Shown here one piece after another: positions 1 through 50,064 of a stretch of DNA of 50,064 bases. Numbering within the stretch: position 1 is the first letter of the stretch; every line of letters begins with the position of its first letter. Below the pieces are notes generated by a model that was not told the origin of the DNA, ran no database searches, and saw only the letters and a list, made by a program, of their open reading frames with translations. A program made the translations under genes and the position numbers. The DNA is from Natrialba swarupiae (GTDB lineage: Archaea > Halobacteriota > Halobacteria > Halobacteriales > Natrialbaceae), in the NCBI RefSeq assembly GCF_008245225.1, contig NZ_VTAW01000026.1, positions 1-50,064 on the forward strand, written 5' to 3'.

Positions 1-1367
1 TCGTAGTCTTTGCGCCGCTCGATGTAGTCGTCGGCGAGCTGTTGTTCGATCGAGCGCGAGCGCTCTTTGGCTTGCAGAACGTCCTCGCGAGTCGTGAACT
101 CGCGATCTTCTGCCCGGGCGATGTCGCCGGCGACGCGAATCAGGCCACCGAGATCCCGGAAGTGTAACGTGAGGTGTTTCTTCCGACCGGCACGGCGTTT
201 CGCTTCGAGAATGAGCTCCTCGACGGCGTCGCGGGTGAAATGGGGCAGACGGCCGTCGCGTTCGACCTCTTGGGCGATAAAACGGACGTACTTCCGGCGC
301 ATCTCGGGTGTGGATTCGATGGTATCGTCCATGTAGACCTCGTAGCCGTAGCCTTTGATCCGCGAGCGCAGCGCAGGATGCATATTCTCCATCGCGTCCA
401 TATTTCCGGCGGCGATCATGACGAAGTTACAGGGGACGGGTTCGGTCTGGACCATCGCGCCCGAGGAACGTTCGGACTGGCCGGTGATCGAGAACTCGCC
501 TTCCTGGATCGCCGTCATCAGCTTCTGTTGGGTCCGGACGTCGAGGGTGTTGATCTCGTCGACGAACAGCACACCCGTGTGGGACTGGTGGATCGAGCCC
601 GGTTCGACACGCTCGTGACTCGGCGTGCCCATCCCACCGGACTGGAACGGGTCGTGGCGGACGTCACCCAGCAGTGCACCGGCGTGAGCGCCGGTGGCGT
701 CCTCGAAGGGAGCGACGCGCTGTTCGGCGTTGTTGACCAGCAGGTTCGGCACCTGCGCGTCCGATCCCTGTTTCAGGGTCCGGAAGATAAACCAGATAAC
801 CGCGGCCGCGAAGATTCCGAGCAGGATGGACGATCCCGACAGAATCGTATAGATGAGAATCGCCGCGATGATGACCCACATCAGGATCGTTTTCCACCGG
901 TTCTCCTTGTTGGCTTCCTCCCTGTGGGCGGCGACGATCTGTTCGCCCTTTCCGGCGGGAACGGTTCGGACCTTCGGCTCGTTCTCGTCGTCCGGATTGT
1001 GGTAGAGCAAGACGTCCTGGAGCGTCTCCTGGGGCAACAACTGACTCATCGCCTTGGCCAGCATCGACTTCCCCGTTCCGGGCGAGCCGATCATCATGAC
1101 GTGGCGACGCTGCTCGGCCGCCTTGATGATGATGTCTCGAGCCTCGTCCTGACCGATGACCTGATCGACGAGTCGGTCGGGGACCTCGATGTCCGCCGTC
1201 GAGTCGATCTTCAACCCACCGAGGAGGTCGTCCTCGGCGATGTCTTCGTCGATTTCGACGCCGGGATCGACAGCCACTTCGCTCCCGAGATCGGATTCGG
1301 ATTCCGTATCGGGATCGGCATGTCCAGTATTTTCGAGAGAATCGTCGCCAGTGGTACTGTCAGTCAT
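1..1367 (-). CDS. lonB: Archaeal membrane-bound ATP-dependent protease LonB (partial, C-terminus beyond window)
   Basis: ATP-dependent serine protease of the archaeal LonB type, which degrades proteins at the inner face of the membrane. The 455 visible codons hold an acidic N-terminus, Walker A GSPGTGKS at residues 94-101, two adjacent membrane segments at about 158-195 inserted within the AAA+ domain (the LonB hallmark), Walker [10 protein letters not shown] near 260, and [20 protein letters not shown] just after it. The Ser-Lys protease domain lies off the left edge. Start chosen at ATG 1365-1367 (MTDSTTGDD); a TATA-like element on the same strand lies at about 1406-1415, giving a short leader. 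Family LonB is usually about 700 aa, so roughly a third is missing. Identification is secure from domain order. Confidence 0.95.
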
Positions 1368-1405
1368 TTCGTTCGATTCAATACCTCGTTCGAGGGGATC
1401 GTAAC

Positions 1406-1415
1406 GGATATACTT
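1406..1415 (-). promoter_or_regulatory. TATA box of lonB
   Basis: Read on the minus strand, AAGTATATCC sits about 40-48 bp before the lonB ATG, the usual distance for a haloarchaeal promoter with a leader of about 15-20 nt. Confidence 0.5.
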
Positions 1416-1764
1416 TCTCCATTGTCCATCGACCGAATTCGGAGATAACGGGGGTTACGACGGTGATTCTGGCCAATCGTATAGCGGGCGTTCGTTCTAT
1501 CCGCTCGTCGTCCGAGCCGTCGATGGTCGTCGTTGCGTTCGTCGTGGATGCGGGAACTTCCTGGCCCAATCACGTGACTGATCGTCCAGTCATACGGACC
1601 GCAATAGGTCGGTACCGGTCGATCGCAGACCAGCGGGCAATCGACCGGCAATCGGTCGTCACAGACCGTCCCAGCCCGATCGCTCGAACGACTGGGGTTG
1701 AGTTACACTGGTATGAGTGTAAAGTCGCAGCAATATCTCTCTAGTCACCTAGTTAGTCATCAGC

Positions 1765-1791
1765 CCGTATAAGCCTTACTGACCGTTCAGT
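1765..1791 (+). promoter_or_regulatory. TATA box plus TetR-type operator ACTGA-N4-TCAGT
   Basis: CCGTATAAGCC (1765-1774) is a good archaeal TATA element. Directly downstream, at 1778-1791, is ACTGACCGTTCAGT, a perfect 5-bp inverted repeat with a 4-bp spacer, where a TetR/AcrR-family repressor could block the transcription start. A related sequence, TTACTGAACGGT, recurs at 1870-1881. No TetR gene and no convincing target gene follow within the window. Confidence 0.45.
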
Positions 1792-2417
1792 CAACTCCGG
1801 TTGGGAGGGATAGCGTTGCAGGTCTACAGCAGCTGTGCAAGTCGCGGCTCTTTTCTTTCTCGAAAAGTATTACTGAACGGTGGGTAATAGCAATTCCACA
1901 TGGATACTTGATAGTATGTCAGGGGCGGTTACCGCCGTGTCGAAACGACTGCCTGTTCGGAGAGTGTATTTTTTAGGGCCGATCAACGAACGACAACAGA
2001 TACCAGGAGATATCGTACGAACTGGACGGTATAACTGCCACTATAGACCGGATATAGCGTCCACTCCAGGGTTCTGGGAGTGGGTCGTGGTTAACGCTTC
2101 CCCGTCGAGGTCAGTTCAGTACTTACCAATTACTATATTAATACTATTATTTGATAATGGTCCGTTGATATTCGTTATATCTATTCGATACGACTATCCT
2201 GGGATCGACACCGAGTTTCCGGTGAACTCTCGTCTCCGGTCACTGCGTGTGTCCTCGAGGTATTCCTCACGCCATCTACCCCCGCGTACGAATCGGACGG
2301 GATCCAAACAGTTATGATCGAGTCGGACACAGATGCTATCCATGAAAGCATTACGAGTACCGTTCGGGGAGTATCCGACCGGACAGCGATCGACGGATCG
2401 ATCACGAGGGGAGACCG

Positions 2418-2792
2418 ATGGCTGATGGATCGGAGTCCGACGGCGCTAACGAAGGAGCTGACGACGGCGGTAGCGTCGACCCGGTATTGCCAGGCGTCGA
2501 TGACACCTCCGGGGACGACGAACCGGAAATCACCTACGACCTCGACGATCTCGGGAACGTCAAAGAAGAGTGGGAGGGGGTAACGATCTATCTGCCGTCG
2601 GACCTGCACAACGCGCTCAACCTCTCCTATCGGGAGTTGAGCTACGAGTCAGCACGGACGACGTCCTACGACCTCCAGAAACTACAGGACTTCTATCCGC
2701 TTCTCGTCGCCGTCGGATTGAACAATCTCAACCAGTCCGATACCGACGACCTCCTCTCGATGCTCGAATACTTACAAGAGGAGTACGGCTGA
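2418..2792 (+). CDS. Small acidic haloarchaeal protein, possible ParA-partner-like
   Basis: A 124-residue protein. The first 45 residues are acidic and disordered. The C-terminal 75 residues form a compact predicted helical domain beginning VTIYLPSDLHNALNLSYREL and ending LEYLQEEYG. The YLP..LH..L.L...EL pattern followed by DFYPLLVAVGLNNL resembles, from memory, the small proteins encoded just after ParA-like ATPases in haloarchaeal replicons (DUF8160-like). No ParA is seen upstream. ATG 2418 is preceded by a purine-rich GAGGGGAGA. No function is assigned. Codon use and GC3 look genuine. Confidence 0.65.
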   Translation: MADGSESDGANEGADDGGSVDPVLPGVDDTSGDDEPEITYDLDDLGNVKEEWEGVTIYLPSDLHNALNLSYRELSYESARTTSYDLQKLQDFYPLLVAVGLNNLNQSDTDDLLSMLEYLQEEYG

Positions 2793-3382
2793 TCGACCGT
2801 CGTGCCGGTTTGGGTTGTCGGTGACGGTCGCTCGCTGTCGCTTCCGTTTGAGCCCATCGGTGGAAAGTTAAACTAGTATTACTAGCAATCCATAGTTGCT
2901 GCGGGAGATTCGGGTGAACGAGCTACGCACGCTCGACTCACTCGATCGACTCGACTGACGGAGCAGTCGCTGCGAACGGCTGCTGACGGTCATATTTACA
3001 GTCATACTGCCGTAATTTCTCTTCATGGAGACGGGATGAGTCGGTATGGATGGGTGTTGCCTCCCACAATTTACCGGCGTATTTCCCGCCGCCACCGGCC
3101 CGTCGTCGCTGGTGTACTGTTAGTAATACTAACGACAGCGAATTCAGTAATTCGAGTAATGCCTTCTAGACTGGTGAGTACCGCGTTCGGAGCGACCGGT
3201 TACGACCGACGGTTGAATACCCGTTCCCGCGCGTCAGGCAGCGATAGCCGCAATTTCGGCAGTGTATCTGCACCCATCGCACACCAAATTAGGTCCCGGA
3301 TTTCGTTCTCCGGCCCCCACGCTCAGCAACACAACGACAAATTTATATAATTGTAATTCTTCACTCGGACTGTCGTAAAGCC
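2793..3382. other. Intergenic region upstream of sugar importer
   Basis: Nearly 600 bp with no supported gene. It holds AT-rich palindromes at 2873-2885, 3119-3133 and 3138-3153, and the importer promoter at 3341-3350. Confidence 0.5.
3341..3350 (+). promoter_or_regulatory. TATA box of the sugar ABC operon
   Basis: ATTTATATAA lies 33-42 bp before ATG 3383, in an AT-rich patch. No Shine-Dalgarno sequence precedes the ATG, consistent with a near-leaderless transcript. Confidence 0.75.
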
Positions 3383-4702
3383 ATGAGAGAAGACAGCTCA
3401 GTATCTCGAAGACGGTACGTTCAGCTCGCCGGAGGGGTCGGCGTGCTAGCGCTCGCAGGGTGTACAGAGGACGAAGATCCGGACGAGATCGATACAGGAA
3501 ACGGAGCAGACGACGCCGACGACACGGGTGATTCGGATTCCGAGGGTGATCTCGAGATCGTCCACTGGTGGACTGCCGGAGGAGAGGAACAGGCGCTGAA
3601 CGCCTTGCTCGACGGCTTCGAAGAGGCGTATCCCGAACACAGCGTCGAGAACAATCCAGCACCCGGCGGTGCTGGTGCGGCGATCGATGCGGCGATCCAG
3701 ACGCGCGTTATCGATCAGGATCCGCCGAGTACGTTCCAGATCTGGCCCGGCGAGGCGGTTCGCCCGTATCTCGAGGCCGACGCGCTGGAATCGATCGACG
3801 ACGTTTGGGAGGACGAGGATGCCTACGTCGACGGCGTCATCGACGCCGCCGCGCCGGACGGCGACCTCGTCGTGGCACCGATCAACATTCACCGATTGAA
3901 CAACCTCTTTTACAACGTCGATGTCGTCGAGGACGCAGGTATCGACCCGACCGACGCCGAGAATCCCGAGGATCTTCTCGACTTGCTCGAGGCGGCGGAC
4001 GACGCGGGCTACGTTGGCCTCGCCCAGCAGACCCAGGAGCCGTGGGGAATTCTCCAGTTCTGGGAGATGGTGTTTCTCGGACAGTACGGGGCCGACACGT
4101 ACGAGCAGTTCCTCGCGGGCGACGCCGAATCGCTCGAGAGCGAGATCGCCGACTCGCTCGAGCTCGTCGAACGCATAAGCGAGTTCCACAACGAGGACGC
4201 CGGGACGGTCGCCTGGGACGAAGCCAACGCCGACGTCATCACCGGTGACGCCGCGTTTCACCACAACGGCGACTGGGCTGCCGGCGAGTATCAAGGTGCC
4301 GACGGCTTCGAGTACGGCGAGAACTGGGAGTACATCCCCTTCCCCGGAACCGAAGGGATCTACACGATGGTGATGGATGGCTTCGTCTACCCGGCGAACA
4401 ATCCGACGCCCGAAGCCACCGAAGCGTTCGTCAGTTACTGTACGACGGCCGACGCCCAGGAACGGTTCAACCCCCACAAGGGCTCGATCCCGCCGCGAAC
4501 CGACGTGGAGACGGACGGCTTCCCGCCGTTCCTGCAGGATCAGATGGCGGACTTCGAGGCGTCCGACGAACAGACGGTTACGATCTCCCACGGAAGCGGC
4601 CTCGAGCCGGCCAGGGCCGACCAGGTCCAGGAAGCGTTCGCCGTCTTCACCGACAACTGGGACGTCGACGAGACGACCCAGGAACTGATCGGTATCTTCT
4701 AA
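3383..4702 (+). CDS. Sugar ABC transporter substrate-binding lipoprotein
   Basis: Extracellular solute-binding protein family 1, 439 aa, which captures sugar outside the membrane for the two permeases that follow. The N-terminus has a Tat motif SRRRYVQLAGG and lipobox LALAGC, so it is exported folded and lipid-anchored. An acidic linker precedes the mature domain, which opens with EIVHWWTAGGEEQALNALL, a pattern typical of glucose/mannose-binding proteins (GtsA-like). Other landmarks are NPAPGGAGA, PSTFQIWPGEA and NIHRLNNLFYNVD. The downstream permease starts 13 bp after the stop, so this is the first gene of an operon. A paralog of identical length lies at 10837-12156. The family is certain; glucose specificity is inferred. 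Confidence 0.93.
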   Translation: MREDSSVSRRRYVQLAGGVGVLALAGCTEDEDPDEIDTGNGADDADDTGDSDSEGDLEIVHWWTAGGEEQALNALLDGFEEAYPEHSVENNPAPGGAGAAIDAAIQTRVIDQDPPSTFQIWPGEAVRPYLEADALESIDDVWEDEDAYVDGVIDAAAPDGDLVVAPINIHRLNNLFYNVDVVEDAGIDPTDAENPEDLLDLLEAADDAGYVGLAQQTQEPWGILQFWEMVFLGQYGADTYEQFLAGDAESLESEIADSLELVERISEFHNEDAGTVAWDEANADVITGDAAFHHNGDWAAGEYQGADGFEYGENWEYIPFPGTEGIYTMVMDGFVYPANNPTPEATEAFVSYCTTADAQERFNPHKGSIPPRTDVETDGFPPFLQDQMADFEASDEQTVTISHGSGLEPARADQVQEAFAVFTDNWDVDETTQELIGIF

Positions 4703-4715
4703 CTACTACTCCTCT

Positions 4716-5765
4716 ATGGGATTCATCGATCGATTACGTTCCCGCACAGGCCGACGTGACCGTGAGGACCGAAGCGAGCGATCACGGACCGACGGCCAAA
4801 GCGAGGAGCCACAGACCGACGGCCAACGCGGGGAACTACGGACCGATGGCGGGAGTGACGTGAGGACACGCGGCGGCCTCTCCAGACTCAAACACAGCGA
4901 CGCGGTCCAGGCAGTGCCGTTCTGGCTGCCGCCGGCGCTGTTAATGGGGTGGTTCGTCTACGGCGCGGTCGGCTGGAATCTCCTCATCTCGCTGACCGAC
5001 TGGAGCGGCCTGAGCCAGCCGGATTACACGAATCTCACGCTCGAGATGTACACCCAGATGCCGAACGACCCGTCGTTCGTCGCGGCATTTCGAAACACGG
5101 TGGTCCTGCTGGTCGCCTTCACCGTGGTCTCGCTGGTGATCGGGCTCGTACTCGCGATTCTGGTCGACCAGAACATCCGCTTCGAGAACACGCTCCGGAC
5201 GATTTACCTGTTGCCGATGGCGCTGTCGTTCGTCGTGACGGCGATTTTCTGGTCGTGGATGTACAATCCGAGTACGGGGACGATCAACGTCGTTCTGAGC
5301 ACGATCGGGCTGGATTTCCTCACGATGGACTGGATCGGCGATCCGCGGACGAGACTGGCGGCGATCATCTTCGCGCTCACGTGGCAGTTCAGCGGCTACG
5401 CGATGGTCGTCTATCTCGCGGGTCTGCGGGCGATCCCCGACTCGCACTACGAGGCGGCGAAAGTCGACGGCGCGGGTTCGCTGCGGATGTACTGGCGGGT
5501 AATCGTCCCGCAGTTGAGCGCGTCGACGACCTCCGCTGCGGTCGTGTTGATGGTGTTCGCGCTGAAGGCGTTCGACTTCATCTTCATCATGTTCGGGGAC
5601 AACCCCGGCCGCTCGGCCGACATCCTCGCGGTGATGATGTTCCGCGTCGCCTTCTCGCGAACCCAGTGGGCCTACGGGGCCGCGGTGGCGACCATTCTCT
5701 TCCTGATGGCGCTCTCGGTCGTCGCCCCCTACCTGTACCTGCAGTACAAACGAGGTGATCTCTGA
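4716..5765 (+). CDS. Sugar ABC transporter permease (MalF type)
   Basis: First integral-membrane subunit of the importer, 349 aa. About 55 hydrophilic, charged residues with an imperfect TDGQ-containing repeat precede the first membrane segment (FWLPPALLMGWFVYGAVGW). Six helices follow. The coupling EAA motif is HYEAAKVDGAGSLRMYWRVI at about residues 245-264, which contacts the ATPase. The end overlaps a mini-ORF through TGATG at 5763-5767. The repeat-rich cytoplasmic tail is longer than in bacterial MalF homologs and its role is unknown. Confidence 0.92.
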   Translation: MGFIDRLRSRTGRRDREDRSERSRTDGQSEEPQTDGQRGELRTDGGSDVRTRGGLSRLKHSDAVQAVPFWLPPALLMGWFVYGAVGWNLLISLTDWSGLSQPDYTNLTLEMYTQMPNDPSFVAAFRNTVVLLVAFTVVSLVIGLVLAILVDQNIRFENTLRTIYLLPMALSFVVTAIFWSWMYNPSTGTINVVLSTIGLDFLTMDWIGDPRTRLAAIIFALTWQFSGYAMVVYLAGLRAIPDSHYEAAKVDGAGSLRMYWRVIVPQLSASTTSAAVVLMVFALKAFDFIFIMFGDNPGRSADILAVMMFRVAFSRTQWAYGAAVATILFLMALSVVAPYLYLQYKRGDL

Positions 5766-5848
5766 TGATGGACACGACGGACGAACCGGCCGACGAACCG
5801 ACAGCTCCTATCCCCATCGGGCCGACGCTGGCCGGAGGTGATCGATAG
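5765..5848 (+). CDS. 27-codon mini-ORF bridging the two permease genes
   Basis: ATG at 5765 overlaps the upstream stop (TGATG) and its TAG stop abuts the next ATG (TAGATG at 5846-5851). It encodes 27 residues, acidic and Pro-rich, beginning MMDTTDEPADEP. Its last codons contain GGAGGTGATC (5834-5843), a perfect Shine-Dalgarno sequence 5 nt before the next start. This looks like a translational stepping stone across an 83-nt gap. Whether the peptide itself is stable or functional is unknown. Confidence 0.4.
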   Translation: MMDTTDEPADEPTAPIPIGPTLAGGDR

Positions 5849-6760
5849 ATGGCGACCGCAGACGGAACCGGACGATCGGTCGGCGATCGGATCGCCGAGC
5901 ACCGAGCGGAACTCGACACCCAGCGCGTCGTGCTGTACGCCGTCCTCGTCGGGCTCGTCGGCTTCTACCTCTCGCCGCTGTGGGCCGGGCTGACGACGGC
6001 GTTTAAGTCCCAGGCCGGGTTCATCAACACGTCGCCACTCGAGCCGCCGACGCCCGCCTGGTTCACCGTCGAGCCGTGGGAACTCGCGTTCGCGACGCTC
6101 CAGGGTGGGCTAGTCAACAGCGTGATGTTCGTCGTTCCGGCGACGATCCTCTCGGCGTTGTTCGGCAGTTTCGCCGCCTACGGGCTGACGAAGCTGTCCT
6201 GGCGCGGCCAGGTCGGTATTCTCGTGATCTTCCTCGCGGGAGTATTCTTGCCGTACCAGTCGGTGCTCGTCCCACTGCGCCAGTTCTGGTCGATTGTCGA
6301 CCTCGCCGGATTGCTCGCGTTCGCGCCGGTTCTCGCGAACCGTGCGGACCTGCTCGAGTTGACGATCACCCACACCGCCTACGGGATCCCGATCTGTACG
6401 ATCCTCTTTCGGTCGTACTACAAGACGTTGGGCGACGAGATGATCGAGGCAGCGAAGATAGACGGTGCCAACGCGTTCGGCATCTACAAACGGATCGTAC
6501 TCCCGTTATCGTTGCCGATGTTCGCGGTAACGCTGATCTACCAGTTCACGCAGGTCTGGAACGACCTGCTGTTCGCGCTGGTGTTGGTCACGTCCCGATC
6601 GAACTACGTCGTCACCCAGTCGTTAAACGAGTTACAGGGGTCGATGGCACAGGAGTACAACATCCAGATGGCCGGCGCGTTCATCGCCGCCTTGCCGACG
6701 ATCATCATCTACATCGTCTTCGGTCGACAGTTCGCGAAAGGAATCACCGGTGCATCGTAA
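5849..6760 (+). CDS. Sugar ABC transporter permease (MalG type)
   Basis: Second membrane subunit of the importer, 303 aa. A short hydrophilic N-terminus is followed by six predicted helices, the first at VVLYAVLVGLVGFYLSPLW. The EAA loop reads MIEAAKIDGANAFGIYKRIV at about residues 198-217. ATG 5849 has a perfect Shine-Dalgarno sequence at 5834-5843. It is co-transcribed with the upstream permease and the downstream ATPase, whose start lies about 50 bp beyond this stop. Confidence 0.93.
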   Translation: MATADGTGRSVGDRIAEHRAELDTQRVVLYAVLVGLVGFYLSPLWAGLTTAFKSQAGFINTSPLEPPTPAWFTVEPWELAFATLQGGLVNSVMFVVPATILSALFGSFAAYGLTKLSWRGQVGILVIFLAGVFLPYQSVLVPLRQFWSIVDLAGLLAFAPVLANRADLLELTITHTAYGIPICTILFRSYYKTLGDEMIEAAKIDGANAFGIYKRIVLPLSLPMFAVTLIYQFTQVWNDLLFALVLVTSRSNYVVTQSLNELQGSMAQEYNIQMAGAFIAALPTIIIYIVFGRQFAKGITGAS

Positions 6761-6812
6761 TGGAACAGAGACAACCCAACCCTTCGAAACCGCAGATACT
6801 GAGGACATACGT

Positions 6813-7952
6813 ATGGCTGAACTCACGCTCGGAAACGTAACGAAACGCTTCGACGACGTCGTCGCCGTCGACGACGTCTCGATCGAGATCGACGACGGCG
6901 AATTTCTCGTCCTCGTGGGCCCCTCGGGGTGTGGCAAGTCGACCACACTCCGGATGATCGCCGGCCTCGAGACGATCTCGGACGGACGGATCGCGATCGA
7001 CGGCGACGTCGTCAACGACGCGCCAGCCCAGCAGCGGGACATCGCGATGGTGTTCCAGAGCTACGCGCTGTACCCGCACATGACCGTCCGTGAGAACATG
7101 CGCTTCGGTCTCGAGGAGTCGACGACTCTCGAGAAAGCAGAGATGGACAGTCGCGTCGAAGACGCCGCAGAGACACTCGAGATCGACGACCTCCTCGAGC
7201 GCAAGCCGGGGGAGCTCTCGGGCGGCCAGCAACAGCGCGTCGCGCTGGGGCGAGCAATCGTTCGCGATCCAGCCGTCTTCCTGATGGACGAGCCGCTGTC
7301 GAATCTCGACGCCAAACTCCGTTCGGGTATGCGGACCGAACTCCAGCGCCTCCAGGAGGAACTCGGCGTGACGACCGTCTACGTCACCCACGACCAGACC
7401 GAGGCGATGACGATGAGCGACCGGATCGCCATCCTGGACGGTGGCGAACTCCAGCAGGTCGCTACCCCACTCGAGTGTTATCACCGACCGACGAATCGCT
7501 TCGTCGCTGGCTTCATCGGCGAGCCGTCGATGAACTTCTTCGACGTCAGCCTCGAGGACGGCCGACTGGTGGATTCCGACATCGAATTCGAGTATCCGCT
7601 TTCTTCGGTGGTTCGTGACTCCGTCGGAGAGACGACCGAGTTGGTCCTCGGAATCCGACCCGAGGATGTCGAACTCCTCGACGCCCGGGAAACGGCACAC
7701 GACTTCCCTGTCGTCGTCGACGTCGTCGAACCGATGGGTAACGAGAACAACCTCCTCGTGCGGTTCCCGGACACCGATACCGAGTCGACGTTCAACGTGA
7801 TCGTCGACGGGATGTGCCACGTGGAGGCCGGAAAGCGGTACGTGATCCGCATTCCGGAATCGGCGATACACGTCTTCGACCGCGAGACCGGCGCTGCGTT
7901 ACACAACCGCGAGATCGAGGACGAAACCGAACTGCTCGCCTCTCGCGTCTGA
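6813..7952 (+). CDS. Sugar ABC transporter ATPase (MalK/UgpC type)
   Basis: ATP-hydrolysing subunit, 379 aa from ATG 6813 (MAELTLGNVTKRF). An upstream in-frame ATG at 6750 would add 21 non-homologous residues and overlap the permease, so 6813 is preferred. Walker A GPSGCGKST, signature LSGGQQQRVALGRAIV, Walker B VFLMDEPLSNLDAKL and the H-loop VTHDQTEAMTM are intact. The C-terminal third is the TOBE/MalK regulatory domain (VLGIRPEDVEL). Last gene of the operon. A palindromic repeat starts at the base after its TGA. Confidence 0.94.
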   Translation: MAELTLGNVTKRFDDVVAVDDVSIEIDDGEFLVLVGPSGCGKSTTLRMIAGLETISDGRIAIDGDVVNDAPAQQRDIAMVFQSYALYPHMTVRENMRFGLEESTTLEKAEMDSRVEDAAETLEIDDLLERKPGELSGGQQQRVALGRAIVRDPAVFLMDEPLSNLDAKLRSGMRTELQRLQEELGVTTVYVTHDQTEAMTMSDRIAILDGGELQQVATPLECYHRPTNRFVAGFIGEPSMNFFDVSLEDGRLVDSDIEFEYPLSSVVRDSVGETTELVLGIRPEDVELLDARETAHDFPVVVDVVEPMGNENNLLVRFPDTDTESTFNVIVDGMCHVEAGKRYVIRIPESAIHVFDRETGAALHNREIEDETELLASRV

Positions 7953-8031
7953 TACGGATTGCTGTCCCTGTGTACTGGCGCATCCGGAGAACGGTCCCGT
8001 ATGCGGCGGTACTGACGGACAGCCGATCGTA
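7953..8031. repeat. Palindromic repeat family, copy A
   Basis: About 79 bp, starting at the base after the ABC ATPase stop codon. It opens TACGGATTGCTGTCCCTGTG and ends with ACTGACGGACAGCCGATCGT plus A. The two halves are imperfectly self-complementary over about 35 nt each (for example GCTGTCC with GGACAGC, and CGCAT with ATGCG), so it could fold into one long hairpin. Related copies are at 25743, 39966 and 49891. Confidence 0.7.
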
Positions 8032-8479
8032 TAACTCATCTGTTCCCCTCGACGATCCACCGAACGTCCGTTTTTCCCGGGTCGAACCGACTCGAGCGCC
8101 GCCGCCCCGTCGCTGTCTCTCGACAGACCGACAATCATCTCGAAACTAATACTCGAAGAAATAGACGATTGGCTAAAACATCATATACCTTATTGTATAA
8201 AATATACTATGTTTATACGGTCGATAATGGTCGACCGTAAGTTAGGCCACGAAACAGGCCGTAAACTGCCTTTCCGAACGGTTCAGAAACTATTTTCCTC
8301 GCCAATATTGATTTACCGGATAGATCTATCATCTGCGAGGATATCTGGAGCGTTGGTGGTTCGGTATTTTGCTACTTTGCTGATTAGTTATATATCTCTC
8401 TATAACAGCATCACAAACGAATCATTTAGAGCAATAGTAGTATTATCAGATAGGAACGTGGACCAGACGAGCGGCGTCG
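8032..8479. other. AT-rich intergenic region between convergent genes
   Basis: No supported ORF. Positions 8150-8465 are markedly AT-rich, with TATA-like runs and two perfect inverted repeats: GTATA-AAA-TATAC at 8195-8207 and CGGTCGA-N6-TCGACCG at 8218-8237. The flanking genes converge, so neither needs a promoter here. Confidence 0.5.
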
Positions 8480-10783
8480 CTACTCGTTTTCGAACGGGGT
8501 GACAGCGTCGTCGGGGCTGTCAGTCTCGAACCGGTCGAGGGCCCTCGAGAGGCGGTTTGCACGCTCGGCGAGATCCGACATCGATCCCGTTACTTCGGTG
8601 AGCGCGCTCGTCTGCTCTTCGGTCGCGGCGGCGACCGTGTCGGCCCCGGTCGCCGTCTCCTGGCTGATCGTCGCGATCTCGCTTACCTGCGAGACGACCT
8701 CGTGAGTGGAGTTCATCTGTTGTTCGGTTGCGGTGGAAATCTCCTGAACGCCGGAACTGGTCTCATCGGCGTACTCGGCGATATCTTCCAGGGCGTCGGC
8801 CGCGTGTTCGACGCGACGAGCCGTCACGTCGATCTCGTCGCTGGTCTGCTCGACCGCACTCACCGATTGCTGGGTTTGCTCTCGGATCCGCTCGAGGTGA
8901 GTTTCGACCTCCGAGGCGGCCTCTTTGGCGCTTGCCGAGAGTTCCTTGACCTCCTCGGCGACGGCCGCGAAGTCCTCGCTGTCGCCACTCGAGGGACGGA
9001 CCGCCTCGAGATTCGTGTTCAACGCCAGCATGTTCGTTCGGTCGGCGATCACCTGGATTCGGTCGATCAGGGTATCGATCTTCGCGACTTCCTGCTCCAG
9101 TTTCCCAATCTCATCGACGGCTCGCCCGGACTCGGTTTCGATCGACGCCATCCCGGCGATCGCATCCCGAGCGGCCTCGCGACCCGCGTCACCGGTCGAT
9201 GCAGTCTCCTTAGCGAGTTCTGCAACCTCGTTCGACGACTCCGTGATCTCCCTCGTCGTTCGCGAAAGCTCCGAGAGCTCCTCGGTTACGTCCTGTAACG
9301 AGTCGTTCTGTTCGACTGCGCCGTCGGAGATTCGCTGAACGGAGCCGGCCACGTTCTCCGACGCTTCGCGGACCGCCCTGCTCGAGTCGGCGACCTGTTC
9401 GCTCGCCGTTGCGACTTCCCCCGCGAAATAGTTCAGCCGCGCGATCGTCTCCTCGAGTTGCTCGAGGGTTCCGTTGAACTCCGTCGCGACCTCACGCATC
9501 GGTTCGGTGTCCGTCGCGTCGGGGTCCATGCGCACCGTGAGATCTCCCTCCGCGGCCGCCTGCATCACGTCCGCGTAGCGATTCGCAGCACGTGTAAGGT
9601 CCTCGTTCATGTGCTGGGTGTGGCGTCGCTCGCGTTCGGCTTCCTCCCGGGCACGCCGTGTCTCCTCCATCCGATCACGAAGTGAGAGGCGCATGTTGTC
9701 GAACGCCACGTACAGCTGACCGATCTCGTCGACGCGGTTCGTCTCGAGGTCGACGTCCAGGTCGCCCGCTTCCATGCGGGAAGCCTCGTGGCTGAGTCTG
9801 TTGACCGACCGGGCCGTGTTCCGTCCGAGGATCGCCCCCATCGCCGTGATCAGGAGAACAAGCCCGGCGGTCGCCGTGAAGCCGAGCCACTGGACGGTGG
9901 TGACGAACCCGTAGGCGTCGGCCGTCGGCTCGTGGACGAGAACGATCCAGTCGGTCCCCTCGACGGGGGCGGAGCCGACGACGTGTTCCTCCTCGGGGAA
10001 CCCGTAGGCCGTGAGGGTATCCGATGTTTCCGCTGACGCGACCGTCCGGGAGCCGGGTCCGGCCGAATCGGCGAGGGCGTCGGAATCGCCGCCGTACGTC
10101 TGCCCGAAGTGGCGCAACTCATCGCCGTATCCCTCGTCACCGAACACCAGACGCTTCTCGCCGTCGAGGACGAGCGTCGACGATCGATCGTCGCCGTGCG
10201 TGCTGAACTGTTCCGTGTACTGCTCGAGTTCGACGGTGTAGACGACGCCGATTGCGCCGTCGCCGGTGGTCTGAGCGTAGGTGACGGCCGGCTGTCCGTC
10301 GCCTTCCTCGAGGAGGTACGGACTCGACCGATAGACCGAGAACGGATCGATCCCCTCGATCAGGCTCTCTGAGTCGGGAATCGAGAGTTCTTCGACGGAG
10401 TCGCCGGTGAGCGTCCGATCAGTGCTGGCGATGATCTCACCGTCACCGGTGTCGACGATGTGAATCGCGTTCGCTCGATCGGGATGTTGTGTGTACTGTC
10501 GAAGCTCCGTCGTCGTGAGGCTTCGAAGCTCGGGGCTCCGGATGAGCGTCTCGACCCGTTGTTCGTTGCTCTCGGACCACGCCTGGAGACTCTTGGCTTC
10601 TTGTTCTGCGAGAGTTGCGTACTCCTCGTCGGCGTTGTCCTGGACGTGCGCCCGGATCTCCTCGGTGGCGAAGAATCCGATCATCCCGACGGAGGCACCG
10701 ATCAACAGGAGGACGATCCCGAATTTCAGCGCGTAGTTTCTCCGGATGACCGAAGGCACGTTTCGGCGAAGCCTGTCCAGCAT
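8480..10783 (-). CDS. Methyl-accepting chemotaxis transducer (Htr)
   Basis: Membrane chemoreceptor, 767 aa. Membrane segment 1 (GIVLLLIGASVGMIGFFA) lies at about 22-40, an extracellular Cache-type sensor domain at about 45-290, membrane segment 2 at about 297-318, HAMP at 320-375 and a second HAMP-like stretch near 400-450. The cytoplasmic coiled-coil signalling domain reaches to about 740 with hairpin tip RTNMLALNTNLEAVRPSSGD. It signals to CheA/CheW. The gene follows a binding lipoprotein (10837-12156) on the same strand after 53 bp, which suggests the pair senses one ligand together. The tip departs from the usual EAARA sequence (EAVRP). Confidence 0.93.
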   Translation of the reverse strand: MLDRLRRNVPSVIRRNYALKFGIVLLLIGASVGMIGFFATEEIRAHVQDNADEEYATLAEQEAKSLQAWSESNEQRVETLIRSPELRSLTTTELRQYTQHPDRANAIHIVDTGDGEIIASTDRTLTGDSVEELSIPDSESLIEGIDPFSVYRSSPYLLEEGDGQPAVTYAQTTGDGAIGVVYTVELEQYTEQFSTHGDDRSSTLVLDGEKRLVFGDEGYGDELRHFGQTYGGDSDALADSAGPGSRTVASAETSDTLTAYGFPEEEHVVGSAPVEGTDWIVLVHEPTADAYGFVTTVQWLGFTATAGLVLLITAMGAILGRNTARSVNRLSHEASRMEAGDLDVDLETNRVDEIGQLYVAFDNMRLSLRDRMEETRRAREEAERERRHTQHMNEDLTRAANRYADVMQAAAEGDLTVRMDPDATDTEPMREVATEFNGTLEQLEETIARLNYFAGEVATASEQVADSSRAVREASENVAGSVQRISDGAVEQNDSLQDVTEELSELSRTTREITESSNEVAELAKETASTGDAGREAARDAIAGMASIETESGRAVDEIGKLEQEVAKIDTLIDRIQVIADRTNMLALNTNLEAVRPSSGDSEDFAAVAEEVKELSASAKEAASEVETHLERIREQTQQSVSAVEQTSDEIDVTARRVEHAADALEDIAEYADETSSGVQEISTATEQQMNSTHEVVSQVSEIATISQETATGADTVAAATEEQTSALTEVTGSMSDLAERANRLSRALDRFETDSPDDAVTPFENE

Positions 10784-10836
10784 CGTCCGGATACAGGGAA
10801 AACACTGACATTAGCGTTTTGTATACTGTATCGTGC

Positions 10837-12156
10837 TCAGGGTCCGACGATCTCGAGGAGTCGCTCCGCCGTCGTCTCGACGTTCCACGACTCGAGAAAC
10901 GAGGCGAACGCCTCCTCGAGTTGGTTTTTCGTCGCGGGATGGATGGCGGAACCGTGGGTGATCGTCGGGAGTTGGTCGCCAGAGGCGTCGAAGTCGGCCA
11001 TCTGATCTTGTAAGAAGGGAGGGAACTCCTCGGCGGGAACGTCGGTCCGCGGCGGAATGGAGCCTTTTGGCTGGTTAAACCGACGTTGTGCGTCGACGGA
11101 TCCGCAGTACTGAAGAAACGCGCTGGTCAGCTCTGGAGAGGGATTGGGGTCCGGCATCACGAACGAGTCGAGAACCATCGTATACACCCCGTCGGTTCCG
11201 GGGAAGGCCACGTGACTCCACTCTTCGCCGTACGTGAGTTCCGCGGAACTGTAGTGGCCGGCCGCCCAGTCACCCTGGTGGGTAAAGGCCGCATCGCCAG
11301 TGATGACCTGTGCGTTCGCCTCGTCCCAGGCGATCGAACTCGCATCCGGGCTGACGTGCTCGCGATAGCGTTCGATCAGCGACAGCGACTCGGCGACGGG
11401 CTCCGCCAGTCCGTCCACGTCGCCGTCGAGAAACGACTGGAACGTCTCGAGGCCATGCTGACCGAGGAAGACGGTTTCCCAGAGTTGGACCGTCGGCCAG
11501 GCGTCCTGAGTTTGGTGGGCGAGCGGCGTGTACCCGGCGTCGGCAACCGCCTCGAACACCTCGAGTAATGTTTCGGGATCGTCGACCGATCTGGGGTCGA
11601 CGCCGACGTCCTCGACGATGTCGACGTTGTAAAAGAGGTTGTTCAGCCGGTGGATATTGACCGGCACCGCGACGTACACGCCGTTGCGTTGGGAGAGTTC
11701 TCGGACGCTATCGATGTACGCCTCGCGCATGTCATCGGACCAGATATCGTCGAGAGCCGCGAGCACGTTCGAGTCGGTGAACGGTCGAAGCGCCTCACCG
11801 GGCCAGATCTGGAACGTACTCGGCGGCTCCTCGTCGATGAGCCGTGACTGAACCGCGGCGTTGAGCGCCGATCCAGCGCCACCCGGCGCGGGATTCTCCT
11901 CGATTACGCCTTCCTCGTGCTCCTCGAGAAATCCGTCGAGGAGCGCCTCGAGTGCGTCTTCCTCGCCGCCAGCGGTCCACCAGTGGATGAGTTCGAGCCG
12001 AGAGGTGTCGTCCGGATCGTTGGCGTCGCCGTCGTCGCTCGCGTGTCCGTCCGATGTACACCCTGCGAGGACGACCGCCGCCCCGCCGATCATCCCGACC
12101 CGACGGAGCACTGTCCGCCGAGACGCGTTCGAACCGTCGGTTTCTCCCCACCCCAT
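10837..12156 (-). CDS. Orphan sugar-binding lipoprotein, probable chemosensory binding protein
   Basis: Solute-binding protein family 1, 439 aa, clearly paralogous to the importer lipoprotein at 3383-4702: HWWTAGGEE, NPAPGGAG, PPSTFQIWPGEALRP and VNIHRLNNLFYNVDIVED are shared. Tat signal SRRTVLRRVGM and lipobox VVLAGC indicate export and lipid anchoring. No permease or ATPase accompanies it; the next gene downstream is a chemotaxis transducer. This matches the arrangement known for Halobacterium BasB/BasT and CosB/CosT, where the binding protein serves taxis rather than uptake. The ligand is inferred to be a sugar. Confidence 0.92.
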   Translation of the reverse strand: MGWGETDGSNASRRTVLRRVGMIGGAAVVLAGCTSDGHASDDGDANDPDDTSRLELIHWWTAGGEEDALEALLDGFLEEHEEGVIEENPAPGGAGSALNAAVQSRLIDEEPPSTFQIWPGEALRPFTDSNVLAALDDIWSDDMREAYIDSVRELSQRNGVYVAVPVNIHRLNNLFYNVDIVEDVGVDPRSVDDPETLLEVFEAVADAGYTPLAHQTQDAWPTVQLWETVFLGQHGLETFQSFLDGDVDGLAEPVAESLSLIERYREHVSPDASSIAWDEANAQVITGDAAFTHQGDWAAGHYSSAELTYGEEWSHVAFPGTDGVYTMVLDSFVMPDPNPSPELTSAFLQYCGSVDAQRRFNQPKGSIPPRTDVPAEEFPPFLQDQMADFDASGDQLPTITHGSAIHPATKNQLEEAFASFLESWNVETTAERLLEIVGP

Positions 12157-12183
12157 CGTACACTGGTCAGTCGTTCCAACCGA

Positions 12184-12193
12184 GCATATGTGT
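12184..12193 (-). promoter_or_regulatory. TATA box of the binding-protein/transducer operon
   Basis: On the minus strand ACACATATGC lies about 28-37 bp before ATG 12156. Leaderless or short-leader transcription is expected. Confidence 0.5.
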
Positions 12194-12234
12194 TTCTACC
12201 GATCGCCGTCCGATCCGGTCGTCGGAGAGCCGTT

Positions 12235-13128
12235 CTAGGACCCCTTTTCGAGGAACTCCTGTTTCGGTGGTGAGCCGCCCCACGAAGAGACCGTGTTCGA
12301 CTCCTCCTCGAGGACGCGGACGCCCGTCTCGGTGTCGGGGTCCAGCGTCGCCATCTCGGCGCTCAGCTCGATCCGGTTGCCGCCGGGCCCCCAGAAGTAC
12401 GCGAAGAGGTTCGAACCCGCGTTGTGTCGACTCGGGCCGTACTCGAGCTGGTAGCCGTGTTGTGCCAGCCGGTCACAGAAGAGCTTGATGTGGTCGAACG
12501 ATTCGAACTGGAACGCGATATGGTGGAGCGTTTCCGCTGGATCGTCGGTCCTGGTGAAGCCGGCGTCGTGGTGAAACCGGCCGTGGCGCATCCAGGACTG
12601 CACCGTCGAGCCGTCTTCCTCGACGATCTCGTCCGAGACGTCGAAATCGAGGTGGTCCTCGAGGAAAGCGACGTCTTCCTCGATCGCGTCGCTCATCAGA
12701 TTGATGTGATCGAGATCCAGCGGTGCGACGCCGAGGCGATCGGCGGTTGCCTTCGTCGGGTGGAGATAACGCGTATCCGCGACGCTGACCAGTTCGACGT
12801 CGATACCGCTCGGGAGGCTGACTCGGACGCCGCTTTCCTGTCCCGGTTCGGCTCCGTCGGTTCGTCGGACGTCAGCTTCGGTATCGGCGAGGCGGCGTTC
12901 GTAGGCGTCGATCTCCGCGTCGGTGAGGCGGATTGCGAAGTGTTCGATCCCCGTCCCGCCCTCGGTCAGAGCGAGATCGTAGTTCTCGTCGAGGCCACAG
13001 CCGAGGTAGACGACGCCGTCACGTCGGTCGAGTTCGTCGAGGCCGAAGACGTCGGTATAACAGTCGACGGACTCCTCGAGGTCGGTCACTGCCATCGTTG
13101 CGTGTTCGAGTTTGCGGACTCCAGTCAT
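12235..13128 (-). CDS. Extradiol ring-cleavage dioxygenase (VOC family, catechol 2,3-dioxygenase-like)
   Basis: Type I extradiol dioxygenase, 297 aa, cleaving catecholic rings with Fe(II). It has two vicinal-oxygen-chelate domains. The N-terminal one starts KLEHATMAVTDLEESVDCYT. The catalytic C-terminal one carries the 2-His-1-Glu ligands: His in LDHINLMSD near 160, His in LHHIAFQF near 208-209 and Glu in GNRIELSAEM near 255. It follows the ring-hydroxylating dioxygenase alpha and beta genes on the same strand, which suggests one aromatic pathway. The true substrate cannot be told from sequence. No dihydrodiol dehydrogenase is present nearby. Confidence 0.88.
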   Translation of the reverse strand: MTGVRKLEHATMAVTDLEESVDCYTDVFGLDELDRRDGVVYLGCGLDENYDLALTEGGTGIEHFAIRLTDAEIDAYERRLADTEADVRRTDGAEPGQESGVRVSLPSGIDVELVSVADTRYLHPTKATADRLGVAPLDLDHINLMSDAIEEDVAFLEDHLDFDVSDEIVEEDGSTVQSWMRHGRFHHDAGFTRTDDPAETLHHIAFQFESFDHIKLFCDRLAQHGYQLEYGPSRHNAGSNLFAYFWGPGGNRIELSAEMATLDPDTETGVRVLEEESNTVSSWGGSPPKQEFLEKGS

Positions 13129-13192
13129 GGGTAATGTGTCGAGTTGTGTGTTCGGTTTTCGCGTGTCGAGTGTGTTCGTTGGTCGATACGTC

Positions 13193-13717
13193 TCAGAAGA
13201 ACACCGAGATGTTTTTCATCGGAAGGACGGTGTGATCGAGGCGAATATCTCGTTCGGCCAGTTTGAGCTCGCCGTCGACCCGGCGTAACACGTCGTGGCG
13301 TTCTGCGGAAATCGTCGTTCCGTCGGCCTCTTCTCCCTGGGCCAGGAACAACAGCAGGTTGTTCTTCACCGAGAGCTCGTCGCCGTCGACGTCTTTCACC
13401 CGGACGTTGGTCACGAAGTGGCGGGTTCGCGTCGGCGGGTCCTCCGACCACGCGAACTCCGACTGGAAGCGCTCGATGCGGGCGTCCAGCGTCGACCAAT
13501 CTTCCCGGTAGTTGAAGCCCTCGTCGCTGAACTCCGAGCGGTCCGAGCCACGGTCGCGCGTGACTCGCAGCGGCATGTCGTATCTGATGTCCTCGGTCAT
13601 CAGCTCGAGCCACTGCTCGAGTTCTTTGGTGTCGAGCAGTTCGGCTTCGTGGTTGTAAAACGATACACACTCGTAGTGGAGTTCGTGATCCGGTTTCTGC
13701 GTCGCGCGTTGGCTCAT
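13193..13717 (-). CDS. Aromatic ring-hydroxylating dioxygenase, beta (small) subunit
   Basis: Small structural subunit of a Rieske non-haem iron oxygenase, 174 aa, with an NTF2-like cone fold. Conserved features are YNHEAELLDTKELEQWLELM near the N-terminus and the run DIRYDMPLRVTRDRG. It ends with LDHTVLPMKNISVFF. The start at ATG 13717 lies 2 bp after the alpha-subunit stop, so the two are translated together to form the alpha3beta3 oxygenase. Confidence 0.9.
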   Translation of the reverse strand: MSQRATQKPDHELHYECVSFYNHEAELLDTKELEQWLELMTEDIRYDMPLRVTRDRGSDRSEFSDEGFNYREDWSTLDARIERFQSEFAWSEDPPTRTRHFVTNVRVKDVDGDELSVKNNLLLFLAQGEEADGTTISAERHDVLRRVDGELKLAERDIRLDHTVLPMKNISVFF

Positions 13718-13719
13718 GG

Positions 13720-15153
13720 TTAGATGTGGTCCTCCGGGTAACTCATCCCGATCTCCTGGTCGGTCATCGCCTTGTACCAGTTGCCGTGGAACGTCCGGCA
13801 GGTCCCCTCCTCGAGGTTGTCGTCCCAGGCGGTACCGGGACCGTGCCAGTCCTCGTCGATGGATGCCTTACTCATGCCGGGCATTCCCATCTGATAGTTG
13901 TAACCGACCCCGTTTTTCTCCGCGTAGACGGATCCGGCTGCCTCGGCGATGCCGTCCCAGACGGCGAGGTCGTCCTGCTCGAAGTTCCCGGACGGGCTGA
14001 ACGTTCCGACGGCCACGTCGTAGGCCCGCTGTTTGTACTCCTCGGAGGCTTCTGCAGGCACGAGCACCCAGCTCCAGAACTCCATCTCGCCGGGGGCGAC
14101 CGGTTGCCACTTCCGGAGGCTGAAGAAGCCGTCGAGCTCCTTGTCCGGATCGTTGGTCGCAGCGAGGTGGATAAACGAGAGGTTCGGGAAGATTGTCCCC
14201 GTCGCCGCTCCGCAGGCGGCGGCGAGATCGTACTGTTCGTCGCTCAGGTTCTCGTCGGTGACGTACTCCTCCGGGTAGCCAAAGAAGACCTCGTCTTCGG
14301 GCTCGAGCAGCCGGAGACTCGTCGAGCCCGAATCGGCGTGGGTGACGTGGCGCTGGGTCTCCTGGCCCGGCGTCCCCGAGATCTCGTTGGCGGCGAAGCC
14401 GACCTCGATCACCGATCGGTGGGCGAAGCCGGTGTGGTAGCTGTCGGCCGAGAAGTTGTCGGCTCCCGACTTCCAGTCGCTGTCCGCTCGCCAGCGGTGG
14501 GGCTCGCCGATGACCTCGAGTCCACCTTCCGCGATGTCGAGGTGGACGTCGAGATACCACTTGAAATCGCCGAGATACTCCTCGAGGGAGGGGCCCTCGT
14601 CGGCGATGGACGCGAAGACGAGGCCTTTGTAGTTTTCGACGCGGGACGCTTCGTGGAGTCCCCACTCGTCGGTATCGAGCCCTTGGAAGGCCTGATCGCG
14701 AAGGGGGATCCCGGCGAGATCGCCGGTGTTTTTGAACGTCCAGCCGTGGTACGGACACCGGAAGTGAGACGTGTTACCCTGTTCGGCCTTGCACACCTTG
14801 GCTCCATGGTGTGTACAGGAGTCGAACAGGACGCGGATCTCACCGTCCTCGTCCCGAACGAAGATAAACGGGTCCTTGCCGATGTATCTCCGGGCGTAGT
14901 CTCCGGGTTCGGAAACCTCGCTCTCGTGGCCGATAAACACCCAGCACTGCCCGAAAATTCGGCGGAGTTCGGCCTCGAATATCTCTTCGTCGTTGAAGAC
15001 CTTTGCTGGAAGGACCCCCTCCTCGAGCGACTCGCCGACGCCATCGACGATACGCTCTGCCCGTGGCGTCATTTCGTGCTCGAGTGTGGGAACCCGCTCG
15101 CAGGCTCGTTCACACGGTGTTCCGTGTGTCTGGTCACCGTCGTCGAGTGACAT
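13720..15153 (-). CDS. Aromatic ring-hydroxylating dioxygenase, alpha (large) subunit
   Basis: Catalytic subunit of a Rieske non-haem iron oxygenase, 477 aa from ATG 15153 (MSLDDGDQTHG). A longer frame to 15219 would overlap the promoter and is rejected. The Rieske [2Fe-2S] ligands are in CTHHGAKVC and FRCPYHGWTF. The mononuclear iron site is DNFSADSYHTGFAHRS (two His plus a later Asp). It inserts O2 into an aromatic ring with electrons from a reductase and ferredoxin that are not encoded here. First gene of the operon alpha-beta-extradiol dioxygenase, divergent from the HTH regulator at 15258. Confidence 0.93.
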   Translation of the reverse strand: MSLDDGDQTHGTPCERACERVPTLEHEMTPRAERIVDGVGESLEEGVLPAKVFNDEEIFEAELRRIFGQCWVFIGHESEVSEPGDYARRYIGKDPFIFVRDEDGEIRVLFDSCTHHGAKVCKAEQGNTSHFRCPYHGWTFKNTGDLAGIPLRDQAFQGLDTDEWGLHEASRVENYKGLVFASIADEGPSLEEYLGDFKWYLDVHLDIAEGGLEVIGEPHRWRADSDWKSGADNFSADSYHTGFAHRSVIEVGFAANEISGTPGQETQRHVTHADSGSTSLRLLEPEDEVFFGYPEEYVTDENLSDEQYDLAAACGAATGTIFPNLSFIHLAATNDPDKELDGFFSLRKWQPVAPGEMEFWSWVLVPAEASEEYKQRAYDVAVGTFSPSGNFEQDDLAVWDGIAEAAGSVYAEKNGVGYNYQMGMPGMSKASIDEDWHGPGTAWDDNLEEGTCRTFHGNWYKAMTDQEIGMSYPEDHI

Positions 15154-15189
15154 GGATATAGATAGGGGCGAGATCGTTGCCAATCGTGT

Positions 15190-15216
15190 CCATAAATATC
15201 GAGGGTCTTTATACGG
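15190..15216. promoter_or_regulatory. Divergent promoter pair between dioxygenase operon and regulator
   Basis: On the minus strand GATATTTATG (about 15191-15200) lies about 40 bp before ATG 15153. On the plus strand TCTTTATACGG (about 15206-15216) lies about 45 bp before ATG 15258. The two TATA elements are only about 10 bp apart back to back, so one regulator bound here could control both directions. Confidence 0.6.
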
Positions 15217-15257
15217 CAATGGGGAAAGTTAAGGGTTCACGCGGTGTACACCCCGAT

Positions 15258-15911
15258 ATGGGTGAGGGGATTCGAACGGAGATTCGCATCGACGAGCCCG
15301 ACGACTGTCCGGTCGCCACCGCCTCGGCGGAAGCCGGTGCAGTCTGTCATCACGCCTCGAGAACGACGAACGCGGCCGGCGTCACGGAGGAGTTTCTGGT
15401 CGACGCCGAGGCGTCGGAGGGACTCGAAGAGAGCGTCCCGGACGCCGACCTCGACGAGGTGTTTACGTACGCGATAAATAGCGTCTATCGGTTCGACCGC
15501 GAGGCCGACCGTGGCTGCCCGTGTGAAGTCATAGAGGGGTTAGAGTGTCCGATATTCGACATCTACGCTCGAAACGGCTCACTGTTCGTCTCCTTTCACG
15601 TCGCCGACGCGGAGGGCGTCCGCGAGGTGGTCTCGACGCTCAGAGATCAGTACGCGAACGTCGAAGTCGAGAACCTCATCCGTTCCCAGCAGGCCTCCGG
15701 GGACGAGGCTCTGGCGTTTATCGACCGCACCGAACTCACCGACAGACAGTGGGAGGTCCTGCGAATGGCCTACGAGATGGGGTATTTCGACCATCCCAAG
15801 CAGGCAAACGCCAGCGACGTCGCCGAGGTTTTAGACATTGCACCGGCAACGCTCTCGGAACACCTCGCGGCCGCTCAAACCAAGGTCTTCGAGTCGATTC
15901 TCGACGAGTAA
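15258..15911 (+). CDS. Bat-type HTH_10 transcriptional regulator with Cys/His-rich sensor region
   Basis: DNA-binding regulator, 217 aa. The C-terminal 60 residues form the haloarchaeal HTH_10 domain: LTDRQWEVLRMAYEMGYFDH, then VAEVLDIAPATLSEHL. The N-terminal region contains five Cys and two adjacent His (DDCPVA, AVCHHAS, GCPCEVIEGLECP) that could hold a metal or Fe-S cluster. ATG 15258 is preferred over ATG 15219, because the TATA box at about 15206-15216 is too close to 15219. Its divergent position makes it the likely controller of the Rieske dioxygenase operon. Confidence 0.88.
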   Translation: MGEGIRTEIRIDEPDDCPVATASAEAGAVCHHASRTTNAAGVTEEFLVDAEASEGLEESVPDADLDEVFTYAINSVYRFDREADRGCPCEVIEGLECPIFDIYARNGSLFVSFHVADAEGVREVVSTLRDQYANVEVENLIRSQQASGDEALAFIDRTELTDRQWEVLRMAYEMGYFDHPKQANASDVAEVLDIAPATLSEHLAAAQTKVFESILDE

Positions 15912-15988
15912 CCCCACGCTGTCGGCTCTCGAGAACGAACCGACGACAACCCCCTGGGCAGTCGTGGCCGACTCCGAGCGGGTCTGGG

Positions 15989-17995
15989 TTAACAGGCTCG
16001 CTCCGGCGACTCCCACTCGGTGCGCTCGAGCAGCTCCGGATTCGCCGGCTCACAAAGCGGTGCGGGGTCGACGATGCTCTCGGATCGCATACCCGAGACC
16101 GTTCCCTCGAGTGCCGAGAGGGCGTCGGTCGCCGGTGCGCGAGCGAGCGTCGGGGTTCCGTCGACGCGGTGGAGGCGCTCGTCGACCGGATCCGTCGGGG
16201 AGTGTGAACGCTCGAGGGTGGAGGCGTCCGTCCCCACCTCTCCGTCGGCATCCGGCGTGCCGATCGCCCCGTGCCAGAAGTTCCCCTCGCCGTCCTCGCT
16301 CCAGACCCGGAGCGTCCCGAGTCGGGCGTTGGCGTGCTCGTAGTTTCCGACGAAGTCGTTCCCGGTTACCTCGTTGGTCGGAAGGATCTGGTTCGCCTGC
16401 ACACCCTCGACGTTGCCCGCGAGGACGTTGCCTTCGTAGATCGAGTTGCCTGCACCGGTCGTCAGGCCGACCGACGTGTCCGTGACGAGGTTGTCGGCGA
16501 CGTACGAGCGCGATCCGGCCATGAGAATTCCCTGTGAGCCGTTTCGAATCTCGTTGCCGACGATAGCGTTGTGTTCGGGAGCGGTCATCACGTCGATCCC
16601 CGTCGAGACCGGATCCTCGATCCGGTTGTCCGCGATCAGCGTACGCGAGGTGTACATCAGGTGAACGCCGATCCGGTTGTTCTCGAGGACGTTGTCCCGG
16701 AAGACGACGCCGTCCGAGCGGTGGAGGTAGATCCCGTCGCGGCCGTCGACGAGCGTCGAGTCCTCGACGACGGCATCCGGCGACCGGATCGTCGTGACGG
16801 CCATGTAACCGTCGCCCCAGTCGTCGCTGCCTTCGACGGTGACGTTCCGGACGACGCTTTCGGGCGCGTCGCGAAGCAAGACGCCGGTCGCCGGCGACTC
16901 GATCGTCACGTTCTCGACCAGCGCGCCCGGGGCCTCGTCGAGTTCGATACCGGCGTCGCTCTGTCCGTACGCCATCTCGAGGACGTCGTCACCGTCCTGT
17001 TCGTCGTCGTCGGGTGATGTCACGTCGCCGACGCCGTCGATTCGCAGGTCAGTGACGGCCGCGCGCTCGGACTCGAGGACGAGGACGGAGCCGTTGCCGT
17101 CGCCGCGGAGAGTCGTGGCGTCGGTGGCGGCTTCGGTTCCGTCGTCGCCGTTACCGTGCCTCTCACCTTGCCCCTGTCCGACGATGGTGATCGGCCGATC
17201 CACCGCGACTTCCTCCGGTACCTCGTGGACGCCCTCGGGGACGACGACCGTCGACTCGGCCGGCGCGGTCTCGACTGCCTCCTCGAGCGTCGCTGCGTCC
17301 TCGCCGACGACGACCTCGACCGGGCGATCCCGCATCGGCGTCGCCCCCGCGACCAGGTCGTCGGCGTGGGCGTGGCGCTGGTCGACGCGGTCCCGGACCA
17401 CGTCAGCGTCGTCGATCTCGAACTCGCGTTCGAGCAGGCCCTCCCAGCCGACGACGGTCCCACCGTGGTCGGCGGCGAACGCGTCTGCGTCCTCGCGATC
17501 GCCGAAGGGGATGGCCGTCTCGCCTGCGGGCGTTCGGGCCTCGCTGTCGACGACGAACACCGCCGATTCGGCGTCGATCCAGTCTGCGGTCTCGCCCTCG
17601 AGGGTCGGATAGCCGTCTTCGGTGAGTCGAACGTCGCCGCCGCTCGCGCCGTAGTCCGTGACGTACACCGTAAGCGGGTAGCCGAACCGTTCCTCGTGGC
17701 CCGGCGCGCCGTGGGCGTCGACGAAGCGTTCGACGCCGCGGTAGCCGACGACGTACTCGTACTGGGAGTAGAACACCTGTGCTTTCGGCACGTCGACCTC
17801 GCTCAGTTCGTCGTCGTCACCCGCGTTCTCGAGAACGACGCCCGTGGTGACGGTGTCGTGAAACGGGACGGGCTCCGTCGTCTCGGCCCCCGAGCCCGCG
17901 TCGACGGCGAAGAGGCCGACGACTCCGACGAGGACGACGACGCCCACGACTCCGAGAACGACCCAAAGCGAACGGCGGCGACGGGAGTCTGCCAT
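15989..17995 (-). CDS. nosD: NosD-family copper/nitrous-oxide-reductase maturation protein, NosL-NosD fusion (copy 1)
   Basis: Exported membrane-anchored protein, 668 aa from ATG 17995 (MADSRRRRSLWVVLG). One N-terminal membrane helix precedes a region with PKAQVFYSQYEYVVGY. Next comes a NosL-like segment (GETAIPFGDREDADAFAADH) at about 180-200, and then a right-handed parallel beta-helix of repeated N/G-rich rungs (about 260-590) typical of NosD. NosD works with NosF/NosY to supply sulfide or copper for the CuZ centre of N2O reductase. This copy stands apart from nosFY, divergent from the NosL lipoprotein at 18142. A second copy lies at 23147-25096. Confidence 0.88.
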   Translation of the reverse strand: MADSRRRRSLWVVLGVVGVVVLVGVVGLFAVDAGSGAETTEPVPFHDTVTTGVVLENAGDDDELSEVDVPKAQVFYSQYEYVVGYRGVERFVDAHGAPGHEERFGYPLTVYVTDYGASGGDVRLTEDGYPTLEGETADWIDAESAVFVVDSEARTPAGETAIPFGDREDADAFAADHGGTVVGWEGLLEREFEIDDADVVRDRVDQRHAHADDLVAGATPMRDRPVEVVVGEDAATLEEAVETAPAESTVVVPEGVHEVPEEVAVDRPITIVGQGQGERHGNGDDGTEAATDATTLRGDGNGSVLVLESERAAVTDLRIDGVGDVTSPDDDEQDGDDVLEMAYGQSDAGIELDEAPGALVENVTIESPATGVLLRDAPESVVRNVTVEGSDDWGDGYMAVTTIRSPDAVVEDSTLVDGRDGIYLHRSDGVVFRDNVLENNRIGVHLMYTSRTLIADNRIEDPVSTGIDVMTAPEHNAIVGNEIRNGSQGILMAGSRSYVADNLVTDTSVGLTTGAGNSIYEGNVLAGNVEGVQANQILPTNEVTGNDFVGNYEHANARLGTLRVWSEDGEGNFWHGAIGTPDADGEVGTDASTLERSHSPTDPVDERLHRVDGTPTLARAPATDALSALEGTVSGMRSESIVDPAPLCEPANPELLERTEWESPERAC

Positions 17996-18111
17996 CGGTA
18001 TCGACGTCTCCATCTGGGTGGACCGACACAATAGGTAGTCTGGTACGACTATCGAACGATCGAGCCCCTCGAGCGTTCGAATTCGTCGCTTCGTGGCGTT
18101 CGACCGTGGTG

Positions 18112-18119
18112 GTTTTACG
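18112..18119 (+). promoter_or_regulatory. Possible TATA box of NosL lipoprotein gene 1
   Basis: GGTTTTAC about 23-30 bp before ATG 18142, in the 146-bp divergent gap between nosD copy 1 and this gene. The element is weak. Confidence 0.35.
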
Positions 18120-18141
18120 CCGGGGGACCCTTGTGTCGGTA

Positions 18142-18756
18142 ATGGCAGACCGAACCCCGTCCGCGCGGTGGCGTCGACGCCGCGTGCTCAGCGCGGTCGG
18201 CGCCGGAACGCTCGTCGGCGTCGCCGGCTGCGTCGGCAGCGACGGCGAAGACGGAGAGGGTGACGTCGTGGACCCCGACGACGGCGGCGAGCCCTCTCCC
18301 TTTCTCGTCGACCACTCCGGCGACGGCCCCAAAACGTTTGCGGGCGAGCACATGTGTGGCGTCTGTTCGATGGCCGTGACCGACTACTCCGATCGAAACG
18401 CACAGCTGGCCCACGAGAACGGCGACGGCATGATGTTCTGTAGCCCCGGCTGTCTGTTCGCGTACGCCGTTGCCCCCGGTCACTTCGATGGCCCCGACAG
18501 CGACATCGCCGGCGTCTGGGTGACCGACTTCGAGACCGGCGAGCTGATCGACGGCTTCGAGGCCTTCTACGCGCTCGAGCACGACGAGATGCGGGTCGAC
18601 GACCCGATGGGCATCGACCCCCGCGTCTACGAGGACGAAGCGGCGGCACTCGAGTACGTCGACCAGTACGACGACCTCGGGGCGGACGACGTCATCACGT
18701 TCGCCGAGGTTGACGAAGACGTGGCGCGGCTCTACCGGAGCGCGAGACTTCCGTAG
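18142..18756 (+). CDS. nosL: NosL-family copper-binding lipoprotein (copy 1)
   Basis: Extracytoplasmic copper chaperone, 204 aa from ATG 18142 (MADRTPSARWRRRRVL). Twin-arginine-like signal and lipobox GVAGC give a lipid anchor. The Cu(I) site is probably in MCGVCSMAV near 72-80, with additional Met and Cys in GMMFCSPGC. NosL delivers copper to apo-NosZ in bacteria. The C-terminal half has the NosL alpha/beta fold (VWVTDFETGELIDGFEAFY). It is divergent from nosD copy 1. The target cuproenzyme is not in the window. Confidence 0.85.
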   Translation: MADRTPSARWRRRRVLSAVGAGTLVGVAGCVGSDGEDGEGDVVDPDDGGEPSPFLVDHSGDGPKTFAGEHMCGVCSMAVTDYSDRNAQLAHENGDGMMFCSPGCLFAYAVAPGHFDGPDSDIAGVWVTDFETGELIDGFEAFYALEHDEMRVDDPMGIDPRVYEDEAAALEYVDQYDDLGADDVITFAEVDEDVARLYRSARLP

Positions 18757-18808
18757 TGAGACGGATCGGGTGTTCGGCCGGCGTCCCGGGAATCCGTTCT
18801 GGGGCGAT

Positions 18809-19681
18809 TTACAGCGGCTGGTAGTACGGCAGCGGCACGTGCGGGAGGGGAACGCCGAGCGTCGCGAGGCCGTGTTGCAGCGGAATGTATCCGAGCAGGA
18901 CGAACGCGACGCCGAGCACCCGATGCAGTTTCATCCTCGTCTCGAGGCTGAGCGACTGGAACACGGTGGCGTACAGAAACATCGCCGGGACGGTCCCGAG
19001 CCCGAGTGCGGCCAGTGCGAGGAGCCCACCCGACGGGGATCCTTGCACGAACGCGTAGAGAAACGCTGGGTACAGCAACGGACAGGGGAGCAAGCCGTGT
19101 ACTGCGCCGAGCCCGGCGATCCGACTATCGCCGACCCAGCTGTCGATTCGCGAGCGAAGGCCGTCGTGAACCCGCTGGAGGAGCGGCTGAACGAGCGGTA
19201 GATCGATCGAGCCACCGACGACACCCCGTCCGGCGAGGTAGTGAAGCCCCATCGCGACGATGAGGGCACCGACGACGATGCCGGCGATCGCGTGAACGTC
19301 GGTCGCGACGGCCGTCACCGCCTGCGGGGAGACGAAGACCAGCGACCCCGCGAGGCCGAACAGCCCGCCGATGAGTGCGTAGCTGACCGTCCGACCGAGG
19401 TTGAACAGCGCGTGCTGTTTGACCATGCCCACCGTCAGTTCGGTGCGAGCCGATGGTCCGTCGTTCTGGGCACGCAACCGATCCGAGTACGCCGTCACCA
19501 GCGGACCACACATTCCCAGACAGTGTGCGCCACCCAGAAGTCCGATCAGTGCGAAGACGACGAGACTGACCGGTTCGATCGCCGTCGGATCGAGCGCCGG
19601 ATCGTAACACTGCTGGAGGACGACCTGCGAGATCCGCGGTGAAGACGACGCCAGTTCGAACGCGAGACCGAACCCCACCAT
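18809..19681 (-). CDS. TauE/SafE (DsbD-like) membrane protein, probable metal/redox partner of SCO1
   Basis: Integral membrane protein, 290 aa, with about six helices. The motif GGAHCLGMCGPLVTAYSD near residues 50-67 has two Cys in or next to a membrane helix, and a further Cys sits in HGLLPCPLLYPAF. This is the family annotated as sulfite exporter TauE/SafE or DsbD-like, whose HCxGMCG members accompany copper and cytochrome-oxidase assembly genes. It follows SCO1 by 3 bp on the same strand. A copper or thiol transport role is inferred from context. Confidence 0.8.
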   Translation of the reverse strand: MVGFGLAFELASSSPRISQVVLQQCYDPALDPTAIEPVSLVVFALIGLLGGAHCLGMCGPLVTAYSDRLRAQNDGPSARTELTVGMVKQHALFNLGRTVSYALIGGLFGLAGSLVFVSPQAVTAVATDVHAIAGIVVGALIVAMGLHYLAGRGVVGGSIDLPLVQPLLQRVHDGLRSRIDSWVGDSRIAGLGAVHGLLPCPLLYPAFLYAFVQGSPSGGLLALAALGLGTVPAMFLYATVFQSLSLETRMKLHRVLGVAFVLLGYIPLQHGLATLGVPLPHVPLPYYQPL

Positions 19682-19684
19682 CGG

Positions 19685-20356
19685 TCACTCGAGACCGTCG
19701 AGCACGCCCTCGAGGTCGTCTGCGATCTGTACCGGGTCGGGGTCTTCTCCCCGGTAGGCCCGTTCGACGTAGCCGTCGGGATTGACGAGGAACGTGACCG
19801 TGATGTGTATGAAATCGTACTCGTCGCCGAGCTCCTCGCGCTCGAACGGAATGCCGAGATCCTCGTAGACGACGGCCGTGGCCGTCTCGTCGTCCTCGGG
19901 ACGGAGGTAGTGCCAGTTGTCCGCCTCGTAGTCGATGTCGAGCATGTCGGCGTGCTCTCGAAGCGCGTCGGCGGTGTCTCGTTCGGGATCGAACGTCACC
20001 GCGAGGATCCGGGTCTCGTCCTCGAATCCACGGTCGGCGGCAATCGACTGAACCCTGGATATCGAGTTCATCAGCGGGATACACTCCGCTGGACAGGACG
20101 CGAAGAAGGCGGTCACGACGAGTGCGTCGTCGAGAGCGTCCACGTCGACGGACGTCTCGGCGATCGGATCCTCGAGTTCGAACGTCGGTAACGGCTCGCC
20201 GTAGGTCGGATACGAGGTGTCTCCATGAACGCCCTCTTCCGGTGGCTCGAGAACGGCGTGGTCAGCCGAATCGTCGTCTAACAGACCGGTCAGACAGCCG
20301 GCGGTAGCCGTCAGACCGGCCGTCGCTCCGAGGCTCAACGCGCGGCGGCGGTGCAT
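19685..20356 (-). CDS. SCO1/SenC/PrrC copper metallochaperone
   Basis: Thioredoxin-fold copper chaperone and thiol reductant, 223 aa from ATG 20356 (MHRRRALSLGATAG). The long frame reaching 21082 is antisense to the NosL gene and is rejected. A signal with lipobox TAGC anchors it outside the membrane. The Cu ligands are CPAEC near 104-108 and the distal His in DFIHITVTFLV near 186. It is operonic with the TauE/SafE-like gene and divergent from NosL copy 2 at 20504. SCO proteins load the CuA centre of oxidases or NosZ. Confidence 0.9.
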   Translation of the reverse strand: MHRRRALSLGATAGLTATAGCLTGLLDDDSADHAVLEPPEEGVHGDTSYPTYGEPLPTFELEDPIAETSVDVDALDDALVVTAFFASCPAECIPLMNSISRVQSIAADRGFEDETRILAVTFDPERDTADALREHADMLDIDYEADNWHYLRPEDDETATAVVYEDLGIPFEREELGDEYDFIHITVTFLVNPDGYVERAYRGEDPDPVQIADDLEGVLDGLE

Positions 20357-20503
20357 TAGAAGTACCTTGCCATCGGATCGGCAAGTAGCGTCTGGTGTGT
20401 CTGTCGAAAACGGGCCGTGAAATCCACCGATCCGACGGATGGAACTGCTCCGATTCGGAGCGTGTACCAGACGGAACTTATCCGTCGAGAGCGTAGGGCC
20501 GAT

Positions 20504-21124
20504 ATGGACGAGCAGACACATACGGAAAGTCGGGGCGGAATCGTCGCCGGTGCCGGAGAGACCCTCACTCGTCGCACGGTGCTCGTCGGTGCGGCCGGCG
20601 TCGGCGTCGCCGCGCTCGCCGGTTGTCTCGGCGAGGACGACGAGGACGCACCCGATCCGATCACGATCGACGCCGATCAGGCCTGCGATCAGTGTACGAT
20701 GCAGATCGGGCAACATCCCGGCCCGGTCGGACAGACCCACTACGACGATCCCGACGACGTCGTCGGCGAAGATCGACCGGCCCAGTTCTGTAGTTCGACC
20801 TGCACCTACAGCCACACGTTCGAACAGGAAAACGCCGGTCACGACCCGACTGCGACGTACCTGACCGATTACTCGATCGTCGACTACGACATCGAACTCG
20901 ACGACGACATCGAAGAGATCAGCAGCCACCTCGAGGCAGACGCGTTCGCGGGCGTCGAGGGCCTCACGCTGGTCGTCGATAGCGATGTCCAGGGAGCCAT
21001 GGGACCGTCGATGATCGGGTTCGGCGACGCCGACGAGGCCGAGGAGTTCCAGACCGAGTACGGCGGCGACCTGTACGAACACGAGGACGTGACCTCCGAA
21101 CTGGTCATGTCCCTGATGGGCTGA
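20504..21124 (+). CDS. nosL: NosL-family copper-binding lipoprotein (copy 2)
   Basis: Second NosL-like lipoprotein, 206 aa from ATG 20504 (MDEQTHTESRGG). Tat motif TRRTVLVGAAG and lipobox ALAGC are present. Copper motifs are ACDQCTMQIG near 63-72 and FCSSTCTYSH near 99-108. A NosL-type C-terminal domain follows (GPSMIGFGDADEAEEFQTEY). Copies 1 and 2 differ enough to be old paralogs, so they may serve different cuproenzymes. It diverges from SCO1 over 147 bp. Confidence 0.85.
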   Translation: MDEQTHTESRGGIVAGAGETLTRRTVLVGAAGVGVAALAGCLGEDDEDAPDPITIDADQACDQCTMQIGQHPGPVGQTHYDDPDDVVGEDRPAQFCSSTCTYSHTFEQENAGHDPTATYLTDYSIVDYDIELDDDIEEISSHLEADAFAGVEGLTLVVDSDVQGAMGPSMIGFGDADEAEEFQTEYGGDLYEHEDVTSELVMSLMG

Positions 21125-21282
21125 GTTTCGGTCGGTATCGCACCGTCTCGACGTGGTAGTTTCCTACGTATCTACAGCGGCCGGTCGTCAGTCGCGGCCG
21201 CCCGGATCTGACTCGAGGGTGAGCCGTCTACCAGTCGACTACCGCCGGACAACTGGTCGACAACCGCCCGACGCCTGGCCGG

Positions 21283-22176
21283 CTATCGCCGAACGCCCCA
21301 GATCGCGACCGCGAGCGAACCGACCGTCCACGCGGCCAGCCCGGCGAGACTCGCAAGCGGCGACGCCACCTGCGGCCCCGTTCCCGTCGCGACGACGACC
21401 GTCGTCTCGAGGACGAGCCCGCGATAGGCGCTCAGCGGGCTGATCGCCAGCGAGTACAGCAGGTCGGCGTCGCCGAGTATGCCCTCGGCGAGTCCGTAGA
21501 CGATGGCGAGATCGAACCCGACGAGCAACGCGACGAGGGCGACGACGGAGAGCCCCAGTGCGCTGCGAGTAGCGCTAACCAGCGACGAAATCGCGATCGC
21601 GACGGCGAGGACGACCAGTCCGAACAGCACCGTCAGGACGAGAAACCGGGCGAACAGCACCGGCGAGTCGGCACCGGCGTGTGTCGCGTAGATCGCGACG
21701 GTGTCGTCGCCCGTGAGGGCGATCGCGACCGCAGCCACCGCAAGTGGAAGCGCGATTGCGGCTGCAAGTCCCACGGCTCGGCCCGCGTAGACGCCGAGAA
21801 CGATCTCCCGGGGCGAGACGGGATACGTCTCGAGGACGTCGAGTTCCCCTCGCTGCTCGTCGGCGAGGATCGCCCGGTAGCCGAAGGCGACGGCGACGAT
21901 CGGCACGAGCAACTCGAGCGGCGTCAGCAGGTCGACCGCCGTCGGGAGATAGCCCGCAGTGTAGCCGCCGCCGATCCAGGTGATCCCGAGGACGACCGCC
22001 GCGAGTGCCGCCGCCAGCAGGTAGAACGTTCGCGTCCGGCTTACGGTGCGGAGTTCGCGGCCGACGATCGTCCACAGGAGGTGTGCGGTCCCAGGCGTTC
22101 GTGCCTGCATCGGTGCCTCGACCTCGCCGCCGGTATCGGCACCAGCATCGGACTCGAGATTAGCCTGATCGGTCAT
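21283..22176 (-). CDS. nosY: NosY-type ABC transporter permease
   Basis: Integral membrane subunit, 297 aa, with about six helices and no substrate-binding domain. It begins with an acidic N-terminus and then LLWTIVGRELRTVSRTRTFY, typical of NosY/ABC-2 permeases. FGYRAILADEQRGELDVLETYPVS (about 100-123) is the cytoplasmic coupling segment. Its ATG overlaps the NosF stop (ATGA, 22173-22176). With NosF and NosD it forms the NosDFY complex that supplies sulfur or remodels NosD. Confidence 0.88.
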   Translation of the reverse strand: MTDQANLESDAGADTGGEVEAPMQARTPGTAHLLWTIVGRELRTVSRTRTFYLLAAALAAVVLGITWIGGGYTAGYLPTAVDLLTPLELLVPIVAVAFGYRAILADEQRGELDVLETYPVSPREIVLGVYAGRAVGLAAAIALPLAVAAVAIALTGDDTVAIYATHAGADSPVLFARFLVLTVLFGLVVLAVAIAISSLVSATRSALGLSVVALVALLVGFDLAIVYGLAEGILGDADLLYSLAISPLSAYRGLVLETTVVVATGTGPQVASPLASLAGLAAWTVGSLAVAIWGVRR

Positions 22177-23150
22177 TCGTCGGTCACCCCCTGTACCCGG
22201 ACGGTGCCCGCGTCGGCCGCGACCGACTCCTCGTAGACCGCCCGCAACGAGTCGACCTCGAGCGTCGCCCGCATTGTGGCTGGCGGCCCCTGGCGGACGA
22301 TCCGCCCCTCGTCGAGCACCGCGACCTCGTCGGCGGTGCGATCGACCAGCGCCAGATCGTGGGAACTCAACAGAACGGCCGTCCCCTCGGCGGCCAGTTC
22401 GGACGCGATCTCGAAGACGTGCCTGCTCATCCCGGGGTCGAGGCCGCTTGCGGGTTCGTCGAGGACGACCACCGGCGGATCGCCGATCGTCGCCTGGGCG
22501 ATCCCCACCAGTCGGGTCATCCCGCCCGACAGCGCCTCGACGGGACGGTCGGCAGCGTCGGCGAGGCCAACGGTCTCGAGTCGATCCACGGCGTCAGTTT
22601 CGGCCTCGTCCGCGCCGACCAGCGACGAGTAAAAGCGCAGCGTCTCGAGCACGGTGAACCCGGGTCGGAACGCGGGCTGTTGTGGGAGGTAGCCGATTCG
22701 GCGGGCGGCCGCGTCGCCGCGGTAGATAACCGAGCCCGCGGTCGGCTCGAGCAGGCCGGCGAGCACCCGAAGCAGGGTCGTCTTCCCGGAACCGTTCGGG
22801 CCGATCAGCGCCGTGACGGCCCCGGCGTCGACGGTCGTCGAGACGTTCTCGAGGACCGAGACCGTTCCGTAGGCGTGATCGATGTCGTCGGCCTCGAGGA
22901 CGGCCGGTCGATCCGACACGTCGTCCGACTGCGTCGTCTCGGCGTCGCTCGATTTCGATTCCGCGTCCGTACTCGGTGTGGTGGGTGTGTTCGTGCTCAT
23001 ATTCGGATTCGCGCTCGGGTTTCGATCCGGGGCCGACTCCGCCCCCAGTTGCGTCTCCGTCTCCGTCTCCGTCTCCGTCTCCGTCTCCGTCGTCTCGGTT
23101 TCCGTGGCCGGTCGGTCCGTTCCGTCTGAACTCGGCGTATCCTCGCTCAT
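22173..23150 (-). CDS. nosF: NosF-type ABC transporter ATPase
   Basis: ATP-binding subunit, 325 aa. The first 90 residues are a low-complexity acidic tail with six Glu-Thr repeats encoded by a hexanucleotide array (23053-23088). The ATPase domain starts at VLEADDIDHAYGTVSVL. Walker A GPNGSGKTT, signature LSGGMTRLVGIAQA, Walker B VVVLDEPASGLDP and switch His in LLSSHDLAL are intact. An internal ATG about 50 codons in could be an alternative start. The first ATG overlaps the nosD copy 2 stop (ATGA), which favours the long form. Confidence 0.88.
   Translation of the reverse strand: MSEDTPSSDGTDRPATETETTETETETETETETQLGAESAPDRNPSANPNMSTNTPTTPSTDAESKSSDAETTQSDDVSDRPAVLEADDIDHAYGTVSVLENVSTTVDAGAVTALIGPNGSGKTTLLRVLAGLLEPTAGSVIYRGDAAARRIGYLPQQPAFRPGFTVLETLRFYSSLVGADEAETDAVDRLETVGLADAADRPVEALSGGMTRLVGIAQATIGDPPVVVLDEPASGLDPGMSRHVFEIASELAAEGTAVLLSSHDLALVDRTADEVAVLDEGRIVRQGPPATMRATLEVDSLRAVYEESVAADAGTVRVQGVTDE
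23053..23088. repeat. Hexanucleotide microsatellite (GTCTCC)6 inside nosF
   Basis: Six perfect tandem copies of GTCTCC (GGAGAC on the coding strand). They encode alternating Glu-Thr in the N-terminal tail. Length change by whole units would keep the reading frame. Confidence 0.9.
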
Positions 23151-25096
23151 GGCGAATCGTGGAGCGTCGTCGCCCGGTCACAGGACCACGCTCGATCCTC
23201 CCACTCGGTTCCCTCGAGTAAGTCCGGGTTGTTCGGTTCGCAGGTCGGTGCCAGGTCGACGATGCTGCCGGTTCGCATCCCGGGAACCGTGCCCTGAAGT
23301 CCGGACAGGGCCTCGAGTCCCGGCGCGCGTGACAGCGTCGGCGTGCCGTCGACGCGGTGGAGTCGCTGGTCGACGGGGGCCGTCGGCGAGTAGGCTCGAT
23401 CGACGGTCCCGCCGGGACCGCGCTCGCCGGCGAGACTCGTCACACCTTGCCAGTAGTTCCCCGTGCCGTCGCTCCAGATTCGGAGCGGGCCGGTGCCGGC
23501 TTCAGCGTGAACATCGTTGTCGACGAAATCGTTTCCGACGACCTGGTTCGTGGGCAACATCGCCCGCGTCTGGGCCCCGATTTCGTTGTCGGCGATGACG
23601 TTTCGCTCGTAGAGTGTGTCAGTCGCGTCGACGCGCAGTCCGACCTGGCTGTCAGCGAGAACGTTCCCCGCGACGTACGAGGAACTCCCGCTGGGGAACA
23701 GCGCAAAGTCGTCGGCGTTGCGAATCTCGTTGTCGACGACGGCGTTTCGCTCGGGACCGGTCATGATGTAGATCCCCGTATTCGATTGGTTCGACAGCTG
23801 ATTGTCCGCAAGGAGCGAATCCGACGTGTGCATCAGGTGAATTCCCAGCCGGTTCCCCTCGATGCGGTTGTCCCTGACGACGGAGTCGTGAGAGCGGTGG
23901 GTGTAGATGGCGTCCTGTCCGTCGTACACCGTCGACTGCTCGACGACGAGCGGTGAACGAAACGAGAGGATCCCCGCGTGACCATCCTCCGGGCTCTCCG
24001 GACTGGAGACGGTCACGTTTCGGACGACCGAGTCGCCGCTTCGCCGAAGGATGATTCCGCTGGCCGAGGAGTCGACCGTGACGTCTTCGACCAGCGATCC
24101 GGGAGCGGTGTGCAAGCCGATACCGGCGTCACCACCCGCGTAGTTCCCCTCGAACGTCTCGTCCCACTCGTCGCCCGCCTCGTCGTCGCCGGGAAGGTCG
24201 CCCGTTCCGAGTCGTTCGGAGCCGGAGCCGACGATCTCGAGGCCGACGATTGCGGTCCCCTCGGCGGTCGACGTAATCACCGTTCCGTTCCCGCCGCCAT
24301 CGATCGTCACGTTGCCCTCACCGACGAGGGTGAGCGGGCGATCGATCTCGAGGCGTTCCTCGTACGTTCCGTCGGGGACGAGGACTGTCGTGTTCGCCGG
24401 CGCCTCGTCGATTGCCGCCTGAACGGTGTCGGTGTCCTCGCCAACGACGGTCGAGGTCGGGCGATCCCGGAGGACGGCGGCGTCCTCGACTCGCTGGTCC
24501 GCGTCGCGGTGTTGATCGTCGACGCGATCGCGAACCGCCGTCGCCTCGTCGGCCCCGAACTCGGCCTCGAGGAGGGCCTCCCACGTCAACACGGTGCCGT
24601 CGTGGTTGTCGGCGAACGCTTCGGCGTCATCGCGCTCGGAGAACGGGACGACGGTCTCGCCGCCGGGTGCGACGGCATCGCTCCCGTAGACGTACCAGGC
24701 GTCCTCGGCGTCGTGCCAGGCCGGCTGGCGGTCGACCGTCGGCTGCCCCGCCTCGTCGAGTTCGATATCGGTCGACGAGTAATCGCTGACATAGACCGTC
24801 AGTGGATAGCCAAAACGTTGGGTGTGTCCCGGCGACCGCTGGGCCTCGACGAAAGTCTCGACGCCGTAGTAGCCGACGACGTACTCGTACTGGGAGTAAA
24901 ACACCTGGGCCTTCGGAAGTTCGACCTCCTGCTCGAGGGCGCGCTCGTCTGCCAGGGCAAGTCCCATCGAGACGGTGTCGTCGAAGATGGCGGGCTCGGG
25001 ATCGGTGGATTCGACATCGACCACGAACAGCCCAACCGCGACCGCTGCGACGACGAGGACGGCGCTCACGACGACGAGAGACAACGAACGCTTCAC
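23147..25096 (-). CDS. nosD: NosL-NosD fusion maturation protein (copy 2), first gene of nosDFY operon
   Basis: 649 aa, GTG start at 25096 (reads KRSLSLVVVSAVLVVAAVAV after the start). A single N-terminal membrane helix is followed by PKAQVFYSQYEYVVGYYGVE and a NosL-like motif ETVVPFSERDDAEAFADNHD at about 170-190. A beta-helix of repeated rungs (about 230-560) follows, and it ends with Cys-containing TCEPNNPDLL and WSCDRA. Its stop overlaps nosF (ATGA). It is paralogous to 15989-17995 over the whole length. The TATA box at 25119-25127 suggests leaderless transcription. Confidence 0.88.
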   Translation of the reverse strand: MKRSLSLVVVSAVLVVAAVAVGLFVVDVESTDPEPAIFDDTVSMGLALADERALEQEVELPKAQVFYSQYEYVVGYYGVETFVEAQRSPGHTQRFGYPLTVYVSDYSSTDIELDEAGQPTVDRQPAWHDAEDAWYVYGSDAVAPGGETVVPFSERDDAEAFADNHDGTVLTWEALLEAEFGADEATAVRDRVDDQHRDADQRVEDAAVLRDRPTSTVVGEDTDTVQAAIDEAPANTTVLVPDGTYEERLEIDRPLTLVGEGNVTIDGGGNGTVITSTAEGTAIVGLEIVGSGSERLGTGDLPGDDEAGDEWDETFEGNYAGGDAGIGLHTAPGSLVEDVTVDSSASGIILRRSGDSVVRNVTVSSPESPEDGHAGILSFRSPLVVEQSTVYDGQDAIYTHRSHDSVVRDNRIEGNRLGIHLMHTSDSLLADNQLSNQSNTGIYIMTGPERNAVVDNEIRNADDFALFPSGSSSYVAGNVLADSQVGLRVDATDTLYERNVIADNEIGAQTRAMLPTNQVVGNDFVDNDVHAEAGTGPLRIWSDGTGNYWQGVTSLAGERGPGGTVDRAYSPTAPVDQRLHRVDGTPTLSRAPGLEALSGLQGTVPGMRTGSIVDLAPTCEPNNPDLLEGTEWEDRAWSCDRATTLHDSP

Positions 25097-25118
25097 AGCG
25101 ATTGTAGAACGGGAAACT

Positions 25119-25127
25119 ACGTATAAC
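25119..25127 (-). promoter_or_regulatory. TATA box of nosDFY operon
   Basis: On the minus strand GTTATACGT lies 23-31 bp before the GTG start at 25096, as expected for a leaderless mRNA. Confidence 0.6.
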
Positions 25128-25308
25128 GTTTGGTTCAGCCATCGAACGTCGGTGAGCGGTGCTTACGACCTGGTTTTCGACGTGAAACGGTCGAGACGCT
25201 CGAAGCGGCGCTCACCCCACCCCGGATCAGGCGGACCGTTGTCGTCCGATACCGATGATCGCTCGGACGGGGTTTGCGATCACCGGCCAAACGATCCAAC
25301 GATCCCTC

Positions 25309-25593
25309 TCAGTTGTTGCGACAGCAATCCTGGTCCGGCATCGTCACCCGGAGTTCGTCGTCGACCTCGTAGAAGTAGCCACGCTCGAGCAGTCTGGCGA
25401 GTGCGTACTTTGCGTCCTCGCGCTCGAGCATCAACTTGCGGCTCGCGGACAGCGAATCGACGGCGGCTTCGTACTCGATCGACCGACCGGAACCCACCTC
25501 ATCGGCTCGCTCGTCGGCGTGGCTCCGCAGATACTCGTAACACTCGAGGATCCACTCGGGAAGCGGCGGGCGTGGTCCGTCGAGGCCGGGCAT
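25309..25593 (-). CDS. Small haloarchaeal protein of unknown function
   Basis: 94 aa from ATG 25593 (MPGLDGPRPPLPEWILECYE); the longer frame begins with TTG at 25617 and is not preferred. Predicted all-helical core with a C-terminal winged-helix-like stretch (DAKYALARLLERGYFYEVDD), ending in DQDCCRNN with adjacent Cys. I recognise no family. It lies between the nosDFY promoter region and the chelatase gene and is transcribed alone. Confidence 0.65.
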   Translation of the reverse strand: MPGLDGPRPPLPEWILECYEYLRSHADERADEVGSGRSIEYEAAVDSLSASRKLMLEREDAKYALARLLERGYFYEVDDELRVTMPDQDCCRNN

Positions 25594-25742
25594 TTCGGTT
25601 CTCGGTATCGGCTTCAATATCGACTCGGTTAAGTGTATTCCCCGGTTGTCCAGTCGTCTTCGGGACGCGCTAGCGGTGGTGGCGGGCGGCCGCGAATGAT
25701 CTAATCGAACAGACGCGAGCCATTTGAGTGGCCGACCACGCG

Positions 25743-25819
25743 TACGGATTGTTGTCCCTGTGTCCCGCCGCTCCCGACGAACGGGTCCCAGGAGCGACGG
25801 TACTGACAGACAGTAACTA
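25743..25819. repeat. Palindromic repeat family, copy B
   Basis: About 77 bp. It opens TACGGATTGTTGTCCCTGTG and its right end (CGGTACTGACAGACAG) runs into the stop codon of the chlID gene (25817-25819, minus strand). Inner arms CGCTCC and GGAGCG pair where copy A has CGCAT and ATGCG, a compensatory difference. Confidence 0.7.
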
Positions 25820-28063
25820 TCGATCGCCGACGGCTCGATCCACAGCCGATCGAACCCGTTCGGCCGTCAGAGCCGACAAGCCAACGAGAGTACCGTCTGT
25901 TTCGTCGACGATCATCGGGATGAGATCGACGCGGGAGTCGTCCCCTGCGTCGACGACGACGACCGACTCTACAGATCTCGCGAGTTTGAACGCGGCCTCG
26001 CGGGTCGTTTCGGTGGGGCTGGCGTCAGCGACAGTGGCTCGGCCGTCGGTGACGAGGACGACGACAGCCGCATCCGTCTCCGTGCGTTCGACGACCGTTC
26101 GTGCTGTTTCGAGTCCGGCCGGAAGCGGCGTCCGGTCACCCGACGGTAGGTCCTTCAAGTGTCGCGCCGCGAGCCCCACGCTCTCCGTTGGCGGGAGCAA
26201 GACGTCGGCGTCCTCGCCCGCGAAGGCCACGAACGCGACCCGGTCTCGTCGCTCGTAGCTCTCATGCAGGAGTTCGAGGACGACGCCTTTCGCCGCTCGC
26301 ATCGCCGGGCGCATCGAGGCGCTGGCGTCGACGGCGAAGACGATCGTAGTCGACGTCTCGCCGGTTCGAACGGACCGTCTGAGATCCCGTTTTTCGACCT
26401 GTGATCTCCCTCGAGCGGCGGCCGAACGAATCGACGCCGCAGCGTCGATCGGATCGCCCTCCGAAGCGGGTTCAGTCCTGACGCGCGCGCCGCGGTTGTC
26501 GACAGTAGGGACCGCACTCACCCGATCACCGCCGGTCGCCGGTGAGTCGTGACTGTCCGCGGTCGGCGTCTCGAGGTCGGGTGCCCTCGCCTCGCCGACG
26601 CCGGCGACCTCGCCCCGTCGCTGGCCCGGCACGAGTGGTCGGCCGTCCTCGCCGCCGGCGGATTCGTCGTCATCGTCGCTGTCGCCGTTACCGACATTGT
26701 CGGATTCGGACCCACGCGAGTCGTCTCCGCCGAACGTCCCGGCACCGCTGGCTTCCTGCGGTTCGGGCTCGTCGACGGGTTCATCCGCGGTTTCGGATCG
26801 GCGGTCGGAACCGTCCGAGTCACGGTCGGAGTGATCGGGGGAGGTCCCTGGGCGACCGTCCGAATCGCTCGAGTCGCGACCGTCGGAATCGGCGTCGCCG
26901 GCGGTATCCTCGCCACTATCTCGACTGGTTCCGTCGCCCGTCTCGTCGGAGTCGTCTCCCATCTCGTCGTCCTCGTCGCCATCACCCGTCTCAGCTTCGG
27001 TCTCCTGTCTTTCGGACCCGTTGGACGCGCTCTCGTCGAACCGATCCTCGAGCAGGTCGTCGAGGTCGGGTTCGTCCTCGAACGGCGTCGCTCGCAGACG
27101 ATGCGGGAGTGCGTAGCTCGCGGCCTCGTGGACATCGGGTTCGATCACCGTCGTCCGGCCCTCGAGTGTGGCGAGCGTCATCGCCGTCCTGGCGATCGCG
27201 ACGTCGCCACGGTGGCCGTCGACGCCGGCCTCGAGACAGAGGTCGGCGATCTCTCGTTTGAACTCGGTCGGGAGGTCGACCCGGGGGAGGCGCTCGCGGG
27301 CCTCGAGAAGGCCGGTCCGGAGTCGGTCGACGTCGTCGGCGTACTCGGCTCGGAGGTCGGCGTCGCCGGACCCGTCCTCGAGTGCGCGGTCGATCACCTC
27401 GACGCGGTCGTCGATCTCGCGACAGCCCGTCACGCTGGCCTGGAGGGCGAACCGATCGCGCAGTTGCGGGCGAAGGTCGCCCTCCTCGGGGTTCATCGTA
27501 CCGACCAGGGTAAACTCCGCAGGGTGAGAAACGCTGACCCCGTCGCGTTCGACGGTGTTGACGCCGCTCGCTGCCGCATCGAGAAGGACGTCCACGAGGT
27601 GGTCCTCGAGCAGGTTGACTTCGTCGACGTAGAGAATACCGCGGTTGGCTCGAGCGAGAAGACCCGGATCGAACTCGGCTTCGCCCGCCAGGGCGTCCTT
27701 GACCGAGAGCGTGCCGACGACCCGATCCCTGGTCGCCCCGAGCGGGAGGGTAACGAGCGGAACGGGACGGGTTTCGACCGGCAGGTCGTCCGGATCGCGG
27801 TTCCGACACGATGCACACTGCGAGGCGCGGTCGTCCGGATCGCAGCCGTACGGACAGTCCGCGACGGCTCGTTGTTGGGGGAGCAGATCGACCAGCCCGC
27901 GGACGGCGGTCGACTTCGCGGTCCCCTTCTCACCGACGATCAGCGCGCCGTCGAGGGCGTCGTTGGCCGCGACGGACAGCAGAACGCGTTTTAATTCGTC
28001 CTGCTCGACGATGGCGGGAAAGGGGAGTGACGACAGTTTTTTGCCGCCACGCTCTGCAACCAT
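25817..28063 (-). CDS. chlID: ChlI-ChlD-type AAA+/VWA chelatase subunit for cobalt insertion
   Basis: Fusion of the two small subunits of a class I metal chelatase, 748 aa from ATG 28063 (MVAERGGKKLSSLPF). The AAA+ domain (about 15-320) has Walker A GEKGTAKST at 44-52, a four-Cys insert (DCPYGC...CASC) near 69-88 and Walker B GILYVDEVNLL. A long acidic Asp/Ser linker follows (about 345-480). The VWA domain (about 570-748) has MIDAS DASASM and TDG. It is divergent from cobN with only 34 bp between starts, so the product most likely powers CobN-mediated Co(II) insertion. Confidence 0.92.
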   Translation of the reverse strand: MVAERGGKKLSSLPFPAIVEQDELKRVLLSVAANDALDGALIVGEKGTAKSTAVRGLVDLLPQQRAVADCPYGCDPDDRASQCASCRNRDPDDLPVETRPVPLVTLPLGATRDRVVGTLSVKDALAGEAEFDPGLLARANRGILYVDEVNLLEDHLVDVLLDAAASGVNTVERDGVSVSHPAEFTLVGTMNPEEGDLRPQLRDRFALQASVTGCREIDDRVEVIDRALEDGSGDADLRAEYADDVDRLRTGLLEARERLPRVDLPTEFKREIADLCLEAGVDGHRGDVAIARTAMTLATLEGRTTVIEPDVHEAASYALPHRLRATPFEDEPDLDDLLEDRFDESASNGSERQETEAETGDGDEDDEMGDDSDETGDGTSRDSGEDTAGDADSDGRDSSDSDGRPGTSPDHSDRDSDGSDRRSETADEPVDEPEPQEASGAGTFGGDDSRGSESDNVGNGDSDDDDESAGGEDGRPLVPGQRRGEVAGVGEARAPDLETPTADSHDSPATGGDRVSAVPTVDNRGARVRTEPASEGDPIDAAASIRSAAARGRSQVEKRDLRRSVRTGETSTTIVFAVDASASMRPAMRAAKGVVLELLHESYERRDRVAFVAFAGEDADVLLPPTESVGLAARHLKDLPSGDRTPLPAGLETARTVVERTETDAAVVVLVTDGRATVADASPTETTREAAFKLARSVESVVVVDAGDDSRVDLIPMIVDETDGTLVGLSALTAERVRSAVDRAVGDR

Positions 28064-28097
28064 ACTTGAGCTAATACAATAGAGGTTTAAAAATTCG
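28064..28097. promoter_or_regulatory. 34-bp divergent chlID/cobN promoter
   Basis: Only 34 bp separate the two ATGs. On the minus strand TTTTTAAACC (about 28085-28094) is a TATA element about 22-31 bp from ATG 28063. On the plus strand CTAATACAAT (28071-28080) is the only candidate, 18-27 bp from ATG 28098. Both transcripts would be leaderless and the promoters overlap. Confidence 0.5.
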
Positions 28098-31000
28098 ATG
28101 ACACGCATCGGGATCTACACCGCGACGGAGAACGAACTCGGCTCGATCGGGCAGGCCGCCGAGCGCCTGCACGAGGTCGAACTGGTCGTCCGCTCGGAGA
28201 GCGATCTGGACGGCGAACCCGAGATCGAGGCGTTCGTCGAGGAACTGCGCGGCGCCGACGCGGCAGTCTTCTGGCTGCACGGCGCCGAAGAGAGCATGCC
28301 CGGCTACGAGTACGCGACCGGGGCACTAAGCGAGGTGAACGTCCCACTGATCGTCAAATCGACGGGCGACGCGTTCGCCCTCGAGGACACGACGGTCGCC
28401 GACGACCACCGTGATCGGGTATACGAGTACCTCGAGCGCGGCGGGACGGTAAACGTCGAGAACTGCTGTCGATTCCTCGCGGCGGAGTACACGGGCCAGA
28501 ACCACGCGTACGACGACCCCACACGCCTGCCGACGGAGGACGTCTACCACCCCGACTATCCGGGGATCGGGTACGAGGAACTGCTCGAGACACACGACCC
28601 CGGGAAGCCGACGGTCGCAATCTGGTTCTACGAATCCCACTGGACCCACGAGAACGTCCGGTATGTCGACGCACAGGTCCGTGCACTCGAGGACCAGGGC
28701 GCAAACGCCCTGCCGATCTTCTGCAACCCCGCCACGGACACAGAGGAGCAAGAGGACGCCGAGTGGGTGACCGACAACTGGCTGGTCGGCGACGATGGCG
28801 AACCGATCGTCGACGCCGTCCTCTCTTCGTTCATGTTCTCGCTCTCGATGGACGAACGCGGTCGCTCGGCCAGCGGGGAGGGCGACTCCGCGGAGGATGT
28901 CTTCCTCGATCGTCTCGGGGTGCCTGTGCTCCAGACGATCACGACGATGCGATCCCGGTCGCGCTACGAGGCCAGCGATACGGGCGTGATGGGGTTCGAA
29001 CTCGCCCTTTCCGTGGCGCTACCGGAGTTCGATGGCAACGTCATCACACACCCCGTTTCCGGTAAAGAGCGAACGGACGACGAGGCCGGCATGGGCAGCG
29101 CGCCGAAACACCACTTTCCGATCGCAGACCGGATCGACCACGCCACCCGGCTTGCGGTCAACTGGGCGACCCTCCGGCACACGCCGAACGAGGAGAAGAA
29201 CGTGGCCGTCGTCCTCCACAACTACCCGCCGAGCGACGACGGGATCGGGACGGCGTTCGGGCTCGACTCCCCTGAGTCGACCGTGAACCTGCTCTCCGAA
29301 CTCGAGGCGCGTGGGTACGATCTCGGCGGAGAAATGCCGGAAGACGGACAGACCCTCGTCGAGAAACTTACCTCGCAACTCACCCTCGAGGACCGGTGGG
29401 TCGCTCCCGAGGACGTCCGAGATCTCTCGGTCGACGTCGTTTCGACGGCGCAATACGAGGACTGGTTTTCGGCGGCCGACGAACGGTTCCAGGAGAATAT
29501 CGTCGGGGAGTGGGGCGAGGTTCCGGATCGGCCGTTCGCGATCCCCGGAACCCGATTCGGCAACGTCCTCGTCACCGTCCAGCCCCCGCGCGGGTTCGGG
29601 ATGGACCCCTCGAAAGTCTACCACGACTCCGACCTCCAGCCGCCCCACGACTACTACGCGTTCTACGGCTGGCTCCGGAATACGTTCGAGGCCGACGCCG
29701 TCGTCCACCTGGGTACCCACGGCAGCCTCGAGTGGCTCCCCGGCAAGACGGTCGGTCTCAACGGGGAAAGCGCACCCGACCAACTGGTCGACGACATCCC
29801 GAACGTCTACCCCTACATCGTGAACAACCCCGGCGAAGGGACACAGGCCAAACGCCGGTCGTACGCCGCCATCGTCGATTACCTGACGCCCGTGATGCGG
29901 TCGGCGGGAACGTACGACGAACTCGCGGAACTCGAGGAGCTCGCGAATCAGTACCGGGAAGCCGGGATGGAAGACGCCCGCGCGGACGACGGCGAGGGAC
30001 TCGAGACATTGATTCGGGAAACAGTCGACGAACTGGATCTCGCCGTCGAACTCGGCATTTCGGGCACAATCGACGAGAAGGCGGACGTTCGCGGCCCCGA
30101 CGAGGCCGGCACCACGCTCGCCGAGGGAGAGGTCGACGGTGACGTGATCGGTGCGGACCTCGACATCGACGCTCTCGTCGAACGCATCCACGGGTACCTC
30201 ACGGACGTCAAGACGACTCAGATTCGCCTCGGACTGCACACCATGTCAGAGCCGCCCGAGGGCGAGCGACTGGTCGAGTACCTCGTCGCCCTAACGCGCC
30301 TCGAGAACCCCGGCGCGCCGAGTCTGCGCGAGAGCGTCGCCGGCACGTTGGGCGTCGACTACGAGACGATGCTGAACGCACCCGGCGAGTACGACGAGGC
30401 GCTCGGGATGACCTACGCCCAGGCCGCCGATGTGGTCCACGAGACGAGCCTCGAGTTGGTCGAAACGCTCGCGGAACACGACTTCGACGTCCCCGAATCG
30501 GAACGCGAAGCCGGACCTGACGTTGAGGTCAACATGAACCTGCTCGTGGTCGACCTCGAGACGATCGGCAACGGGCGAGCCAAATCGGGTGCCCACGACG
30601 ACCTGCGCGACGTCCTCGCGTACATCTGCGAAGAGGCGAAACCGCGCGTCCAGGGGGCCGAGGACGAGGTTCCGCGCACCGCGGACGCCCTCTCGGGAGA
30701 GTACGTGCCGCCCGGAGGATCGGGTGCCCCCACGCGAGGCGGCGTCGACCTGCTACCCACGGCGCGGAACTTCTACACGCTGGACCCGCGGAAGGTGCCG
30801 GCCAAGCCAGCGTGGCAAGTCGGGAAGGAGGTGGCGGAGGGGGTGCTCGAGCGCCACTACAGTGAAAACGGCGACTATCCGGAGGAGATCGGCGTCGTGG
30901 CCTGGGGGACCCCAACCGTGCGCACCCGCGGCGAGACCATCGCGCAGGTGCTCGCGATGATGGGCGTCGAACCGCAGTGGACTGATGCAGGCCGGATCGA

Positions 31001-32003
31001 CGACGTCGAGCCGATCCCGCTCGAGGAACTCGACCGACCCCGGATCGACGTCACTACGCGCGTCTCCGGGCTCTTCCGTGATGCCTTCCCGGCCGCGGCG
31101 GGCGTGGTACACGACGCCGTGGACGCGGTCGTCGATCTGGACGAGCCCCACGAGATGAACTACGTGAAAAAACACGTCGAGGAGGAAACCGAACAGCTAC
31201 AGGAGGAAGGACTCGAGGAATCCGACGCCCGCAAAGCCGCGAAACACCGCGTCTTCACCACGAAACCCGGCGGCTACGGCGCCGGGACGAACAAGGCCGT
31301 CGACGAGGGCAACTGGGAGGATCGCTCGGATCTCGCCTCCGTCTACGTCCAGTGGGGCGGCTACGCGATGGGCTCGAGAGGGCGCGTCTCGGACGCCCAC
31401 GCATCCTTCGAACGGCGTCTCTCGAGCGTCGACGCGACCGTCAAGATCGAGGACACGATGGAACAGGACGAGTTCGACTCCTCGGATTGGTATGCCTTCC
31501 ACGGCGGCTTCATCTCCGCCGTGAGCGAGATTTCGGGCGCGGAACCCGCCTCCTACGTCGGCGACTCCTCGGACCCCGACAACGTGGACGTCTACACCAA
31601 CGAGGAGAAGGTCCGAAAGGCGATGCGTGCTCGCGTGCTGAATCCGGACTGGCTCGAGTCGATGGAAGAACACGGCTACAAAGGCGCCGGCGACCTCTCG
31701 ACGACCGTCGACGTGACGCTGGGCTGGGACGCGACGACGGGCGTCGTCTCCGACCGGCTCTGGGAAGAAGTCGCCGAGAAGTTCGTCTTCGACGAGGATC
31801 GTCAGGCGTGGATGCGCGAGGTCAATCCCTGGGCGCTCGAGTCGATCACCGACACCCTACTCGAGGCGATCGATCGCGACCTCTGGGATGCCGACGAGGC
31901 CACGATCGATCGGCTTCGCGACCTGAATCTCGAGGTCGAAGGCGACCTCGAAGCGCGGACGACTAACGACGCCGTCGGCGCGGGGGTGTCGACCGATGAC
32001 TGA
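28098..32003 (+). CDS. cobN: Cobaltochelatase large subunit CobN
   Basis: 1301 aa, the usual size of CobN/BchH-type subunits. It binds the corrinoid or tetrapyrrole and inserts cobalt with energy from the ChlID AAA+ subunit. It begins MTRIGIYTATENELGSIGQA. Recognisable CobN landmarks are VHLGTHGSLEWLPGKTVGL near 535-553, NPGEGTQAKRR near 575-585 and TKPGGYGAGTNKAVDEGNW near 1054-1072. Divergent from chlID. A 26-codon ORF overlaps its last codons and leads into cbiC. Confidence 0.95.
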   Translation: MTRIGIYTATENELGSIGQAAERLHEVELVVRSESDLDGEPEIEAFVEELRGADAAVFWLHGAEESMPGYEYATGALSEVNVPLIVKSTGDAFALEDTTVADDHRDRVYEYLERGGTVNVENCCRFLAAEYTGQNHAYDDPTRLPTEDVYHPDYPGIGYEELLETHDPGKPTVAIWFYESHWTHENVRYVDAQVRALEDQGANALPIFCNPATDTEEQEDAEWVTDNWLVGDDGEPIVDAVLSSFMFSLSMDERGRSASGEGDSAEDVFLDRLGVPVLQTITTMRSRSRYEASDTGVMGFELALSVALPEFDGNVITHPVSGKERTDDEAGMGSAPKHHFPIADRIDHATRLAVNWATLRHTPNEEKNVAVVLHNYPPSDDGIGTAFGLDSPESTVNLLSELEARGYDLGGEMPEDGQTLVEKLTSQLTLEDRWVAPEDVRDLSVDVVSTAQYEDWFSAADERFQENIVGEWGEVPDRPFAIPGTRFGNVLVTVQPPRGFGMDPSKVYHDSDLQPPHDYYAFYGWLRNTFEADAVVHLGTHGSLEWLPGKTVGLNGESAPDQLVDDIPNVYPYIVNNPGEGTQAKRRSYAAIVDYLTPVMRSAGTYDELAELEELANQYREAGMEDARADDGEGLETLIRETVDELDLAVELGISGTIDEKADVRGPDEAGTTLAEGEVDGDVIGADLDIDALVERIHGYLTDVKTTQIRLGLHTMSEPPEGERLVEYLVALTRLENPGAPSLRESVAGTLGVDYETMLNAPGEYDEALGMTYAQAADVVHETSLELVETLAEHDFDVPESEREAGPDVEVNMNLLVVDLETIGNGRAKSGAHDDLRDVLAYICEEAKPRVQGAEDEVPRTADALSGEYVPPGGSGAPTRGGVDLLPTARNFYTLDPRKVPAKPAWQVGKEVAEGVLERHYSENGDYPEEIGVVAWGTPTVRTRGETIAQVLAMMGVEPQWTDAGRIDDVEPIPLEELDRPRIDVTTRVSGLFRDAFPAAAGVVHDAVDAVVDLDEPHEMNYVKKHVEEETEQLQEEGLEESDARKAAKHRVFTTKPGGYGAGTNKAVDEGNWEDRSDLASVYVQWGGYAMGSRGRVSDAHASFERRLSSVDATVKIEDTMEQDEFDSSDWYAFHGGFISAVSEISGAEPASYVGDSSDPDNVDVYTNEEKVRKAMRARVLNPDWLESMEEHGYKGAGDLSTTVDVTLGWDATTGVVSDRLWEEVAEKFVFDEDRQAWMREVNPWALESITDTLLEAIDRDLWDADEATIDRLRDLNLEVEGDLEARTTNDAVGAGVSTDD

Positions 32004-32076
32004 CGTCGGCCGCGTCGCCACTGAACGTGTTCGCCCGAGAGACGATGGTCGCGGCCCGGAGAGTGATCGACGATGA
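31996..32076 (+). CDS. 26-codon mini-ORF coupling cobN to cbiC
   Basis: ATG 31996 lies inside the last codons of cobN, in another frame. The TGA at 32074-32076 overlaps the cbiC ATG at 32073 (ATGA). It spans the whole 69-nt gap. Near its end GGAGAGTGATC (32058-32068) is a Shine-Dalgarno-like sequence 4 nt before the cbiC start. The peptide is Arg/Asp-rich with no known family. Best read as a coupling device. Confidence 0.35.
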   Translation: MTDVGRVATERVRPRDDGRGPESDRR

Positions 32077-32837
32077 GCGAGAGCAACGGAGCAATCGAGG
32101 AGGAGTACGCCGACCTCGGTGCGACGACGACCGAGGCGATGGAGATCGCCGAGACGAGCATGGACATCGTCCGCCAGTTCGTCCCCGACGAGACGCTGGC
32201 CGACCGCGTCCGCCAGAAGTCGGTCCACTCGATGGGCGACATCGAGTTCCAGCACCTCCTCGAGTTCACCGGCCGGGACGAGATCGGCAACGACGAGGAT
32301 GCACCCATTCGGGCAGGCGCACGTGCCGTCCTCGAGTTCGCCGACATCGTCACGGACATCACGATGGCCAAAGCGGGCGTCACGAGCAGGGGCCACGACT
32401 GCGAACGACGCAAGGCGATCGGCCACGGAAGCGAACTCGCGAAAGAGACGGGGATGACCCGGACCGCGGCGTCGGTGCTCGAACTCGACAAGCGAGGCGT
32501 CTACGACGGGGCCATTGCGGTGGTCGGCAACGCGCCGACAGCCGCGTTCGCGCTGGCCGATTGCATCGAAAACGGGACCAGGCCCGCCGCCGTCGTCGCC
32601 ACGCCGGTCGGCTTCGTCAAGGCCTCCGAAAGTCGGGAACGGATTCGCGAGGTGAGCGACGAGTACGGCGTCCCGGCGATCACCAACGTCGGCCGCCGAG
32701 GCGGAAGCGGCCTCGCCGCCGCGTTGACGAACGAACTGATCCACGTCGCAAGCGACGTCCGTAACGGCGACCTCGAGTTGGATCTCGCGGCCGAGACTCG
32801 AGTCGCCCAGAACGAGGCTGGGGACGCGGATCGATGA
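32073..32837 (+). CDS. cbiC: Precorrin-8X/cobalt-precorrin-8 methylmutase CbiC
   Basis: 254 aa. It moves the methyl group from C11 to C12 to form hydrogenobyrinate or cobyrinate. The catalytic His is in RQKSVHSMGD near residue 52. DVRNGD and GNAPTAAF correspond to conserved CbiC/CobH segments. The first 15 residues are an acidic extension. Start ATG 32073 overlaps the mini-ORF stop. Last gene of the cobN block; accessory DNA follows directly. Confidence 0.92.
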   Translation: MSESNGAIEEEYADLGATTTEAMEIAETSMDIVRQFVPDETLADRVRQKSVHSMGDIEFQHLLEFTGRDEIGNDEDAPIRAGARAVLEFADIVTDITMAKAGVTSRGHDCERRKAIGHGSELAKETGMTRTAASVLELDKRGVYDGAIAVVGNAPTAAFALADCIENGTRPAAVVATPVGFVKASESRERIREVSDEYGVPAITNVGRRGGSGLAAALTNELIHVASDVRNGDLELDLAAETRVAQNEAGDADR

Positions 32838-32925
32838 GTCGATAGCGGTCGGCGATCGATCCGAGAAACGCTCCCATGTCGACGCGGATGTTCCGAAACG
32901 ACACTACCGGAGCTGTAGACTCGGT

Positions 32926-33307
32926 GTAGTTGGTCTGACGATCGCCGCTGTGGCCGTGATAGTATCGTCTGCCGGCCTCGAGTTGGCTGGCCAGCTATCT
33001 TTGAACAGCGAGAGAATCCCACCGTTTACGGTGGGCGTGAATCGCGTCGCTGGACGACACAATACTGGGTCGGACTCGTACTCTCGATCGGGAGCGTTGC
33101 CTGGGAGCAGTTCGTGGCGCACAACACTCGAGTGGCTGGTACGGAGGTGGAGTGATCTCGGCACTTGTGGGCGTGATCGTGGTTGGCTACGGCGTCGAAA
33201 ACGAGGTCATGTTGGCGACGATGGTCGGTGTCCTCGCAGTCGCCGGCGGTGTTGGTGCGGTGGTCGTTACGGAAAATTCGAGGCGAAAGCCTCGCCCTTC
33301 ACAGTAG
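32926..33307 (+). pseudogene. Broken small membrane-protein gene with inserted hairpin
   Basis: A hydrophobic stretch LTIAAVAVIVSSAGLELAG is encoded near 32935-32991. After an IS-end-like hairpin, a second hydrophobic piece is encoded in another frame at 33152-33307 (GTG start, 51 codons; VGVIVVGYGVENEV, then GVLAVAGGVGAVVV), ending in TENSRRKPRPSQ. Together they look like the two ends of one small membrane protein split by an insertion. The second piece alone has GGAGGTGG just before its GTG and could still be translated as a two-helix miniprotein. Confidence 0.4.
33016..33033. repeat. IS200/IS605-end-like hairpin
   Basis: CCCACCGTTTACGGTGGG is a perfect 7-bp stem with a 4-nt loop, preceded by GAGAAT and followed by CGTGAATCG. 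From memory this layout resembles the subterminal hairpins of haloarchaeal IS200/IS605 (TnpB) elements. No TnpB or TnpA gene is present. Confidence 0.45.
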
Positions 33308-33352
33308 ACAACCTCACCAGCAGTGTCGTGAATTAGGTTCGGCGTCTACTGT
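33301..33352. repeat. 9-bp inverted repeat around a 34-bp core
   Basis: ACAGTAGAC (33301-33309) and GTCTACTGT (33344-33352) are perfect inverted repeats. They lie between AAAGCCTCGCCCTTC and GCGCGGGGAGGATGTC, which look like two halves of an IS605-type end hairpin. Confidence 0.5.
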
Positions 33353-33385
33353 TTAGCGCGGGGAGGATGTCAACTTAGTGAACCT

Positions 33386-33406
33386 CCTCGGGGTCAAGCC
33401 CCGAGG
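33386..33406. repeat. GC-rich hairpin CCTCGGGG-TCAAG-CCCCGAGG
   Basis: A perfect 8-bp stem with a 5-nt loop, downstream of GGGGAGGATGTCAAC. It may be an insertion-sequence end structure or a terminator for the region to its left. Confidence 0.55.
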
Positions 33407-33490
33407 CACTCGCCTTGAACCGCCTGTAGAGTAACAGGGAGCCCGACAATACTCCTGTACAACCACATAGAAAGAAATAGTTTTCTTAGG

Positions 33491-33499
33491 AAATTATTT
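33491..33499 (+). promoter_or_regulatory. TATA box of HTH/TumE-like pair 1
   Basis: AAATTATTT lies 26-34 bp before ATG 33525, giving a leaderless start there. Confidence 0.55.
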
Positions 33500-33524
33500 G
33501 CCCATAGAGTCCGTAGCACCCGGT

Positions 33525-34037
33525 ATGGCCGAGACGTGGGATAACATCAACGAGCAGGTCAAAGCGGACTGGAAAGACGAGACCACGCCATTCGAGCGGG
33601 TGTACGAAATCGTTGAGCAAACCCACGACGGGCAGTCGGCAGCCGAGATCGCCGACCGCGCCCTCGTGAGCGAACCGACGGCACGCCGACACTGCAAGGC
33701 GCTCGTGAACACGGGCTTCGCCGAGACGGAGCAGGACGGCCAAACAACGCTGTACAAGCGAAACAGCGACCGGGTGTTGATGTCCCGGATCCGCGAACTT
33801 CGTGAGGAGGTTAATCGACCGGAGTTGCTCGATAGCATCAAGGAAATGAAAGGCGAGATCCGACGCTTTGAGGATCGCTACGACGTGGTGTCACCCGAAG
33901 AGCTCAGCCAGCAGCTCGACGCCGACGAGACGGAGGGCTGGGACGACCTCACCGCATGGCGAACGACGCGGCAGAACCTCGCCGTTGCCCAAGCAGCACT
34001 TGCCTACGACGAAGCCAGACACCAGCTCGCTGTATGA
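33525..34037 (+). CDS. Winged-HTH protein, candidate antitoxin/regulator of pair 1 (DUF7342-like)
   Basis: 170 aa from ATG 33525 (MAETWDNINEQ); a TTG start at 33498 would lie within the promoter. The winged helix-turn-helix spans about 20-85 (IADRALVSEPTARRHCKALV) with a wing ending TTLYKRNSD. The helical C-terminus has RIRELREEVNRPELLDSIKE and WRTTRQNLAVAQAALAYDEA. From memory this matches the haloarchaeal family called DUF7342. Its stop overlaps the partner start (ATGA at 34034-34037), the layout of an antitoxin-toxin or regulator-effector pair. Confidence 0.8.
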   Translation: MAETWDNINEQVKADWKDETTPFERVYEIVEQTHDGQSAAEIADRALVSEPTARRHCKALVNTGFAETEQDGQTTLYKRNSDRVLMSRIRELREEVNRPELLDSIKEMKGEIRRFEDRYDVVSPEELSQQLDADETEGWDDLTAWRTTRQNLAVAQAALAYDEARHQLAV

Positions 34038-34486
34038 GCGAGGACGACCGAGCCGGCGAGTTCGGACCGATCTATCTCCCGGCGCTCCAGCGGATTCGTG
34101 ACCGCTGGCTCGAGCTCGAGCCGGTAGTCGACGCAACCTCGTACGATGACGTCGTCGCACCCACGGAATTGCAGATCAGTCTCAGCGACGGCCTTGGAGA
34201 CGCCGACGCTGCGAGACTCGATATCCAGTGGAGCGAACTGGGGATGTACTCGTTTCATTACGTCGATAGCGAAGACGTCAACTGGCGATTCGATCGCCAC
34301 CCGAATACACACTCACCCGAAACCCACTTTCATCCCCCACCGGCCGCAACCACGACGGCCGCCGAACCGTCCTGTATCGACGTGACCGAGGTATCACTCG
34401 TCACTCGTGCAGTCCATTCGATGTGGCGAGCGGCGTACGATAACGATGACCTGGATCGGCTGAATAGTGCGTCAAACCCACCGTGA
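34034..34486 (+). CDS. TumE-like (DUF6516-like) protein, candidate toxin of pair 1
   Basis: 150 aa from ATG 34034 (MSEDDRAGEFGPIYL). The core LDIQWSELGMYSFHYVDSED followed by WRFDRHPNTHSPETHFHPPP (about residues 60-100) resembles the Y/F-x-H-Y...RxDxxPHH...HxH signature of TumE toxins. The charged HPNTH and HFH residues could form an active site. The paralog at 35334-35783 shares RLDI-W, HYV, DRHPNTH and LHFH/THFH-PP. The TumE assignment is by pattern memory only. Confidence 0.7.
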   Translation: MSEDDRAGEFGPIYLPALQRIRDRWLELEPVVDATSYDDVVAPTELQISLSDGLGDADAARLDIQWSELGMYSFHYVDSEDVNWRFDRHPNTHSPETHFHPPPAATTTAAEPSCIDVTEVSLVTRAVHSMWRAAYDNDDLDRLNSASNPP

Positions 34487-34805
34487 ATGACTACCACGAG
34501 GGTCTAGAAGGGATCTTGCCATTGAAACACGGCGGTAGCGGTATCCCGTCGCGCCCGTAGTGTTACTCCCAAAGCACACCGATGGTGCTCGCGAGTTCCA
34601 AGAGCCGGCGGTCACCGGACTCGGTGACGAAGTCGCGCAGACTCTCGGTGAGACCGGCACGTTGAACGAAGCGCGTATTCGATGCGTCGGGACTTACCAC
34701 CCAGTAGCATCACTGAACCTGCCTTTTCAGGGACCCGAACTCAGTATTCTCACACATATATGAATTGTCCAAAGATATATTGAGAGTGGCCGCCTACAGC
34801 CAGGT
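34487..34805. other. Spacer between the two HTH/TumE-like pairs
   Basis: 319 bp. On the minus strand, about 45 codons ending at a TAA (34563-34565) read like a coding remnant (LTESLRDFVTESGDRRLLEL, then ASTIGVLWE), but no start or upstream part is left. The TATA-like AAGATATATT at 34773-34782 serves the next gene. Confidence 0.4.
34773..34782 (+). promoter_or_regulatory. TATA box of HTH/TumE-like pair 2
   Basis: AAGATATATT lies 24-33 bp before ATG 34806, so the transcript should be leaderless or nearly so. Confidence 0.55.
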
Positions 34806-35333
34806 ATGACCGAGTTCGATCCGGCCCCAGAGTCCGACGATAGCCAGAGACGGTGGCAGACGGGAACAGATACGTTCGGTCGTGTCTACGATGTCGTTCT
34901 CGGAATTACGTCCCCGACTGCGTACACCGAGATCGCGGAGCTTGCGGACTGCTCTCCAAACGCCGCGAAAAAGCACCTCGATCGCTTAGCAGAGATGGGT
35001 ATCGCTCGAGCCGATAGAGACAGCCGCCCAGCGACATACGAACGAAATGAGGGGTATCTCGAATGGCAGGAAGCCAGTCGAATTGCAACCGAGCTCTCCC
35101 TCGAAGAGATCATCGACCGCGTGGAGACGCTTGAGGCGCAGCGGACGGAATACGAAGCCCGGTTCGAAACCAGGGACCCCACAGCCGTCACTGTGTTTGA
35201 TCACGACAGTCACGACACTATTCACGAGCGGATGACCGCAGTCAGCGAGTGGCAGGGTGTGATTCGGGATATCAGGCTGTACGAACTTGCTCGCCAGCTC
35301 TCCCAGAACGACGGGCATTTGATTCCGGCGTAA
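34806..35333 (+). CDS. Winged-HTH protein, candidate antitoxin/regulator of pair 2
   Basis: 175 aa. N-terminal acidic residues are followed by a winged helix (about 30-85): YTEIAELADCSPNAAKKHLD, then RLAEMGIARADRD. A coiled region (LEEIIDRVETLEAQRTEYEA) and a C-terminal helix ending ELARQLSQNDGHLIPA complete it. It is a distant paralog of 33525-34037: same order of wing, coil and C-terminal helix. Its TAA directly abuts the partner ATG (35331-35336). Confidence 0.78.
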   Translation: MTEFDPAPESDDSQRRWQTGTDTFGRVYDVVLGITSPTAYTEIAELADCSPNAAKKHLDRLAEMGIARADRDSRPATYERNEGYLEWQEASRIATELSLEEIIDRVETLEAQRTEYEARFETRDPTAVTVFDHDSHDTIHERMTAVSEWQGVIRDIRLYELARQLSQNDGHLIPA

Positions 35334-35783
35334 ATGAGCCAACCACCGAAGGATTCGGTGCCACACTCGACAGGACCACCGGATCGACAGACACTGCGCC
35401 TGCTGGAGCGACACCTTTCGTCGGATTCACTCGTGGCGGAGACTGCGTTCGATCCGGATTCATACGCACCTCGACTGCTCCGTGGACTGCTCGACGCTAG
35501 ACGATACCCAGACTCAGTGAATGCAACCCGTCTCGACATTCGGTGGTTCACGACTGGCGATTTCTCGGTCCACTACGTCGAAGAGCACGAGAACGGGGAA
35601 CGCTGGGAGTGTCGCTGGGACCGGCACCCGAACACGCATAACGCCCGGTTGCACTTCCACAAGCCACCGTCTGCCAGCGAAATCACCGACCTCGAACTCC
35701 CGTCACTCCATCCACTCGAAGTATATTCTACTGTCCTCACGGCGATAGAGCAACGCATTAAGACACTGTGGTCGTCACAGTGA
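35334..35783 (+). CDS. TumE-like (DUF6516-like) protein, candidate toxin of pair 2
   Basis: 149 aa. The core RLDIRWFTTGDFSVHYVEEH and ECRWDRHPNTHNARLHFHKP (about residues 64-108) aligns with the pair 1 protein, while the N-terminus and the helical C-terminus have diverged. Start ATG immediately follows the HTH stop, implying coupled translation and fixed stoichiometry. Having two divergent modules side by side suggests distinct specificity rather than recent duplication. Confidence 0.7.
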   Translation: MSQPPKDSVPHSTGPPDRQTLRLLERHLSSDSLVAETAFDPDSYAPRLLRGLLDARRYPDSVNATRLDIRWFTTGDFSVHYVEEHENGERWECRWDRHPNTHNARLHFHKPPSASEITDLELPSLHPLEVYSTVLTAIEQRIKTLWSSQ

Positions 35784-36156
35784 TCTCGTAAAGAAGGGGA
35801 GCATGAATTCCGCCGTCGCGAAAGGTGCTGGTCAGCCACGCTCCTCACGAAGGTTGACAGGGACTCTGCGGTCGGCGACTGCCAGCTAATCTATGACCTC
35901 GATACAGAGCCCTTGTGACACACGAGTTCCTCCGAACAGTCGTCGGCTATCTCGAGCCTAACGAAGAACTCAACATCCAGACAGCCGGGTTCACGAAATG
36001 TCGGTTCCCCGCCCTCACAAAGCGGTACGTTCTTCACGACGGCGAAGTCCTTCACGCGGACCTCTGTTCCCCGAACCGATCGACGAGTAGGGTTGTTCGT
36101 CCTCCGGGAGGGGTGTTGACGATCCAGTTGCGGTCGCCCCACAAGGTGATTGCTCG
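35784..36156. other. Decayed coding remnants downstream of pair 2
   Basis: A start-less frame from 35784 to 35918 ends in LIYDLDTEPL and its TGA overlaps a GTG at 35915, which opens a frame reading EELNIQTAGFTKCRFPALTK, then RYVLHDGEVLHADL. Both read like real protein but lack full-length context, so the stretch is probably a degraded gene pair. Confidence 0.35.
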
Positions 36157-36456
36157 ATGGGATATCGCGCACTCGTTGCGTATGAACGGACCGATGGACA
36201 GTACACACTCCACTACAGCCACTGGGGCGCAGCGAACCTCAATCTCAAACACCGAATCTCGGCTGAGTCGCCGTTCGGTGGCGAGAGCACCGATTCCACG
36301 TGGGCGAACCAGCTACTCGCAGAACTAGCGGATGGCCTCGAGGCAGACGCCGTCAACAGCTACCTCGCCGGCGTGAACCGGTTCGAGATGGGCGACATAC
36401 TGCGAGCGGAGGGAGTCGAACTGCGAATGTCATTCAAGGTATCTGATTGGAATTAG
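36157..36456 (+). CDS. DUF6735-like protein (short)
   Basis: 99 aa beginning MGYRALVAYERTDGQYTLHY SHWGAANL. This opening (GxRALVAYER...Y.LHYSHWG) matches, from memory, the haloarchaeal DUF6735 family, whose members are often near 190 aa. The protein here ends after about half that length, so it may be truncated. Function unknown. An inverted repeat begins at its stop codon. Confidence 0.6.
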   Translation: MGYRALVAYERTDGQYTLHYSHWGAANLNLKHRISAESPFGGESTDSTWANQLLAELADGLEADAVNSYLAGVNRFEMGDILRAEGVELRMSFKVSDWN

Positions 36457-36486
36457 TAGAATAGGTGCCTATTGGAACTATTCTAC
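36456..36486. terminator. Perfect 9-bp inverted repeat at the DUF6735-like stop
   Basis: GTAGAATAG (36456-36464) and CTATTCTAC (36478-36486) flank a 13-nt loop. The first arm starts at the last base of the stop codon. It could be a terminator or an insertion boundary. Confidence 0.4.
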
Positions 36487-36677
36487 AGGAACGTGCGAGA
36501 CAAGAGGGATAGCTGATGTAACGGCTCCGAGACTATGCTGTCCGCTCACCCCCCGGCTGTTCGCTCCTCGGTTCCGACAGGGTGTCGGAACACTCGTCGC
36601 TCACGGGAAGGCGGGGGTATGCGCTCGTATCTCTATCACGACCCGCATCACAACTGGTATTGTTCTACTCCCAGCGA

Positions 36678-36688
36678 AATTGTTTTAG
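36678..36688 (+). promoter_or_regulatory. TATA-like element of cbiT-cbiF
   Basis: AATTGTTTTAG lies 25-35 bp before ATG 36713, consistent with a leaderless cbiT mRNA. Confidence 0.45.
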
Positions 36689-36712
36689 TAGTGGCGGCAG
36701 TTGCCACGGCTG

Positions 36713-37399
36713 ATGCCACCTAACGCGTTGCCACACGATGCGAAGGCCGGACCGACGAAATCGGAGGTCCGGGCGATCGTCGGCTCGAAGCTCGCACTCG
36801 AGTCCGACGACCACTTCGCGGAGGTCGGCTCCTGTACGGGAGCCGTCACCATCGACGCGGCCCAACGGGCCGGTCGAGTCACCGCACTCGAGCGAAAGCC
36901 GGAACGCCTCGAGACGACTGAACGGAATCTCGCCGCGAACGAGGAGTCGATACGGGCGACGGTCGACCTCCGCAACGCGGAGGCGCCGGATGGACTGCCC
37001 GCGGACGCCGACGCGCTGTTCGTCGGCGGGAGCCGCAACTTCGAGGCGGTGCTCGATCACGCCGTCGAGACCGAAATCGACCGCATCGTGATGAACGTCT
37101 CGCGTCTCGAGGTCGCCGGGCGGGCGACGGCGGCGTTTCGCGAGCGCAACATACTCGAGGAGGTCCTCCAGGTCCAGGTCAGTCGCGGCTACGAACTCGC
37201 CGGTGCGACGAGTTTCGACTCGGAGAACCCTGTCTACGTGCTAGTCGGGAGCGCAACGCCGGAGTCGAGCGGGGAGAGACAGCCGGCCACCGACGGCGGT
37301 CGGTCGGACCCGATCGTCGACGGCGGCGAACGCGACGGTGCGGACCTCGAGCGCGCCGAAGCGTGTGAGAGCGGCGACTGCGGAGGGCACCAACGATGA
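36713..37399 (+). CDS. cbiT: Cobalt-precorrin-6B C15-methyltransferase (decarboxylating) CbiT
   Basis: 228 aa from ATG 36713 (MPPNALPHDAKAGPTKSEVR). SAM-dependent class I methyltransferase that methylates C15 and decarboxylates the C12 acetate chain. The SAM-binding loop reads FAEVGSCTGAVTIDAA near 41-56, followed by ALERKPERLETTERN. FVGGSRNFEAVLDH corresponds to the conserved GG-S region. The last 45 residues are a variable acidic tail ending in Cys/His (ESGDCGGHQR). Its stop overlaps the cbiF start (ATGA at 37396-37399). Confidence 0.9.
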   Translation: MPPNALPHDAKAGPTKSEVRAIVGSKLALESDDHFAEVGSCTGAVTIDAAQRAGRVTALERKPERLETTERNLAANEESIRATVDLRNAEAPDGLPADADALFVGGSRNFEAVLDHAVETEIDRIVMNVSRLEVAGRATAAFRERNILEEVLQVQVSRGYELAGATSFDSENPVYVLVGSATPESSGERQPATDGGRSDPIVDGGERDGADLERAEACESGDCGGHQR

Positions 37400-38256
37400 C
37401 CGACCGGGATGGCGATCCCCAGGACGCGATCGACGCACGAGGCGAGCGCCGCCGTGACGGACTCGACGACCGCGTCTTCGAGCGAAGCGCCGGCGACGGC
37501 GAGGGCGTCCCCTTCGTCGGTGCCGGTCCCGGCGATCCGCGCTTGCTTACCATCGCCGGGAAGGAACTGCTCGAGGGGGCCGACCTCGTCGTCCACGCGG
37601 GGTCGCTGGTCAATAGCGAACTACTCGAGGCCTACTGCGCCCACGCGGAACTCGTCAACTCCGTCGGAAAGGATCTCGAGGAGCTAATCCCGCTGATGCG
37701 GGACGCCTACGAGGACGGAAAGCGCGTCGTCCGCTTACACAGCGGCGATCCCGCCATCTACGGGGCGGCCCTCGAGCAGATGGACGCCCTCGAGAGCGAA
37801 GGGGTGCCGACGTACGTCGTTCCGGGCGTCACGTCGGCGTTTGCGGCCAGTGCGACCCTGCGAACGCAGTTGACGTTGAACGAGGTCGCAAACCACGTCG
37901 CGTTCACCCGTCCACAGGGGAAGACGCTGAGCGAGGCGGAAGACCACATCTCGGAGTTTGTCGGCATGGGCGACGTGACGACGTGCATCTACCTCGGAAC
38001 CCACGCCGTTCGAGAGACGATGGATCGACTGCTCAAGGACGGTCACGATCCGGAGACACCGGTCGCCGTGGTCTATCACGCCTCCTGGCCGGACGAGGAC
38101 GTGATCGTCGGGACGATCGGTGACGTTGCCGACCGGGTAGAAGAGGCGGGCTACCGGGCGTCGGCGCTGGTCGTCGTCGGCGACGCCGTGACGGGTGCGG
38201 GGTACGAGCGGTCGTACCTCTACGGCGATTGGGCGAGCAAAAGCACGTCCGACTGA
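37396..38256 (+). CDS. cbiF: Cobalt-precorrin-4 C11-methyltransferase CbiF
   Basis: 286 aa. Class III tetrapyrrole methyltransferase that adds the C11 methyl group using SAM. Family motifs: PFVGAGPGDPRLLTIAGKEL near 35-54, HAGSLVNSELL, RLHSGDPAIYGAALEQM near 113-129 and VVPGVTSAFAASATL. The first 35 residues are a variable charged extension. Translationally coupled to cbiT. cbiL, which often sits near these genes, is absent here. Confidence 0.93.
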   Translation: MTDRDGDPQDAIDARGERRRDGLDDRVFERSAGDGEGVPFVGAGPGDPRLLTIAGKELLEGADLVVHAGSLVNSELLEAYCAHAELVNSVGKDLEELIPLMRDAYEDGKRVVRLHSGDPAIYGAALEQMDALESEGVPTYVVPGVTSAFAASATLRTQLTLNEVANHVAFTRPQGKTLSEAEDHISEFVGMGDVTTCIYLGTHAVRETMDRLLKDGHDPETPVAVVYHASWPDEDVIVGTIGDVADRVEEAGYRASALVVVGDAVTGAGYERSYLYGDWASKSTSD

Positions 38257-38413
38257 CCGAGACTGCACGTCAGCGACCGAGACGGTCGCTACCGTCGAAC
38301 CGTGACCACGCGTTTCGCTCCCCGCAGTTTCCTAAACGCCAGTGTCTCGGGTCCCCACGGCGAGGAGGGGTGTAACGGCTGCGCGGTGGTTCGAGAGATC
38401 TGATTACTCGTCA

Positions 38414-38794
38414 TCACGAAAGGCGTCCTGTGCCTTTCGAACGACACAGCCATCGGTACACCTGGTCGACCGCGAGAGCGGGGCGTTTCGGACGAGAGAA
38501 CAGGTCGTGTCGTAGACAGGCACATATCCCAATCTGCAGGACGGGAAGCCGTGTCCTCCAGGGTGCGGAGGATGTCACCTGGTTATCTTCGAACTCCACG
38601 TCGACTTCGGTGGTGCCTTCGAACGTATCGACGCCGCCGAGGATCCGTAACATAATCCTAAGCGACATGACACCGATGATTAACGCGATCACGAGCCCGA
38701 TCGGCGATCCCTCGATTGCACGATCGTCGTCGGCGAACGAATGGGTCAGGCCAGACCCGACAGAGATCGTCTTCGGGTTGCCATTCCGATCCAT
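38414..38794 (-). CDS. Small single-helix membrane protein, C-terminus probably replaced by an IS-end sequence
   Basis: 126 aa from ATG 38794 (MDRNGNPKTISVGSG). Residues 31-50 form one membrane helix (IGLVIALIIGVMSLRIMLRI), then a short acidic tail ends near residue 74 (FEDNQVT). Beyond that the frame runs through an IS605-end-like hairpin (38533-38577) and into sequence of different, Cys/Arg-rich character. A good TATA box lies 30-40 bp upstream (CTATAAAAG on this strand). The native protein was probably about 75-80 aa. Confidence 0.55.
   Translation of the reverse strand: MDRNGNPKTISVGSGLTHSFADDDRAIEGSPIGLVIALIIGVMSLRIMLRILGGVDTFEGTTEVDVEFEDNQVTSSAPWRTRLPVLQIGICACLRHDLFSRPKRPALAVDQVYRWLCRSKGTGRLS
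38533..38577. repeat. IS200/IS605 right-end-like hairpin (RNA-type, with G-U pairs)
   Basis: AAGCCGTGTCCTCCAGGGTG followed by CGGAGGATGTCAC. CCGTGTCC pairs with GGGTGCGG across a 4-nt loop if three G-U pairs are allowed, so it is stable as RNA but not as DNA. The sequence resembles, from memory, the conserved end of haloarchaeal TnpB elements. No transposase gene is nearby. Confidence 0.45.
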
Positions 38795-38823
38795 ACCCCA
38801 CTTGATGCTCTTTCCAGTTCAAA

Positions 38824-38834
38824 CTTTTATAGCA
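38824..38834 (-). promoter_or_regulatory. TATA box of the small membrane protein gene
   Basis: On the minus strand GCTATAAAAGT lies about 30-40 bp before ATG 38794. It is the most canonical TATA box in this part of the window. Confidence 0.6.
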
Positions 38835-38891
38835 AGCATATCTTAAACTATTGTACTAACACTCAAATAGGAAGGTGGCCGAACCAGAACT

Positions 38892-39965
38892 ATGAGCTTC
38901 GTCATCGGTCGCGGTTCCGACGCTGAGACGACACAGACGGGCCACCTCGGCCGGTATCGTGCGCTCGACGGCAGCGAAGGTGCGAAGCTGTTTGTCGACC
39001 TCGACGGGCCACACGCCATGTTGATCGTCGGAAAACGCGGCTACGGAAAGTCGTTCACGCTCGGCGTCGTCGCCGAGGAACTGGCGCGTTCGCCGGGCGT
39101 CGCACCCGTCATCGTCGACCCGATGGGCGTCTTCGCGACGCTCGCCGAACCCGCTGACGGCGAGTCGGTTCCGATCGAGGTCGTCGATCGCCCGGCGGTC
39201 GCAGCGAGCGTGCTCGATCCCCGCTCGTGGTGTTCCCTGCTCGGACTCTCACCGGAAAGCGGTGCCGGCGGACTCGTCTGGCAAGCCGCCCAGGAGGCCG
39301 ACACCCTCGAGGCGATGTCCCGACGGGTCGAAGCGATCGACGCGCCGACGACCGACACGCGTGCGGCGACCAATCACCTGTCGCTCGCCGAGTCGTGGGA
39401 GGTGTTCGATCCCGAGGGCCTCGACGCGGCCGACCTCGCCAGCACGGCGGCCACGGTCGTCGACGTCTCCGGGTTGGACGCAGCGCCGATGAACGCCGTC
39501 TGTCGCGGTATCGGAGAGGCGCTCTACCGGGCCCGCATCGACGAGACGATCGATCGTCTCCCGTGGCTGATGATCGACGAGGCACACACCTTCTTCGACG
39601 GCGTCGCCGAAGCGGCGCTCCACACGATCCTCACCCGCGGCCGTGCGCCGGGAGTCAGCCTCGTCTTCGCGACCCAGCGCCCGAGCGCCGTCACGGACAC
39701 CGCCATCTCCCAGTCCGACGTGTTGATCTCCCATCGACTGACCGCCGAAGCCGACCTCGAGGCGCTCGAGGCGGCCCAGCCGACGTACATGAACGAGTCA
39801 CTCGACGAACGGCTCCCGACCGAACCGGGACAGGTGGTCGTCATCGACGACGCGACGGAGACGATTCACGCGGCACAGATACGGTTCCGGGACACTCCCC
39901 ACGGCGGCGGGAGTCCGAGCGCGCGTGAGATCGCTGGTCTCGAGGAGACGTCGACCGACGACTGA
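38892..39965 (+). CDS. HerA/VirB4-like ATPase (DUF87-type)
   Basis: 357 aa. P-loop ATPase of the HerA-FtsK superfamily. Walker A is GKRGYGKSFT near 48-57, Walker B WLMIDEAHTF near 224-233, and a downstream sensor run reads VSLVFATQRPSAV. HerA relatives act as DNA translocases in end resection or as motors of mobile elements. The protein lacks the N-terminal HAS barrel and is short compared with classical HerA (about 500 aa). No NurA nuclease gene is adjacent. It stands between the cbiF and cbiG blocks. A palindromic repeat begins directly after its stop. Confidence 0.85.
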   Translation: MSFVIGRGSDAETTQTGHLGRYRALDGSEGAKLFVDLDGPHAMLIVGKRGYGKSFTLGVVAEELARSPGVAPVIVDPMGVFATLAEPADGESVPIEVVDRPAVAASVLDPRSWCSLLGLSPESGAGGLVWQAAQEADTLEAMSRRVEAIDAPTTDTRAATNHLSLAESWEVFDPEGLDAADLASTAATVVDVSGLDAAPMNAVCRGIGEALYRARIDETIDRLPWLMIDEAHTFFDGVAEAALHTILTRGRAPGVSLVFATQRPSAVTDTAISQSDVLISHRLTAEADLEALEAAQPTYMNESLDERLPTEPGQVVVIDDATETIHAAQIRFRDTPHGGGSPSAREIAGLEETSTDD

Positions 39966-40038
39966 GACGGATTGCTGAAACGGATCCTCGGCGAAACCCG
40001 ACGCTGTGTTCGGCGAGACCGCTCGACAGTGATGGGTC
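39966..40038. repeat. Palindromic repeat family, copy C
   Basis: Starts at the base after the HerA-like stop codon (TGA then GACGGATTGCTG). The inner arms CTCGGCGAA and TTCGGCGAG pair over 8 of 9 positions, and the outer arms GACGGATTGCTG and CAGTGATGGGTC pair partly. Confidence 0.65.
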
Positions 40039-40377
40039 TACAGTAGTCGTTAATACGATTTATCGAGAAGCCGTGACCGTTCCCGGTTGAAACGAAAGCG
40101 GTCGTCACCGACGGACGCCGTCCTCGGCGACGGGATCGACGTCGACTCGAGCGAGCGAAGTCGCCGCCGACGGATCGACGAGACGGAACAAACGCTCGTC
40201 ACCTGCCCCTCCGCCACGTTCTCCCATCCTGCGTAGCGTCCACTGAGCGTGACTCGAGTGACGAAGTCACCAACGCGTCGAGAGTATCCCGCTCGAGATG
40301 GGGGCCTCGCGTCGACAGGGCCGTCTCCACAGAAACTAAACCTATATTGCACATGAGAAACGTAGCTTGTATTAGTG
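40039..40377. other. Intergenic stretch before the cbiG operon
   Basis: About 340 bp. A short plus-strand frame (about 40051-40227) ends ETEQTLVTCPSATFSHPA but has no ATG start and no recognisable family. The cbiG promoter lies at its right end. Nothing else is supported. Confidence 0.4.
40341..40349 (+). promoter_or_regulatory. TATA box of the cbiG operon
   Basis: CCTATATTG lies 29-37 bp before ATG 40378 and about 95 bp before the cbiG ATG. Transcription should therefore begin at or just before the upstream mini-ORF. Confidence 0.6.
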
Positions 40378-40443
40378 ATGGCAAACATCGTCTCAGCCGT
40401 GAGCGTTCGATCGACACTGAACCGACACGGAGGAAGCCGATGA
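40378..40443 (+). CDS. 21-codon leader ORF upstream of cbiG
   Basis: ATG 40378 sits where a leaderless transcript from the TATA box at 40341-40349 would begin. The 21-residue peptide starts MANIVSAVSVRSTLN and its TGA (40441-40443) overlaps the cbiG ATG at 40440 (ATGA). GGAGGA at 40429-40434 lies 5 nt before that ATG. This suggests entry at the leader followed by re-initiation on cbiG. The leader could be regulatory. Confidence 0.4.
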   Translation: MANIVSAVSVRSTLNRHGGSR

Positions 40444-41408
40444 GCTCCGGGACGGACAACGACGACGGCAGCCACTGTTCGACGCCGGATTCCGACGGCG
40501 AGGTCGCCGAGGAGATCGCGATCGTCGCCTTCGAGCGGAAGATGGAGACCGCCGAGGAGATCAGCGACGAACTCGCGGACCGCTACGAGACGATCGACAT
40601 CCTCGAGTACCACGGCGATGTCTTCGAGGAGTTCTGGGGCGAGTACGACTGTTTCGTCGGGCTCATGGCGTCTGGGATCGCGATGCGCAAAACCGCACAT
40701 CTGCTCGACGACAAGTGGGACGATCCGGCGATCTGCGTCGTCGACGAGGAGTTGACGTGGGCGATTCCGATCACCGGCGGCCACCACGGGGCAAACCAGG
40801 TCGCACAGGACCTGGCAACGATGGGAGCCGTTCCGGCGATGACCACCGCCTCGGAGGCTGCCGGCAAACAGGGCGTCGAGTCGCGTGCGAAGGCGATGGA
40901 CGCCCACGTCGTCAACGGCGACTCGACGGTCAAAACGAACCTCGCCGTCCTCGACGACGATCTGGGGCCGGTCGCCCGACTCGAGGGGCCACGGGCGGTG
41001 TTGGTCGGCGACGACGTGACCGTCCTCAAGCGGAACACGCAAAACGGTATCGTCGTCGGCACCGGAAGCGTCTCCGGGGCGGACACGGAGGCGTTTCTCG
41101 CCGCGTGGGAGGAGGCCCTCGAGCAGACCGAATACGGCTTCGCCGATGTGGAGTTCGTCGCCACCGCGACCCGCAAGGCCGAGGAGGAGGGACTGCTCGA
41201 GGCGGCCCGGGAACTCGACCTCGGCGTCGTCACCTTCGACAGGGAGACGCTGCTCGACCACGAGGGGCCGACACCCTCCAAATCGAAGGAGCTGATCGGC
41301 TGGCCCGGCGTCTCCGAGGCGTCGGCGATCGCCGGCGGGGCAAAACAGGAACTCGTCCTCGAGAAACGAAGTTACGAGAACGAAGTGACGGTGGCGATCG
41401 GCCGATGA
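40440..41408 (+). CDS. cbiG: Cobalt-precorrin-5A hydrolase CbiG
   Basis: 322 aa from ATG 40440 (MSSGTDNDDGSHCST). It opens the delta-lactone of cobalt-precorrin-5A with release of acetaldehyde. Conserved CbiG pieces: FEEFWGEYDCFVGLMASGIA near 62-81, then MRKTAHLLDDKWDDPAICVVD and the middle motif ITGGHHGANQVAQDLA near 116-131. The C-terminal CbiG_C domain has ATATRKAEEEGLLEAA and SVSEAS-type residues ending AIAGGAKQELVLEK. The start is decided by the Shine-Dalgarno GGAGGA and ATGA overlap with the leader ORF. Its stop overlaps the next gene (ATGA, 41405-41408). Confidence 0.92.
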   Translation: MSSGTDNDDGSHCSTPDSDGEVAEEIAIVAFERKMETAEEISDELADRYETIDILEYHGDVFEEFWGEYDCFVGLMASGIAMRKTAHLLDDKWDDPAICVVDEELTWAIPITGGHHGANQVAQDLATMGAVPAMTTASEAAGKQGVESRAKAMDAHVVNGDSTVKTNLAVLDDDLGPVARLEGPRAVLVGDDVTVLKRNTQNGIVVGTGSVSGADTEAFLAAWEEALEQTEYGFADVEFVATATRKAEEEGLLEAARELDLGVVTFDRETLLDHEGPTPSKSKELIGWPGVSEASAIAGGAKQELVLEKRSYENEVTVAIGR

Positions 41409-42313
41409 GTTCCGACGCCGAATCCGCGGAGACGAGTGCGGACGACGGGGCGGTCGCGGACGAACCGACCACCGGCACACCCGACGATCACGGCACCCTC
41501 TCCGTCGTCGGCATCGGCCCCGGCCTCCCGGATCAGATGACCGCGAAGGCCAAGCGAGTGATCGAGTCCGCCGACGTCGTGATCGCCTCGAGTCTCTACC
41601 AGGCGTTCCTCCGAGAGGACGGGACGCTCCCGCCCGAAGACGCGGTCGACGACGATGGAGTCGCGACTCGAGACGGTGGGTTCGAACAAGAGATCGTGCG
41701 ATCGACGATGGGCCGACAGATCGAACTCACCCGCGCGGCGTTCGATCACGTCCGCGAGGGGAAAGACGTCGCCCACGTCTCGGGCGGCGACCCCTCCGTC
41801 TACGGCAAGTCCGATCTCGTCTTCGCGATGGCCGAAGAGGACGACGCGACGGACGTGCCGATCGAGATCGTTCCCGGTATAACGGCGGCATTGGGCGGTG
41901 CGGCCAACGTCGGCGCGCCGCTGTGTAACGACTTCTGTACCGTCTCGCTGTCGGACAAGTGGCGGGGCTGGGAGGAGATCGAGGAGAAGTTGCGGGCGGC
42001 GGCGGTCTCGGAGTTCGTGATCGTCCTCTACAACTGCTGGCGCAACTACGAGCGGGCGCTCGAGATCGTCCGCGAGGAACGCACCGACGACGCTCTCGTC
42101 GCGATCGTCAACGACGCCGGCCGCGCGGACGCCGGCCGCAACGGCGAGAGCGAGTTCATCACGACCCTCGGCGAGGCCGGAGACCACGACGAGAAGGTGT
42201 CGGGAATGGGCACCTCGCTGATCATCGGTACCCACGAGACGAAGACCTGGTGCAACGACGACCGAACCTACCTCGTCACCCCGCGAGGCGGGCGTGACGT
42301 CGACGACTTCTGA
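41405..42313 (+). CDS. cbiH: Precorrin-3B/cobalt-factor III C17-methyltransferase paralog (CbiH-like 1)
   Basis: 302 aa from ATG 41405 (MSSDAESAETSADDG). Tetrapyrrole methylase fold: LSVVGIGPGLPDQMTAKAKR near 33-52, VSGGDPSVYGKSDLVF near 124-139 and EIVPGITAALGGAANVGAPL near 152-171. CbiH methylates C17 and contracts the macrocycle. This copy is more divergent than its neighbour: YNCWRNYERALEI in place of YNPxSxxR. The two may divide the reaction or one may have another step. A 14-bp gap separates it from the next gene. Confidence 0.88.
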   Translation: MSSDAESAETSADDGAVADEPTTGTPDDHGTLSVVGIGPGLPDQMTAKAKRVIESADVVIASSLYQAFLREDGTLPPEDAVDDDGVATRDGGFEQEIVRSTMGRQIELTRAAFDHVREGKDVAHVSGGDPSVYGKSDLVFAMAEEDDATDVPIEIVPGITAALGGAANVGAPLCNDFCTVSLSDKWRGWEEIEEKLRAAAVSEFVIVLYNCWRNYERALEIVREERTDDALVAIVNDAGRADAGRNGESEFITTLGEAGDHDEKVSGMGTSLIIGTHETKTWCNDDRTYLVTPRGGRDVDDF

Positions 42314-42327
42314 GAGAGCGAACTTCA

Positions 42328-43263
42328 ATGAGCACGGATACCAACGCCGACGCGACCGACGAATCGACTTCGAACTGCGGTGCCTCGAGTTCCGACGACA
42401 CCGAGTCCTCGAGCACGTGTGGCGCCTCGAGTTCCGACGACGACTCGACCGAACAGGAGGTCGGCGCGACGGTCGACGAGTTCGACGCCGACCCAGGCCA
42501 ACTGCTCGCGGTCGGTCTCGGTCCCGGCCATCCGGGGGGAATGACCGACCGCGCGAAGACGGCCCTGCTCGAGGCCGAGCACATCGTCGGCTACACGACC
42601 TACATCGACCTCATCCCCGACGAGATCACCGAGGCGGCCGACGAACTGTACGACACGCCGATGTGTGGCGAAGTCTCACGCACCGAGGAGGCGATCGACC
42701 GCACGCTCGCGGGCAACGACGTGGCGATCGTCGGCAGCGGCGATCCGAACGTCTACGCGCTCGCCGGTCTGGCCCTCGAGATCCTCGAGTCGAAAGGCGC
42801 GACGGCGTCGATGGTCGACTTCGAGGTCGTCCCGGGCGTTCCGGCCGCCCAGTCGTGTGGGGCGCGTCTGGGCGCACCGCTGGTCAACGACACCGTCTCG
42901 ATCTCGCTGTCCGATCATCTGGTGGCGATGCCCGAGATCGAGTCGCGCCTGCACGCCGCCGCAAAGGAGAAGTTCACGATCGCGATCTACAACCCCTGGA
43001 GTCGCAAGCGTCGCGAAAACTTCCAGAAGTGCTGTGAGATCCTCCTGGCCCACCGCGATCCCGACACGCCGGTCGGCATCGTCCACGGCGCCGGCCGGGA
43101 GGACGAACGCGTGTTGCTGACCGAACTCGGGGAACTCGAGCCCCTCGGCGAGGACGAGATCGTCGATATGACGACGACGATCATCGTCGGCAACGAGGAG
43201 ACGTACGTCTGGGACGACCGGATGGTGACCCCGCGAGGCTACGAGACGAAGTACGACTACTGA
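42328..43263 (+). CDS. cbiH: Precorrin-3B/cobalt-factor III C17-methyltransferase CbiH (copy 2)
   Basis: 311 aa. It follows the canonical CbiH pattern: LLAVGLGPGHPGGMTDRAKT near 54-73, EHIVGYTTYIDLIPDEI, AIVGSGDPNVYALAGLALEI near 132-151 and VVPGVPAAQSCGARLGAPL. YNPWSRKRRENFQKC is the typical late motif. The N-terminal 50 residues contain a duplicated CGASSSDD unit, each with one Cys. It methylates C17 during ring contraction, with electrons possibly from the adjacent ferredoxin. Confidence 0.92.
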   Translation: MSTDTNADATDESTSNCGASSSDDTESSSTCGASSSDDDSTEQEVGATVDEFDADPGQLLAVGLGPGHPGGMTDRAKTALLEAEHIVGYTTYIDLIPDEITEAADELYDTPMCGEVSRTEEAIDRTLAGNDVAIVGSGDPNVYALAGLALEILESKGATASMVDFEVVPGVPAAQSCGARLGAPLVNDTVSISLSDHLVAMPEIESRLHAAAKEKFTIAIYNPWSRKRRENFQKCCEILLAHRDPDTPVGIVHGAGREDERVLLTELGELEPLGEDEIVDMTTTIIVGNEETYVWDDRMVTPRGYETKYDY

Positions 43264-43279
43264 CCGTTACAGATCCACC

Positions 43280-43546
43280 ATGTCACGATACGAACTCACG
43301 GTCGAAAAGGACGCCTGCGACGGCATCTTCGCCTGTCTCACCCGCGATCCCCGCTTCGTCGAGGGGGCTGACGGTCTGGCGACGATCGATCCGGACGCCG
43401 ACCCGATCTACGACTGCGACGGCGACGTCGTCGATACCGCCGAACGGGTCGTCGCGACGTTCGACGACGACCGGATCGACGAGGCGCGACAGGCCGCGGC
43501 GGCCTGTCCGACGGACGCAATCGCGGTCAGGGAGGTAAACGAATGA
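43280..43546 (+). CDS. Small ferredoxin-like protein of the cobalamin cluster
   Basis: 88 aa. Four Cys (DACDGIFAC, IYDCDG, AACPTDAI; near 13, 19, 45 and 75) and the closing AACPTDAIAV resemble a single-cluster [4Fe-4S] or [3Fe-4S] ferredoxin, although the spacing is not classical. It sits 16 bp after cbiH copy 2 and overlaps the next gene by ATGA (43543-43546). Likely electron donor for ring contraction or cobalt reduction; this is inferred from position. Confidence 0.82.
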   Translation: MSRYELTVEKDACDGIFACLTRDPRFVEGADGLATIDPDADPIYDCDGDVVDTAERVVATFDDDRIDEARQAAAACPTDAIAVREVNE

Positions 43547-44262
43547 GCCCCGACAACGGTGACCAGTCGGACGAACGGGAACCACTCTTGAGCGTCCAGT
43601 CGCCCGCAGACGTACTCGCCGGCCATCCGACGACGGCGTACTTCTGGGGCCACGTCGCCGCGAGCGGAGCCGTTTCTGACGGGAGCCTCGAGGTCGTGAC
43701 GAGCGACGAACGATCCGCCGAGACGCTTTCGGCGATCGCCGGCGGCGACGTCGCACGCGAGACGACGAGTCGGGAGTACGCCCACGATACGTCGATCACG
43801 AGAACGGCCGAGGAGTACACGCTAACCCTCGACGGAGATCGCGGGTCGGAGGAGGGGCTGTTCGGCCGATCGACGACGGCTGGACTGCCCGTCGACGGCC
43901 GCGGAAACTATCGGTTCGGAGCGTTCTCGAGTCACGACCGGGAACTCCTTCGAGGCCTGCTCGAGGGCTGTGGAACGGTCTGTTTCAAGTCCTCGCAGGG
44001 GACGGTCGGGATCTCGTTCGTCCACGACGACCGCGACCTGCTCGAGACCGTTCGAGATCTGCTCGGGGACTGTCCGGTGGACCCACCGCTTGGCGACCTC
44101 TCGGAGACCTCCTCGGGTGGCTACTGGTTCGGCGTCGACGACGACGCCGCACCCGAACTCGGTCGCTGGCTGTACGACGACTGCGAGGAGACCGGGCTGT
44201 ACGCCCCCAGCCGCCGGCGAAAGCTCGAGCGCAGCCTCGAGCAGGCGGAAGGCCTCGAGTGA
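43543..44262 (+). CDS. Cobalamin-cluster protein with two degenerate LAGLIDADG-like repeats
   Basis: 239 aa. Two similar halves: YFWGHVAASGAVSDGSLEVV near 33-52 followed by TSDERSAETLSAIAGG, and LLRGLLEGCGTVCFKSSQGT near 134-153 followed by VGISFVHDDRDLLETVRDLL. Each has the helix-loop-strand pattern of a LAGLIDADG domain, but the catalytic acidic residue is lost in the first half and displaced in the second. YWFGVDDDAAPELGRWLYDD matches the closing part of such a domain. Haloarchaeal orthologs are known only as cobalamin cluster proteins. A DNA-binding role is a structural inference. Confidence 0.75.
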   Translation: MSPDNGDQSDEREPLLSVQSPADVLAGHPTTAYFWGHVAASGAVSDGSLEVVTSDERSAETLSAIAGGDVARETTSREYAHDTSITRTAEEYTLTLDGDRGSEEGLFGRSTTAGLPVDGRGNYRFGAFSSHDRELLRGLLEGCGTVCFKSSQGTVGISFVHDDRDLLETVRDLLGDCPVDPPLGDLSETSSGGYWFGVDDDAAPELGRWLYDDCEETGLYAPSRRRKLERSLEQAEGLE

Positions 44263-44359
44263 TCCGCGCTGCGGTGCGCGTGGCGCGCCGTTGGAGCGTA
44301 GAGGATGAGAGGGAGAGAGGAGTGAGGGAGAACACGGATACCCGAACGAGTTACGAACC

Positions 44360-45580
44360 ATGCACCACACGATCGACGACGGACCCGCGTTCGACGACGA
44401 GGCTGTCCTGCTGGTCGGCCACGGCTCGCGTCGCGAACGCTCGAACGAACAGGTTCGCGAGTTAGCCGCCGGCCTCGAGTCACGTCTCGAGATCCCGGTC
44501 GATGCGGCGTTTCTCGAGCTAGCGGAGCCGTCGATCGAGGCGGCGTTCGACGGACTGGCGGGCGTCGTCGATCGAGTGACCGTCGTCCACTGTTCGCTGT
44601 TCGCGGCCAGTCACGTCAAAAACGACGTGCCACTGGCCGTCGAGCAGGTGCGAACTGAGCACGACCTCGAGATCGACGTCGGCGCACACCTTGGAGTCCA
44701 CCCCGCGATCCTCGAGATTCTCGACGAGCGGGCGGCCGCCGTCGAGCGGATGATCGGGGTCGATCGGGAGGTCGACGACGTCGCCGTCGTCTGCTGTGGA
44801 CGCGGCTCGAGCGATCCGGACGCCAACGGCGACGTCCACAAGCTCGCCCGACTGTTCTACGAAGGGCGGTCGTTCTCGCGCGTCGAGGCGTCGTTCGTCG
44901 GCGTCACCGAGCCGACACTCGAGGAGAGTCTTCACGGGCTGGCGAAACACCGACCCGACGCCGTGGTCGTCCTGCCGTACATGCTCGGCGACGGCGTTCT
45001 CACCCAACGCGTCCGGGACTGGACCGACGAGTTCGACGCCGACTACCCCTACGTGGCGGCCGCCGCAGGTGATCCACTCGGGACCGACCCGCGGCTGCTC
45101 GAGGTCTTTGCGGACCGCTGGCAGGAGGCGCGGTCCGGAAGCGTCGAAATGTCCTGTGACACCTGTAAGTACAAGGTCGACCTGCAGGGCTACGAGGACG
45201 ACCTCGGCGGCGCACGTGCGATGGTGCGGGCGCTGGCCCATCGAGCGAGTCACGCGGACCGCGAGGACGTCGACGACGAGCCACACGTCCACGACGGGCC
45301 GAATCGACACGTCGCGGTCTGTACGAACCGGACCTGTACCGAGATGGGATCGTCGGCGGTCCTCGAGCGACTACGACAGGCCACTCGAGACGCCGACGGC
45401 TGTGACGTTCGTATCACGCGGTCGTCCTGTCTCGGCCGCTGTGGCGACGGACCGATGGTCGCCGTCTACCCCGACGGCGTCTGGTACGGCGACGTCGACG
45501 ACGCGGACGCCGAACGAATCGTTTCGTCCCACCTGGAACGGGACCGCATCGTAAGCGACATCGTCGACCGGACGCTCTAA
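44360..45580 (+). CDS. cbiX: Sirohydrochlorin cobaltochelatase CbiX with C-terminal [2Fe-2S] domain
   Basis: 406 aa. Two CbiX repeats (about 15-130 and 145-265): AVLLVGHGSRRERSNEQVRE with metal-site His near 21, and DVAVVCCGRGSSDPDANGD. HCSLFAASHVKNDVP carries further His. It inserts Co(II) into sirohydrochlorin, the entry step of the anaerobic pathway. A CDTCKYKVDLQG segment follows, then a thioredoxin-like ferredoxin domain with Cys in AVCTNRTCTEMG and SSCLGRCGDGP (about 315-375). The start ATG 44360 lies 97 bp after the preceding gene. Confidence 0.92.
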   Translation: MHHTIDDGPAFDDEAVLLVGHGSRRERSNEQVRELAAGLESRLEIPVDAAFLELAEPSIEAAFDGLAGVVDRVTVVHCSLFAASHVKNDVPLAVEQVRTEHDLEIDVGAHLGVHPAILEILDERAAAVERMIGVDREVDDVAVVCCGRGSSDPDANGDVHKLARLFYEGRSFSRVEASFVGVTEPTLEESLHGLAKHRPDAVVVLPYMLGDGVLTQRVRDWTDEFDADYPYVAAAAGDPLGTDPRLLEVFADRWQEARSGSVEMSCDTCKYKVDLQGYEDDLGGARAMVRALAHRASHADREDVDDEPHVHDGPNRHVAVCTNRTCTEMGSSAVLERLRQATRDADGCDVRITRSSCLGRCGDGPMVAVYPDGVWYGDVDDADAERIVSSHLERDRIVSDIVDRTL

Positions 45581-45595
45581 GCCCGGTCTGTATCC

Positions 45596-45964
45596 ATGAG
45601 CTGTTACGAAATTGAAGCGCTGAAACTCGGATTGATGAACGTCCTCGGCGGTGGGGACCGACACGCCCGCGAACACGCGGAGAAAGAACTGGACGGTCAC
45701 CTCGAGGGGCCGATCGGGGCCCTCGCCGAAGCGAAGACCGTGGCCGGTATCGAGCGCCACCTCGATGCGGCGCTGGTGGATCTCGAGGAGGAGATCGCGG
45801 CGATGGATCCCGACGATCCAGAATACGACTACGCGCGCGGCCGGTTGCTCGCCGTCCGCGACGCCGAGCGGGCCGTCCGACGGCTGTCCGTACAGGGAGA
45901 GCACGTCGTCGACGGCCTCGGCGACGCCCACGACCTGCTCCACGAAACGTTTCCGGAGGAGTAA
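45596..45964 (+). CDS. DUF3209 family protein
   Basis: 122 aa beginning MSCYEIEALKLGLMNVLGGG, predicted all-helical. It belongs to DUF3209, found mainly in haloarchaeal and cyanobacterial cobalamin clusters next to CbiX. It starts 15 bp after cbiX and ends 2 bp before the next gene, so it is in the same operon. Possible accessory of CbiX; function unknown. Confidence 0.82.
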   Translation: MSCYEIEALKLGLMNVLGGGDRHAREHAEKELDGHLEGPIGALAEAKTVAGIERHLDAALVDLEEEIAAMDPDDPEYDYARGRLLAVRDAERAVRRLSVQGEHVVDGLGDAHDLLHETFPEE

Positions 45965-45966
45965 CG

Positions 45967-47196
45967 GTGACGGAATCCAGTTTCGGCACCGACCGAATCG
46001 ACCTGGGCGAGATCGACAGTGCACGGAGCCGTCACATGTGGACGCGCTCGAGCGTCCGCCTGACCGACGACCTCGTCGTCGTCGGACGGGAAAACGGGAC
46101 GGTGACGGCTTACGACCGAGAATCCCTCGCGGAGCGATGGGCGGTCGACCATCCCGGGAGCGCAACCGGAATCGAGTCGGCCGGCGGTACGGTCGTCGTC
46201 GCCGGGCGAGGCGAACGTGGATCGGTCGCAGCCTACGATCTCGAGTCGGGCGAGCACAAGTGGGACTACGAGACCGCACTCGACGTCGGCGAACCCGAAA
46301 GCGACGACCGATTCGCACTCCCGTACGTCGTCGACCTCGCTACCGACACGGACCGCGAAGTCGTCTACGCCGCCGCCAGACGGTACGAACGGAACGGGCA
46401 AGATCGACGCTGGCACAGTACGGTCTACGCAATCGAGTTCGGTGGACGGGTTCGCTGGCGGTACGAAACCGACGCCTCGCCGATCGCGATCGACGTCGAC
46501 GACGCCGGCGACCGTCTCGCAGTGGGTTTCAACCGCTGTCTGGGCGACCACGACGTCGGACTCGTCGTTCTCGAGCCCGAAACCGGCGAGCCCCACTGGC
46601 AGTGGGATCCTGGAACTGACGGGGATCGGCGGGTCGGCGACGTGGCGTTCGACGGCGATCGTCTCGCCGTCGCGAGCCACGGTGACAAGCGTGGCTACCT
46701 CCTCGGTCCAGGTGGCGAGGAACGCTGGCGGATCGATCTCGCGGTCGAGACCGAGATCGGCGACGAGACGCTGTACGCCTACCCGAATCACGTCCACGCA
46801 AGCGACGGCCACGTCGCGTTCGTGACCGGAAACACGTACGCCCTCGAGAGCCGCGAGACCGAGAGTCGGCATCCGAACGAACATCGGATCGCCGTCTTCG
46901 ACGCCGACGGCGAACGTCGGTGGGCCGAACCCGTCCGCGGCTTCGTACACGAACTCGCCGCAGATGGCGGGACGGTCGTCGTCCCCTGTGCACAGAACTT
47001 CCGGGTTCGCGATCCGGCAACCCACGCCATCCACCGGTTCGACCTCGAGACTGGCGACGTCGTAACACGACGCCTCGATGGAATCGCGACAGCCGTATCC
47101 CTCGACGGTGAGACTGTCGCGGCGATCGAAGAGCCAGTCGTCTATCACGACGAAGAACGTGTCCGCGGCGAGTACGCACTCCAGATCCGATCGTAA
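45967..47196 (+). CDS. PQQ-like beta-propeller protein of the cobalamin cluster
   Basis: 409 aa, GTG start at 45967. Repeated blades of the form VVVxGxxxGxVxAYDxESxxxxW (for example AYDRESLAERWAVDHPGS and AYDLESGEHKWDYE) indicate an eight- or seven-bladed propeller. There is no signal peptide, so it is cytoplasmic. It lies 2 bp after the DUF3209 gene and ends the operon. Propellers serve as scaffolds; a role in handling intermediates or in sensing is guesswork. Confidence 0.82.
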   Translation: MTESSFGTDRIDLGEIDSARSRHMWTRSSVRLTDDLVVVGRENGTVTAYDRESLAERWAVDHPGSATGIESAGGTVVVAGRGERGSVAAYDLESGEHKWDYETALDVGEPESDDRFALPYVVDLATDTDREVVYAAARRYERNGQDRRWHSTVYAIEFGGRVRWRYETDASPIAIDVDDAGDRLAVGFNRCLGDHDVGLVVLEPETGEPHWQWDPGTDGDRRVGDVAFDGDRLAVASHGDKRGYLLGPGGEERWRIDLAVETEIGDETLYAYPNHVHASDGHVAFVTGNTYALESRETESRHPNEHRIAVFDADGERRWAEPVRGFVHELAADGGTVVVPCAQNFRVRDPATHAIHRFDLETGDVVTRRLDGIATAVSLDGETVAAIEEPVVYHDEERVRGEYALQIRS

Positions 47197-47259
47197 CCGA
47201 ACGAATACGGTCTAACTATAGGGAAAATTACAGTTCGATCGGTCGCTCGAGTCGAGAGG

Positions 47260-48603
47260 TTACTCACCGACGACGAACAGTCGAAGATCGTTGACGTTCG
47301 TTCCGCTCGGCCCCGTTCGGAGAAGTGCGTCGACATCGGCGAGGAGAGCCCCTGCGTCGTTTCGCGCCAGCACATCCCTGGCGTCGTCGGAGTCGATCTC
47401 TGCGGGGGCCACGATAGCGCCGGCGGCGTCCGACGCGCCGTCGATTCCGTCCGTGTCGACGCTAGCGACGACGACCGGTTCGTCGTCGAGTTCAGCCGCG
47501 GCGCTCACCACGAACTCCTGGTTCGGCCCGCCCTGGCCCGGATCGTCGACGAGCGTCACCGTCGTCTCACCGCCCGAGAGGAGAACGACGGGCGGGGACG
47601 CCGGATTCCCCGTTTCGACACACTCCCGTGCGATGGCCGCGTGGGTTCTACCCGCTTCGCTGGCCTCGCCCTCGACGCTCGAGGAGAGAACGAGGGCGTC
47701 GTACCCGCGTGCGGTCGCAGCCTCCCGTGCGGCATCGAGTGCGGTCCAACCGTTTGCCAGCACGGTCGTAACAACGTCGTCGAACACCGGCTCGTCCGCA
47801 GTCGGCGTCTCGGAGTGTGTACCGGCGGCGCCAGCCTCGAGACGATCGGAGACGGCCGTCGGTGCGTCGATCCCGTATCGGTCGAGGACCGCGAGTGCGT
47901 CGGCGTAGGTCGTCGGATCGGCCACGAGCGGCCCGCTGGCGATCACCGAGAGGTCGTCGCCGACGACGTCGCTGATCGTCACCCCGACGACGGTCGCCGG
48001 CGCGAGAGTCTGTGCGAGTCGCCCACCTTTGATCATCGAGAGATGCTTTCTAACCGCGTTTATCTCGTCGATCGAGGCACCGCTCGAGAGCAACGCCTCC
48101 GTCGTCGACTGAAGATCCGACAGCGCGAGGTCGGCTGGCGGTGCCGCGAGCAAGGCGCTTGCACCCCCTGTGATACAGGCGACGACGAGATCGTCCGCCG
48201 TCGCGGATTCGGCGACCGACAACACCCGCCGGGCACCATCGACGCAGCGCTCGGTCGGAACCGGGTGGTCGCCCTCGATCACCTCGATGATGTCCGTCGG
48301 TTCGACGTCGTCGGTGACGACGACGCCGCCGGAGAGGTGATCACCGAGCACCCCCTCGAGTTCGCGTGCGAACTGTCCGGCAGCGTTCCCACCCCCGAGA
48401 ACGAGCACCCGGTCGTACGACTCGAGGTCGTAGACGAGATCGTCCACGTTGGATCCGGACGAGACGACGAGCCTGCCCTCTTCGACGGAGAGCGAACTCT
48501 CGGAGACCAAAGACGGGTGGGCCGCGCGAATACCGCGCTCGAGACACGCGAGTGCAACCGAGTGCGCCGTCGATTCCGCACCGGCCCACGCATCATCGAA
48601 CAT
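47260..48603 (-). CDS. Glycerate 2-kinase (GckA/DUF4147-MOFRL type)
   Basis: 447 aa. It phosphorylates D-glycerate to 2-phosphoglycerate, feeding the lower glycolytic (semi-phosphorylative Entner-Doudoroff) route. DUF4147 domain (about 1-235): DRVLVLGGGNAAGQFARELE and VVACITGGASALLAAPP near 143-159, then INAVRKHLSMIKGGRLAQ. The C-terminal MOFRL domain has VVLLSGGETTVTLVDDPGQG near 340-359, GGPNQEFVVSAA and the closing GTNVNDLRLFVV. Convergent with the propeller gene, transcribed alone. Confidence 0.92.
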   Translation of the reverse strand: MFDDAWAGAESTAHSVALACLERGIRAAHPSLVSESSLSVEEGRLVVSSGSNVDDLVYDLESYDRVLVLGGGNAAGQFARELEGVLGDHLSGGVVVTDDVEPTDIIEVIEGDHPVPTERCVDGARRVLSVAESATADDLVVACITGGASALLAAPPADLALSDLQSTTEALLSSGASIDEINAVRKHLSMIKGGRLAQTLAPATVVGVTISDVVGDDLSVIASGPLVADPTTYADALAVLDRYGIDAPTAVSDRLEAGAAGTHSETPTADEPVFDDVVTTVLANGWTALDAAREAATARGYDALVLSSSVEGEASEAGRTHAAIARECVETGNPASPPVVLLSGGETTVTLVDDPGQGGPNQEFVVSAAAELDDEPVVVASVDTDGIDGASDAAGAIVAPAEIDSDDARDVLARNDAGALLADVDALLRTGPSGTNVNDLRLFVVGE

Positions 48604-48724
48604 ATACTCCGGTGGTTCCGGGGACCTCTTGTAACTACCGTCGAAGAGGAGTCATCCGCGAACCGATCGAAGCGAAACGAGGCGGCCAGTTCGTCCGGTG
48701 TGACCGGTCCGGGTGTCCGGGAGA

Positions 48725-49210
48725 CTACTCGGCGAGTTCCTCGTAATTCCCCCGGAAGAAGATCAGTGGCTGTTCGTCGGGGTTCTGTACCGCAGCGTCT
48801 TCGACGCGACCAACGAAGATCGTGTGGTCACCACCCTCGTGACGGGCATCGATGGTGCAATCGAGGTACGCGAGCGTATCCTCGAAGATGGGTGCCCCCG
48901 TCTCGGACCGGAAGAGATCGATCCCTTCGAACGGGTCGTCCATCTCGTGGTGCTGGCCCGCAAAGCGCGTCGAGAGTTCCTCCTGATCCTCTGTGAGGAT
49001 GTTGACCGCATAGTTATCCGCCTTCTCGAGGAGATCGTGAGAGCTCGCGTCGACGTCACAGTTCCACAACACTAGCGGGGGATCTAACGACAGCGATGTA
49101 AAGGAGTTGACCGTCAACGCGTGGTCGTCCCCGTCGAGTGTAAACGTCACGACCGTGACGCCGGTGGCAAAGGTACCGAGAGTCGTCCTGAAATCGTCAC
49201 CAGAAACCAT
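48725..49210 (-). CDS. Flavin reductase family protein
   Basis: 161 aa from ATG 49210 (MVSGDDFRTTLGTFATGVTV); a longer frame to 49486 overlaps the promoter and the neighbouring gene and is rejected. FMN-binding split-barrel flavin reductase: HALTVNSFTSLSLDPPLVLW near 31-50 and AVNILTEDQEELSTRFAG near 69-86; DHTIFVGRVEDA near 133-144. It reduces FMN or FAD with NAD(P)H for a partner monooxygenase. Unlinked here, but the window also holds an aromatic dioxygenase. Confidence 0.9.
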   Translation of the reverse strand: MVSGDDFRTTLGTFATGVTVVTFTLDGDDHALTVNSFTSLSLDPPLVLWNCDVDASSHDLLEKADNYAVNILTEDQEELSTRFAGQHHEMDDPFEGIDLFRSETGAPIFEDTLAYLDCTIDARHEGGDHTIFVGRVEDAAVQNPDEQPLIFFRGNYEELAE

Positions 49211-49228
49211 TGTACTGGATGTGTCACA

Positions 49229-49238
49229 GCCTCGTAAT
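49229..49238 (-). promoter_or_regulatory. TATA box of the flavin reductase gene
   Basis: On the minus strand CTATTTATTA lies 19-28 bp before ATG 49210, implying a leaderless mRNA. Confidence 0.55.
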
Positions 49239-49421
49239 AAATAGCTTACTGTGCGGGTCGTCGCCCCTTCTGTGATCGCAGTTGCACAGTCGCCGAGCGG
49301 ACGTGGATACCCCAGAGACCGTTGTACGTCGATGTATGGCCCTGTTCGATCCGTTCCAGCGTAAACGGCCCAGCGGTTGCTGGCGGGCACGGCGATCGAA
49401 AGCCGATCAGTCCAACGGTCG

Positions 49422-49432
49422 ATACTATTATT
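49422..49432 (+). promoter_or_regulatory. TATA box of the UspA gene
   Basis: ATACTATTATT lies about 26-36 bp before ATG 49458. It fixes the start at 49458 and rules out longer frames. Confidence 0.55.
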
Positions 49433-49457
49433 TGCCAGCGACGAATTGATTCGATTG

Positions 49458-49856
49458 ATGTTTACAGTTGTCGCCGGAATCGACAAAAACGAGAACCGTG
49501 CCGCGGCGGTCGCCGACGCGATCGAATCGCTTCCCGGGGAAGACGAGACGGAGGTCGTCCTCGTTCACTCGTTTACCGACAATCCCGAAGGGGCGTCGGT
49601 CGACCAGATCGGAACCATTCGCCGAGTGAGAGAACGTCTCGAGGCGGAAGAGATCGACGTACAACTCGACGGGCGGAGCGGCGATCCGGCGACGACACTC
49701 CTCGAGGCCGCCACAGAGTACGATGCGGACCTCGTTGCAGTCGGGGCACGAGAACGGTCGCCCGCTGGAAAGGCCGTCTTCGGGAGTGTCACCCAGAGCG
49801 TTATTCTCGAGGGTGATCGATCGGTGCTCGTCTGTACAGCCGGCGATTTCGAGTGA
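49458..49856 (+). CDS. Universal stress protein, UspA family
   Basis: 132 aa from ATG 49458 (MFTVVAGIDKNENRAAAVAD). Single UspA alpha/beta domain: N-terminal VVAGID, DLVAVGARERSPAGKAVFGS near 94-113 containing the ATP-binding GxxxxxxxxGS-type loop, then VTQSVILEGDRSVLVCTA. Role in stress response is inferred from the family. A palindromic repeat (copy D) starts 34 bp after the stop. Confidence 0.9.
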   Translation: MFTVVAGIDKNENRAAAVADAIESLPGEDETEVVLVHSFTDNPEGASVDQIGTIRRVRERLEAEEIDVQLDGRSGDPATTLLEAATEYDADLVAVGARERSPAGKAVFGSVTQSVILEGDRSVLVCTAGDFE

Positions 49857-49890
49857 TATTCTCAGCACTGTAGCCGGGCGGATTCTCTCA

Positions 49891-49965
49891 GACGGATTGC
49901 TGTAACAATACACCGCGGAACTCGCGACCTGTCTGCGGGTTCGACGGTAACGACTTACTGAGAGT
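49891..49965. repeat. Palindromic repeat family, copy D
   Basis: About 75 bp opening GACGGATTGCTGTAACAATA. The inner arms ACCGCGGAACTCGC and GCGGGTTCGACGGT pair with few mismatches, in the same position as the differing arms of copies A-C. Unlike copies A-C it is not directly against a stop codon. Confidence 0.6.
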
Positions 49966-49971
49966 CAAGGA

Positions 49972-49994
49972 GAAAGCCCCGCCCTTCACAGTAG
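49972..49994. repeat. 23-bp direct repeat shared with 33285-33307
   Basis: GAAAGCCCCGCCCTTCACAG then TAG here and GAAAGCCTCGCCCTTCACAG then TAG at 33285-33307, 22 of 23 identical. This resembles the start of IS200/IS605-type end hairpins. The rest of the window to 50064 shows no gene. Confidence 0.6.
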
Positions 49995-50064
49995 TTGCCG
50001 AAACAACGGACCAAACCACCTGAAACTCTTTGATTCGTTACGGTAGTTGGTGGCACTAGCGTAC

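Follow-up and report, generated by a model that had tools for sequence, protein, structure and literature searches.

A hairpin repeat of about 80 bp in Natrialbaceae, flanked by duplicated TGA or TCA triplets, that behaves like a miniature transposable element

SMR-A and SMR-B of Haloquadratum walsbyi are multi-copy repeats of 80-110 bp with terminal inverted repeats, without a transposase and with no known partner transposon; they insert into palindromic sequence, mostly the ends of PATE and IS605 elements, and are reported to make no target duplication (PMC3119063). PATE elements and IS605-type ends themselves have neither terminal inverted repeats nor target duplication, and their palindromes lie near the ends, not at them (PMC3119063). 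In bacteria, the miniature inverted-repeat transposable elements (MITEs) RUP, Correia/NEMIS and ERIC are shorter than 200 bp, have inverted repeats, form hairpins, are largely intergenic and duplicate their target, typically with TA termini or targets, and YPAL/RU-2 of Yersinia is a 168-bp element with internal inverted repeats, no TA ends and a duplication of 3-26 bp (PMC2229807). REP and REPIN sequences, which are associated with the HUH enzyme RAYT, consist of 20-40 bp units with GTAG or CGTC tags and show no 3-bp duplication (PMC3733652, PMC2817692, PMC3116915). The element analysed here shares features with each of these groups, and neither its family nor its head sequence was found described in the open-access literature, outside which most subscription journals lie.

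Copies in the window and in other genomes

The window is a stretch of 50,064 nucleotides of Natrialba swarupiae (contig NZ_VTAW01000026.1), whose genome is referred to as the home genome. The element has a core of 79-80 bp that starts with TACGG, ends with CCGTA and is self-complementary along nearly its whole length. The initial annotation had described four copies (A to D) sharing the head ACGGATTGYTG, and exact matches were found at precisely those four places; when one mismatch was allowed the window contained five, as compared to 0.94 expected from shuffles. A covariance model (R1) was then available from 20 aligned and folded home-genome copies; since copy A is among them, its own score is partly built in. 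With this model copies A, B and D are firm members of the family and copy C, which looks decayed, fits weakly, while two divergent copies on the minus strand had been missed (Table 1).

Table 1. Coordinates of the element copies and of neighbouring repeats (window positions unless a genome or locus is named)
Feature	Location	Strand	Basis or remark
Copy A, 79-bp core TACGG...CGTA	7953..8031	+	Covariance model and RNA fold; match 7949-8034, 89 bits, E 1e-20 (copy A is one of the 20 seed sequences)
Left triplet TGA of copy A	7950..7952	+	Stop codon of upstream ABC transporter ATPase gene 6813-7952
Copy B	25743..25819	+	Covariance match 25739-25822, 51.8 bits, E 5e-11
Copy C, head and decayed remainder	39966..40038	+	Covariance match 39962-40041, 18.4 bits, E 0.02
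Copy D, right end decayed	49891..49968	+	Covariance match 49887-49971, 36.9 bits, E 3e-7
Further divergent copy, flanking triplets included	1590..1674	-	35 bits, E 1e-6
Further strongly decayed copy	25227..25312	-	25.5 bits, E 3e-4
Second element, ~97 bp	G016 C1, L298:~10500-10900 (2.73 Mb region), L303:~12950-13220 (2.81 Mb); L329:1428, L361:4315
Repeat TACTGTCGGACAG...GCGGCCGTC...GACGGCCGC	Home genome C25:78358 flank; L210, L250, L168, L281, L304, L305

The contacts with stop codons that had been noticed for three of these copies are real. Copies A and C begin directly after a TGA, which for copy C (39963-39965) ends the gene of a HerA-like ATPase (38892-39965), and the right end of copy B overlaps the minus-strand stop codon (25817-25819) of a chlID-like gene (25817-28108) with Mg-chelatase/VWA domains. 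The right triplet of copy A (8032-8034) has decayed to TAA, and the left triplet of copy D is TCA (49888-49890). On the minus strand, the copy at 1590-1674 has TGA as right and TGG as left triplet, and the copy at 25227-25312 has TGA on both sides: the left one (25311-25309) serves as stop codon for a minus-strand gene (25309-25593) predicted to encode 94 aa, and the right one lies at 25229-25227. When the four annotated copies were folded singly and each compared to its own shuffles, only copy A folded far better (z -4.5, vs. -1.6 for B, -1.4 for D and -0.5 for C). Inside the chlID-like gene and antisense to it, ARAGORN predicted a 96-base tRNA-Val (CAC) at 26786-26881 (+), which is probably a false positive.

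Genome-wide searches for the head and with a covariance model, which had been proposed as checks, showed that the repeats form a large family. The head occurs 116 times in the 4.20 Mb home genome and the reversed pattern never; R1 gave at least 149 matches at E <= 0.01, corresponding to at least 147 distinct places once opposite-strand duplicates were removed. This salt-loving archaeon thus holds about 150 or more copies. Among the 61 genomes searched, related haloarchaea included, 33 matched R1 at E <= 1e-4; most of them were Natrialbaceae, where the counts per genome reached at least 73, and outside the family the matches were few and weak. G016, a relative belonging to another genus, gave at least 150 R1 matches, and 54 full copies were recovered from the 800 kb examined. 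Copies were obtained from genera including Natrarchaeobius, Salinadaptatus, Natronococcus, Natronorubrum, Natronolimnohabitans, Natrinema, Natrialba, Halopiger and Saliphagus, and the family is mainly one of Natrialbaceae. A plasmid collection contained full-length copies on haloarchaeal plasmids; a search of a phage collection returned no credible homologues.

Other small repeats were met along the way. One is a second element, roughly 97 bp long and with TAGGGATTATCGTAG as its ends; TGA or TCA flanks it as well, and one of its copies is nested in the main element at GAC-TGA-CAG. The two may share a mobilising enzyme. At L138:1819-1905 (C95) the home genome also contains a repeat of about 85 bp that is present in many copies in the genus and seems to have no sequence relationship with the main element. 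The repeat TACTGTCGGACAG...GCGGCCGTC...GACGGCCGC, common to the home genome, G003 and G016, is a target for the main element.

Ends, target site and hairpin

When TACGG-type end pairs lying 40-3000 bp apart were collected, 175 of the 204 pairs with matching triplets enclosed a core of 79 (39 pairs) or 80 bp (136 pairs), places in overlapping stretches being possibly counted twice; most of the other spans were two separate or nested copies combined. In the 134 home copies with flanks, the left and right triplets were TGA/TGA in 53 cases, TCA/TCA in 32, TGA/TCA in 4 and TCA/TGA in none. Altogether, equal triplets were found in 89 of the 134, as compared to 44 expected and a maximum of 60 in 2000 shuffles. 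The same four categories counted 21, 17, 1 and 0 in G016 and 39, 39, 1 and 0 in the copies from named Natrialbaceae. In triplets that were part of the palindrome, TGA on one side would face TCA on the other; since direct repeats are seen instead, the flanking triplets are a target-site duplication of 3 bp, in nearly all cases TGA or TCA, that lies outside the hairpin. The initial annotation, correct as to the stop-codon contacts, had missed that the triplets are direct repeats.

The target around the triplet, read from 74 well-preserved copies, is a loose palindrome, GAC-TSA-GTC, and this preference is weaker, yet present, in home copies away from stop codons. The bias to gene 3' ends predicted by the initial annotation is supported: a stop codon is one of the end triplets in 62 of the 134 home copies (46%) and in 34 of 75 well-preserved ones. 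About half of the copies, however, lie off any stop codon and carry the same duplication; the stop codon is the 3-bp target and has no functional role within the element. From all non-coding TGA and TCA sites, 8% of copies would be expected at stops; when sites were weighted by the flank preference of non-stop copies the expectation rose to 31%, and the residual excess (46% vs. 31%, binomial p 2e-4) is to be read cautiously, the weighting being derived from 46 sequences. The target sequence accounts for the greater part of the stop-codon bias, though perhaps not for its entirety. The copies off stop codons are mostly intergenic, and 15 of the 134 lie between divergently oriented genes.

Since reading frames are stopped by the element itself, it was removed from the sequence before gene interruption was assessed, and genes were called by a simple codon-usage script instead of a published gene finder. 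Only 4 of 134 home copies fell inside genes, one of them being window copy B, which merely touches a stop codon; the corresponding figures in two further sets were 3 of 54 and 3 of 75 (well-preserved copies), with respect to 230 of 358 random TGA/TCA sites, so that about 3-6% of copies interrupt genes. This scarcity may reflect selection or insertion preference. TGA stops often fit the target and the duplication restores the triplet, which leaves the coding sequence unchanged after insertion. In G016 (C1:1134685-1134857, 917553-917722, 277093-277261 and 1442483-1442652) adjacent copies overlap by about one triplet, as expected if a regenerated TGA or TCA is hit again.

Covariation of the arms had been proposed from the four window copies, which are too few to judge it; in 130 home copies it is real. 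With arm pairs counted by their distance from both ends, the inner positions 26, 27, 29-31 and 35 pair through differing base pairs, at z values of about 7-9 relative to shuffles that ignore kinship among copies; at position 29, for example, C-G occurs 57 times and A-T 49 times. Between G016 copies differing at no more than six sites, 11 paired changes were found and all 11 went from pair to pair, as compared to 2.2 expected. At the same time, certain mismatches are conserved, since the left and right ends hold different consensus bases: A.A at position 6 and, in the main subfamily, C.C, G.A, A.G and T.T at positions 16-19. The covariation may stem from selection on a hairpin that movement requires, from switches of template from one arm to the other, or from a role of the RNA.

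Mobility and origin

Empty sites show that the element is mobile. In G016, two copies of an IS630-type transposase gene (identified as such by its sequence and not by a family search) carry the element at the same position, whereas two others are empty, with 97-99% identity over the 140 nt that span the junction and a single TCA; because they share their position, the two occupied copies could derive from a single insertion that was then copied along with the IS. Two home copies, 22:63770 and 49:210009, correspond to empty orthologous stop codons with a single TGA in congeners (L259 and L251, respectively). Further, more divergent empty sites were also seen; one syntenic block (L138) was too rearranged to show any. 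In G016, moreover, nearly identical cores are numerous at loci unrelated to one another, and in most of them the two triplets match.

The element is very probably a high-copy, non-autonomous miniature transposable element that makes a 3-bp duplication within GAC-TSA-GTC. Insertion duplicates the TGA or TCA triplet, a stop codon that is hit being regenerated. Both ends would be recognised by an enzyme acting in trans, most likely a transposase of the DDE type whose cut is staggered by 3 nt. Insertions into coding sequence would be purged by selection, and, as a by-product, many mRNAs would carry the hairpin in their 3' untranslated region. Three observations count against this reading: an autonomous element with these ends was not found, the covariation between close copies exceeds simple transposon decay, and the share at stop codons lies above that expected from the target.

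The partner was sought in the home genome and/or in relatives with young copies, several genomes being searched whole. Among the part of the PF01609 transposase matches whose loci were examined, none had the element ends, and PF13586 and PF13359 gave no match above cut-off. Long elements of 0.3-3.5 kb with matching triplets and ends were also scanned for: 800 kb of G016 contained no element of 0.5-2.6 kb in which TNA triplets that match, similar ends and a transposase were combined, and about 2.3 Mb overall, with relaxed ends, contained no transposase-bearing long element. The candidates that appeared resolved either into two separate copies or into nested insertions surrounding ordinary genes. 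No autonomous partner was therefore found among several whole genomes (three families) and about 2.3 Mb. A single 108-bp element at L329:3631-3739 (G015 C41:155629-155742) has the same 17-bp ends, TACGG.CTGCTGTGA, a TCA duplication and an unrelated interior; followed as a lead to an autonomous transposon, it reached none. A divergent relative of it occurs in G006, a genome without 80-bp elements at the threshold used.

The strong hairpin, the inner-stem covariation and the contact of 62 of 134 copies with a stop codon would also suit an RNA device acting in cis at the 3' ends of genes, namely a terminator or processing hairpin that is selected site by site and adjoins the stop by need. We regard this as very unlikely, considering that about half of the copies are off any stop, that some lie between divergently oriented genes, that the end triplets are duplicated and that congener orthologues mostly have no hairpin. 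Moreover, just 1.6% of the copies located at stops have TTTT inside them, and the 60 or 120 bases that follow a copy contain T-runs about as often as the sequence behind control genes does. The element is thus not an intrinsic terminator, and the termination device of the initial annotation is not supported; nor is its dedicated small RNA, no Rfam covariance model having matched in the window. The third option of the annotation, a REP-like element that targets gene ends, is supported. Taken literally, as an element of the REP/REPIN type whose folded hairpin is read by the single-strand HUH transposase that moves it (RAYT or the IS200/IS605 TnpA), it is nevertheless extremely improbable. The near-complete hairpin with conserved internal mismatches, the high copy number, the intergenic bias and the tandem clusters all fit, but HUH transposition of the IS200/IS605 type makes no target duplication, whereas 3 bp are duplicated here; furthermore, the target is a double-strand palindrome, and 80 bp with terminal inverted repeats contrast with units of 20-40 bp.

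Within the mobile-element reading, the paired arm changes might come from template switching (quasi-palindrome correction), the hairpin having no function. Their occurrence between copies with six differences or fewer speaks for this possibility, which we consider less likely than not, given that the mismatches at positions 6 and 16-19 stay conserved and uncorrected, suggesting constraint on both ends. The same mismatches in otherwise pairing arms suggest a reading in which the hairpin is recognised: an enzyme of an undescribed type might read the folded hairpin and yet make its cut, staggered by 3 nt, in double-stranded DNA where a palindrome resembles a stop codon. This would be a safe-site strategy, the duplication regenerating stop codons, and some copies may have been recruited as 3' UTR hairpins. 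We consider this combination rather improbable.

As a miniature transposable element, the repeat would place hundreds of hairpins per genome and so shape 3' untranslated regions and repeat content across many Natrialbaceae, and its 3-bp TGA/TCA duplication gives a mobile element a simple means of landing harmlessly on stop codons. Its partner enzyme, not found so far, poses a concrete, testable question that may bear on how the similarly orphan small mobile repeats of other haloarchaea move.

Comparison with described elements

The element is short and non-coding, with terminal inverted repeats and a target-site duplication. It thus behaves like a MITE, an assignment set by size, inverted repeats and duplication, with no partner transposon found in the parts scanned. 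With RUP, Correia/NEMIS and ERIC it shares the short length, the inverted repeats, the long hairpin, the target duplication and the largely intergenic location; it differs in duplicating 3 bp, TGA or TCA, and no transposase sharing its ends was found as a partner. YPAL/RU-2 is likewise palindromic and non-coding, duplicates its target, inserts in or beside dyad-symmetric sequences and has known empty sites, but it is 168 bp long with a 3-26 bp duplication, as compared to 79-80 bp and 3 bp here. The abundance of extragenic palindromes and their clustered arrangement recall REP/REPIN sequences, from which the element is set apart by its 80 bp, its TACGG ends, the absence of a GTAG or CGTC tag and the 3-bp duplication. 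PATE elements are also haloarchaeal, transposase-free and palindromic; unlike them, the element has terminal inverted repeats and a target duplication. The SMRs of Haloquadratum walsbyi are the closest described elements, being haloarchaeal, of similar size, with inverted repeats and a palindromic target, and orphans of their mover. Unlike the SMRs as described (PMC3119063), the element duplicates 3 bp, TSA, and, as the stop-codon and intergenic counts show, it resides between ordinary genes or at their ends, and apparently not mainly at the ends of PATE and IS605 elements.
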